A stretch of 41,133 bases of DNA from Bacteroidaceae bacterium (GTDB lineage Bacteria > Bacteroidota > Bacteroidia > Bacteroidales > Bacteroidaceae): positions 1-41,133 of the forward strand of contig JAFRNY010000081.1 of NCBI GenBank assembly GCA_017429945.1, read 5' to 3'. A program made the translations under genes and the position numbers. This document shows positions 1 to 41,133 of this stretch, in pieces. Every line of letters starts with the position of its first letter. Position 1 is the first letter of the stretch. The notes under the pieces were generated by a model that saw nothing but the letters and a program-made list of their open reading frames with translations, ran no database searches and had not been told where the DNA came from.

Positions 1-90
1 AGAGTGAAGAATGAAGAATGAAGAATGAAGAATAATATTTACCCTGCTGCACCTATTCTCTCCCATTTGGGGGAGTTGAGGGGCAAGAAG
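1..90. repeat. Heptamer tandem repeat and REP-like hairpin
   Basis: The window opens with about four copies of the 7-base unit gaagaat (1-33). A short GC-rich hairpin of the ctctccc...gggggag type follows at about 55-84. Both classes recur through the window. No gene is visible in 1-227. Confidence 0.75.
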
Positions 91-131
91 AGCGAAGATA
101 AGTAGAGGAATGAATGCAAAAAAATAAAGCT

Positions 132-189
132 TTATTGATTATCAAACGTTTACAATGTAAGATGAACCCTTTTTTGAAAAACTTTTCAA
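132..189 (+). repeat. 58-bp dispersed repeat, copy A
   Basis: This copy matches the reverse complement of 28042-28099 at 57 of 58 positions. Its right part (from aatgtaagatgaacc) matches 28126-28159 in direct orientation. The other copies are the inner arms of the MITE-like element at 28008-28240, so this is a dispersed relative of it, lying just beyond the 3' end of prmC. Confidence 0.8.
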
Positions 190-227
190 ATTTTGAGGTC
201 TATCGGAGATTAATTGTGAATTGTGAA

Positions 228-1247
228 TTATGAATTGTGAATTAAGCTAAGTATGCGGGGGCGTCCGAACTGATCGTTGAGCACTTCTGAATCGATGAAA
301 CCGGCGTTTTTGAACACTGCGGCAGTCTCTTCGGGCAGGGCGCTGTTGATCTCCACGGCTATCATACCGCCTGGGCGCAGCAGGCGACGGCCAGCATCGG
401 CTATGGCACGATAGAAGCGCAAGGCATCGTCGTCGGGAACGAAGAGGGCCAGATGCGGTTCATGCTCGAGGACGTGAGAGGCCATCTGCAACGCTTCGAC
501 CTGCATGACATAAGGAGGATTGGAGACGATGACGTCGACAGGGCCGGCGAAATCGAGGCTGTCGGCGAGCACATCGGCGCGAAAGAACCTTACATTGTCT
601 GCCTGAAGATTCTTCGCGTTAAGGCGAGCCACCTCAAGGGCTTCGTCGCTGATGTCGATGCCGATGACTTCTGCCTCTGGCAGAGCTAAAGCCAAGGCTA
701 TAGCTATACAACCGCTGCCCGTGCAGAGATCGAGGATCTTCGTGGGTGAGCGGTGAGGGTTGAGCGGTGAGCGTTGAGAGTTGAGGGTTGAGGGTTGAGA
801 GTTCTTCGCTGAGCGAAGCGGCAAAGCCGAGCGGAGGGTTGAGGGTTGAGCGTTGAGAGTTGAGGGTTGAGGGTTCTTCGCTGAGCGAAGCGGCAAAGCC
901 GAGCGGAGGGTTGAGCGGTGAGCGTTTAGCGTTGAGGAGTCAAGGACTGCACGCACGAGTTCCTCGGTCTCGGGCCGTGGGATCAGCACGGCAGGGCTCA
1001 CGCTGAAGCGATGACCGCAGAAGTCGGCAAAGCCCAAAACATACTGCACAGGCTCGCCGGCAATGAGGCGCTGTGCAATTTTTTCGAAATCATTGCGCTC
1101 GTCTGCAGATAATGTCGTATCTTTGCCGAGCAAAAGGTCGGTCTGCGAGAGACCGAAGCGCTCTTCCATGACCAGACGCACTATGGCACGGGCCTCGCCC
1201 ACACCATAAGCAGGCGTCAACAGCCTTATGAGTTCCTGATGATTCAT
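228..1247 (-). CDS. prmC: Peptide chain release factor N5-glutamine methyltransferase with repeat-derived insert
   Basis: PrmC methylates the glutamine of the GGQ motif of release factors RF1 and RF2, using S-adenosylmethionine, in the cytoplasm. An N-terminal helical domain (about 1-100, with the IPRPETEELV motif) is followed by a Rossmann methyltransferase domain with DLCTGSGCIAIALA and the catalytic SNPPYV. The family is usually about 280 residues; this protein has 339. The excess is about 65 residues (about 104-168) rich in STLNAQPSTL-type peptides, encoded by tandem repeats at 744-938 and sitting between the two domains. The last residues (LIHNS) are also read from an intergenic heptamer repeat. 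The gene is divergent from ribD. Identity is certain from the motifs; whether the insert is tolerated is inferred from the intact frame on both sides. Confidence 0.93.
   Translation of the reverse strand: MNHQELIRLLTPAYGVGEARAIVRLVMEERFGLSQTDLLLGKDTTLSADERNDFEKIAQRLIAGEPVQYVLGFADFCGHRFSVSPAVLIPRPETEELVRAVLDSSTLNAHRSTLRSALPLRSAKNPQPSTLNAQPSTLRSALPLRSAKNSQPSTLNSQRSPLNPHRSPTKILDLCTGSGCIAIALALALPEAEVIGIDISDEALEVARLNAKNLQADNVRFFRADVLADSLDFAGPVDVIVSNPPYVMQVEALQMASHVLEHEPHLALFVPDDDALRFYRAIADAGRRLLRPGGMIAVEINSALPEETAAVFKNAGFIDSEVLNDQFGRPRILSLIHNS
744..938 (-). repeat. In-frame repeat insertion within prmC
   Basis: The block consists of 7-base units of the gggttga type. Two copies of a longer unit begin at 802 and 874, so the period is 72 bases or 24 codons. 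The long unit contains a hairpin (ttcgctgagcgaa) and a segment reading cggcaaagccgagcggaggg. The same unit occurs in reverse complement at about 19795-19845, between genes. The insertion is a multiple of three and has no stop in the prmC frame. Confidence 0.85.
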
Positions 1248-1251
1248 AGCG

Positions 1252-1259
1252 CAAAGATA
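1252..1259 (-). promoter_or_regulatory. Candidate -7 element for prmC
   Basis: The reverse complement reads TATCTTTG, a match to the Bacteroidetes TAnnTTTG -7 box. It ends only 4 bases before the prmC ATG, so a transcript from it would be nearly leaderless. A distal promoter is an alternative. Confidence 0.45.
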
Positions 1260-1351
1260 AGAAAAGATTGAGGAAAAGATTAAGGATTAAAAAATAAATT
1301 CACGAGGACAAACGTTTTTTCAATAGAAAACGAATATACAGCTTCACTTTT

Positions 1352-2359
1352 ATGACAGAAGACGAGAGATTTATGGCTCGCAGCCTGCAGCTGGCACGCC
1401 ACGGAGAGCTCACCACGGCACCGAACCCTATGGTAGGCGCCGTCATCGTACACCAAGGCCGCATCATTGGCGAGGGCTGGCACCGCCGCTACGGCGGGCC
1501 GCACGCCGAGGTGAACGCCGTAGGTTCTGTGCGCCCCGACGACGAAGCGTTGTTGCCCGAGGCCACCATCTACGTGAGCCTCGAGCCTTGCTCGCACTAC
1601 GGCAAGACGCCGCCCTGCGCCGAACTGCTCATCCGTAAAGGCTTCAAGAGAGTAGTAGTAGGAAGCCTGGACCCCAACGAGAAGGTGGCAGGCCGCGGCA
1701 TCAAAATGCTGCGCGAGGCCGGCATGGAGGTGGTCGTGGGCGTGCTCGAAGATGAATGCCGCTGGCTCAACCGTAAGTTCATGACCTTCCACAGTCTCCA
1801 CCGGCCCTACATCACGCTGAAATGGGCCGAGAGCGCCGACGGCTTCATCGACCGCTGCCGCGCGAGCGCCGACGAAGGGCCCGCCGTGCGCTTCTCCACG
1901 CCCTGGACGCAGATGCTCGTACACCGCCTCAGAGCCACACACGAAGCCATACTCGTGGGGCGCCGGACATGGGAGCTCGACCGCCCCAGCCTGACGACCA
2001 GGGAGTGGCCGGGCAAGAGTCCGCAGCGACTGGTGCTGACGACAAAAGACTCACTCCCCGCCACCCCCGAAGGGGGAGAGTGGTTACGCTCTGTGGGTGT
2101 CGAGAGGCTGCTGTCAACTGCCCTTGGCGGACATAACCCGTCAAAAGTATTCACGCCCCACGCTGATGGGCAGCGGGAAGGAGATGTGCAGTCAATACTC
2201 GTCGAAGGCGGAGCGCAGACGTTGCAGACTTTTATCGACGCCGACCTCTGGGATGAGGCTTTCATCGAGCGTTCCGACCTCGTCTTAGGCAGCGGAATAA
2301 AGGCCCCGGAAATGAAAACAGACCTAAAAGGACGCCCCGTTCACGTTAATTTTGCCTAA
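1352..2359 (+). CDS. ribD: Riboflavin biosynthesis bifunctional deaminase/reductase
   Basis: RibD carries out the second and third steps of riboflavin synthesis: deamination of the pyrimidine and reduction of its ribosyl side chain. The deaminase zinc site is clear: HAE (51-53) and a PCSHYGKTPPC stretch with Cys80 and Cys89. The reductase domain follows (about 150-335) with ILVGRRTWELDRP and ILVEGGAQTLQTF. At 335 residues the length is normal to slightly short. A loop in the reductase domain (SLPATPEGGEWLRS, about 233-246) is encoded by a REP-like hairpin arm at about 2055-2090. Divergent prmC lies upstream. ribF, the next enzyme on the route to FAD, is 28 kb away, so the pathway is not clustered here. 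Confidence 0.95.
   Translation: MTEDERFMARSLQLARHGELTTAPNPMVGAVIVHQGRIIGEGWHRRYGGPHAEVNAVGSVRPDDEALLPEATIYVSLEPCSHYGKTPPCAELLIRKGFKRVVVGSLDPNEKVAGRGIKMLREAGMEVVVGVLEDECRWLNRKFMTFHSLHRPYITLKWAESADGFIDRCRASADEGPAVRFSTPWTQMLVHRLRATHEAILVGRRTWELDRPSLTTREWPGKSPQRLVLTTKDSLPATPEGGEWLRSVGVERLLSTALGGHNPSKVFTPHADGQREGDVQSILVEGGAQTLQTFIDADLWDEAFIERSDLVLGSGIKAPEMKTDLKGRPVHVNFA
2055..2090. repeat. REP-like arm inside ribD
   Basis: The segment (tccccgccacccccgaaggg, then ggagagtggttac) closely resembles the arm at 9905-9940 (tccccgctccccctcaaggg, then ggagagtgaatac). It is read through in the ribD frame as a loop. Confidence 0.6.
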
Positions 2360-2419
2360 TTATTTGAAGAAAAAAGAATTTTTAGGCCCCGCAAATTTCG
2401 CGCGCGCCACATTTATATG

Positions 2420-2427
2420 TACCTTTG
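2420..2427 (+). promoter_or_regulatory. -7 promoter element
   Basis: TACCTTTG matches the Bacteroidetes TAnnTTTG element. It lies 28 bases before the ATG at 2455, leaving a short leader. It would drive the lipoprotein gene and possibly the envelope gene run that follows. Confidence 0.65.
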
Positions 2428-2454
2428 CAGCCACTTGTAAATAAACATCTACAA

Positions 2455-3771
2455 ATGAAGAAACTCGTCTGTGCCCTCATCGTTGCGCTCACAGCGTCGT
2501 CGTGCTTCCTTTCTTGCAAGAGCAACGACGACGAAGTGGAGTACAGCAGCGATTGCTATATCAAGTCGTTCGCCCTTGGTGGAATGAAACGTATGATGCA
2601 CTCTACAACCACCTCAGGCAACGACACCACATACTACATCACGCTGACAGGCTCCGCCTTCCCGATGAGCATAAACCACATCGAGGGCACTATCACCAAC
2701 GCCACGCCCCTGCCCACAGGCACTCAACTCGACGCCATCACGACCACCATCACCTCGCAAGGGCTCGTAGTCTATGCCTCGGAGGCCGACACCACGACGT
2801 GGACACGGCATGCGTCGACCGACAGCCTCAATTTCACCCAGCCTCTCATCTTCAGGGTCATTGCCACCGACGGACATAGCTATCGCGACTACAAAGTGAG
2901 CCTCAGCACCAGGGACAACGACCCCGACGAATATGCGTGGACCAAGCTTACTACTGCCGACGCCCTCGAAGGGCGCACAGCCACGAAGCTGCTGCCCGAC
3001 GCCACGAACGGCGAGGCCACGAGCCTGCCCGTGATCCTCAGCTCCGATGCCGGGAGCTGCTACGTCAGCAGAGCCACAGGCTCTCAATGGAACGAGCAGC
3101 CCTGCACGGGACTGCCGCAGACGGCAGACGTCAGGTCCGCCGTGACCTTCGACAACGCCTTCTGGATGACGACGACTGACGGACAACTCTACACGTCGGA
3201 CGACGCCATAGCGTGGAGCCAGGTGAGCACCGACGTCCTCGGAGCAGCAACGCTCATAGCCGCCTCGTCCACAGCACTTTATGCCTCCATTCTATCAGCC
3301 CAGGGTCTGACGATAGCACGCTCGGCCGACGGCATCAACTGGCAGAGCACGCCCACGGAGCGCGCCCTCGATGCAGAGGTAGTGGCCTCGGCGGCCTACA
3401 CGCAGCCCAATGGCAACCACCGCGTCGTCATAGCCACAGCAGCCCAAGGCGCCACAGCGCTCGACACATGGAGCCTGCTGGAAGATTATGAAACGACGTG
3501 GAGCCTCTTCTCCGACGACGAACTCAACACCTACCGCCTGCCGCTCGCCAAGGTCACGAGCATCACCCACTACAACGACCGCCTCTTTGCCTTCAGCGGC
3601 ACGGACATACTCGTAAGCGACGACAACGGCATCACGTGGCAGACCGACAGCAAGATCTCACTGCCCTTCAGCGACACCGACGTACAATCGGCAACAGCCA
3701 TGGGCGAATACATCTACATACTCGGCGGCACACAACTATGGCAAGCCCGCCTCAACAGCTACGGAGAATAA
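2455..3771 (+). CDS. Predicted lipoprotein, DUF6242-like
   Basis: The protein begins MKKLVCALIVALTASSCFLS; a lipoprotein signal with the modified Cys at residue 17 or 21 is likely, so it should be anchored in the outer or inner membrane. The body holds a domain with ITLTGSAFP and DGHSYRDYKVSLSTRD, like the N-terminal DUF6242 domain of Bacteroidales. A C-terminal region has repeated SDDAIAWSQ / SADGINWQS / SDDNGITWQ elements, suggesting a beta-propeller of the sialidase/BNR type. An upstream in-frame start at 2425 would overlap the promoter, so 2455 is preferred. It directly precedes the envelope cluster. The biochemical role is unknown; the family assignment is from memory of the sequence pattern. 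Confidence 0.8.
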   Translation: MKKLVCALIVALTASSCFLSCKSNDDEVEYSSDCYIKSFALGGMKRMMHSTTTSGNDTTYYITLTGSAFPMSINHIEGTITNATPLPTGTQLDAITTTITSQGLVVYASEADTTTWTRHASTDSLNFTQPLIFRVIATDGHSYRDYKVSLSTRDNDPDEYAWTKLTTADALEGRTATKLLPDATNGEATSLPVILSSDAGSCYVSRATGSQWNEQPCTGLPQTADVRSAVTFDNAFWMTTTDGQLYTSDDAIAWSQVSTDVLGAATLIAASSTALYASILSAQGLTIARSADGINWQSTPTERALDAEVVASAAYTQPNGNHRVVIATAAQGATALDTWSLLEDYETTWSLFSDDELNTYRLPLAKVTSITHYNDRLFAFSGTDILVSDDNGITWQTDSKISLPFSDTDVQSATAMGEYIYILGGTQLWQARLNSYGE

Positions 3772-3820
3772 CCAGTCACAGACAAAGCAGCCTCTGAACA
3801 GGCGCTGCAGAACCCACCAC

Positions 3821-4543
3821 GTGCGTAAACTCGCTACCATAATCATCGCCTGCGCTTTCTCCGCCGGGATGCAAGCCCAGGACGGCGAACTGCTGGAATA
3901 TCAGCAGGAGATAGGCGGTGGCATAGGACTGATGAGCTACATCGGCGATGCCGGAGGCGGCATCATGAAGAGCCCGGGAATCATGGGCACACTCATCTGG
4001 CGGCGCAACCTCAACCCGCGCATGGTCGTACACACCGACCTGGGCTTCGGCAAACTGCGAGGCAACAGCCACGGACAGTTCATCCCCACCGACCCGCTAA
4101 GCCAGACGCCCGAAGGAGGTATGCCGGCACAAGACATCAGCTTCAGCAGAACCCTCGTGACGGCAGGAGCCCAGTTTGAATTCAACCTGCTGGGCTACGG
4201 CATGGGAGCGGCCTACAAGGGGCTCTACAGATGGACGCCCTACCTGCTCGCAGGAGCGGGAGTGACCATGGCCACGGGCGGAGGCGGCTCGGCAGCCGGC
4301 GCGCTGCACATACCTCTCGGCTTCGGCCTACGCTACAAACTGCGCCAACGGCTGAACATCGGGCTGGAATGGAGCTTCAACTTCACCACCTCCGACAGCT
4401 TCGACGACACCGCCGCAGCCGTGAAGCTCCGCGACCCGTACGGCATCAAGAGCGGAATGTTCAAGAACAAGGACTGCTTCACACGCACGTTCGTATTCCT
4501 GACATATGATATATCACCCAAATACCGCAAATGCAATAACTAA
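3821..4543 (+). CDS. DUF6089-like outer membrane beta-barrel protein
   Basis: The 240-residue protein has a signal peptide ([20 protein letters not shown]). Alternating amphipathic strands rich in Gly and aromatics follow, as expected for a small beta-barrel. Strands such as [18 protein letters not shown] and [20 protein letters not shown] fit the DUF6089 family, which in Bacteroidetes sits immediately before uppS and bamA, as here. The start is GTG at 3821. The next gene follows after only 20 bases, suggesting co-transcription. The function of the family is not known; its constant position beside the barrel-insertion machinery suggests an envelope role, but that is inference. Confidence 0.82.
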
Positions 4544-4563
4544 AGAAGACGTCAAAAAAAACA

Positions 4564-5316
4564 ATGGAACTCGACCTCACACACATACCCCAGCATATAG
4601 CCATCATCATGGACGGTAACGGACGATGGGCCAAGCAGCGCGGACTGCCCCGCACGGCAGGTCACGTCGAAGGCGTGGCAGCCGTGAAGCGCATCACCGA
4701 GGAGTGTGTGCGGCTCGGAGTGAAATTCCTGACGCTCTACACCTTCTCTACCGAGAACTGGAACCGCCCGGCCGAGGAAGTGAGCGCCCTCATGGGCCTC
4801 GTGCTGTCGAACCTCGAGGAGGATATCTTTATGAAGAACAACGTCCGCTTCCGCGTGATAGGCGACATCAAGCGCCTGCCCGACAACGTGCAGCAGCGCC
4901 TGTGGCAAGTCATGGAAAACACGGCCGACAACGATGCCATGACGATGGTCGTAGCGCTCAGCTACAGCGCACGCTGGGAACTGACGAAAGCGGTAAAGGA
5001 CATCCTTTGGGAGATGAAAAAGACAAGCCTCACACGCGCCGTCATGGACCCCGAAGAGATAACGGAAGAGACCATAGCACAGCACCTCGAGACATATTTC
5101 ATGCCCGACCCCGACCTGCTCATCCGCACCGGCGGCGAGCAACGCATCAGCAACTACCTGCTGTGGCAGATAGCTTACACCGAGCTCTATTTCTGCGACA
5201 CCTTCTGGCCCGACTTCAACGAGGAAGCCCTTCGCACGGCCATCGCCGACTACCAGCAGCGCGAGCGGCGCTACGGCAAGACCAGCGAGCAGGTGCAACC
5301 TAAGTCCAACAACTGA
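4564..5316 (+). CDS. uppS: Isoprenyl transferase (undecaprenyl diphosphate synthase)
   Basis: UppS condenses isopentenyl diphosphate with farnesyl diphosphate to make the C55 lipid carrier for peptidoglycan and surface polysaccharides. Signature motifs are complete: [16 protein letters not shown] (catalytic Asp17), [13 protein letters not shown] and [19 protein letters not shown], followed by the [14 protein letters not shown] strand. The length of 250 residues is normal. It lies 20 bases after the DUF6089 gene and 10 bases before bamA, so the three are probably one transcript. No abnormality is seen. Confidence 0.97.
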
Positions 5317-5326
5317 TAACATTACG

Positions 5327-7990
5327 ATGAACAGAACCCAGACATACAAACTTACAGCACTCGTTCTCCTGTGGTATCTTTTGCCCTCGCCATTGACTGA
5401 GATGGCGAGCACACAGCTCTTCGCTCAAGTGCAAGAGCGCGTCATAAAGCCCAACGTTGACTACGCACGCACGCCCCAGCAATATTATATCGGAGGCATC
5501 ACCGTGGACGGCGTAAAGACCTACGACGACTACGTGCTCATAGGCCTCTCGGGCCTCTCAAAAGGACAGCGAATCAGCATCCCGGGCGAAGAGATAAGCA
5601 AGGCCGTGCGGCGCTACTGGAAGAACGGACTCTTCTCCAACGCATCGATCAGCGTCGACAGCCTCGTAGGCGACTCGGCCTACCTCCACATCCAGCTGGC
5701 CGTGCGCCCACGCATCTCGCAGATCAACTACAACGGCGTAAAGAAGAGCGAGAAAGAGGACCTCGAGACAAAGCTCGGACTCATAAAGGACGCACAGCTG
5801 ACGCCAAACATGCTCGACCGTGCACGCATCTGGGGTAAGAAGTATTTCGACGACAAGGGCTTCAAGAACGCAGAGATCCTCTTCGAGCAGCGCGACGACC
5901 CCTCGGAACAAGGGCGCGTGATCCTCGACGTGAACGTCGATAAGAAAGAGAAGGTGAAAGTAAACAGCATCACCGTGGAGGGCAACAAAGCCCTGACGAT
6001 GAAGCAGATAAAAGGCTCGCTCATAAAGAACGGAGCCTTCAAGAAGACACACGAGAAGGGCCTGCTCAGCAGCTGGTTCCGCTCGAAGAAATTCGTGGAA
6101 GAGAAATGGAAAGAGGATAAAGACCGCCTCATCACCAAGTACAACGAATACGGCTACCGCGACGCACGAATCGTGGCCGACAGCGTAGTACCCCACGACG
6201 ACAGGTCGGTCGATATCTACATACAAGTGGAAGAAGGACAGAAATACTACGTCCGCAACATCGACTTCGTCGGCAACACAATCTACACAACCGAGATGCT
6301 GCAGGAGGCACTGCGCATGAAGAAGGGCGATGTCTACGACCAGACACACCTCATGAAGCGCATCAAGGACGACGACGATGCCATCGGCAACCTCTACTAC
6401 AACAACGGCTACCTCTTCTACAACCTCACGCCCGTGGAAGTAAACATCGTGGGCGACAGCGTAGATCTTGAGATGCGCATCGAGGAGAACCAGCAAGCCT
6501 ACATAAACCGCGTCATCATCACCGGCAACGACCGCGTCTACGAGGAAGTGGTACGCCGCGAGCTGCGCAACAAGCCGGGCGACCTCTTCTCTAAGAAAGC
6601 GCTCGAGCGCTCCTACCGCGAGATAGCTTCGATGGGACATTTCGACCCAGAAACCATCAAATACGACCTTAAGCCCGACCCCGACAACGGCACCGTGGAC
6701 CTCGAATGGGACCTCACGCCTAAGAGCAACGACCAAGTGGAGTTCTCCCTCGGCTACGGACAGACGGGCGTCATCGGTAAGATAGGCCTCAAGTTCAGCA
6801 ACTTCTCGCTCGCAAACCTCTTTGCCAAGAACGGCCTGCGGCGAGGCGTGATGCCACAAGGCAACGGCGAGACGTTCAGCATCAGCGGACAGACCAACGG
6901 ACGCTACTATCAGGCCTACTCCATCAACTATCTCAACCCGTGGTTCGGAGGCAAGCGACCCAACTCGCTCTCATTCTCGGCCTTCTTCTCGAAGCAGACC
7001 GACGTGAGCGACCGCTACTACAACTCGGCCTACTACAACTCATACTACAACTACCTCTACGGCTACGGCTCGAACTACGGCAACTACTACGAGAACTTCT
7101 ACGACCCCGACAAGTTCATCAAGGTCTATGGCTTCTCGCTCGGATGGGGTAAGCGCCTCTCGTGGCCCGACGACTATTTCCAGCTCTCTGCCGACCTCAG
7201 CTATACGCGCTATTCGCTCAAGGACTGGGAATACTTCATGATCTCAAACGGCAACTGCAACAACATAAGCCTCAACATCAACCTCGCACGCTCGTCGACC
7301 GACAACCAGATATACCCGCGCAGCGGCTCCGAGATACTCTTCTCGGCAAGCCTCACACCGCCCTACTCGCTCTTCGACGGCCGCGACTACGCCAACCTGG
7401 CCAACAACTCGCAGGCCAGCACGTATCAGGATGAGCTCAAGAGCAAGTACCAATGGATTGAATACCACAAATGGAAGTTCAAGGCGCGCACCTTCACGGC
7501 CCTCACCGGCCACAACAAATGCCCGGTGCTGATGACACGCGTGGAATTCGGTATCCTCGGCCACTACAACAAGCATAAGCGCTCGCCATTCGAGACATTC
7601 TATGTCGGCGGCGACGGCATGAGCGGCTACAGCTACAACTACGCCACAGAGACAATCGGTCTGCGCGGCTACGACAACGGCTCGCTCACGCCACGAGGCT
7701 ACACGGGCTACGCCTACGACCGCTTCACCGTGGAGCTGCGCTACCCCTTCATCCTCGGCAACTCGACGAACATCTACGGCCTGGCCTTCGTAGAAGGCGG
7801 TAATGCCTGGAACGACATCAAGAAGTTCAACCCCTTCGATATGAAACGCTCGGCAGGCGCAGGCGTGCGAATCATGCTGCCAATGGTGGGCCTCCTCGGT
7901 ATTGACTGGGCCTACGGCTTCGACCGCGTCTTCGGCAGCAAGAGCTATGGCGGCAGCCAGTTCCACTTCATCCTCGGACAGGAATTCTGA
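5327..7990 (+). CDS. bamA: Outer membrane protein assembly factor BamA
   Basis: BamA folds and inserts outer membrane beta-barrel proteins. The 887-residue protein has an N-terminal signal region, a series of POTRA repeats (about 45-460, for example VNSITVEGNKALTMKQIKGS and VRNIDFVGNTIYTTEML) and a C-terminal 16-strand barrel. The conserved loop-6 motif is present as LRGYD near residue 780. The last residues, HFILGQEF, end in the aromatic residue typical of outer membrane barrels. A Tyr/Asn-rich loop (NSAYYNSYYNYLYGYGSNYG and on) near 560-590 is likely extracellular. The three skp genes that follow encode periplasmic chaperones that deliver its clients. Confidence 0.97.
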   Translation: MNRTQTYKLTALVLLWYLLPSPLTEMASTQLFAQVQERVIKPNVDYARTPQQYYIGGITVDGVKTYDDYVLIGLSGLSKGQRISIPGEEISKAVRRYWKNGLFSNASISVDSLVGDSAYLHIQLAVRPRISQINYNGVKKSEKEDLETKLGLIKDAQLTPNMLDRARIWGKKYFDDKGFKNAEILFEQRDDPSEQGRVILDVNVDKKEKVKVNSITVEGNKALTMKQIKGSLIKNGAFKKTHEKGLLSSWFRSKKFVEEKWKEDKDRLITKYNEYGYRDARIVADSVVPHDDRSVDIYIQVEEGQKYYVRNIDFVGNTIYTTEMLQEALRMKKGDVYDQTHLMKRIKDDDDAIGNLYYNNGYLFYNLTPVEVNIVGDSVDLEMRIEENQQAYINRVIITGNDRVYEEVVRRELRNKPGDLFSKKALERSYREIASMGHFDPETIKYDLKPDPDNGTVDLEWDLTPKSNDQVEFSLGYGQTGVIGKIGLKFSNFSLANLFAKNGLRRGVMPQGNGETFSISGQTNGRYYQAYSINYLNPWFGGKRPNSLSFSAFFSKQTDVSDRYYNSAYYNSYYNYLYGYGSNYGNYYENFYDPDKFIKVYGFSLGWGKRLSWPDDYFQLSADLSYTRYSLKDWEYFMISNGNCNNISLNINLARSSTDNQIYPRSGSEILFSASLTPPYSLFDGRDYANLANNSQASTYQDELKSKYQWIEYHKWKFKARTFTALTGHNKCPVLMTRVEFGILGHYNKHKRSPFETFYVGGDGMSGYSYNYATETIGLRGYDNGSLTPRGYTGYAYDRFTVELRYPFILGNSTNIYGLAFVEGGNAWNDIKKFNPFDMKRSAGAGVRIMLPMVGLLGIDWAYGFDRVFGSKSYGGSQFHFILGQEF

Positions 7991-8144
7991 CGCCAGCCTC
8001 AAATCATAAATTTCCTTTAACAGTTAAACCCTCGAGAATCGCAAGAATCCAACACACAAAAGCCCTACGCCAAAACGTATCATGTTTGTTGCCATAGCAT
8101 GGCGACCCTCAATAACCGAAAACCAATAATAAAAACACCAGAAA

Positions 8145-8666
8145 ATGAAAAAGCTATTCACAATCCTTTTAGCAGCATGCGCCTTCGGCATCGCACAGCC
8201 CGTTAGCGCACAGAAGTTTGTGCTCGTAGATATGGAATATATCCTCAAGAACATACCGGCCTACGAGCGCGCCAATGAGCAACTCAACCAGGTGTCGCGC
8301 AAATGGCAGGCCGAGGTCGAGGCCCTCGCCACCGAGGCGCAGAACCTCTACAAGGCTTACCAGAGCGAGGCCGTCTTCCTCAGCGCCGAGCAGAAGAAGG
8401 ACCGCGAGAGCGCCATCGTGGCCAAGGAGAAAGAGGCCGCCGACCTCAAGAAGAAATATTTCGGCCCCGAAGGCGAACTCTTCAAGAAGCGCGAAGCCCT
8501 CATGGCTCCTATCAACGACGAGATTTACGGCGCCGTCAAGGAGATATGCGAAGCCAAAGGCTACAGCCTCGTACTCGACCGCGCCTCCGACGCCGGCATC
8601 ATCTTCGCTTCGCCGAAGGTAGATATCTCGGGCGAGGTGCTGCAGAAGCTCGGATATGCGTATTGA
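8145..8666 (+). CDS. skp: Periplasmic chaperone OmpH/Skp, first copy
   Basis: Skp/OmpH proteins form trimers that hold unfolded outer membrane proteins in the periplasm. The 173-residue product has a signal peptide (MKKLFTILLAACAFGIAQPV, cut near SAQ), the start strand KFVLVDMEYILKNIPAYERA, a long charged coiled-coil centre and a C-terminal strand region (YSLVLDRASDAGIIFASPK). These match the family in order and length. It is the first of three tandem paralogues after bamA. The 154-base gap before it may hold its own promoter, though no clear box was seen. Confidence 0.92.
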   Translation: MKKLFTILLAACAFGIAQPVSAQKFVLVDMEYILKNIPAYERANEQLNQVSRKWQAEVEALATEAQNLYKAYQSEAVFLSAEQKKDRESAIVAKEKEAADLKKKYFGPEGELFKKREALMAPINDEIYGAVKEICEAKGYSLVLDRASDAGIIFASPKVDISGEVLQKLGYAY

Positions 8667-8669
8667 AAA

Positions 8670-8740
8670 AAATTAGAAAACTAGAAAAATAGAAAGTTAG
8701 AAAGTTAACAAATTAACGAAAACAATACTAATCAACAACA
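8670..8740. repeat. AT-rich short tandem words between skp copies
   Basis: The spacer contains repeated tagaaaa/ttagaaag words, like those before argB at 37730-37768. No gene or clear promoter is visible. Confidence 0.5.
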
Positions 8741-8745
8741 GACAA

Positions 8746-9243
8746 ATGAAAAAGATTCTATTCGCAGCACTCATGCTGCTCGCACCGCTGACAATGTCGG
8801 CACAGAAGTTCGGACACTTCAACTCTTCTGAGATTGTACAACTCATGCCCGAGTACACCACTGCCCAGACCGAGCTGCAGACGCTCGCCAAGCAGTACGA
8901 GGACGACCAGAAGCGCATGCAGGAAGAGCTGCAGAAGAAGGCCGACGACTTCCAGAAGGAGCAGGCCAACATGCTCGAGAACCTGCGCGCCCGCCGCGAG
9001 CAGGAGCTCAACGACCTCTACCAGCGCTACCAGCAGAGCCTGGCCGACAACCAGCAGGCTTTCCAGAAGGCTCAGGCTGAGAAGATGCAGGCTATCTCCG
9101 AGAAAATCACCAATGCCGTGAAGCAAATCGGCGAAGCCGGCGGCTATGTCTACATCATGGACGTCACATCCGGTATCCCCTACATCAGCACCAAGCTCAG
9201 CACCGACGTCACTCCCGAGCTCAAGAAAGCTCTCGGCATCTAA
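8746..9243 (+). CDS. skp: Periplasmic chaperone OmpH/Skp, second copy
   Basis: The second copy has 165 residues with a signal peptide (MKKILFAALMLLAPLTMSAQ). It has the family start KFGHFNSSEIVQLMPEYTTA and a Gln/Glu-rich coiled coil (about 45-115). The end GGYVYIMDVTSGIPYISTKL is typical. A strong intrinsic terminator follows at 9259, so transcription of the first two copies may largely stop here, and the third copy may be expressed separately. Confidence 0.93.
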   Translation: MKKILFAALMLLAPLTMSAQKFGHFNSSEIVQLMPEYTTAQTELQTLAKQYEDDQKRMQEELQKKADDFQKEQANMLENLRARREQELNDLYQRYQQSLADNQQAFQKAQAEKMQAISEKITNAVKQIGEAGGYVYIMDVTSGIPYISTKLSTDVTPELKKALGI

Positions 9244-9258
9244 GAATACAAAAACGAA

Positions 9259-9305
9259 GAGGAATGAAGAGCAACAAACCGTTGCTCCTCGTTCCTCTTT
9301 TTTTG
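9259..9305 (+). terminator. Intrinsic terminator after the second skp
   Basis: A long imperfect stem pairs gaggaatgaagagcaac (9259-9275) with gttgctcctcgttcctc (9281-9297), with a small loop and eight T after it. It lies inside the gene run, before the third skp. Confidence 0.85.
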
Positions 9306-9353
9306 TTTTCACAAGATAACCCACAAGCAACACTCACCTCACTCTATTAACAC

Positions 9354-9935
9354 ATGAAAAAACTCTTTACAATACTTTGTCTCACGCTCACTTGCCTGAC
9401 GCTTGGAGCACAAACCACCGAGGCGCAGGTGCAGGTGCCGCAGTTCGGCTACCTCAGCTACAACAGCGTCTTCGAGCTCATGCCCGACTACGCTCAGGCC
9501 CGCGAAGACTTCGCTGCCCTCAAGGCTAAGTACGATGCCGAGGCCACGCGCGCCGAGGAGGAGTTCCAGCGCAAATTCGCCGAGTTCCTCAACGGGCAGA
9601 AAGACTTCCCGCAGAGCATTATGCTCAAGCGCCAGGCCGAGCTGCAGGACCTCATGGACCGCAGCATCGCTTTCCGCAAAGAGACCACGCGCCTCCTTGC
9701 CGAAGCCGAGAAGCGCATGCAGGAGCCTATAGCCGCCGCACTGAACCAGGCCATCTACGACGTCGCTGCCGAGCGCGGGCTCATCTACGTGCTCAACACC
9801 GACGGCAACGCCGTGCCATTCATTCATCCGCAGGTAGGCGTAGATATCACCCAAGCCGTGCTCGACAAACTCGGAGTGAAGAAGGCGGAAGCAGAAGCAG
9901 ACCCCCTCCCCGCTCCCCCTCAAGGGGGAGAGTGA
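9354..9935 (+). CDS. skp: Periplasmic chaperone OmpH/Skp, third copy with repeat-derived C-terminus
   Basis: The third copy has 193 residues, a signal peptide (MKKLFTILCLTLTCLTLGAQ), the start VPQFGYLSYNSVFELMPDYA, the coiled-coil middle (about 50-125) and the end GLIYVLNTDGNAVPFIHPQV. After the normal end near LDKLGVKKAE the frame runs into a REP-like arm and gains the tail DPLPAPPQGGE. The stop codon itself lies in the repeat (9933-9935). The gene therefore lost its original 3' end or had it extended when the element at 9900-10192 arrived. Three tandem copies suggest specialisation or dosage; which clients each serves cannot be told. Confidence 0.9.
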   Translation: MKKLFTILCLTLTCLTLGAQTTEAQVQVPQFGYLSYNSVFELMPDYAQAREDFAALKAKYDAEATRAEEEFQRKFAEFLNGQKDFPQSIMLKRQAELQDLMDRSIAFRKETTRLLAEAEKRMQEPIAAALNQAIYDVAAERGLIYVLNTDGNAVPFIHPQVGVDITQAVLDKLGVKKAEAEADPLPAPPQGGE

Positions 9936-10192
9936 ATACCATCAAGAAATGTATGAAGGGACTCTCCCCCGCCCTCCCTGTTCTTGGAGAGTCAAGCGTC
10001 TCTTCGAGTCAAGCGAGGGAGGGAGCATATACCATCAAGAAATGAATACAAAACCGAGCCCAAACCCCTCCCGTAAGGGATGAAAATGAAAAATGAAGAG
10101 TGAAAAATGAAAAATGATGCATTAGCCTCACCTGAACATACCCTTCTTGATGGTATTAACTCTCCCCCTAAAGGGGGAGCGGGGAGGGGGTC
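9900..10192. mobile_element. 293-bp REPIN-like element bridging skp3 and murI
   Basis: Terminal arms 9900-9948 and 10144-10192 are inverted repeats matching at 46 of 49 positions. The left arm encodes the Skp3 tail and the right arm part of the MurI N-terminus. A second hairpin copy of the gactctccccc / gagggagggagc family lies inside (about 9960-10042), followed by accatcaagaaatgaatac. Heptamer-like gaaaaatgaagagtg words fill 10080-10120. Confidence 0.8.
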
Positions 10193-11045
10193 CGGGGCTG
10201 GGGAAGAGTCCGGTCCTGAGGGAAAGTCCTTTTCACCAATAGGAATATTCGATAGCGGCTTTGGAGGTCTCACCGTCCTGCGAGAGATCCGTGCCCTTAT
10301 GCCCCAGTACGACTATCTCTACCTGGGCGACAACGCTCGTGCGCCCTACGGACCGCGCTCCTTCGAGCGCGTCTATGAGTTCACGCTGCAAGCCGTGCGG
10401 CGCCTCTTCGATATGGGTTGCCCGCTCGTCATCCTGGCCTGCAACACCGCTTCGGCCAAGGCCCTGCGCACCATCCAGCAGAACGACCTCCCCTCGATAG
10501 ACCCCACGCGCCGCGTGCTCGGCGTGATACGCCCCACAGTGGAAATCGTAGGCACACTCACGCAGACGCGCCACGTTGGCATCGTAGCCACGCAGGGCAC
10601 CACTAGCAGCCGCACCTACGAACTCGAGATGGCCAAGCTGCACCCCGACATCAGCGTCACCAGCCAAGCCTGCCCGATGTGGGTGCCACTCGTTGAGAAC
10701 TATGAATTCGACAGTCCGGGAGCCGACTACTTCGTGCAGCGCGACATCAAAAGACTGCTCGAGAGCGACCCGCTCATCGACGCCATCATCCTCGGATGCA
10801 CGCACTTCCCACTACTATATAATAAGATACGCGCGCACACGCCCGCGCACATTACACTCATCTCACAGGGCGAATACGTAAGCCAAAGCCTCAAAGACTA
10901 CCTGCGCCGGCACGCCGACATCGAGGCACGTCTCACCCGCGGCTCCTCAGCCCGTTTCCTCACCACCGACGATGCCGACAAGTTCGCCTCGGCAGCCACA
11001 ATCTTCCTCGGCCACACCGTAAGCGCTGAGAACATCAGTCTGTGA
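10107..11045 (+). CDS. murI: Glutamate racemase with repeat-encoded N-terminal extension
   Basis: MurI makes D-glutamate for peptidoglycan. The catalytic core is complete: IGIFDSGFGGLTVL (Asp49), ACNTAS (Cys112) and ILGCTHFPLL (second catalytic Cys near 230). The core begins near residue 43; homologues start about two to five residues before SPIGIFDSG. The preceding 40 residues (MKNDALASPEHTLLDGINSP and on) are translated from the right arm of the element at 9900-10192. No ATG or GTG lies between the repeat and the core, so translation must begin in or before the repeat, most simply at ATG 10107. The element therefore supplies the start codon. Gene identity is certain; the exact start is not. 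Confidence 0.9.
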   Translation: MKNDALASPEHTLLDGINSPPKGGAGRGSGAGEESGPEGKSFSPIGIFDSGFGGLTVLREIRALMPQYDYLYLGDNARAPYGPRSFERVYEFTLQAVRRLFDMGCPLVILACNTASAKALRTIQQNDLPSIDPTRRVLGVIRPTVEIVGTLTQTRHVGIVATQGTTSSRTYELEMAKLHPDISVTSQACPMWVPLVENYEFDSPGADYFVQRDIKRLLESDPLIDAIILGCTHFPLLYNKIRAHTPAHITLISQGEYVSQSLKDYLRRHADIEARLTRGSSARFLTTDDADKFASAATIFLGHTVSAENISL

Positions 11046-11046
11046 A

Positions 11047-11138
11047 GGCCCCCTCCCGTCCCCCCCGAGGGGGGCGTCCATATCCTTAGGAATCCAAGCG
11101 GAAACGTAAGTCCCCCCTCGGGGGGATTTAGAGGGGCC
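11047..11138. mobile_element. 92-bp REPIN-like element between murI and aroQ
   Basis: GC-rich inverted arms (left from 11048: gccccctcccgtcccccccg; right ending 11138) flank a spacer reading atatccttaggaatcc. Length and layout equal those of the element inside polA at 20754-20845, whose spacer is the reverse complement with a few changes. It occupies almost the whole murI-aroQ gap. Confidence 0.82.
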
Positions 11139-11165
11139 GATAACCTTGCCCTACATAAATCAACT

Positions 11166-11579
11166 ATGAAACGAATAGAAATCATTAACGGCCCCAACCT
11201 CAACCTGTTGGGCCGCCGCGAGCCGGAGGTCTATGGCCACCGCTCGTTCGAGGACTGCCTCACGGAGCTGCGCCGCCAGTGCCCCGGCGTGGAGATAGGC
11301 TACTACCAGAGCAACCACGAGGGCGACCTCATCGACCGCATTCACGCCGTAGGCTTCGATGTCGACGGCATCGTCCTCAATGCCGGAGCATATACGCACA
11401 CGAGCATCGCGCTGCACGATGCCATCAAGGCCGTGCCGGCGCCCGTAGTAGAGGTACATATCTCCAACGTGCATCAGCGCGAGGAGTTCCGCCACCACAG
11501 CGCCATCAGCGCCGCCTGCCGCGGCGTCATCTGCGGCTTCGGCCTCGACAGCTATAGGTTGGCAATTGAGGCACTCTAA
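11166..11579 (+). CDS. aroQ: 3-dehydroquinate dehydratase, type II
   Basis: The enzyme removes water from 3-dehydroquinate in the shikimate pathway. The 137-residue protein has the type II features: IINGPNLNLLGRREPEVYG with catalytic Tyr23, the substrate loop HEGDLIDRIH, NAGAYTHTSIALHDAI, and VEVHISNVHQREEFRHHS with catalytic His98. The length is slightly below the common 140-150. It is separated from murI only by the 92-bp element. aroK, a later step of the pathway, lies at 34947. The frame is intact and closed by TAA immediately before another repeat element. Confidence 0.96.
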   Translation: MKRIEIINGPNLNLLGRREPEVYGHRSFEDCLTELRRQCPGVEIGYYQSNHEGDLIDRIHAVGFDVDGIVLNAGAYTHTSIALHDAIKAVPAPVVEVHISNVHQREEFRHHSAISAACRGVICGFGLDSYRLAIEAL

Positions 11580-11586
11580 AGCAAAA

Positions 11587-11716
11587 GACTCTCCCCCCGC
11601 CCTCCCTGATAGGGAGGTAGCAGTTACCAACCAGAAATGAATACAAAACCAAAAACCGTCATCCCACCCACAAGTCATACCGCTCCCTCCCTATCAGGGA
11701 GGGCGGGGGGAGAGTC
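11587..11716. mobile_element. 130-bp inverted-repeat element at the O-methyltransferase start
   Basis: The left arm (from 11587, gactctccccccgccctccc) and right arm (to 11716) are inverted repeats matching at 33 of the outer 34 bases. Each arm is itself a hairpin. Between them lies accagaaatgaatacaaaac, whose ATG (11637) opens the next gene. The arms are the same family as those around the DUF559 gene (29439-30044). Two extra arm tips (ggggggagagtc and gggggaagagtc) follow the right end in tandem. Confidence 0.82.
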
Positions 11717-12392
11717 CTTGGCGGGGGGAGAGTCTTCCTCGGGGGAAGAGTCCTCTTTATCCTCCTACATCCTCGCACACATCGACCCTGAGCCGGAGTA
11801 TCTGCACCGGCTCTGGCGCGCCACACACCTCCACCTGAACTACCCTCGCATGGCCAGCGGCCATCTGCAGGGCCGCCTGCTGGCGATGCTCGTTCATATG
11901 GCACGGCCGCGGCGCATCATCGAGCTTGGCACTTTCACCGGCTACAGCGCCCTTTGTATGGCCAGCGCACTCGAGCCGGGGACTGAGCTGCACACCATAG
12001 AGGTCAACGACGAGCAGGAGGACTTCACGCGGCCATGGCTCGAAGGGTCGCCCTGGGCCGACAAGATCCACTTCCACATCGGCGACGCCCTGACGCTGCT
12101 GCCCTCACTTGGCACCTTCGACTTCGCCTTTATCGATGCCGACAAGCGCCACTACACCGACTACTACGACGCCTTGCTGCCGCACATGAGTCCCGGCGCC
12201 TTCATTCTGGCCGACAACACTCTCTGGGACGGTCACGTCATCGACACCCCCGACGCCCCACACCAAACTGCCGGCAAGGATGCGCAGACGCAAGGCATAC
12301 GCCACTTCAACGACCTCGTGGCCGCCGACCCGCGCGTGGAGCGCGTCATCCTACCCCTGCGCGACGGCCTCACTATCATTCGTAAGAAATAA
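11637..12392 (+). CDS. Class I SAM-dependent O-methyltransferase with repeat-encoded N-terminus
   Basis: The protein fits methyltransferase family 3 (caffeoyl-CoA O-methyltransferase-like; bacterial members include tRNA hydroxyuridine methyltransferases). Seen motifs are the SAM loop IIELGTFTGYSALCMA, FDFAFIDADKRHYTDYYDAL and FILADNTLWDGHV, with the metal-binding acidic residues. The real domain begins near residue 42 (SYILAHIDPEPEYLHRLW). The first 40 residues, including TAPSLSGRAGGES, are translated from the REP-like element, which provides the ATG. RibF and ArgB carry nearly the same peptide. The substrate cannot be told. A terminator follows at 12461. Confidence 0.88.
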   Translation: MNTKPKTVIPPTSHTAPSLSGRAGGESLAGGESSSGEESSLSSYILAHIDPEPEYLHRLWRATHLHLNYPRMASGHLQGRLLAMLVHMARPRRIIELGTFTGYSALCMASALEPGTELHTIEVNDEQEDFTRPWLEGSPWADKIHFHIGDALTLLPSLGTFDFAFIDADKRHYTDYYDALLPHMSPGAFILADNTLWDGHVIDTPDAPHQTAGKDAQTQGIRHFNDLVAADPRVERVILPLRDGLTIIRKK

Positions 12393-12460
12393 GGCAACCG
12401 GCCAAATCGGCTCACGCAACCGCTTGAATAGGCTTATACATACGGGTAACTTCACACACA

Positions 12461-12493
12461 CGGCTGCATGTGTCGACACATGCGGCCGTTTTT
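12461..12493 (+). terminator. Intrinsic terminator of the O-methyltransferase gene
   Basis: A 28-base near-perfect palindrome (cggctgcatgtgtc / gacacatgcggccg) is followed by five T. Confidence 0.85.
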
Positions 12494-12626
12494 GTCCACT
12501 CTCTTGGGCGAGTGAAACCAAAACAAGTTGTTTTACCTCAACACTCCTATGGGTTATGCGCTAAACCCCTGGGCTTATTATTCTAACCCCTTGTGTTGAC
12601 CTCATCAAGCACGCAGGCAGAAACGG

Positions 12627-12683
12627 CATCACCCCTCCACAACTCACATCAGCAAAGAGCTCGCGGGTCGTGGAGGGGTGATG
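12627..12683. other. Perfect 14-bp stem with 29-base loop
   Basis: catcacccctccac (12627-12640) pairs perfectly with gtggaggggtgatg (12670-12683). It lies between the convergent O-methyltransferase and repeat-protein genes and may end transcription of the latter. It lacks a T-run, so the role is uncertain. The rest of 12494-12718 shows no gene. Confidence 0.5.
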
Positions 12684-12718
12684 TATTATATGCTCTTGAG
12701 AGAGCGCTTGATTAAATC

Positions 12719-15700
12719 CTATTTCTTGAGCACCTTGCGCACGCGGCCGTCGGCTGAGCGTACGATGTTGATGCCGCGGCCTACGGTGTCGAGCTTGCGG
12801 CCGGCAACGTCGAAGACGTCGGTGGCGGCTGTGCCTGCGGCAAGGCCGTTCACGGCGTCGGTGCCGCGCTTGATGACTACGGTCTCGGGCATTGCGTCGC
12901 TGCCGATGATGTGGCCGTCGGCGTCGACGAGGGCTCCGTCGGTGTAGGTGGCGCCGCGGTGGCTCTCGATGTAGCAGTCGGTGAGCGTCATGGATTCGAA
13001 GTCCTTGAAGCAGCCTTCGGCGTGGGCCATGGCGCTGATGTCGGAGCTGATGATTTCGAGCGCTATGCCGGGCTCACCGGTGATGGCATATGAGAAGCCG
13101 TCACCAATCTCGATGTCGGCATTGCTGATGGTGAGCTTGTCGCCGCCATCCTGATAGATACCGATGCAATCCTGATCTTCACTCGTGCACTCGAGGATGA
13201 GTCGGCCACCACGGATCTCGGTGTTGGCGCTGAGGCGGATGATGGTGGGGTCGAAAGTCGTAGTGAGCCGGCTCGGGCGCTCCACATTGATGATCAGGCC
13301 GTCGATACTGCTGTCGACGAGGCGGGTTTCGGTGGTGTGATCGTAGTCGCCACTGATGGTGAGGGTCTTCGTGGCATCGTCATACTTGAACACGCCGTTG
13401 CCGAGCGGGTCGGCGGCGGTGTCGCTAGTGACTTGCGTGCCGGCAATCCAGATGTTGTATTTGTCTGCGACGTGCTTCGTTATCACGACATTCTGGGCGA
13501 GGGCATTGCCCACGTACACTCCATTGTTCTTGAATTCAGCGCCTGCGGGCTCGGCGATGACATGGTCGTCCTCGAGCACAAGCTCTTTCAGGTGAGAGAT
13601 TGTACCGGCTTTGAGCGTTGCGTTGCCCTTCACGGTCAGCTTTTGATTATTGACGACGTTGTTGTCCTTGATAGCACCAAGCACTTCTACCAGTGCATTA
13701 TCGGTGATGGTGAGATCCATGCTTACGCACAGATAGACGGGTGCCCAGTCGGACTTGATGCTCAAGCTGCCATCGCCGCCAATGATTACTTTACCTGAAC
13801 TTAAGGATTTTTTGCGCAAGCCTATTGAGCCGGTCGATGTGAGAGTGTTCTTCCCGACGAGCTTGATGTTGACCTCTCCGACCAATGCTACGAGCGGCTC
13901 GGTACCAGTGTAGTCGTATTTAGTGTTGTTGAAGGTGAGCGTGCGCGTAGCGGGGTCGTAGCTCACTGTGCCGTCGCCGAGGACGTCATTGCAGTTGTAG
14001 CTGTCGATTTCAATATTGCCTATGGTATGGCCATAGCTTTCTACCTTCTGAATAACGACCTTGCCTTTGTACCTCTCAGTGCCATCAACGGTGATAGCGT
14101 GCAGCGAGGCGCTGTAAGATCCGCCGGCGGGCTCAACGATCTTCATTCCCTGACCAAGCGTAAAGGCTGAATTGCTGATGGCATTGAAGATATTCTCATT
14201 TGTACCAGAAGGCTCGAACACGAATTTTCCACTGTTCATCACAAACGTGGGAGCTGCGAAACCTGTGACGCCTCTCGCGCCCTTGATGTTGAACGTCGGG
14301 CCGTCGGCAATCACCTGGTAGTTGGCATTCTTGTTCAGGAAGATTCCTATGCTCTGCCAGTCGGTGACTTCGCCATTGACGGTGCCGGTGCCGGTGAATG
14401 TGGTCTTTGCCTTAAGTTCGAACAATTGGCTATTAACCTTGAGGTTGTTGGTGCCGACGATGTTGATCTTCAGGTCTTCAACGTTTTGGTTGAGGACAAC
14501 ATTCGTAAGACTGGTGTCGTCTATCGTGGCTCCGTTGATGGTCAGTGTCTTCGTGCTGTTGTCGTACTTAAACGTGCCGTCGCCAAGGATGTCGGCAGCG
14601 TTGTAGCTGTTCACGGCCATATCGCAAACCTCGATAGGATAAGTCTCTACTTTCTGAATAACGACGTTCTTGGCGAGAGTGTTGCTGCTTTCGCTCTCGC
14701 ACACGCCGTGATCGGTATCTCCGCTGATGAGCTTGAACACGGCGCCTGCCGGGGCTACAATCTGCTGGCCATCCTCGAGGATGAGGGCGTGGAGGGCACC
14801 GATGGTGCTGGCCTTGACCTGGGCGTTGCCACTTACGACTACCGTCTCCTTAAACTTGCCACTGTTGTTAGAACCTATGCCATACGTGACGCCCTCGGCT
14901 GTAACCTTCACGTTGTCAGAGAGAATTATCTTGCCGGCCCATGGCATTAGACCATAGTTTGGACCTTTGGCCGTGAGCGAGCCGCTACCCTTAAAGGTTA
15001 CTTCAGATTTATCGTTTACAGTTTGTATGGCACAGTGCCGAATAGAAACTACTTTGTTGTCGCCTACAAGTTGCACCGTTCCCTGGAAGTCGTCGAACTT
15101 AAGGCAATAAGCGGGTTCACCGGAAGCGCCGCTGTTGTCTATCGTGGCATTGTTGAGCGTCAGCGTCTTGGTGCTGTTGTTATACGTCACCTTGCCGTCT
15201 CCGAGGATGTCGGCGCAGTTATAGCTGTTGACCTGCTTGCCACAGACGTAGATTGGATAGGTCTCAAGCTTCATGATGACGACGTTCTTGGCCAAGCTGC
15301 CATTGACCCTGACGGCATTGTTTTCGAAGGTGGCTCCTGCGGGCTCCACGATTGTCTGGCCATTGAGAAGCTCCAGCTCGCGGACGTAAGAGATTTGCTT
15401 GGCCTTGACGACGGCATTCTCTGCCACGGTCAGCTTCTTGCAGTAGTTGTTAGTGCCGATACCGTTCTTCATGGCCGTCAGACGGACGCTGCCCTTGATG
15501 ATAATCGTGCTCTCGTTCAAGCCATAAAGTTCGTCGAATCGACCAGCCAAGTCGAGCGAGCCGTCGCCGTTGAAGGTGATGGTGCTTGTAAAGAACTTAA
15601 GAGCAGCGTATGTCTTACTGGACGTCACGGAGTTGGTGCCCTTGACGGTGATGGTGAGCGTGGTGCCTTTACTGGTGGTGATTACCCCCTCGTTGGAGTT

Positions 15701-15901
15701 GGCCGATGGCTCATAGGCAAGCGTAGCATTATTGAGCGTCAGCGTGTTTGTCGAAGCATCGTAATAGATTGTTCCGGATTTAAGCCCGGAAGGACTGACG
15801 TTGCCGGTGGCAGTCACCTTCACGTCGCCTACAGTCAAGTCAGCCCACGTCGCCGATGCGAGCGACACGAGCATTAGGAGTAGAGTAAGCAATCGTTTCA
15901 T
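12719..15901 (-). CDS. Large secreted protein with five repeated modules and sorting-like C-terminus
   Basis: The 1060-residue protein has a signal peptide (MKRLLTLLLMLVSLASATWA). Five modules start near residues 21, 214, 420, 622 and 814, so the spacing is about 200. Each opens with a pattern like VNSYNCADILGDGKVTYNNS then TKTLTLNNATID. Within modules, short beta-rich turns (LTVAENAVVKAK, IILSDNVKVTAEG) suggest a right-handed beta-helix. The end (DVFDVAGRKLDTVGRGINIV then a basic tail) resembles the type IX secretion sorting domain of Bacteroidetes. It follows a short AraC gene on the same strand by 20 bases, so it may be its target or operon partner. Function is unknown; a surface glycan-binding or adhesin role is inference. 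Confidence 0.85.
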   Translation of the reverse strand: MKRLLTLLLMLVSLASATWADLTVGDVKVTATGNVSPSGLKSGTIYYDASTNTLTLNNATLAYEPSANSNEGVITTSKGTTLTITVKGTNSVTSSKTYAALKFFTSTITFNGDGSLDLAGRFDELYGLNESTIIIKGSVRLTAMKNGIGTNNYCKKLTVAENAVVKAKQISYVRELELLNGQTIVEPAGATFENNAVRVNGSLAKNVVIMKLETYPIYVCGKQVNSYNCADILGDGKVTYNNSTKTLTLNNATIDNSGASGEPAYCLKFDDFQGTVQLVGDNKVVSIRHCAIQTVNDKSEVTFKGSGSLTAKGPNYGLMPWAGKIILSDNVKVTAEGVTYGIGSNNSGKFKETVVVSGNAQVKASTIGALHALILEDGQQIVAPAGAVFKLISGDTDHGVCESESSNTLAKNVVIQKVETYPIEVCDMAVNSYNAADILGDGTFKYDNSTKTLTINGATIDDTSLTNVVLNQNVEDLKINIVGTNNLKVNSQLFELKAKTTFTGTGTVNGEVTDWQSIGIFLNKNANYQVIADGPTFNIKGARGVTGFAAPTFVMNSGKFVFEPSGTNENIFNAISNSAFTLGQGMKIVEPAGGSYSASLHAITVDGTERYKGKVVIQKVESYGHTIGNIEIDSYNCNDVLGDGTVSYDPATRTLTFNNTKYDYTGTEPLVALVGEVNIKLVGKNTLTSTGSIGLRKKSLSSGKVIIGGDGSLSIKSDWAPVYLCVSMDLTITDNALVEVLGAIKDNNVVNNQKLTVKGNATLKAGTISHLKELVLEDDHVIAEPAGAEFKNNGVYVGNALAQNVVITKHVADKYNIWIAGTQVTSDTAADPLGNGVFKYDDATKTLTISGDYDHTTETRLVDSSIDGLIINVERPSRLTTTFDPTIIRLSANTEIRGGRLILECTSEDQDCIGIYQDGGDKLTISNADIEIGDGFSYAITGEPGIALEIISSDISAMAHAEGCFKDFESMTLTDCYIESHRGATYTDGALVDADGHIIGSDAMPETVVIKRGTDAVNGLAAGTAATDVFDVAGRKLDTVGRGINIVRSADGRVRKVLKK

Positions 15902-15921
15902 AGTCGTAAAGTTTTAAGGGG

Positions 15922-16323
15922 TTAATAATGTGAATTTATTTCTTGAATATACTGCAACGGCGGACAGCCGAAGAAGCGGATGAAGGCGTGGGTGAAATGC
16001 GAGTGGTCTGAGAAGCCGCACTGCAGCGCTATCTCCGAGATAGAGTACTGAGGGTAGAACTCAAGCAGGTGCAAGGCCTCACGCAGGCGCACGAACATTA
16101 TATATATTGCCGGGGAGATGCCCGTGGCGTTCTGTAGCTGGCGACGCAGCTTCGAGGGGCTCACGCTGACCTCGGACGCCACCGTCTCCACCGACACGCT
16201 GGCCTCGGGCAAACCGCGCAGGATGGCATCGTCCACCTGAGCCATGAACTGCCGGCTGTAGGGGGTCATGCGTCGCGCTTCAAGCCGATATTGTAACTCA
16301 AAAAACTTAGTGATTCCTGGCAT
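15922..16323 (-). CDS. Short AraC-family transcription regulator
   Basis: This 133-residue protein is almost only an AraC DNA-binding domain: a first helix-turn-helix (VETVASEVSVSPSKLRRQLQ) and a second (ISEIALQCGFSDHSHFTHAF) ending FFGCPPLQYIQE. It is closest in layout to the C-terminal domain of the divergent hybrid regulator (LESIASELCMTPSQLRRKLS; CGFADQSHFSHAFRRQFG), so it may have arisen from such a protein by loss of its sensor part. It sits directly upstream of the five-module protein on the same strand. The gap to the divergent gene contains repeated operator-like sites. Targets are unknown. Confidence 0.85.
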   Translation of the reverse strand: MPGITKFFELQYRLEARRMTPYSRQFMAQVDDAILRGLPEASVSVETVASEVSVSPSKLRRQLQNATGISPAIYIMFVRLREALHLLEFYPQYSISEIALQCGFSDHSHFTHAFIRFFGCPPLQYIQEINSHY

Positions 16324-16380
16324 TGTACGTCGTTTCTTTACTTCTTGTTGGCAAAGTAAGTGCTTTTTTTGGACAAAGCG

Positions 16381-16452
16381 TTTGTATATTTCTTACAAAA
16401 ATTTGTATATTTCTAACAAAATGTATGTTCACACGTCGAATTTGTATATTTT
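16381..16452. promoter_or_regulatory. Repeated operator-like sites between divergent regulators
   Basis: Two 20-base sites, tttgtatatttcttacaaaa (16381-16400) and tttgtatatttctaacaaaa (16402-16421), lie 21 bases apart, two helical turns. A third half-like copy, tttgtatatttt, is at 16441-16452. The first is a near inverted repeat (TTTGTA / TACAAA). The spacing suggests cooperative binding by one of the adjacent AraC-type proteins. Confidence 0.6.
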
Positions 16453-16506
16453 GAACTAAATTTAGTTAAAGCAGAGCCTCGATTTGTTTATTTTTGAGTT
16501 ATCTTG

Positions 16507-16514
16507 TACTTTTG
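16507..16514 (+). promoter_or_regulatory. -7 promoter element of the hybrid regulator gene
   Basis: TACTTTTG matches TAnnTTTG, with TTTG at 16483-16486 about 20 bases upstream as a -33 element. It argues for a start at ATG 16542 rather than the earlier in-frame codons at 16494 and 16524. Confidence 0.65.
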
Positions 16515-16541
16515 CGCAGCAGAATGCCATATTATGACCTT

Positions 16542-19500
16542 ATGACACATAAATCCCGCTTTCATCGCCTACTTTTCATAGCCCTCGCCATAGCCGCCGC
16601 ACTGCCGGAGACGGTCAAGGCAGAGGCCACACAAGAGCTCAATGCCGTCGACAGCCTGCTCAACATCTACGAACAAAGCCCGCGCGCCAAGAAGGCTGAG
16701 GTAGGCCGACAGCTCATAGAAATCTACACGCACTACGATGCCTTCCTTGACGAGGCACCGAAGCTCAGCGCCACGATGGCGGAGGACTCGCTCGACCTGC
16801 TCATCTACTACGCCACCGACCGCTTCTACGTCATCAACGCCTACTACAAAGAAGCTCTCGACTATAACGACCGAGCCACACGACACGGCAGCCGACGCCA
16901 GCCCGACATTCACGCCACACTGCTCTGCGACCGAGGCTACTGCCTCTATAAACTCTCAAAGATGACCGAGGCAACCGAGGCCGAGCAGCAGGCGCTGCGC
17001 TACAGCAAGCAGACAGGCAACATCATGCAACTCTCGCGAGCCTATCTTTACCTCGCAATCATAAACTACAACGTCGGCACCGCCAACCGCCAACATGCCA
17101 AGGACTTCATCGTAAAAGCCATCGAGACCAACCGGCAGCTGGGCCAGAACCGCCAGCTGCACAACACTTTGGGCGTGGCCTGCGAGATCTTCTGCGGAGC
17201 AGGCGAGGTGGAGCAAGCCATCGACTACGGACGGCAGGCCGTGGAAGCGGCCGAAGCCATAGGCTACGATGCCGGCGTGGCAAACCATCTCTCGCAGCTG
17301 AGCTACGCCTACAACCGCAACCGCCAGTACGAGCTCGGGCTCGAGATGGCAGAGCGCGCCATCAAGATGGTGGAGGCAATGCCCATCATCGACCGCAACC
17401 TGCTGGCAATAAGCATGGAATATAAGGGCTGGAACCTGCTGGACATGGGCCGCAATGCCGAGGCTGCCGCCATCCTGCGCCAGGCAGTGGACATAGAGCA
17501 GGAAATGGGCAATATGCGCGCTGTGCGTAACGACCTGAAAGTTGTCTGCGAAGCACTCGAACCCATAGACCCCGCAGGAGCTCTGCAGGCACTGAAGCGC
17601 CACACCGCGCTGGCCGATTCCTTTTACACCGTACAGCTGCAGGAGGCATTGGGGCAGGCCAACGCCAGTTTCCACAACGAAGAGCTGCAAGCACAGAACG
17701 CACAGGAGCACCGCCTCAACCGCATAATACTCTTCGGCAGCATAGCAGCGATTCTGCTGCTCGCAGCCCTGGCGGCAGCGCTCTCGTGGGCCAGCCTACA
17801 GAAGACGCGCGCCAACCGCGCATTGCGCCAGCTGCAGAAAGCGCGCGAGGCATTCTTCACCAACGTCACTCACGAGTTCCGGACGCCGCTGACCGTAATC
17901 CTCGGCCTCAGCCACGAACTGCAAAAAGGCGGCGCCCAGCAGGCTACAGCGGCCAAAGCGGCCACCATAGAGCGCCAGGGCGGGCAGCTGCTGAATCTCG
18001 TGAACCAGCTTCTCGAAATCTCTAAGGTGAGCTCCGCCATAGGCAAGCAACCGACGCAGACGGCCGATATAGCAGCCTACACTGAGATGGCCATGGAAGG
18101 CTTCCGCGAGGTGGGGCGCCAGCACGGCATCGCCGTAACCTTCAGCGCCTCGGAGCGCCCAATGGTAACAGACTTCGAGCCCGACTATCTCAATAAGATT
18201 CTCAACAACCTGCTCGGCAACGCCCTGAAGTTCACGCCCAAAGGCGGTGAGGTGAGCGTAAGAATAGCAAGAGACAAACACAGGCTACACCTTACCGTGG
18301 CCGACACCGGCTCGGGCATCAGCCCCGAAGACCTCCCCCACATCTTCGACCCCTTCTACCAGAGCGACCCCGATAGCGGCATCGGCTCCGGCGTAGGGCT
18401 TACATTGGTAAAGCAAATCACTGAGGCGCTCCGTGGCAAGATTGAGGTGGAAAGCACTAAGGGCAAAGGAACTAAGTTCGAGGTCATTATTCCAATACAT
18501 AAGACTAGCAGAAGAAAAAACACACAAGACATTGCCCAAAAAGACCTTGCCCCAGCAGACCCACCCACGATCCCTCCCGTCATGGAGGGGGGCAAGCCCC
18601 TCTCCCCGCTCCCACGTCAGGAGCAGAGCCTCGCTTCGCTCGAATCGTCACAGCGAGCCGAAGGTCTCCCCTCCCTCCTCATCGTCGAAGACAATGCCGA
18701 CGTGGCAGCCTACATCAGCAGCCTGCTCGAAGCCAAATACACCATCAGCCGCGCTGCCGATGGCCGCGAGGGCCTGGCGATGGCTCGCGAACTGATGCCC
18801 GACCTCATCGTCACCGACCTGATGATGCCATACACCGACGGCCTCGAGCTCTGCCGACAGATACGCGCCGACCAACTTACAAACCATATCCCCATCATCG
18901 TCATCACGGCCAAAGCCACCGATGACGACCGCCTCCATGGCATCGAAGCCGGCGCCGACGCCTATCTCTACAAGCCTTTCCGCGCCGAAGAGCTCATAGC
19001 GCTCACCTCAAACCTCCTCCGCCAGCGCCAGCTCCTCCACGACAAATACACCCGCACCTTCGACGCCGCCCTGCACAATGCGGCCCCCGAAAGCGCCTTG
19101 CCCAATGAGGCCCACAATAGTGCTCTGCCCAATGCGGTCCCCGAAAGCGCCATGCCCAATGCCGGCCCCAATAGCGCCTTGCCCAATAAGGCCCCCGAAA
19201 GCGCCCTGCCCGATACGGCCGCCTCTGATAGTGGGGTGCGTCGCGCGGTTTCCCCGCGCGATTCCCAGTCCCCCCTCGCCGCCCCCGCCTCCCCCACTCC
19301 TGCGCCGACCGCCCCTGCCTCGCCAGCGCAAGCCACCGCTCCCCTCTCCTCACACCCGGCCAGCGAGCGCGCCGCCGAAGAATTCGTGGCGCGCACCGAA
19401 GCCATCGTACGCAGCCTTATGCCCGCGGGCAAAACGGACCTCGAATCCATAGCATCAGAGCTCTGCATGACCCCATCGCAGCTGCGGCGTAAGCTCTCAG

Positions 19501-19703
19501 CCATCACGGGCATCACCCCAGGACAGTTCGTGCTCAGCATACGTATGGCCGAAGCCTGCCGACTGCTCCTGGAGCACCCCTCCTACTCGCTTGCCTCCGT
19601 GGCCGAGCGCTGCGGCTTCGCCGACCAGTCGCACTTCAGCCACGCCTTCCGCCGCCAGTTTGGCATGACACCGTCGCAGTGGGCAGCAGAAAGGGGGAAG
19701 TAG
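16542..19703 (+). CDS. Hybrid two-component sensor kinase / response regulator / AraC
   Basis: All signalling steps lie in one chain. The order is: signal sequence (about 1-27), TPR-rich periplasmic sensor (about 30-380), one membrane segment (about 394-416), HisKA with FFTNVTHEFRTPLT (His444), HATPase with NNLLGNALKF and GSGVGLTLVKQ, a receiver with LLIVEDNAD and VTDLMMPYTDG (Asp759), and an AraC domain at the end. Two linkers are unusual. The kinase-receiver linker holds Pro/Gly-rich sequence partly encoded by a REP-like arm, and the receiver-AraC linker holds five 9-residue repeats plus a Pro/Ala tract. TPR sensors differ from the propeller sensors of polysaccharide-utilisation regulators. 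It may control the divergent AraC/five-module pair; that is inference from position. Confidence 0.93.
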   Translation: MTHKSRFHRLLFIALAIAAALPETVKAEATQELNAVDSLLNIYEQSPRAKKAEVGRQLIEIYTHYDAFLDEAPKLSATMAEDSLDLLIYYATDRFYVINAYYKEALDYNDRATRHGSRRQPDIHATLLCDRGYCLYKLSKMTEATEAEQQALRYSKQTGNIMQLSRAYLYLAIINYNVGTANRQHAKDFIVKAIETNRQLGQNRQLHNTLGVACEIFCGAGEVEQAIDYGRQAVEAAEAIGYDAGVANHLSQLSYAYNRNRQYELGLEMAERAIKMVEAMPIIDRNLLAISMEYKGWNLLDMGRNAEAAAILRQAVDIEQEMGNMRAVRNDLKVVCEALEPIDPAGALQALKRHTALADSFYTVQLQEALGQANASFHNEELQAQNAQEHRLNRIILFGSIAAILLLAALAAALSWASLQKTRANRALRQLQKAREAFFTNVTHEFRTPLTVILGLSHELQKGGAQQATAAKAATIERQGGQLLNLVNQLLEISKVSSAIGKQPTQTADIAAYTEMAMEGFREVGRQHGIAVTFSASERPMVTDFEPDYLNKILNNLLGNALKFTPKGGEVSVRIARDKHRLHLTVADTGSGISPEDLPHIFDPFYQSDPDSGIGSGVGLTLVKQITEALRGKIEVESTKGKGTKFEVIIPIHKTSRRKNTQDIAQKDLAPADPPTIPPVMEGGKPLSPLPRQEQSLASLESSQRAEGLPSLLIVEDNADVAAYISSLLEAKYTISRAADGREGLAMARELMPDLIVTDLMMPYTDGLELCRQIRADQLTNHIPIIVITAKATDDDRLHGIEAGADAYLYKPFRAEELIALTSNLLRQRQLLHDKYTRTFDAALHNAAPESALPNEAHNSALPNAVPESAMPNAGPNSALPNKAPESALPDTAASDSGVRRAVSPRDSQSPLAAPASPTPAPTAPASPAQATAPLSSHPASERAAEEFVARTEAIVRSLMPAGKTDLESIASELCMTPSQLRRKLSAITGITPGQFVLSIRMAEACRLLLEHPSYSLASVAERCGFADQSHFSHAFRRQFGMTPSQWAAERGK
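18571..18660. repeat. REP-like segment in kinase-receiver linker
   Basis: Short GC-rich hairpin words (ccctcccgtcatggaggggg; cccctctccccgctcccacg) resemble the REP-like arms and are read through in frame. A hairpin (cctcgcttcgctcg) follows. Confidence 0.45.
19077..19211 (+). repeat. Five 27-bp tandem repeats in receiver-AraC linker
   Basis: Exactly five units of 27 bases encode NAAPESALP, NEAHNSALP, NAVPESAMP, NAGPNSALP and NKAPESALP. Unit changes are mostly single bases, so copy number can alter linker length without changing the frame. Confidence 0.9.
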
Positions 19704-19880
19704 TTGAACATTGAACATTGAACATTGAACTTTGAACATTGACCATTGAGCATTGACCATTGACGATAGACGATAAACGCTAAACGCTCACCGCTCAACC
19801 CTCCGCTCGGCTTTGCCGCTTCGCTCAGCGAAGAACCCTCAACCCTCAACGATAAACGATAAACGATAAACGAACGATAA
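19704..19880. repeat. Heptamer repeat mosaic before polA
   Basis: Runs of gaacatt, then gacgata/gataaac units, then ccctccgctcggctttgccg with a ttcgctcagcgaa hairpin, then more gataaac. The central part is the reverse complement of the unit inserted in prmC. No gene and no clear promoter is visible. Confidence 0.85.
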
Positions 19881-19883
19881 ATC

Positions 19884-22805
19884 ATGAAACTCTTTCTCCT
19901 CGACGCCTACGCGCTTATCTATCGCGCCTACTACGGTTTCATCAAGAACCCGCGCATCAATAGCCGCGGCGAGAACGTCTCGGCCGTGTTCGGTTTCCTC
20001 AACTCGCTCGAAGAGGTGCTAGCCAAAGAGCAGCCCACGCACATCGGCGTGGCCTTCGACCCCCACGGAGGCACCTTCCGCCACAAAGCCTATCCCCCGT
20101 ATAAGGCTCAGCGCGAGGAGACGCCCGAGGCCATACACTTCGGCACGCCCATCATCAAGGATTTCCTTCAGGCATACAATATTCCTATACTCGAAGTAAC
20201 CAACTACGAGGCCGACGACGTCATAGGCACACTCGCACACCAAGCCGACACACAGGGCATCACCACCTTCATGATGACACCCGACAAAGACTACGGACAG
20301 CTCGTGACGCCTAACGTCAGTATCTTTAAGCCACGCAATTTCGGACCGGGCTTCGAAACCCTCGGTCCTGCCGAGGTATGCGCCAAATGGGGTATCAGTA
20401 GTCCACTACAAGTCATTGATATACTTGGCCTTATGGGCGATGCCTCCGACAATATCCCCGGCTGTCCAAAGGTGGGCGAGAAGACGGCCTCACAGCTCAT
20501 CCAGCAGTTCGGCTCCATCGAGCAGCTGCTCGCCTCCACCGACCAACTCAAGGGCAAGCTGCGCGAGCGCGTGGAGGAGAATATGGAACAGATACGCCTC
20601 TCGCGCTGGCTCGCTACGATAGTCACCGACGTGCCCGTCAGCCTCGACCTGGAAGCCCTCGCATACAAAGAACCCGACCGCGAGCGCCTCACCGCGCTGT
20701 TCCAACAGTATGAACTCAAGGCGCTACTGCAGCGCAAGTTCGGAGCCCCCGAAGCCCCCTCCCGTCCCCCCCGAGGGGGGGCGTCCCGTTCCGTTGGGAA
20801 TCCTGAGGATCTGTCCGCCCCCCCTCGGGGGGGACGGGAGGGGGCCCAACTCGACCTCTTCGCCACGGCCCCCGAGACCCCTTCTCAAGAGAGCGCGACC
20901 ATTCCCGTTGGGACTCCTGAGGATATGTTCGCCCCCCCTCGGGGGGGACGGGAGGGGGCCGAGGTGGCTGCGCCCGAGACGGCCACTCTCAGCTCCTATT
21001 CGCCCGAGACAGCCGCCTACCACCTCATCGACTCCCCCGAGGCTCAGGAAGCGCTGGCACGGCAGCTCCTCGAGGCCGACACCGTGAGCCTCGACACCGA
21101 GACTACTTCGACCAATGCCATCGACGCGGAGCTCGTGGGACTGAGCTTTGCCATCCGCGAAGGCGAGGGCTTCTACGTCCCTGTGCCGGCCGACCGCGCC
21201 GCGGCGCAGGCCACCGTAGAGCGCTTCCGCTCCGTTTACGAGAACGAGGCCTCGCTTAAAGTGGGGCAGAACCTAAAATACGACATCAATGTGCTCGCCA
21301 ACTACGGCATCGAGGTGCACGGCCCTATGTTCGACACTATGGTGGCCCACTACGTCCTGCAGCCCGAGATGCACCACGGTATGGACTATCTGGCCGAGGC
21401 CTACCTGGGTTACCGCACAATCCACATCGACGAGCTCATAGGCAAGAAGGAGCGCGGCAAGAAACAGCTCTCGATGCGCGAGGTGGCAGTGGAGCGCGTA
21501 TGCCCTTACGCCGCCGAGGATGCCGACATCACCCTGCGCCTCTACAACGTCTTCCTTCCCATGCTTCGCGACGAGGGCGCCTACGACCTCTTCTCGCAGA
21601 CGGAGATGCCCCTCGTGGCAGTGCTCGCGCAGATGGAGCGCACAGGCGTCTGCCTCGACACAGAGGCCCTGAAAGCCGTAGGCTCGGGCTTCGAGGATCA
21701 GCTGAAGGTGCTCGAGGGCGAGATCTGGGAGCTGGCCGGCGAGGAGTTTAATATTCAGTCGCCGCGACAAGTGGGCACCATCCTCTTCGAGCGCATGCGC
21801 CTCGACCCGAAAGCCAAGCGCACCGCCTCGGGGCAGTACACCACCTCCGAGGAGGCCCTCGAGCGCATCCGCCACAAGAGTCCTATCGTAGAGAAGATTC
21901 TCGAATACCGCCGCATGCGCAAGCTCAGCAGCACCTACATCGACGCACTGCCAAAGCTCATCAACCCACGCACAGGGCACATCCACACCTCATTCAACCA
22001 GACCATCACGGCCACCGGACGCCTCTCCAGCTCAGAGCCCAACCTCCAGAATATTCCCGTGCGCACAGCTGCCGGGCGCGAGATTCGCAAAGCCTTCCGC
22101 CCCGAGCCCGGGCAGCTATTCTTCTCGGCCGATTACTCGCAGGTGGAGCTCCGCATCATGGCACACCTGAGCGGCGACGAAGGCCTCATCGAGGACTTCC
22201 GTCTCGGGCACGATATCCACACTGCCACGGCAGCCAAGATCTTCCACAAGACGCCCGAGGAGGTCACGCGCGAGGAGCGCAGCCGCGCCAAGACGGCCAA
22301 CTTCGGCATCATCTATGGCATCACGGCCTTCGGGCTCACCGAGCGCCTCGGCATCAGCCGCACGGAGGCCAAACAGCTCATCGACACCTATTTCCAGATG
22401 TACCCGCGAGTACACGCTTATATGCAGGAGAGCATCGACCGCGCACGCCAGCAGGGATATACCACCACGCTGCTCGGCCGCCGCTGCTACCTGCGCGACA
22501 TAAATTCGCACAACGCCACCGTGCGCGGACTGGCCGAGCGCATAGCCATAAACGCCCCCATACAGGGCTCGGCTGCCGACATCATCAAGGTGGCTATGGT
22601 GCGCATCTTCCGCCGCTTCCGCCAGGAAGGTCTGCGCTCACGCATGATCCTTCAGGTGCACGACGAATTGAACTTCAGCGTCGTGCCCGAAGAGCGCGAG
22701 CGCGTAGAAGAAATCGTCATTAGCGAGATGCAAGGCGCCGCAGCCCTCCGCGTGCCCCTCATCGCCGACAGCGGCTGGGGCGACAACTGGCTTGAGGCGC
22801 ACTGA
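19884..22805 (+). CDS. polA: DNA polymerase I with in-frame repeat elements in its linker
   Basis: Pol I fills gaps and removes primers in replication and repair. All three domains are intact: a 5' nuclease (about 1-285; FLLDAYALIYRAYYGF, NYEADDVIGTLA), a 3'-5' exonuclease (about 370-560; SLDTETTS with Asp404 and Glu406, NLKYDINVL, YAAEDADITLRLY) and the polymerase (about 570-973; SADYSQVELRIMAHLSGD with Asp750, RAKTANFGIIYG, LQVHDELNF with Asp927). The proofreading acidic residues are kept. The linker at about 290-360 is inflated by one complete and one half copy of a 92-bp repeat, encoding APPRGGREGA twice. The usual length is about 920-950; here it is 973. Repeats precede it, so the promoter is unclear. 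Confidence 0.96.
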   Translation: MKLFLLDAYALIYRAYYGFIKNPRINSRGENVSAVFGFLNSLEEVLAKEQPTHIGVAFDPHGGTFRHKAYPPYKAQREETPEAIHFGTPIIKDFLQAYNIPILEVTNYEADDVIGTLAHQADTQGITTFMMTPDKDYGQLVTPNVSIFKPRNFGPGFETLGPAEVCAKWGISSPLQVIDILGLMGDASDNIPGCPKVGEKTASQLIQQFGSIEQLLASTDQLKGKLRERVEENMEQIRLSRWLATIVTDVPVSLDLEALAYKEPDRERLTALFQQYELKALLQRKFGAPEAPSRPPRGGASRSVGNPEDLSAPPRGGREGAQLDLFATAPETPSQESATIPVGTPEDMFAPPRGGREGAEVAAPETATLSSYSPETAAYHLIDSPEAQEALARQLLEADTVSLDTETTSTNAIDAELVGLSFAIREGEGFYVPVPADRAAAQATVERFRSVYENEASLKVGQNLKYDINVLANYGIEVHGPMFDTMVAHYVLQPEMHHGMDYLAEAYLGYRTIHIDELIGKKERGKKQLSMREVAVERVCPYAAEDADITLRLYNVFLPMLRDEGAYDLFSQTEMPLVAVLAQMERTGVCLDTEALKAVGSGFEDQLKVLEGEIWELAGEEFNIQSPRQVGTILFERMRLDPKAKRTASGQYTTSEEALERIRHKSPIVEKILEYRRMRKLSSTYIDALPKLINPRTGHIHTSFNQTITATGRLSSSEPNLQNIPVRTAAGREIRKAFRPEPGQLFFSADYSQVELRIMAHLSGDEGLIEDFRLGHDIHTATAAKIFHKTPEEVTREERSRAKTANFGIIYGITAFGLTERLGISRTEAKQLIDTYFQMYPRVHAYMQESIDRARQQGYTTTLLGRRCYLRDINSHNATVRGLAERIAINAPIQGSAADIIKVAMVRIFRRFRQEGLRSRMILQVHDELNFSVVPEERERVEEIVISEMQGAAALRVPLIADSGWGDNWLEAH
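20754..20845. mobile_element. 92-bp REPIN-like element inside polA
   Basis: The arms 20754-20783 and 20816-20845 are perfect 30-base inverted repeats (gccccctcccgtcccccccg and on). The spacer contains gttgggaatcctgagg, related to the reverse complement of the murI-aroQ spacer. The element is open in the polA frame. Confidence 0.88.
20900..20960. repeat. Half copy of the 92-bp element in polA
   Basis: The spacer and right arm are repeated (cccgttgggactcctgagga, then a copy of the 30-base arm ending near 20960) about 114 bases after the first. The protein repeats the motif PEDxxAPPRGGREGA. Confidence 0.85.
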
Positions 22806-22860
22806 CGAACCTCACCGACAGAACTCACTACCGAGGCACACCAACGAAGCCCTATTACCC

Positions 22861-24516
22861 TCACCGCCGCTCCCAAACCTTCAGTCCGCAGATGCCGGCG
22901 CGTTGCACATCAGAGCCCTCCGGGGCCCACAGCCCTACCGTCAGCACCTGCGGCTCGCTTACGGTCACGCAGAAATATTTCCAGTCCATAAGCTTGTCTG
23001 TCGGGCACGTGTCCGCACAGCCCTCTGCGCCGAAATACACGTTTGTGGGCATCCCATCCGCGCCCTGGGCAAAGAAAATAGCGGCGAAATAATACGTTCC
23101 GGCCTCAAGAGCCACTTCGTGCCCTACCAGCAAACCGGCGCTGGCAGTGCTGTCGCTGCGGTATTCCAGATAAATATCCGAATCGCCCATTCCCCGTCCC
23201 GCGTCAGTCCTATGTACGATGCGACAGCGGCGGGCCTCCTGCTGCGTCGTCCAGCCCTCGGGCAACGCCTCTTCGCGCCCTCGCCAGCAGTCCGTCACAT
23301 CGCTGTTTTCCATATAGTCATACAGCAAGTCCACCGCCACGCCGTCGAGCATTTTAGGTATGCGGTCGCCCCTCTTCAGCCGCGGACGCTCGTCGTCGGC
23401 GTGCCGGGCGCTGTCGAGCTGCGCTGCCATCAGCTTGAAGTCGTGCGCCGTGGCCTTGCGAATCAGATAAAGTCTGAAATCGTCGGCCTGCGCCCGACTG
23501 AACCGTGGCCAGTTGCCATCAGAGCGGAAACCTATGCGCACCGAATCGTCCAGAACCACGAACCGCAGCACATTCTCGTAGCAGCTATCCTCCTGCCCGA
23601 ATTCTGAGGCGTAGTTCTTCACTCGCTGCGCAAACGGGCCGGCATAGATCTCGGCCTGCGCCAGCGCCGTGCCGTCCGCCTTATCCTCGGCGTGTTCGTA
23701 GTCGTAGAGCGCTTTGTCGAGTTCGCATGGCAGGTGCCACGCTCTCGCCCGCAGTTCGTACTCCCCCGCAGGCAGCCCGTGCACCACCTGACAGACATCG
23801 AAGTCTTTCATGAAATACGCCAACGTGCCATCGGGCTCGGCCGGCCAGCCTCCGTGCACGAAGGTCCACGCGCCTAAGCTGTCGGCATCGCAGCGCGCGT
23901 TGCGCAACAAACAGGTGAAATCTTCAGCACCACGTGGCAGCACTTCGCGCGCCGACAGGCTGCGCCAGAGCCACCACACACCCGAGCAGGCTATGGCCAC
24001 CAGTGCCAGGGCCCATACCCACGCTCGACGGCCTCCGCCCTTAGCCCTCTCGCCTTCGTCCTTTCCCCTCTCATCACCGTCCTTTCCCCTCTCGCCTCCG
24101 TCCTTTCCACTATCGCCATCACCCTTAGCCTTCTCGCCTCCGGCATTCGCCCCATTCTCTGTAGCCTCACAGGCCTCAACGCTTATGCCACTTTCGCCAG
24201 GCGAGGTGTTTCTACCCACCCCAACCTCGAGGCCGGCCACAGTTTGTCCGTCCTGCGCTTCACCGTCGTCGGCCACGCTGTTGCAGAATTCAGCATAGTC
24301 GGCAAAACCCGCATAGCGGGCCAGCACGTCGAGCGTCGAACGCCGCGGTGCCACGCCCTTGCGATAGCCCCATAGGCGCATCAGCGTCGAGCTGCTTATC
24401 ATCTCATGCAACTCCGACATCAGCTGCTCCGACAGCCATTCGAAGTCCGAACGTTTTTCCAACGCCCGCCCCGCTTTCCGCTCTACTTCGCGGCACAAAA
24501 CCTGATAACTATCCAT
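22861..24516 (-). CDS. Membrane protein with cytoplasmic N-domain and two jelly-roll-like domains
   Basis: From ATG 24516 the protein has 551 residues. About 1-85 is a helical domain (MISSSTLMRLWGYRKG; RSTLDVLARYAGFADYAEFC) with a helix-turn-helix look. A linker with 7-residue repeats (GERGKDG, DERGKDE, GERAKGG) follows, then one membrane segment (WVWALALVAIACSGVWWLW). The outer part has two beta-rich regions (VCQVVHGLPAGEYELRARAW; HEVALEAGTYYFAAIFFAQG) like the galactose-binding folds of Bacteroidetes glycan proteins. This suggests a single-pass receptor linking an external ligand to DNA or a partner inside; no family name was recognised. It converges on polA with a 55-base gap. An in-frame codon at 24540 overlaps the promoter box, so 24516 is preferred. 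Confidence 0.8.
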   Translation of the reverse strand: MDSYQVLCREVERKAGRALEKRSDFEWLSEQLMSELHEMISSSTLMRLWGYRKGVAPRRSTLDVLARYAGFADYAEFCNSVADDGEAQDGQTVAGLEVGVGRNTSPGESGISVEACEATENGANAGGEKAKGDGDSGKDGGERGKDGDERGKDEGERAKGGGRRAWVWALALVAIACSGVWWLWRSLSAREVLPRGAEDFTCLLRNARCDADSLGAWTFVHGGWPAEPDGTLAYFMKDFDVCQVVHGLPAGEYELRARAWHLPCELDKALYDYEHAEDKADGTALAQAEIYAGPFAQRVKNYASEFGQEDSCYENVLRFVVLDDSVRIGFRSDGNWPRFSRAQADDFRLYLIRKATAHDFKLMAAQLDSARHADDERPRLKRGDRIPKMLDGVAVDLLYDYMENSDVTDCWRGREEALPEGWTTQQEARRCRIVHRTDAGRGMGDSDIYLEYRSDSTASAGLLVGHEVALEAGTYYFAAIFFAQGADGMPTNVYFGAEGCADTCPTDKLMDWKYFCVTVSEPQVLTVGLWAPEGSDVQRAGICGLKVWERR

Positions 24517-24537
24517 TCTTTCTAATTTTGTTTGCCG

Positions 24538-24545
24538 CAAAGGTA
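24538..24545 (-). promoter_or_regulatory. -7 promoter element
   Basis: The reverse complement reads TACCTTTG, 21 bases before the ATG at 24516. It fixes the start of the membrane protein gene. Confidence 0.65.
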
Positions 24546-24681
24546 CTTAAATTTCTCCAACGCCGACAAGAAAGCGCCAGAAAAGTTTATTTGACACGCC
24601 GTTGACACAAATGACACACTCAAAATCGAAAATGACACATAGATGCCACACCTTTTGTTTGAACAGACCGCCCGTTGTGCG

Positions 24682-24689
24682 TACATTTG
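24682..24689 (+). promoter_or_regulatory. -7 promoter element at the left edge of the AT-rich island
   Basis: TACATTTG with TTTG at 24658-24661, a 20-base spacing. It precedes the small reading frame at 24760 and the lipoprotein gene at 24943, giving a leader of about 250 bases for the latter. The rest of 24546-24759 shows no gene. Confidence 0.6.
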
Positions 24690-24759
24690 CAGTCAAAATC
24701 AGCCGCAAAAGGCTGCGAAGCAGCAAAAAATCTACCTTATAAAAATAAATCAGCCCACT

Positions 24760-24891
24760 ATGGTGGAAATCACATTCTCTTTTCTTCCTGACCCTTTCAG
24801 CGGCTGTCCCAACAGTAAAGTGTTCTGCTTAAACAAAAAACCAGGCAGACCAGACTCATGTTTCAAACACGAAGCTGCATTCGATAACTAA
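24760..24891 (+). CDS. Possible 43-residue peptide
   Basis: A short frame starts MVEITFSFLPDPFSGCPNSK and holds three Cys (16, 22 and 33), with a basic middle. It lies between the promoter at 24682 and the lipoprotein gene, so it would be translated from the leader if real. There is no convincing ribosome binding site, but Bacteroidales often lack one. It could be a chance frame; no family is recognised. Confidence 0.3.
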   Translation: MVEITFSFLPDPFSGCPNSKVFCLNKKPGRPDSCFKHEAAFDN

Positions 24892-24942
24892 TTAGTGTTT
24901 TCTGAATAACCCAATTCTAACAACATTTTAACCTACTATCTT

Positions 24943-25881
24943 ATGAAAAAAACAACAGTTTTATTCTTTCTTAGTTTAGCCACGCTCGTGGTGATGATAT
25001 CATGCGATTCTAAGAAGCAAGAGATTAAGGATCTGGCAAAAAAGTTCGTAACGGCCCTAAACGAACAGGACCGTGTATCCGTTTACAATCTGTTTCCTGC
25101 GGCCAAGTCGCTAATGGAACTATTACCTGAGAGCCTAGATGCCAAAAGCATCAAGGTTGCTTTAGAAGATAGTACTGGGAACTACGTTGCGATGCTTAAT
25201 GCAGAGACTCAGCAACGACTGATTTTTAAGCCCGATAGTACTGGAACTTTCAGAATTGATGATACATACGGCGTATTAAGTTTTGATTCGATTAGTCGAG
25301 AGTTTGCCATCAAGACAGGTATTCCCATAAAAGATATCTCTGATAGGAAGTTTGCAGAACTGATGAATGAGGACAGCATGTTTATGAGCAACCTGACACT
25401 AAAGCACTTCGACGAGTTGCATGGTAACCTGTCAAAAGTAAGTGGATACTGGAACTGGGGCCATCAGGCTGGAGCATACTATCTGCATATTTTCCAAACC
25501 ATCAAGAACAATGGTGACATTCCTGTAAAAGGCGAAGATTACAACGTGGAATTTAGATTGGCTGATTATGGTGCAAATGGAGTGAGTACTACCAAAGTCA
25601 TACCAGGCGTTGATTTGGCTCCAGGCGAGACCATTGAATTGACAACGGATGCACCAGCATTTTACAAGGCTGCAAACAACAAGACTCTCATGGCAGACGT
25701 GGTTATTAAGTTCAAAAACATGAGCACGCAAGCTTTGATGCTGAAGTATGCCAAGTTGACTGGTGAAGAGTATAAAGAGTACCTTCAGACGTTGAAAGAA
25801 TACGAAGAAGCTATAGAAAACCTGTCTGACGAGGATGGTGAACTCCCAGACGACTTCGACTCCTTGCCCGACGAGGACTAA
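24943..25881 (+). CDS. Predicted lipoprotein of unknown function
   Basis: The 312-residue protein has a lipoprotein signal with the modified Cys at residue 21 (VVMISCDS). The first part (KDLAKKFVTALNEQDRVSVY) resembles the start of NTF2/DUF4878-type lipoproteins. The second half (about 165-260) has beta-rich segments such as YYLHIFQTIKNNGDIPVKG and VDLAPGETIELTTDAP, like an immunoglobulin-type domain. The C-terminus is very acidic (DEDGELPDDFDSLPDED). The gene is clearly AT-richer than its neighbours on both sides, which points to transfer. It is followed by the next unknown gene after 62 bases. No function is proposed. Confidence 0.8.
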   Translation: MKKTTVLFFLSLATLVVMISCDSKKQEIKDLAKKFVTALNEQDRVSVYNLFPAAKSLMELLPESLDAKSIKVALEDSTGNYVAMLNAETQQRLIFKPDSTGTFRIDDTYGVLSFDSISREFAIKTGIPIKDISDRKFAELMNEDSMFMSNLTLKHFDELHGNLSKVSGYWNWGHQAGAYYLHIFQTIKNNGDIPVKGEDYNVEFRLADYGANGVSTTKVIPGVDLAPGETIELTTDAPAFYKAANNKTLMADVVIKFKNMSTQALMLKYAKLTGEEYKEYLQTLKEYEEAIENLSDEDGELPDDFDSLPDED

Positions 25882-25943
25882 TTGTTGTTATGGAAAGAAT
25901 TGTATTATTGTGTTGAATCATATTACAGTAATAATATTATCTT

Positions 25944-27242
25944 ATGAAAAGAAATCTTTTAACGGTTGTTGCCGTTGCATGTATGTGTACTTTACATGCA
26001 GAACAGACTCAAACGGGTAATTACGTATTATCTAACTCAAGTGTTAACATCGTTGACTTCTGCTCTCCAATCGCTGCAGCGGATGACAACTGGGTCTTGA
26101 AGTTCTCCGAAGAAAAGGATGGAGTAACAATGGAAATTTTCGTGATAGAAAACGAATTTGGAGAAGTAAAGAAAAGGAAAACGGTATGGAAAAGAAGTAA
26201 TGGTGATTTCTGTGAAGAAGAAGGGAAAAATATGTTTGACTATTCTTTAATAAAGTATTCATACACATGTCCATTGGGGCATAAACATATAGGCACAGAA
26301 GATGAAGAAATACTATTTCCCAATGGTAATAAAATCAAAACAAAAAGAACCCAAGGGGGACTAGATTGTAAATCAGATTGGTATATTGAAAATGAAAGCA
26401 AATTAATACTTGCTGGTCAGGAAAAAGAATATATATGTGAACGAGGCGGTGACGGTACTGTGAGCAGTAGTGATAAAGGGTATCGAATTAATAACATCTT
26501 GTACAAAATCAATAGTGATGATGGTAGTTTAAAGCAAAAATATTATTGTGGAAAATATCGTGGAAAACCAATTTTTTTAGCTATTAACTCCACTGATACT
26601 ATTATAGAATGTAAAGAATACAAAGATGAATATGGCAAAGATGTGACAGATTTTATATATTCAAATGGGGATTTAGTGCGTATAACAACAAGGTCTGGTC
26701 AAATAATTACTCAACTTAGTATTCATAGAAACGGGGGCGTTCTTAAAAGCGACGGATGGGATAATCATAGATTTATTTTCCCAGATGGTTCTGTTCTACA
26801 AATAAAAGGATTTATTGAGGTAAAAGAAGGGTCCTCCAAAAGAGGATATGTATGTGGTGCTCCGGAAATGTTAATGGCAGACGAAATAATCCTACCAAAT
26901 GGTACATTAACAAAGCCCGATGGGACTAAAGAAGAATATATCTTTGGTAAGCGAAAAGCTGACTTAGAAGCACAAGCAGAAGCGGAAAGAGCAGCCAAAG
27001 AGAAGAAAGAATATGATGCTATGTGCCAAAAGTATGGTAAAGCTAATGTGGACAAATGGAATAAGAACAAAGAACTTTGGGTTGGAATGCCTGTGAGTTT
27101 GATGAAAGAGGTCACGGTCTATAAAGTCGTACAGCAAACTGCAACAGCAACTCGGTATCATATATATAATGTGATGAATCAGCCCCGTTGGTCTGTATGG
27201 GTTAGTAATGGAAAAATAACAAGTATTAGAGTTATTAATTAG
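25944..27242 (+). CDS. Secreted protein with MORN-like repeats, unknown function
   Basis: The 432-residue protein has a signal peptide (MKRNLLTVVAVACMCTLHAE). Spaced short motifs such as ILFPNGNKIKT, IYSNGDLVRI, IFPDGSVLQIKG and ILPNGTLTKPDG resemble MORN-type beta hairpins. A charged helix (about 345-380, ADLEAQAEAERAAKEKKEYD) leads to a small C-terminal domain (LWVGMPVSLMKEVTVYK; PRWSVWVSNGKITSIRV) that recalls the SmpA/OmlA fold. It is the most AT-rich gene of the window and shares the island with the lipoprotein before it. The pair may act together at the envelope, but that is inference from adjacency. Confidence 0.75.
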   Translation: MKRNLLTVVAVACMCTLHAEQTQTGNYVLSNSSVNIVDFCSPIAAADDNWVLKFSEEKDGVTMEIFVIENEFGEVKKRKTVWKRSNGDFCEEEGKNMFDYSLIKYSYTCPLGHKHIGTEDEEILFPNGNKIKTKRTQGGLDCKSDWYIENESKLILAGQEKEYICERGGDGTVSSSDKGYRINNILYKINSDDGSLKQKYYCGKYRGKPIFLAINSTDTIIECKEYKDEYGKDVTDFIYSNGDLVRITTRSGQIITQLSIHRNGGVLKSDGWDNHRFIFPDGSVLQIKGFIEVKEGSSKRGYVCGAPEMLMADEIILPNGTLTKPDGTKEEYIFGKRKADLEAQAEAERAAKEKKEYDAMCQKYGKANVDKWNKNKELWVGMPVSLMKEVTVYKVVQQTATATRYHIYNVMNQPRWSVWVSNGKITSIRVIN

Positions 27243-27322
27243 TAGAATCCTATTTATCGGAAGTGTCAATATATAGTATTTCTTTCTTACAGAGAAAAAC
27301 ACTATAATAAACCAATAACGTT

Positions 27323-27366
27323 CAACCCCGCCAGTTCATGACATGAGTCGTGGCTGTGCGGGGTTG
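27323..27366. terminator. Stem-loop after the MORN-like gene
   Basis: caaccccgc (27323-27331) pairs with gcggggttg (27358-27366). A T-rich stretch begins about ten bases later, so it is a weak terminator candidate. The rest of 27243-27518 shows no convincing gene. Confidence 0.45.
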
Positions 27367-27518
27367 ATGGATGATTTTCTTCTGCCTAATAATGATATTT
27401 TTTACTTATTTGGGCATAATCGTAGCCCTTGGATTTTATCCGACCTTTTTTCGCCATGACAGAGTTGAAACAAGTTTCACTCTGCTCTGATGGCTTGACA
27501 AAAACGTTCGTTCGTATG

Positions 27519-27995
27519 TTATAGGAGAATCTTTTCGAGATCCGACAGGTGGGTGATGATGTAGTCGGGTAGGGAGCGGTCAACTTCCTCTGGCGCCCAG
27601 CCGGGGCCTTCGAACCAAACGGCGTGGCAACCAACACGTTTGGCGGGAACAATATCTTTGCCATAACTGTCACCCACGACCATCACTTCCTCGGCAGGTA
27701 GCCCAATGGCATCGACGCCTAACTGATAGATGGCGGGGTCGGGCTTGCGGACACCCACGACGGCAGACTCGACGACCTGGTGGAAGAACTCCGAGAGTTG
27801 GAAGTCCTGCAGGATGGTCTGGATGTTGCCGTAGAAATTGCTGACCAGCACCATGGGGTAGTGTTCGTGGAGGCGAAGGAGGGTCTCGCGGCTTTCCATG
27901 ACGGTCTGGCGGGCCTGCTCATAACAATAGAGGGCAACTTGGTCACTCAGTCGGCGACGTTCCTCGACGGTGGGTTGCCATACACCCATTTCCAC
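27519..27995 (-). pseudogene. HAD-family hydrolase lacking its N-terminus
   Basis: The remaining 158 residues carry HAD motif II (MVLVSNFYGN), motif III (VVGVRKPDPAIYQLG) and motif IV (VMVVGDSYGKDI). The N-terminal DxDxT nucleophile motif I and about 80-100 residues before it are missing. The break lies within about 15 bases of the MITE-like element at 28008. The simplest reading is a phosphatase gene cut by an insertion or deletion, unlikely to be active. No matching N-terminus was found to the right of the element within the window. Confidence 0.8.
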
Positions 27996-28007
27996 GAGAT
28001 TTATGCC

Positions 28008-28240
28008 GGATGCTAAGCATCCGATAAACTACAGGACGCTTTTTGAAAAGTTATTCAAAAAAGGGTTCATCTTACATTGTAAACGTTTGATAATCAATAG
28101 CAGCATTGAAAATCAATGACTTGCGATGTAAGATGAACCTTTTTTTGAAAAACTTTTTGTTTTTTGCTGCTATAGGAAGGCCGACGGATTAATTATTTCG
28201 AGGGTATTACTACCTGTAGTTTATCGGATGCTTACGTCCG
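28008..28240. mobile_element. MITE-like palindromic element
   Basis: Terminal inverted repeats of 22 bases are perfect: 28014-28035 (taagcatccgataaactaca and gg) and 28213-28234. Each end is a small hairpin (for example ggatgctaagcatcc at 28008-28022). Inner arms also form an inverted repeat: 28048-28078 against 28126-28158. No protein is encoded. The inner arm recurs at 132-189. It abuts the HAD stump. Confidence 0.82.
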
Positions 28241-28291
28241 AATGCCTCAAGTTTTCTACAAGTATGGGGCGATGGGAGTTCAAGCGCTGAG

Positions 28292-28310
28292 GTAAAACAA
28301 GTTGTTTTAC
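28292..28310. repeat. 19-base palindrome shared with 12522-12539
   Basis: gtaaaacaagttgttttac is an odd-length perfect palindrome. The shorter form aaaacaagttgttttac with flanking ctca occurs at about 12520-12540. It could be a regulator site or repeat remnant. Confidence 0.4.
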
Positions 28311-28323
28311 TAAAGAACAACAA

Positions 28324-28400
28324 GGCGAATGGGGCAACACATGCGAGCGAAAGAGGCTACACATGCGGGAGAATGGGGTAATACATGCGGGCGAATGGGC
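28324..28400. repeat. 22-bp tandem repeats upstream of ddh
   Basis: Three and a half units of about 22 bases share gcgaatgggg and acacatgc. Units start at 28324, 28345, 28367 and 28389. They end about 75 bases before the ddh promoter. Confidence 0.75.
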
Positions 28401-28474
28401 TTGCTCGGCCGGGCGATATTTTCAATTATTCATCTTTTTTTATTAGTTTTTGTGCTCAACTGCGCAAAAAGCAT

Positions 28475-28482
28475 TACCTTTG
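28475..28482 (+). promoter_or_regulatory. -7 promoter element of ddh
   Basis: TACCTTTG with TTTG upstream near 28449-28452. The leader to ATG 28531 is about 45 bases. Confidence 0.7.
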
Positions 28483-28530
28483 CAGCCGAAAAAGGCCGCA
28501 GGCCGTGAATTTAAAAACCCCGCAAACACA

Positions 28531-29430
28531 ATGAAAAAGATTCGCGCAGCCGTAGTAGGTTACGGCAACATCGGAAAGTACGCTTTGGAGGCTCTCCAGG
28601 AGGCTCCTGACATGGAAGTGGCTGGCATCGTGCGCCGCCGCGGCGCCGAGGACCTGCCTAAGGAACTCGAAGGCTACAAGGTAGTGAAGGACATCCGCGA
28701 GCTCGACGCCGTGGACGTCGCCATCCTGGCCACCCCCACGCGTAGCGTAGAAGCCTACGCCAAGGACATCCTGGCGCTGGGGATAAACACCGTCGATTCG
28801 TTCGACATCCACACGCAGATCGTTGACCTGCGCCGCTCGCTCGACGCTGCCGCCAAGGCCGGCGGTGCCGTGAGCATAATCTCGGCCGGTTGGGATCCGG
28901 GGTCAGACAGCGTCGTGCGCACGCTCATGGAGAGCCTCGCACCCAAGGGCATCAGCTACACCAACTTCGGCCCCGGCCGCTCGATGGGCCACAGCGTGGC
29001 CGTACGCGCCATCGCCGGCGTGAAGGATGCTCTGAGCGTCACCATACCCCTCGGCACGGGCATACACCGCCGCATGGTGTACGTAGAGCTGGAGCCAGGC
29101 GCCGACTTCGAGACGGTGAAGCAGGCTGTGCTCACCGACCCGTACTTCGTCAACGATGAGACCCACGTGACGCAGGTGCCTTGCGTCAAGGACCTCAACG
29201 ACGTAGGCCACGGCGTGAACCTCGTGCGCAAGGGCGTCTCGGGCCAGACCCACAACCAGCTCTTCGAGTTTAATATGAAAATCAACAACCCCGCGCTCAC
29301 CGCACAGGTGCTCGTCAACGTGGCCCGCGCCTCCATGCGCCAGCAGCCCGGCTGCTACACGATGATCGAGATTCCCGTCATCGACCTCCTGCCGGGCGAC
29401 CGCGAGGAGATTGTGGGACATCTGGTGTAA
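28531..29430 (+). CDS. ddh: meso-Diaminopimelate D-dehydrogenase
   Basis: Ddh makes meso-diaminopimelate directly from tetrahydrodipicolinate with NADPH and ammonia, feeding lysine and peptidoglycan synthesis. The 299-residue protein has the Rossmann start [19 protein letters not shown], the substrate region [16 protein letters not shown] with [15 protein letters not shown], and the C-terminal [20 protein letters not shown]. An in-frame start at 28450 lies before the promoter box and is rejected. The length is normal for Bacteroidales. The gene ends nine bases before the DUF559 element, but its own stop is intact. Confidence 0.96.
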
Positions 29431-29438
29431 AAAAAAAA

Positions 29439-30044
29439 GACTCTCCCCCAGCCCTCCCTGCTAGGGAGGGAGCAGTTACCATACAAGAATTGTAAATATG
29501 GATTATCGTAAAGCTTCTCCCGATAGGTATCCTCTATTGAAAGAGTTTGCAAGAGAGAATAGGCGAAATCCAACAGCTGCAGAGTCTGTCCTGTGGGAGC
29601 ATTTGCGCACGTTATGTGTTGGGACTCGATTCAACAGACAATATATAATCGGTGATTATATTGTTGATTTCGCCTCTCAGCGTGAAGGGTTAATCATTGA
29701 AGTTGATGGCGCTTACCATGCAGAGCGTCAACAACAAGAGGACGATGCCGCTCGCGAACGAGACCTGGAGAATATGGGATTCCATGTCATGCGTTTCTCT
29801 AACGAAGAAGTCTTGTATGATATAGATAATGTCCTATCCCAGATTGAATCCTATTTCGAATAAATAAAAAAGAAAACATCCAGACAAATTAACCGCTCCC
29901 CCGCTCGGCTCGATAATACGCTCTAGACTTAGTGCGCTCGAGACATACTCGTTTGGCCCTTCAAGTACGAAGAATGATGAATAAAGAAACCATCCCGCCA
30001 AAAGTAACTGCTCCCTCCCTAGCAGGGAGGGCGGGGGGAGAGTC
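29439..30044. mobile_element. 606-bp inverted-repeat element carrying a DUF559 nuclease gene
   Basis: The ends 29439-29479 and 30004-30044 are 41-base inverted repeats with 40 matches (outer part gactctccccc, inner part gagggagcagttac). Each is a hairpin (ccctccct agc agggaggg). The only gene inside encodes a DUF559 endonuclease. The right end continues in frame into ribF. No target-site duplication is evident. Arms of the same family without the nuclease lie at 11587-11716 and 37797-37837. Confidence 0.72.
29498..29863 (+). CDS. DUF559 (Vsr/restriction-endonuclease-like) protein
   Basis: The 121-residue protein matches DUF559, a small endonuclease-fold family related to the very short patch repair nuclease. 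Visible features are RRNPTAAESVLWEHLR, FNRQYIIGDYIVDFASQ with the catalytic-type Asp, LIIEVDGAYHAERQ (Glu and Asp) and DLENMGFHVMRFSNEEV. The fold core E..LW...R / D / E-x-D-G is complete, so activity is plausible. The gene is AT-richer than ddh and ribF on each side and lies between 41-base inverted repeats. It may cut or nick at these hairpins, analogous to RAYT proteins and REPs, but no activity is shown. Domestic roles in repair or defence are alternatives. Confidence 0.88.
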   Translation: MDYRKASPDRYPLLKEFARENRRNPTAAESVLWEHLRTLCVGTRFNRQYIIGDYIVDFASQREGLIIEVDGAYHAERQQQEDDAARERDLENMGFHVMRFSNEEVLYDIDNVLSQIESYFE

Positions 30045-31092
30045 TTCTCTTGGGTCTATTGTCTGTACCATCGGCTTCTTCGACGGCGTACACCGCGGCC
30101 ACGAATATCTTATCCGGCAAGTGCTGGACGAAGCTCGTGGGCGCGGTGCGCGTTCGCTTCTCGTCACTTTCGACCGCCATCCGCGCACGGTGTTTGCCCC
30201 TGCGAGCACGCCGGCTCTGCTCACCACGGCTCCTGAAAAGATGGCCCTGCTGCGCGCCACGGGCGTCGACAGCATCTTCGTCCTGCCTTTCGACCGCGCT
30301 ATGGCAGCGCTCACGGCCCGTGAGTTCATGCAGCAGGTGCTGCGCGAGCGGTTGGGCGTGACGGCGCTCGTCGTCGGCTACGACCACCATTTCGGCCGTC
30401 CGCAGGGCGAGACGTTCGACGACTACGTCGCCATAGGGCGCGAGGTTGGCATCGACGTGGTGCCTGCGCGTGAGCTGGAGGGCGAGCACGTCAGCAGTTC
30501 GGCCATCCGCCGTGCCCTTGAGGGCGGTGATGTGGCCGCTGCAGCGCGTCTGCTGGGGCGCCCTTACACATGGACGGGGCGCGTCGTCCACGGCCGTGGG
30601 ATAGGCCATCGCCTGGGCTTCCCCACTGCCAACCTCGAGGCTGTGGCGCCCGAAAAGATGCTTCCCGCCCGCGGCGCGTACGCAATTAAAGTGAAAAGTG
30701 AAAGAGTGGAAAGCGAAGGAGTGAAAAGTGAAAGAGTGAAAAGTGAAAAATCGGCTGTGGAGAGCGAGGGAGTGAAAAGTGCGCTCGGTCCGCAGGAACG
30801 CTTCTTCGAGCAAAGCGAGACGGAAGAAAGAGTGAAAAGTGAAAAATCGGAGGTGGCGAGCGACGAATGGGCTGCCGGGATGCTCAATATAGGGCGGCGC
30901 CCGACGCTCGACAACGGCGACGACATCAGCGTGGAGGCCCACCTGTTCGACACCGACCACGACCTCTACGGCCAGACGCTGACGCTGGCGTTCGTGGAGC
31001 GCCTGCGGCCCGAGTTGCGCTTCGACAGCGAGGCCGCGCTGGCCCAGCAGCTCCGCCACGACGAAGAGGCGGCCCGCCGCTGCCTGCGCTGA
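29974..31092 (+). CDS. ribF: Bifunctional riboflavin kinase/FAD synthetase with two repeat-derived insertions
   Basis: RibF phosphorylates riboflavin to FMN and adenylates it to FAD. The FAD synthetase half shows CTIGFFDGVHRGHEYLI, VGYDHHFGR and the SSSAIRRAL motif; the kinase half shows GRGIGHRLGFPTANLE, NIGRRPTLDNG and SVEAHLFD. Translation likely starts at ATG 29974 or 29977, inside the end of the DUF559 element, so the first 27 residues (with KVTAPSLAGRAGGES) are repeat-encoded. A second insertion of about 60 charged residues (VKSERV-type, about 30688-30870) interrupts the kinase domain between strands GAYAIKV and GMLNIGRRPT, at a hairpin turn. The normal length is about 310; here it is about 372. 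Activity is expected because the flanking motifs remain intact. Confidence 0.93.
   Translation: MMNKETIPPKVTAPSLAGRAGGESSLGSIVCTIGFFDGVHRGHEYLIRQVLDEARGRGARSLLVTFDRHPRTVFAPASTPALLTTAPEKMALLRATGVDSIFVLPFDRAMAALTAREFMQQVLRERLGVTALVVGYDHHFGRPQGETFDDYVAIGREVGIDVVPARELEGEHVSSSAIRRALEGGDVAAAARLLGRPYTWTGRVVHGRGIGHRLGFPTANLEAVAPEKMLPARGAYAIKVKSERVESEGVKSERVKSEKSAVESEGVKSALGPQERFFEQSETEERVKSEKSEVASDEWAAGMLNIGRRPTLDNGDDISVEAHLFDTDHDLYGQTLTLAFVERLRPELRFDSEAALAQQLRHDEEAARRCLR
30688..30870 (+). repeat. In-frame heptamer-type insertion in ribF
   Basis: Units such as gtgaaaa and gtgaaag, mostly 7 bases, encode a Lys/Ser/Glu-rich peptide. The same words occur between genes at 10086-10118 and 38738-38756. 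A unique piece (gcgctcggtccgcaggaacg) lies in the middle. Confidence 0.75.
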
Positions 31093-31124
31093 GATCAAAC
31101 AAAATAAAAACACACACTGAAACT

Positions 31125-31925
31125 ATGGAAAAAAAGAATCACTGGTGGGTTTACATCCTCATCTTCATCATCAGTCAGATGTCGGCTGCTGCCGTCACCG
31201 TAACCGTTCGTCTGGTCAAGGGTCAGGCGATCGACATCTCTGAATGGGCCATGACGGCCATGCTCTTTGTGGCCAACGCGCTGGCCATAGCCCTCTTCTT
31301 CGCCTTCAAGCCCAAGAGCATCACGTGGCGCTCGACGGCCGCCGCCCTCCGCACCCCCGTGGCGCGCCGCACGGCGCTCGCCTTCCTGCTGGCGCTGCCC
31401 GTGATCTGCCTGGTCAACATCATCCAGGAGACCTTCTTCCCCGAGATTCCCGACCTCGTGGGCGAGCAGACGATGCTGGACATTATGCGCAACCCCCTGG
31501 GCCTCATCACCGTGGCCGTCATCGGTCCCGTGGCCGAGGAGCTGCTCTTCCGCGGCGGCGTGCAGACCGACCTCAGCCGTCGCTACAGCCAGCAGGGGTG
31601 GTTCGTGCCCATAGCCTTCAGCGCCCTCGCCTTCTCGCTCGTCCACATGAATCCCGCGCAGATTCCCGTGGCTTTCATCCTCGGCTGCGTGCTCGGCTTC
31701 GCCTACTGGTGGACAGGCTCCCTCGTGGCGCCCATCCTCATCCACGTCTTCAACAACTCGTTCGCCTGCCTCATGGCAGTCCTCAACCCCGACGACGACA
31801 GCTTCACGGCCTTCCTCGGAGGTAAGGGGCCCACGATTGTCACCGGCTTGGCCAGCCTATTTCTGCTCGTTGCAATACTCCATTTCATTCGCAAAGAGGG
31901 GTTAAAGCCGGTGGAAAACTTCTAA
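31125..31925 (+). CDS. CPBP-family intramembrane metalloprotease
   Basis: The 266-residue membrane protein has about seven hydrophobic segments and the CPBP (CAAX protease and bacteriocin-processing) motifs: EELLFRGGVQTDL (EExxxR), FSLVHMNPAQIPVAF (FxxxH) and PILIHVFNNS (HxxxN). Members cleave inside the membrane; in bacteria, targets are mostly unknown and some give immunity to bacteriocins. It lies 32 bases after ribF. The start MEKKNHWWVYILIF is chosen because an upstream extension would only overlap ribF in another frame. Confidence 0.92.
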   Translation: MEKKNHWWVYILIFIISQMSAAAVTVTVRLVKGQAIDISEWAMTAMLFVANALAIALFFAFKPKSITWRSTAAALRTPVARRTALAFLLALPVICLVNIIQETFFPEIPDLVGEQTMLDIMRNPLGLITVAVIGPVAEELLFRGGVQTDLSRRYSQQGWFVPIAFSALAFSLVHMNPAQIPVAFILGCVLGFAYWWTGSLVAPILIHVFNNSFACLMAVLNPDDDSFTAFLGGKGPTIVTGLASLFLLVAILHFIRKEGLKPVENF

Positions 31926-31973
31926 AAAATGTTTTTTTTCTATATAATTAATGTGTACTTCGGCTTTTTTATG

Positions 31974-31981
31974 TAGTTTTG
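31974..31981 (+). promoter_or_regulatory. -7 promoter element of topA
   Basis: TAGTTTTG lies 30 bases before ATG 32012. No clear -33 element was seen. Confidence 0.55.
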
Positions 31982-32011
31982 CGCCCACATTTCGACAAAA
32001 CACATAAACTT

Positions 32012-34357
32012 ATGCCCACAAACCTCGTAATCGTAGAGTCGCCGGCCAAGGCCAAGACCATAGAGAAATTCCTTGGCGAAGACTACAAAGTGATGTCGTC
32101 CTACGGACACATCCGCGACCTCAAGAAGCACAGCTTCAGCATCAACACCGACAACTTCATGCCTCAGTATGAAGTGCCGGCCGACAAGCAGAATATTGTC
32201 ACGCAACTGAAATCCAGCGCCCGCAAGGCCTCCACCGTATGGCTCGCATCCGATGAAGACCGCGAGGGAGAGGCCATAGCCTGGCACCTGCAGGAGGTGC
32301 TCAAGCTCGACCCCGCGGCCACGCAGCGCATCGTCTTCCACGAAATCACCAAGCCCGCCATCCTCGAAGCCATACAACACCCGCGCAAGATTGACCTCGG
32401 ACTGGTCAACGCGCAGCAGGCACGCCGCGTGCTCGACCGTATCGTGGGCTTCAAGCTCTCGCCCGTGCTGTGGCGCAAAGTGAAGCCCAACCTCAGCGCA
32501 GGGCGCGTGCAGAGCGTGGCCGTGCGCCTCATCGTAGAGCGCGAGCGCGAGGTGCAGGCCTTCGAGCCCGAGGCCTATTTTCGCATCACGGCACAGTTCC
32601 TGAAAGCCGACGGCACGGCATTCAAGGCCTACCTCAACCGACGCTTCAGCACCGAGGACGAGGCACGCGCCTTCCTCGAGAGCCTCAAGGATGCCACATT
32701 CTCCGTAGAGGACATTCAGACGCAGCCCATACGGCGCTCGCCCGCAGCACCCTTCACCACCAGCACCCTCCAGCAAGAGGCCGCGCATAAGCTCGGACTG
32801 CCCGTGTCGCAGACCATGCTCATAGCACAGCACCTCTACGAGAGCGGACTCATCACCTACATGCGTACCGATAGCCTCAACCTCTCAAGCCTCGCGCTCG
32901 GAGCTGCAAAGAAGGTCATCACAGAGCAGATGGGAGAGCGCTACGTGAAGATTCGCCGCTACCACACCTCAAGCAAAGGCGCACAGGAGGCGCACGAAGC
33001 CATCCGTCCAACATACATCGACCGCACGGCCATCGAAGGCACCTCGGCGCGCAACCAGCAGGAGCGACGCCTCTACGACCTCATCTGGAAGCGCACCGTA
33101 GCCAGCCAGATGGCCGACGCCGAGCTCGAGAAGACCAGCGCCACCATAGCCATCGAAGGCATGGAAGAGAAATTCATCGCCACGGGCGAGGTAGTGAAGT
33201 TCGACGGCTTCCTCAAAGTGTACCGCGAGACCGATGCCAACGAGGCCACCGACGACACCGCCGACAACAGCGCGCTACTGCCTGAGCTCGCAGCCGGAGA
33301 GAGCCTCAGCAGCCGCGAGGTGCAGGCCACAGAGCGCTTCACACAGCGCCCCGCACGCTACAACGAGGCAAGCCTCGTGCGCAAGCTCGAGGAGCTCGGC
33401 ATTGGACGACCCTCAACCTACGCCCCCACCATCAGCACCATACAGCAGCGCGAATACGTGGCCAAGAACGACAAGCCCGGAGAGACGCGCGAGACACACA
33501 CTCTGACGCTCCACGACGGCACCGTCACCACAGCCACCGCCAACGTCACCATCGGCGCAGAGCGCGGGCGACTCGTGCCCACCGACACCGGCATCGTCGT
33601 CAACGACTTCCTCATGCAGTACTTCCCCGCCATCATGGACTACAACTTCACGGCCGACGTCGAGAAAGAGTTCGACGCCATTGCCGATGGCAAGGAAGAA
33701 TGGCAAGGCATGATACACCATTTCTACGACGAGCTCGAACCGCTCGTAGAAGCCACACTCAACAGCAAGAACGAGCTGCGAGCCGGCGAACGACTCCTCG
33801 GCAACGACCCCGCCACAGGGCTCCCCGTGAGCGTCAAGATTGGGCGCTTCGGACCCGTGGCACAGCTCGGCGTGGCCGGCGAGAAAGAGAAGCCGCGCTT
33901 TGCTCAACTACGCAAAGGACAAAGCATCGAGACCATCACCCTCGACGAAGCGCTCGAGCTTTTCCGACTGCCTAAGGTGCTCGGACAGTTCGAGGGCGAC
34001 GACGTCACAGTGGGCATTGGACGCTACGGCTATTACGTCCTCAACCAGAAGAAATTCGTATCTATTCCCGACGACATCGACCCCTTCGCCATAACGCTCG
34101 ACGAGGCCACCGAACTCATCAAGGCCAAGCGCGAGAGCGAGACAAACCGCCACGTCAAATCCTTCGACGAAGAGCCCGAACTCGAGATCGTGAACGGACG
34201 ATTCGGACCGTACATCATCTACAAAGGCAACAACTACCACATCGCAAAACCCCTCCAGCGCCGCGCTGCCGAACTCACCCTCGACGAATGTCGCAACATC
34301 ATCCGCGAACAAGACGAGAACCCAAAGCCGGCAAAGGGACGAGGGAGAAGGAAGTAG
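32012..34357 (+). CDS. topA: DNA topoisomerase I
   Basis: TopA relaxes negative supercoils by single-strand passage. The 781-residue protein has the Toprim start LVIVESPAKAKTIEKFLG (catalytic Glu9), SDEDREGEAIAWHL (acidic triad region) and the active-site Tyr283 in LITYMRTDS. The C-terminus has no zinc-finger cysteines. It has repeated IGRFGPVAQLG / IGRYGYYVLNQ / NGRFGPYIIYKG modules (Toprim C-terminal repeats) and a basic tail (KPAKGRGRRK), as is usual in Bacteroidetes. The codon at 31979 falls in the promoter and is rejected. A large repeat field begins at its stop codon. Confidence 0.97.
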   Translation: MPTNLVIVESPAKAKTIEKFLGEDYKVMSSYGHIRDLKKHSFSINTDNFMPQYEVPADKQNIVTQLKSSARKASTVWLASDEDREGEAIAWHLQEVLKLDPAATQRIVFHEITKPAILEAIQHPRKIDLGLVNAQQARRVLDRIVGFKLSPVLWRKVKPNLSAGRVQSVAVRLIVEREREVQAFEPEAYFRITAQFLKADGTAFKAYLNRRFSTEDEARAFLESLKDATFSVEDIQTQPIRRSPAAPFTTSTLQQEAAHKLGLPVSQTMLIAQHLYESGLITYMRTDSLNLSSLALGAAKKVITEQMGERYVKIRRYHTSSKGAQEAHEAIRPTYIDRTAIEGTSARNQQERRLYDLIWKRTVASQMADAELEKTSATIAIEGMEEKFIATGEVVKFDGFLKVYRETDANEATDDTADNSALLPELAAGESLSSREVQATERFTQRPARYNEASLVRKLEELGIGRPSTYAPTISTIQQREYVAKNDKPGETRETHTLTLHDGTVTTATANVTIGAERGRLVPTDTGIVVNDFLMQYFPAIMDYNFTADVEKEFDAIADGKEEWQGMIHHFYDELEPLVEATLNSKNELRAGERLLGNDPATGLPVSVKIGRFGPVAQLGVAGEKEKPRFAQLRKGQSIETITLDEALELFRLPKVLGQFEGDDVTVGIGRYGYYVLNQKKFVSIPDDIDPFAITLDEATELIKAKRESETNRHVKSFDEEPELEIVNGRFGPYIIYKGNNYHIAKPLQRRAAELTLDECRNIIREQDENPKPAKGRGRRK

Positions 34358-34946
34358 TGCGTTGAGCGTTCTTCGTTGAGCGCTTATCGCTTATCGTCTA
34401 TCGTTGAGCGTTTATCGTTTATCGTCAATGGTCCGCTCGAGCCTGCTCGCTTGATACCTCAAGAATGTTCCAAGTTAGCTTCGCTGACTTTTGTCACGAC
34501 TCGGAAATCCAAGCAAGCTTGATTGCACTCGCTGCTCCAAAAGTTCAATGTTCAAAGTTCAATGTTCAAAGTTCAATGTTCAAAGTTCAAAGTTCATGAG
34601 TAGGCCGCATGCGGCCGTAAACTTCTGAGGCGATGAGCCGAAGAAGCCCCTGAAAAAAGATTTAAGTTCAGATTTAAGTAAGATTTAAGTTCTAAAACAT
34701 TGTCCATTGAACATTGACAATTGAACATTGACAATTGAACATTGACAATTGAACATTGACAATTGAACATTGACAATTGACCACTGAATATTGTCCATTA
34801 TCCATTCTCAATTATCCATTCTCAATTATACATTATCCGCTCGAGCTCGCTCGCTTGATACTTCAAGAATTATCAATTATACATTATCAATTATACATTA
34901 TCAATTATCCATTCCCAATTCCCCGCGGCCTCTAGCCGCACAAAAT
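34358..34946. repeat. 589-bp repeat mosaic between topA and aroK
   Basis: In order: tatcgtt heptamers; a 35-base block D (34433-34467, ccgctcgagcctgctcgctt and on); a 73-base block E (34474-34546); gttcaat/gttcaaa heptamers; block F (34592-34692); acattgacaattga units; a second D-like block (34837-34870); attatac/attatca units. It is an almost complete mosaic with no gene except a possible aroK extension, which is open from 34791. Confidence 0.88.
34592..34692. repeat. Block F, about 100-bp repeat, copy 1
   Basis: Contains the palindrome ggccgcatgcggcc, the text cgatgagccgaagaagcccc and three gatttaagt units. Nearly identical to 38913-39011, with only a few changes in the gatttaagt part and A-runs. 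Confidence 0.9.
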
Positions 34947-35480
34947 ATGACCCGAATCATACTCATAGGCTATATGGGCGCAGGCAAGACCACCGTAGGC
35001 AAAGCCCTGGCAGCAGCTCTGGGCGTCACTTTCTACGACCTCGACTGGTACATCACCATGCGCTATCGCCGCAGCGTCAGCGAGATCTTCGCTGAGCGTG
35101 GCGAGGAAGGCTTCCGCGACCTCGAGCAACGCATGCTCCACGAAGTCGCCGAATTCGAGAACATCGTCCTCAGCTGCGGAGGAGGCACACCCTGCTTCTT
35201 CGACAACATGGACTATATGAACTCCCTCGCCGACACCATCTACCTCAAGGCAGACCCCGAAGTGCTCGCACAACACCTGCTCATGGGCAAAGGACGACGC
35301 CCGCTCATCGAAGGCAAATCGCCCGACGAACTGCGCGAATACATCCGCCAGACACTCGTCGTGCGCGAACCCTTCTACACGCGAGCCAAGCACACCCTCG
35401 ACGTCTCGCTCCTCGACACCGCAGGCAAAGTGGACCAAAGCGTGCAACTCATTCTAAAAACATTGAACATTGAACATTGA
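34947..35480 (+). CDS. aroK: Shikimate kinase
   Basis: AroK phosphorylates shikimate, the fifth step to chorismate. The 177-residue core has the P-loop ILIGYMGAGKTTVGKAL, the shikimate-binding YDLDWYITMRYRRSVSEIF, the CGGGTPCF motif and the lid KGRRPLIEGKSPDELREYI. The frame is open back to 34791 through repeats, so an N-terminal extension of 52 residues is possible, but ATG 34947 gives the family's normal start. The last residues (LKTLNIEH) and the stop come from the heptamer repeat after the gene, so the original 3' end has been replaced. The gene lies between inverted copies of blocks D and E. Confidence 0.94.
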   Translation: MTRIILIGYMGAGKTTVGKALAAALGVTFYDLDWYITMRYRRSVSEIFAERGEEGFRDLEQRMLHEVAEFENIVLSCGGGTPCFFDNMDYMNSLADTIYLKADPEVLAQHLLMGKGRRPLIEGKSPDELREYIRQTLVVREPFYTRAKHTLDVSLLDTAGKVDQSVQLILKTLNIEH

Positions 35481-35690
35481 ACATTGAACGTTGAACTTTG
35501 AACTTTTGGAGCAGCGAGGGCAGTCAAGCTCGCTTGAATTGCCGAGTCGCGACAAAAGTCAGCGAAGCTAACATTGAACTTTGACCATTCTTGAGGTATC
35601 AAGCGAGCAGGCTCGAGCGGACCATTGACGATAGACGATAAACGATAAACGCTAAACGCTCAACGATTTACCTTCCAAAGCAGGCAGAAC
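35457..35690. repeat. Repeat mosaic between aroK and speA
   Basis: attgaac heptamers, inverted block E (35500-35572, 67 of 73 matches to 34474-34546), inverted block D (35586-35620, identical to 34433-34467 reversed), then gataaac/gctaaac heptamers. Confidence 0.88.
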
Positions 35691-35721
35691 TTGCGAAACA
35701 TAAATTAATAGCAAATAGTAA

Positions 35722-37614
35722 ATGAAAAAATGGCGCATCGAAGACTCTGAAGAGCTCTACAACATCAAGGGCTGGGGAGTCAACTATTTCGGCATCAACG
35801 ACAAGGGCCACGTCTACGTCACGCCCAAGAAAAACAGCGTGCAAGTCGACCTCAAGGAAGTCGTCGACGAGCTCGCATCGAGGCACGTCACAGCACCCAT
35901 GCTCCTGCGCTTCCCCGACATCCTCGACAACCGCATCGAGAAGACCGACGAGTGCTTCCGCAAGGCCGCCAGGGAGTACGACTACCAGGCCGAGCACTTC
36001 ATCATCTTCCCCATCAAGGTCAACCAGATGCGGCCCGTCGTAGAGGAAATCATAAGCCACGGCAAGCGCTACAACCTCGGTCTCGAGGCAGGCTCCAAGC
36101 CCGAGCTCCACGCCGTGCTCGCCACCAACATGGACTCCGACAGCCTCATCATCTGCAACGGCCACAAGGACCAGAACTTCATCGAGCTCGCACTGCTGGC
36201 ACAGAAGATGGGCAAGCGCGTGTTCCTCGTCATCGAGAAGCTGCCCGAGCTCAAGATCATCGCCGACACCGCACAGCGCCTCGGCGTGCGCCCGAACCTC
36301 GGCATACGCATCAAGCTCGCAGCAGGCGGCTCTGGCAAGTGGGTAGAGAGCGGAGGCGACGCCAGCAAGTTCGGCCTCAACAGCTCTGAGCTACTCATGG
36401 CCCTGCAGCTCCTCGACGAGATGGGCCTGCGCGACTGCCTCAAGCTGCTCCATTTCCACATCGGCAGCCAGATAACCAAGATACGCCGTATCTCCACCGC
36501 ACTGCGCGAGGCCGCACAATTCTACGTGCAGCTCCACCAGATGGGCTTCAACATCGAATTCATCGACTGCGGCGGTGGCCTCGGCGTCGATTACGACGGC
36601 ACGCGCTCCTCCAACTCCGAGTCGAGCGTCAACTACTCCATCCAAGAGTACGTCAACGACTGCGTATGGACGCTCGTCGAAGCCGCCAACCAAAACGGAA
36701 TACCACACCCCAACATCATCACCGAGGGCGGACGATCGCTCACCGCACACCACAGCGTGCTCATCGTCGATGTGCTCGAGAGCGTCACGGCACCGCAGAT
36801 GCCCGAGGACTTCCAGCCCGGCGAATCCGACCACAAACTCGTGCACGACCTCACCGAGATATGGGACAAACTCTCCTCGCGCTCGCTACTCGAGGACTGG
36901 CACGACGCCGAGGACATACGCGAAGAAGCCCTCGACCTCTTCCGCCACGGCATCATCGACCTCAAGACACGCGCACAGATCGAGTCGCTCTACTGGGCCA
37001 TAAGCCACGAGGTAGCTGAGCTCGCACACCACCAGAAGCACGTCCCCGACGAGCTGCGAGCCCTCGACAAGCAGATGGCCGACAAGTACTTCTGCAACTT
37101 CTCGCTCTTCCAGTCCATGCCCGACTCCTGGGCTCTCGACCAGCTCTTCCCCATAATGCCCATAGCGCGCCTCGGCGAACAGCCCACACGCAGCGCCACG
37201 CTTCAGGACATCACCTGCGACTCCGACGGCAAGATCACCACCTACGTCAACGGAGGTCACCAGACCAACTACATACCTCTCCACCCCGTGCGCGCCGACG
37301 AGCACTACTACATCGGCGTATTCCTCGTGGGAGCCTATCAGGAGATCCTCGGTAATATGCACAACCTCTTCGGCGACACCAACGCCGTACACATCACCGT
37401 AAACCGCGACGCCTACGACATCGAACAAGTCATCGACGGCGAGACCGTGGCCGACGTCCTCGAGTACGTCCAGTACGACCCCAAACGCCTCGTACGCCGA
37501 CTCGAGATATGGGTCAGCCGAGCCATCAAGGACGGCAAGATCACAGAGGCCGAAGGCAAGGAATTCATCTCCAACTACCGCGCCGGACTCTACGGATATA
37601 CGTATTTGGAATGA
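35722..37614 (+). CDS. speA: Biosynthetic arginine decarboxylase
   Basis: SpeA converts arginine to agmatine for polyamine synthesis, using pyridoxal phosphate. The 630-residue protein starts WRIEDSEELYNIKGWGVNYF and has the cofactor lysine in FPIKVNQ (Lys99), LEAGSKPELHAVLA, FHIGSQITKIR, DCGGGLGVDYDGT and the C-terminal HITVNRDAYDIEQVIDGET. The length is normal and the frame is free of repeats, unlike its neighbours. It is preceded and followed by repeat fields. argB, of the arginine route, follows, which gives the pair a shared metabolic theme. Confidence 0.97.
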   Translation: MKKWRIEDSEELYNIKGWGVNYFGINDKGHVYVTPKKNSVQVDLKEVVDELASRHVTAPMLLRFPDILDNRIEKTDECFRKAAREYDYQAEHFIIFPIKVNQMRPVVEEIISHGKRYNLGLEAGSKPELHAVLATNMDSDSLIICNGHKDQNFIELALLAQKMGKRVFLVIEKLPELKIIADTAQRLGVRPNLGIRIKLAAGGSGKWVESGGDASKFGLNSSELLMALQLLDEMGLRDCLKLLHFHIGSQITKIRRISTALREAAQFYVQLHQMGFNIEFIDCGGGLGVDYDGTRSSNSESSVNYSIQEYVNDCVWTLVEAANQNGIPHPNIITEGGRSLTAHHSVLIVDVLESVTAPQMPEDFQPGESDHKLVHDLTEIWDKLSSRSLLEDWHDAEDIREEALDLFRHGIIDLKTRAQIESLYWAISHEVAELAHHQKHVPDELRALDKQMADKYFCNFSLFQSMPDSWALDQLFPIMPIARLGEQPTRSATLQDITCDSDGKITTYVNGGHQTNYIPLHPVRADEHYYIGVFLVGAYQEILGNMHNLFGDTNAVHITVNRDAYDIEQVIDGETVADVLEYVQYDPKRLVRRLEIWVSRAIKDGKITEAEGKEFISNYRAGLYGYTYLE

Positions 37615-37768
37615 TGACTGACGAATGACGAATGACAAATGACGAATGACAAATGACGAATGACAAATGACGCGCTCGGCTCGAAGAGACGCTCCATACT
37701 TGGAGAATGACAAATGACAAATGACGAATGAAAATTAGAAAATTAAAGAATTAGAAAATTAGAAGAGT
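37612..37768. repeat. Repeat field between speA and argB
   Basis: Many aatgacg/aatgaca heptamers, a block D variant (37670-37707, gcgctcggctcgaagagacg), then ttagaaaa words leading to the GTG of argB. Confidence 0.8.
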
Positions 37769-38739
37769 GGAAAACAAAGAATACAGCCAGTCAAAAGTAA
37801 CCGCTCCCTCCCTAGCAGGGAGGGCGGGGGGAGAGTCCAAGTCTTCGGGGGGAGAGTCTATCACCGTCATCAAAGTCGGCGGAGCCGTCGTCGAAGACCC
37901 CGCCCAGCTCGCCACCCTCCTCGATAACTTTGCCGCCACGCCCGGACCCAAAGTCCTCGTGCACGGAGGCGGGCGCACAGCCACCGCCCTCGCCGCACAG
38001 CTCGGCATAGAGAGTCGCATGGTCGGCGGGCGCCGCATCACCGATGCCCAGACACTCCGCGTCGTCACCATGGTCTATGCCGGCCTCGTCAACAAGAACA
38101 TCGTGGCACAGCTGCAGGCACGAGGCATCAACGCACTAGGCCTCACCGGAGCCGACCTCAACATCATCAGCGCACACCGCAGACCCGTCACCCCCGACGG
38201 CACCGACTTCGGCTACGTGGGCGATGTCGATAGCGCCGACGGCCAGCGCCTCCGCCAGCTCCTCGAACTCGGCATAACGCCCGTCATAGCACCCCTCACC
38301 CACGACGGCCACGGCAACCTCCTCAACACCAACGCCGACACCATGGCCCAAACCATTGCCACCGCCCTCGCCACCCCGCAGCCCAATTGTCCATTGTCCA
38401 TTGTCCATTCTCAATCCCCCACCCCGCTAAACGATAAACCCTCAACGCTAAACGAATCCCCCTCCGCGCAGCCCAATTTTCAATCTTCAATTTTCCCCCC
38501 CCACCCTCACCTTCTGCTTCGAGCTCCCTGGCGTGCTGCGCGACCCCGCCGACCCCACCACCCTCATACCCCTCATCACCGAAGCCCAGCTGTCCGCCCT
38601 CATCGCCGACGGCACCGTCAGCGGTGGCATGATACCCAAGCTCCAAAACGCCTTCGCCGCCCTCCATGCCGGCGTCGCCACCGTCCGCATCACCAACATC
38701 CACAACCTCACCGCCGGCACCCTTCTCGCGCTAGAATAA
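37767..38739 (+). CDS. argB: Acetylglutamate kinase with repeat insertions and a frame break at a C-run
   Basis: ArgB phosphorylates N-acetylglutamate in arginine synthesis. The first part is normal (ITVIKVGGAVVEDPAQLA, VLVHGGGRTATALAAQLG, LNTNADTMAQTIATALA). The N-terminal 31 residues (MENKEYSQSKVTAPSLAGRA and on) come from a REP-like arm. At about 38373 an insert of about 44 residues encoded by heptamers enters. It ends in eight C (38495-38502), after which the original frame reads nonsense. With seven C the frame resumes as LTFCFELPGVLRD and runs through LIADGTVSGGMIPKLQNAFA to TAGTLLALE and the stop at 38739. So the gene is off by one base: a true mutation, a phase-variable tract or a sequencing error. 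The GTG start is likely but unproved. Confidence 0.85.
37797..37837. repeat. REP-like arm at the argB start
   Basis: This 41-base arm matches the ribF-side arm (30004-30044) at 40 of 41 positions and lies in the same reading frame relative to its gene, giving VTAPSLAGRAGGES in both proteins. A second arm tip (ggggggagagtc) follows. Confidence 0.9.
38373..38504. repeat. Heptamer-type insertion inside argB with C8 tract
   Basis: The block contains tgtccat units, aacgataaaccctcaacgct, ttttcaatcttcaattttc and a run of eight C at 38495-38502. Similar words fill the intergenic fields nearby. Confidence 0.85.
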
Positions 38740-39187
38740 TGAAAAGTGAAAAGTGATATAACGTTTAGCGTCTATCGTTTATCGTTTATCGTCTATCGCT
38801 TATCGTCCGCTCGAGCCTGCTCGCTTGATACCTCAAGAATGGTCAATGGTCAACGTTCCGCTCGAGCTTGCTCGCTTGAAACCTCAAGAATGGTCAATGT
38901 TCAATGGTCAACGTTCATGAGTAGGCCGCATGCGGCCGTAAACTTCTGAGGCGATGAGCCGAAGAAGCCCCTAAAAAGATTTAAGTTAAGATTTAAGTAA
39001 GATTTAAGTTCCCATTAATACCCCCCAGCTCGGCTTTGCCGTTTCTTGATGTATCAAGCGTCGCAAGCACCGAGCGGAGCGAAACAACCCCTTCGGAATA
39101 CCGAGCGCGCTCTGCGAAGAACTTTGACCTTGAGGTTTAAGATTTGAGATTAAATTTGAAATTTGAAGATTTGAAATTTGAAATTCC
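38740..39187. repeat. 448-bp repeat mosaic between argB and the sigma factor
   Basis: In order: tatcgtt heptamers; two block D copies (38807-38841 and 38858-38892); block F copy 2 (38913-39011); a piece with agctcggctttgccg and cgagcggagcgaaac; then atttgaa heptamers up to the ATG at 39188. No gene is supported. Confidence 0.88.
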
Positions 39188-39658
39188 ATGGACTTCCGCA
39201 CCACCATACTCCCCCACCGCGACCGCCTCTACCGCCTCGCGCTCGGCATCACCATGCACACCGGTGAGGCCGAGGACGTCGTGCAGGAGACCATGATACG
39301 CGCGTGGGAGCGGCGTGCGGAATGGCCCATGATAAAAAACATGGGCGGCTGGCTAGCACTCATCTGCCGCAACCTCGCCCTCGACAGCCGCAAGCGGCAA
39401 GCCCACACCGCCTTCAGCCTCATCGAGGCACCCACCGACGATACCGGACGCATCGAGGCACGCGACACCCTCGCCTACATCAAACGCCTCTCTGCGGCCC
39501 TCCCCCCTCCGCAGGACGAGATCTTCCGCCTCCGCGACATCGAGGGCCTCAGCTATCGCGATATAGCCCAGCAGCTCGCCATCAGCGAGGACCAAGTGCG
39601 CGTCTATCTCCACCGCGCACGCGCGAAGATACGCGAACAGATTGTTAACAAAACATAA
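39188..39658 (+). CDS. ECF-type RNA polymerase sigma factor
   Basis: The 156-residue protein has sigma region 2 (YRLALGITMHTGEAEDVVQE, TMIRAWERR) and region 4 (EIFRLRDIEGLSYRDIAQQL, DQVRVYLHRARAKIRE). It is at the short end for the group. It is followed after 70 bases by a small membrane protein of the kind that usually accompanies such sigma factors in Bacteroidales, so the two probably form a signalling pair. The heptamer field right before its ATG leaves little room for an ordinary promoter. The regulon is unknown. Confidence 0.93.
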   Translation: MDFRTTILPHRDRLYRLALGITMHTGEAEDVVQETMIRAWERRAEWPMIKNMGGWLALICRNLALDSRKRQAHTAFSLIEAPTDDTGRIEARDTLAYIKRLSAALPPPQDEIFRLRDIEGLSYRDIAQQLAISEDQVRVYLHRARAKIREQIVNKT

Positions 39659-39661
39659 AAA

Positions 39662-39694
39662 CGGGCGCCCGCTGTAACTTTCAGCCTGCGCCCG
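39662..39694 (+). other. Stem-loop between sigma factor and membrane protein genes
   Basis: cgggcgc (39662-39668) pairs with gcgcccg (39688-39694). It could attenuate transcription between the two genes. No T-run follows. Confidence 0.5.
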
Positions 39695-39728
39695 TCGTCT
39701 TCCCTATAGATACGTGAAAAAATATCGA

Positions 39729-40193
39729 ATGGATTACAAGTACATCGAACAACTCATCGACCGCTATTTCGAGGGAGAGACAACCCTCGAAGAAGAGCAC
39801 ATACTCCGTGAGTTCTTTGCCCAGGGCACAGTGCCGCAGCACCTGCGCCAGTGGCAACAGCTCTTCCGCAGCACAGCGGAGCTCACCGCGGCCCACCTCG
39901 ACGAGCAGTTCGACCGCCGCATCCTCGAGATAGTGGGCGAGACGCACGTCACAGCCCGCCGTATCACCCTCGCACAGCGCCTGCGCCCCCTCTTCAAGGC
40001 CGCAGCGTTCGTAGCCTTCGCAATAGTAATAGGATCTGCCGTAGAGCACGCCACGCGCACCACAGCGCCTGCGGAGCCCACCGGCGACGCCCTCGTCCAA
40101 GACGAGCTCGACCCGGCCGAGACAACCCCTCTCGACATTCGCTCTGCAGAAGTCGCCGAGAAAATCGACAGCACCAAGGTCCTAAAACAATAA
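39729..40193 (+). CDS. Small membrane protein of sigma-factor operon, putative anti-sigma role
   Basis: From ATG 39729 the protein has 154 residues. The start MDYKYIEQLIDRYFEGETTL followed by EEEHILREFF is the pattern of proteins that commonly follow ECF sigma genes in Bacteroides and Prevotella. One membrane segment lies at about 88-107 (LFKAAAFVAFAIVIGSAVEH), with a cytoplasmic N-part and an acidic C-part. A GTG at 39714 would add five residues. An anti-sigma function is inferred from the gene order and topology; no zinc-binding anti-sigma motif is seen. Confidence 0.78.
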   Translation: MDYKYIEQLIDRYFEGETTLEEEHILREFFAQGTVPQHLRQWQQLFRSTAELTAAHLDEQFDRRILEIVGETHVTARRITLAQRLRPLFKAAAFVAFAIVIGSAVEHATRTTAPAEPTGDALVQDELDPAETTPLDIRSAEVAEKIDSTKVLKQ

Positions 40194-40256
40194 CAAGACA
40201 TTCATTTTTGCTTTTTCTATAAAACAACAGTTTGTGCTTACATCTTGATACATTTC

Positions 40257-40364
40257 CCTGCAAACCGAAGTCGTGAGACTTCACCCCCGTTCTCTTTCAA
40301 GAATAACTAAGCATGTAACGATGAATAAGGGTTGCCGAGAGGTAACCCTTTTTCTTTTTTTTGC
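40257..40364 (+). ncRNA. Possible structured RNA or 3' UTR ending in a terminator
   Basis: A perfect 6-bp hairpin with a GNRA-type loop (gaagtc gtga gacttc, 40267-40282) is followed by a 45-base stretch and an intrinsic terminator (aagggtt / aaccctt, then T-rich, 40327-40364). No clear promoter was found, so it may simply be the end of the preceding transcript. Confidence 0.3.
40327..40364 (+). terminator. Intrinsic terminator
   Basis: Stem aagggtt / aaccctt around gccgagaggt, followed by a run of T with one C and one G. It ends transcription from the sigma operon or a small RNA. Confidence 0.8.
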
Positions 40365-40365
40365 A

Positions 40366-41037
40366 CTATTTCAGAAGCCAACGGGCAAGCAGTTGTAAAT
40401 CTGTACGCCAACGCGATTTAATCATAGTGACGCCGGAGGAGATTACATCGCGGTCGCGATAGTGAGTGAGGCCACACTTTGCCTGTAATTGCCAGCGTGG
40501 CGATAGTTGCCAGCGAGTGCTTGCGGCCAACCGTTCTCCCTTTCCGTAGAGACTAATCATACCGAAAGACTGGAATAGACTGGGTTCATAGAGATATAGG
40601 CGGCTGTCATAGGCTGCAGAGGGGTAGTCTGCAGATGAAGCCAACCCAGTAGCAAAAAGGGCTAAAGAGAGCGAACAGCGTAGACGATCTGCAGCCATAG
40701 AGTAATTAATACGCGGCACGAGAGCAATACCTGAAGTCCTATGCGAAAGTGAAGGTACGGCGACGTGTGTAGCAAAGACCGAAGCCTGCAGGTTCAGGCG
40801 ATCAGTGAGTGTATGAGCATAAGTGAGGCGCATACGGCTAGTGCGGCGTCGGCGATCAGAACGTTCTTTGCTTTTGAAGCTGTAGCGCATGACAAGGCTC
40901 TGCGAACTGCTCAGGTTACATAAGGCCTCGAAGGCAGTCTCGAAGCCATGGCTTGCCCTCGTCATAGTGTATCGCGGCCATGGTGAGTAGAAGGCGCACC
41001 CGGATTTTTCCGTGGCAGACCTCCACAGACCATGCAT
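40366..41037 (-). pseudogene. C-terminal part of a beta-barrel protein
   Basis: The 223 residues consist of alternating strands (FETAFEALCNLSSSQSLVMR; RRTSRMRLTYAHTLTDRLNL; SLFQSFGMISLYGKGERLAA; GLTHYRDRDVISSGVTMIKS). These resemble the C-terminal barrel of the large Bacteroidetes proteins that carry helix-hairpin-helix domains at the N-terminus. The family is several times longer, and no signal peptide is present. The frame stays open without a stop to the window edge, but a promoter and start of the next gene lie there on the other strand. A decayed remnant is favoured; a gene running beyond the window cannot be excluded. Confidence 0.55.
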
Positions 41038-41084
41038 GACAGCATAAGCAAAGGTATTGATTTGTATATCTGCCCAAAATATTG

Positions 41085-41092
41085 TACCTTTG
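41085..41092 (+). promoter_or_regulatory. Promoter at the right edge
   Basis: TACCTTTG with TTTG at 41061-41064, a 20-base spacing. It lies 20 bases before an ATG at 41112. Confidence 0.65.
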
Positions 41093-41111
41093 CACCCTAT
41101 TTTATAAAGGT

Positions 41112-41133
41112 ATGACAGAGAAAGAGAGAAACT
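41112..41133 (+). CDS. Start of a gene cut by the window edge
   Basis: Only the first seven codons are visible (MTEKERE). The call rests on the promoter at 41085 and the well-placed ATG. The product cannot be named. Confidence 0.4.

Follow-up and report, generated by a model that had tools for sequence, protein, structure and literature searches.

A DUF559 nuclease gene between inverted triplex-type hairpins as a probable mobile unit in Bacteroidaceae and more distant bacteria

Arms, gene and neighbours at the ribF locus

The window analysed here, the whole stretch of 41,133 nucleotides of Bacteroidaceae DNA, carries a compact unit of two inverted arms and one gene between an upstream host gene on the forward strand, named ddh-like by sight (28450..29430), and a ribF-like gene. 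The left arm (29439..29479, forward strand) consists of an outer tag (29439-29451), a hairpin (29452-29470) and an inner tail (29471-29479), and the right arm (30004..30044, reverse strand) presents the same parts in inverted order, with the inner tail at 30004-30012, the hairpin at 30013-30031 and the outer tag at 30032-30044; the outer tag reads GACTCTCCCCC. The two arms are identical, in inverted orientation, at 40 of 41 positions, and each is a hairpin, as the initial annotation of this DNA had claimed. They constitute the longest inverted repeat listed for positions 28500-31500, and each folds with a stem of 8 bp and a loop of 3 nt. The stability of the single-stranded arms relative to shuffled sequences is only moderate (z -1.2 to -1.9), so the evidence for these arms lies in their recurrence, not in their folding energy.

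The interior of the unit (29480..30003; GC 0.427) contains a single gene, in agreement with the earlier claim that an AT-richer DUF559 gene is the only one inside. This gene (29498..29863, forward strand) encodes a protein of 121 aa that is assigned to Pfam DUF559 (1.1e-33), and its GC content is 0.432, whereas the window as a whole has 0.559 and the neighbouring genes have 0.62-0.63; a value this low is nevertheless reached by 121 of 1359 segments of equal size. DUF559 is still listed in Pfam as a family of unknown function, and the protein is predicted to adopt a Vsr/I-Bth0305I-like nuclease fold, its closest folds (VIA-align) being 3hrl, the homing endonuclease I-Bth0305I and Vsr. The E. 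coli YcjD protein, a DUF559 member by annotation, is 38% identical to the window protein. On the downstream side, a forward-strand frame (29980..30082) takes in the right arm and continues to the beginning of the ribF-like gene, with the inferred translation yielding the peptide NKETIPPKVTAPSLAGRAGGESSLGSIVCTIGFFDG, and in genomes with an empty site the stop of the ddh-like gene adjoins the ribF start.

Related arms that lack the nuclease gene had also been claimed for other parts of the window, and they are found there as a gene-less inverted pair of the same family (11587..11716) and as a single arm on the reverse strand in front of another gene (37806..37837). Across the window's own genome, the stem pattern has 72 and 73 matches on the two strands (near-palindromic sites being counted on both), and the pattern read backwards has none. 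The outer tag recurs, as GACTCTCCCCC or as the complement, at window positions 9960, 11724 and 37848, the latter two just outside a complete arm. The window also contains two inverted stretches of ~195 bp (34395-34587 and 35459-35658), partly composed of low-complexity tandem units, which enclose a gene that is shikimate-kinase-like by sight, and a set of 15-bp repeats (GTGAAAAGTGAAAGA type) at 30691-30863 within the ribF-like reading frame.

Matched inverted arms inside and outside the genus

The genome that contains the window has five DUF559 genes, all of which have hairpin arms by eye. In a sample of 61 genomes of the genus, taken from a larger group, 37 contained a DUF559 match, at 91 places in total; 74 of these were analysed, and the 17 omitted scored below 84 bits and were mostly partial. 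A best inverted flank match of at least 15 was found at 67 of the 74 loci vs 8 of 264 control positions, which were pseudo-gene positions in the window and include, among the eight that passed, two that correspond to the unit under study; when the flanks were compared in direct orientation, this value was reached at 11 of the 74 loci. Similarly, a C-rich hairpin was present in both 300-bp flanks of 65 of the 74 loci, in one flank of 6 and in neither of 3, compared with 0, 6 and 57 of 63 controls, the controls used for enrichment being shifted positions rather than matched genes. In 135 of 141 units, the tags face outward. Stems vary among elements; between the two arms of an element the median match is 25, compared with 9 between arms of different elements in the same genome, and for 57 of 61 the best partner was the element's own arm.

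The same arrangement recurs in distant bacteria. The best 80 among the matches listed for named organisms were mostly from Proteobacteria (in the old sense), with single records from Nitrospira, Binatia and Auribacterota. The inverted threshold was reached at 57 of these 80 loci (56 of 79 without L188, an artefact produced by a match of masked bases) vs 10 of 1458 positions taken within those loci. The direct-orientation threshold was reached at 34 of the 80, a score that is raised in this set because many of its loci carry dimers. Hairpins were found in both flanks of 42 of these loci, in one flank of 29 and in neither of 9 (controls: 0, 4 and 137 of 141). According to the initial annotation, a lack of enrichment for flanking inverted hairpins at DUF559 genes would have spoken against its reading; strong enrichment was observed within the genus and outside it. 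Of 35 records found in a plasmid collection, 14 loci were read, from Cyanobacteriota, Deinococcota, Alphaproteobacteria and E. coli, and by eye these 14 have hairpins of the window layout on both sides in 10 cases and on one side in 4. For other families of the window's phylum, a DUF559 match was present in 78 of 148 genomes, and among 29 new loci from this sample the inverted threshold was reached by 7 of 17 solitary loci and 1 of 12 loci in long frames; several of the 29 score much higher in direct orientation.

Gene and repeats also tend to occur together. At least five CCCTCCC-type repeats were found in 29 of 37 genus genomes with a DUF559 match vs 5 of 24 without one (p 1.4e-5, kinship ignored), and another stem type gave 33 of 78 vs 10 of 70 genomes in the phylum sample (p 2.4e-4, kinship ignored), many of the genomes in both counts being incomplete. 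An exception is G018, with 93 repeats and no DUF559 match; altogether, five genomes (G018, G026, G014, G027 and G058), some of them incomplete, combine 10-93 repeats with no such match.

These data bear on the idea that the hairpins are moved by a RAYT protein or by replication slippage, and that DUF559 simply rides along or lands among them. The persistence of repeats in some genomes without a DUF559 match would agree with it, as would the one Y1/RAYT-type gene of the window's own genome. It is nonetheless improbable, since arms match within an element and not between the elements of a genome, since distant bacteria likewise have this gene family enclosed by such arms, and since the Y1 gene has a different inverted repeat of its own. 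RAYT was also considered in its own right as the mover of the unit, and was rejected on account of this unrelated 44-bp repeat. The two 44-bp copies that bracket the Y1/RAYT gene are perfect inverted repeats, at 1321-1364 and ~1929-1972 of locus L063.

Site states and transfer between species

Comparison of the same sites across genomes revealed the unit in several states. At the ddh|ribF site, where 30 loci were read, the unit is full in the window's genome (G000), has an internally deleted gene in G016, is reduced to a gene-less inverted dimer in G042 and to single hairpins before ribF in G019 and G040, and is absent from five genomes with an empty site (G048, G043, G055, G011 and G041); the remaining loci have other sequence there, or show no ribF within the stretch examined. 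Inspection of this site by eye revealed no target duplication. At the ispG|cysS site, also read in 30 loci, the unit is full in G000, G003, G016 and G015, decayed in G043 and G046, and present as gene-less hairpin remnants in G060 and G010, and the site is empty (a cysS motif within 170 bp and no hairpin seen) in 8. Arms and gene belong together, and they are present or absent at defined sites as a unit. An objection raised at the outset was that the gene might be syntenic and vertically inherited without the arms; the occurrence of one site in full, decayed, gene-less and empty form across genomes shows that synteny alone does not account for it.

Identity comparisons suggest how this unit travels. 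The closest DUF559 pairs share a site: none of 7 pairs that are at least 85% identical lie at different sites, and within a single genome the closest two copies are 75% identical. Among 12 same-site pairs compared, three have cores that are 99.4-100% identical, and distant segments of their flanks are 80-90% (L038/L064), 82-91% (L052/L066) and 88-93% (L101/L102) identical. When these three pairs were followed in 60-bp steps, the high identity stopped near the outer ends of the arms. A fourth same-site pair, L049/L072, is a weaker case, and the remaining pairs (for example, L005/L071) have no excess of element over flank identity of this kind; altogether, 9 of the 12 pairs lack a clear excess, which fits vertical inheritance. 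By sight, the three transfers took place at korA|korB-like, apgM|thrC-like and rfbC|rfbB-like junctions between co-directed genes. Thus, the whole unit has passed between species with breakpoints close to the outer arm ends. Since near-identical copies were not found at different sites, it is probably not an ordinary insertion sequence; the unit is mobile, but its movement is rare and biased to the same site, which places it closer to homing. The proposal that this locus is a mobile element is upheld as far as mobility is concerned, by the site states and the three transfers; spread to new sites was not seen directly (0/7 pairs).

Two other readings can be weighed against these observations. 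One is a role in host repair, in which a Vsr-like DUF559 nuclease is retained near hairpins because it deals with the structures or mismatches to which they give rise. The Vsr fold would suit such a role, and excerpts of one report describe Caulobacter VsrA, a DUF559 protein, as linked to DNA damage (PMC12907096), but a repair gene need not sit between matched arms, and patchy presence, decay and same-site horizontal transfer make this account quite improbable. The other is a RAYT-like process, in which the DUF559 protein acts in trans on single-stranded hairpins and copies dimers while its own gene stays static and is mostly inherited vertically. The dispersed inverted dimers, a repeat copy number that tracks gene presence, the dimers that flank the gene on both sides in Proteobacteria and the lack of recent gene copies at new sites would all be expected from it. 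It appears unlikely all the same, since the nuclease is not an HUH/Y1 enzyme and three pairs show that the entire unit, from one arm to the other, has been passed between species.

Dispersed hairpins and relation to known systems

The window arms are of the type described as BoxC, PIT or the ‘intrastrand triplex motif’. Both have a C-rich stem, a G-rich stem and a third G-rich block, and both occur in many copies, some of them as inverted pairs, with the window arms representing a sequence variant. Many of the named loci read like CCCCTCTCCC-loop-GGGAGAGGGG-TTGGGGTGAGGG, and all 20 named genomes chosen for such arms contain 5-100 CTCTCCC hairpins (reversed pattern, 0-1). In 126 genus arms, the tag mirrored the stem of its own arm with a score of 5.98 of 7 and permuted stems with one of 5.45 (0/2000, with kinship kept in). 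The excerpted text of PMC4666352 gives 23 copies of this motif in MG1655 and counts it in >260 genomes, reports that the E. coli motif forms a triplex in vitro, and links the repeat type to genome instability in E. coli. Therefore, the repeat family is not new, which qualifies the suggestion of a new mobile or repeat-maintaining system, a reading that otherwise held up in essence. According to the same excerpts, no transposase or integrase remnants were ever found around motif sites, and no activity that might mobilise them was found nearby. These repeats were thus described without a mobility gene; in the present case, repeats of this type enclose a nuclease gene.

E. coli itself provides a parallel. 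In one E. coli record (L149), a copy of canonical form, GGGGAGAGGGTTAGGGTGAGGGG, lies between ycjD and fabI, with two degenerate copies closer to ycjD, and no BoxC-type copies were seen upstream of ycjD in this record. At least 80% of a sapF-ycjD-fabI query was present in 3333 of 5426 E. coli genomes, and strains that lack ycjD have the eef operon at the site, which is supported by excerpts of PMC12817139. The same source reports ycjD in E. coli K-12, so a laboratory strain reported to have both the repeats and the gene makes the question testable.

The dispersed hairpins of the window's own genome retain traces of the element. Searched stretches of this genome contain 62 CCCTCCC-type arms, 57 of which lie away from DUF559, and 24 of these 57 match the subterminal sequence, L-type or R-type, of a single DUF559 element beyond the 99th shuffle percentile, where about one would be expected by chance. 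Several gene-less pairs combine one L-like and one R-like end, as an internal deletion would leave. No DUF559 remnants beyond the known copies were found in 35 stretches containing other repeat clusters of this genome. A split into left and right inner ends across the genus was also attempted, with crude classes that failed, and the claim is limited to CCCTCCC-type arms of the window's own genome. That these hairpins are ordinary terminators or regulatory hairpins around a small gene would account for their high G+C content and for many of them being intergenic, but it is highly improbable in view of the shared tags, the subterminal sequences, the dimer layout and the joint presence or absence of arms and gene; moreover, no promoter or terminator activity is quoted for the repeat type in the excerpts of PMC4666352.

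Among known systems, the closest in layout is the RAYT/REP system (REPtron), which, according to excerpts of PMC3733652, also has a nuclease gene between inverted palindromes, dispersed relatives and inverted dimers. RAYT proteins are Y1 HUH enzymes associated with GTAG-tagged REPs, whereas the unit described here has DUF559 and the tag GACTCTCCCCC, and by sight no GTAG was present among the arm tags of the window's genome. The parallel with RAYTs and REPINs that was drawn earlier thus stands for the layout and does not extend to membership. CGTC-tagged REPs are palindromic, are found mainly in Alphaproteobacteria and are said to lack a dedicated transposase (PMC3733652, in excerpt); unlike them, the window arms have by sight neither a CGTC tag nor an AT start of the stem. 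DUF559 was considered as the missing partner of these REPs, which is unsupported for the window arms given the lack of both features. In some arms (L230, L004 and L005) the stem is nonetheless preceded by CGTC, so a deeper link may exist.

The predicted fold of the DUF559 protein is common to the EDxHD/Vsr-like homing endonucleases such as I-Bth0305I (3r3p), and the same-site transfer typical of homing genes is seen in three pairs and not in others. Homing endonucleases are often, though not obligatorily, intron-borne; here the gene lies between hairpin arms, and no intron family was detected in six loci, where no Rfam family of any kind reached its gathering score. On the features tested, the element is neither a RAYT system nor an intron-borne gene. 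Its parts are known separately, and the link between gene and repeats appears to be new: no report of it was found in the literature searched, a body of work that leaves most subscription papers and bioRxiv outside its scope. This link gives a testable role to DUF559 and to the BoxC/PIT/triplex repeats, and it adds to RAYT another kind of hairpin-associated nuclease, one that is not an HUH enzyme.

Both the transfer into the same site and the relatedness to I-Bth0305I are in keeping with homing. Homing alone leaves tens of dispersed hairpins unexplained; these call either for deletion derivatives combined with rare ectopic spread or for an action in trans like that of RAYT. The account that we consider probable is that of a discrete mobile unit, composed of a triplex-type hairpin arm, a DUF559 nuclease gene and an inverted arm, which spreads in a homing-like manner and leaves gene-less hairpins as debris. 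It is quite possible, if somewhat short of probable, that this amounts to a new kind of mobile element, with one Vsr-fold nuclease between triplex-type hairpins and no splicing device, which spreads between species and whose debris forms the BoxC/PIT/triplex repeats found across hundreds of bacterial genomes, those of E. coli with ycjD among them. In such a cycle, the Vsr-fold nuclease would cut the empty target, or arms extruded as hairpins, and repair would place a copy of the unit at the same junction in the manner of a homing gene. Gene-less dimers and single hairpins would then arise through rare ectopic events and through internal deletions, and these leftovers may make up the dispersed BoxC/PIT/triplex-motif repeats. 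The target sites would be gene junctions, with some copies placed in frame with, or inside, core genes.

Copies inside host genes were found in both samples. Open frames of at least 250 aa contain 18 of the 74 genus copies, and in the phylum sample 11 of 12 long-frame loci were read and assigned by sight, to leuS (three), metH (two), hsdR (two), hsdM (one) and other methylases (three), with Pfam confirming DUF559 within leuS (L270) and metH (L283). The arms in these long-frame loci yield PSPSGRG-like peptides. Rickettsia palindromic elements likewise place palindromic DNA in frame inside host genes; the insert described here differs from them in that it can carry a whole nuclease domain. At the leuS junction, which was compared in 30 relatives, 26 of 29 readable cases have 29-54 aa and three have 159-232 aa, one of the latter being DUF559 by Pfam and two DUF559-like by eye. 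Other short inserts, unlike the DUF559 arms, occupy the same leuS junction in L300 and L321. The region of L269 (G166 C1 1638375-1640577) contains, within ~2.2 kb, every one of the seven hairpins of one stem type that were counted in this genome; they lie inside or close to a methylase-like gene with an in-frame DUF559.
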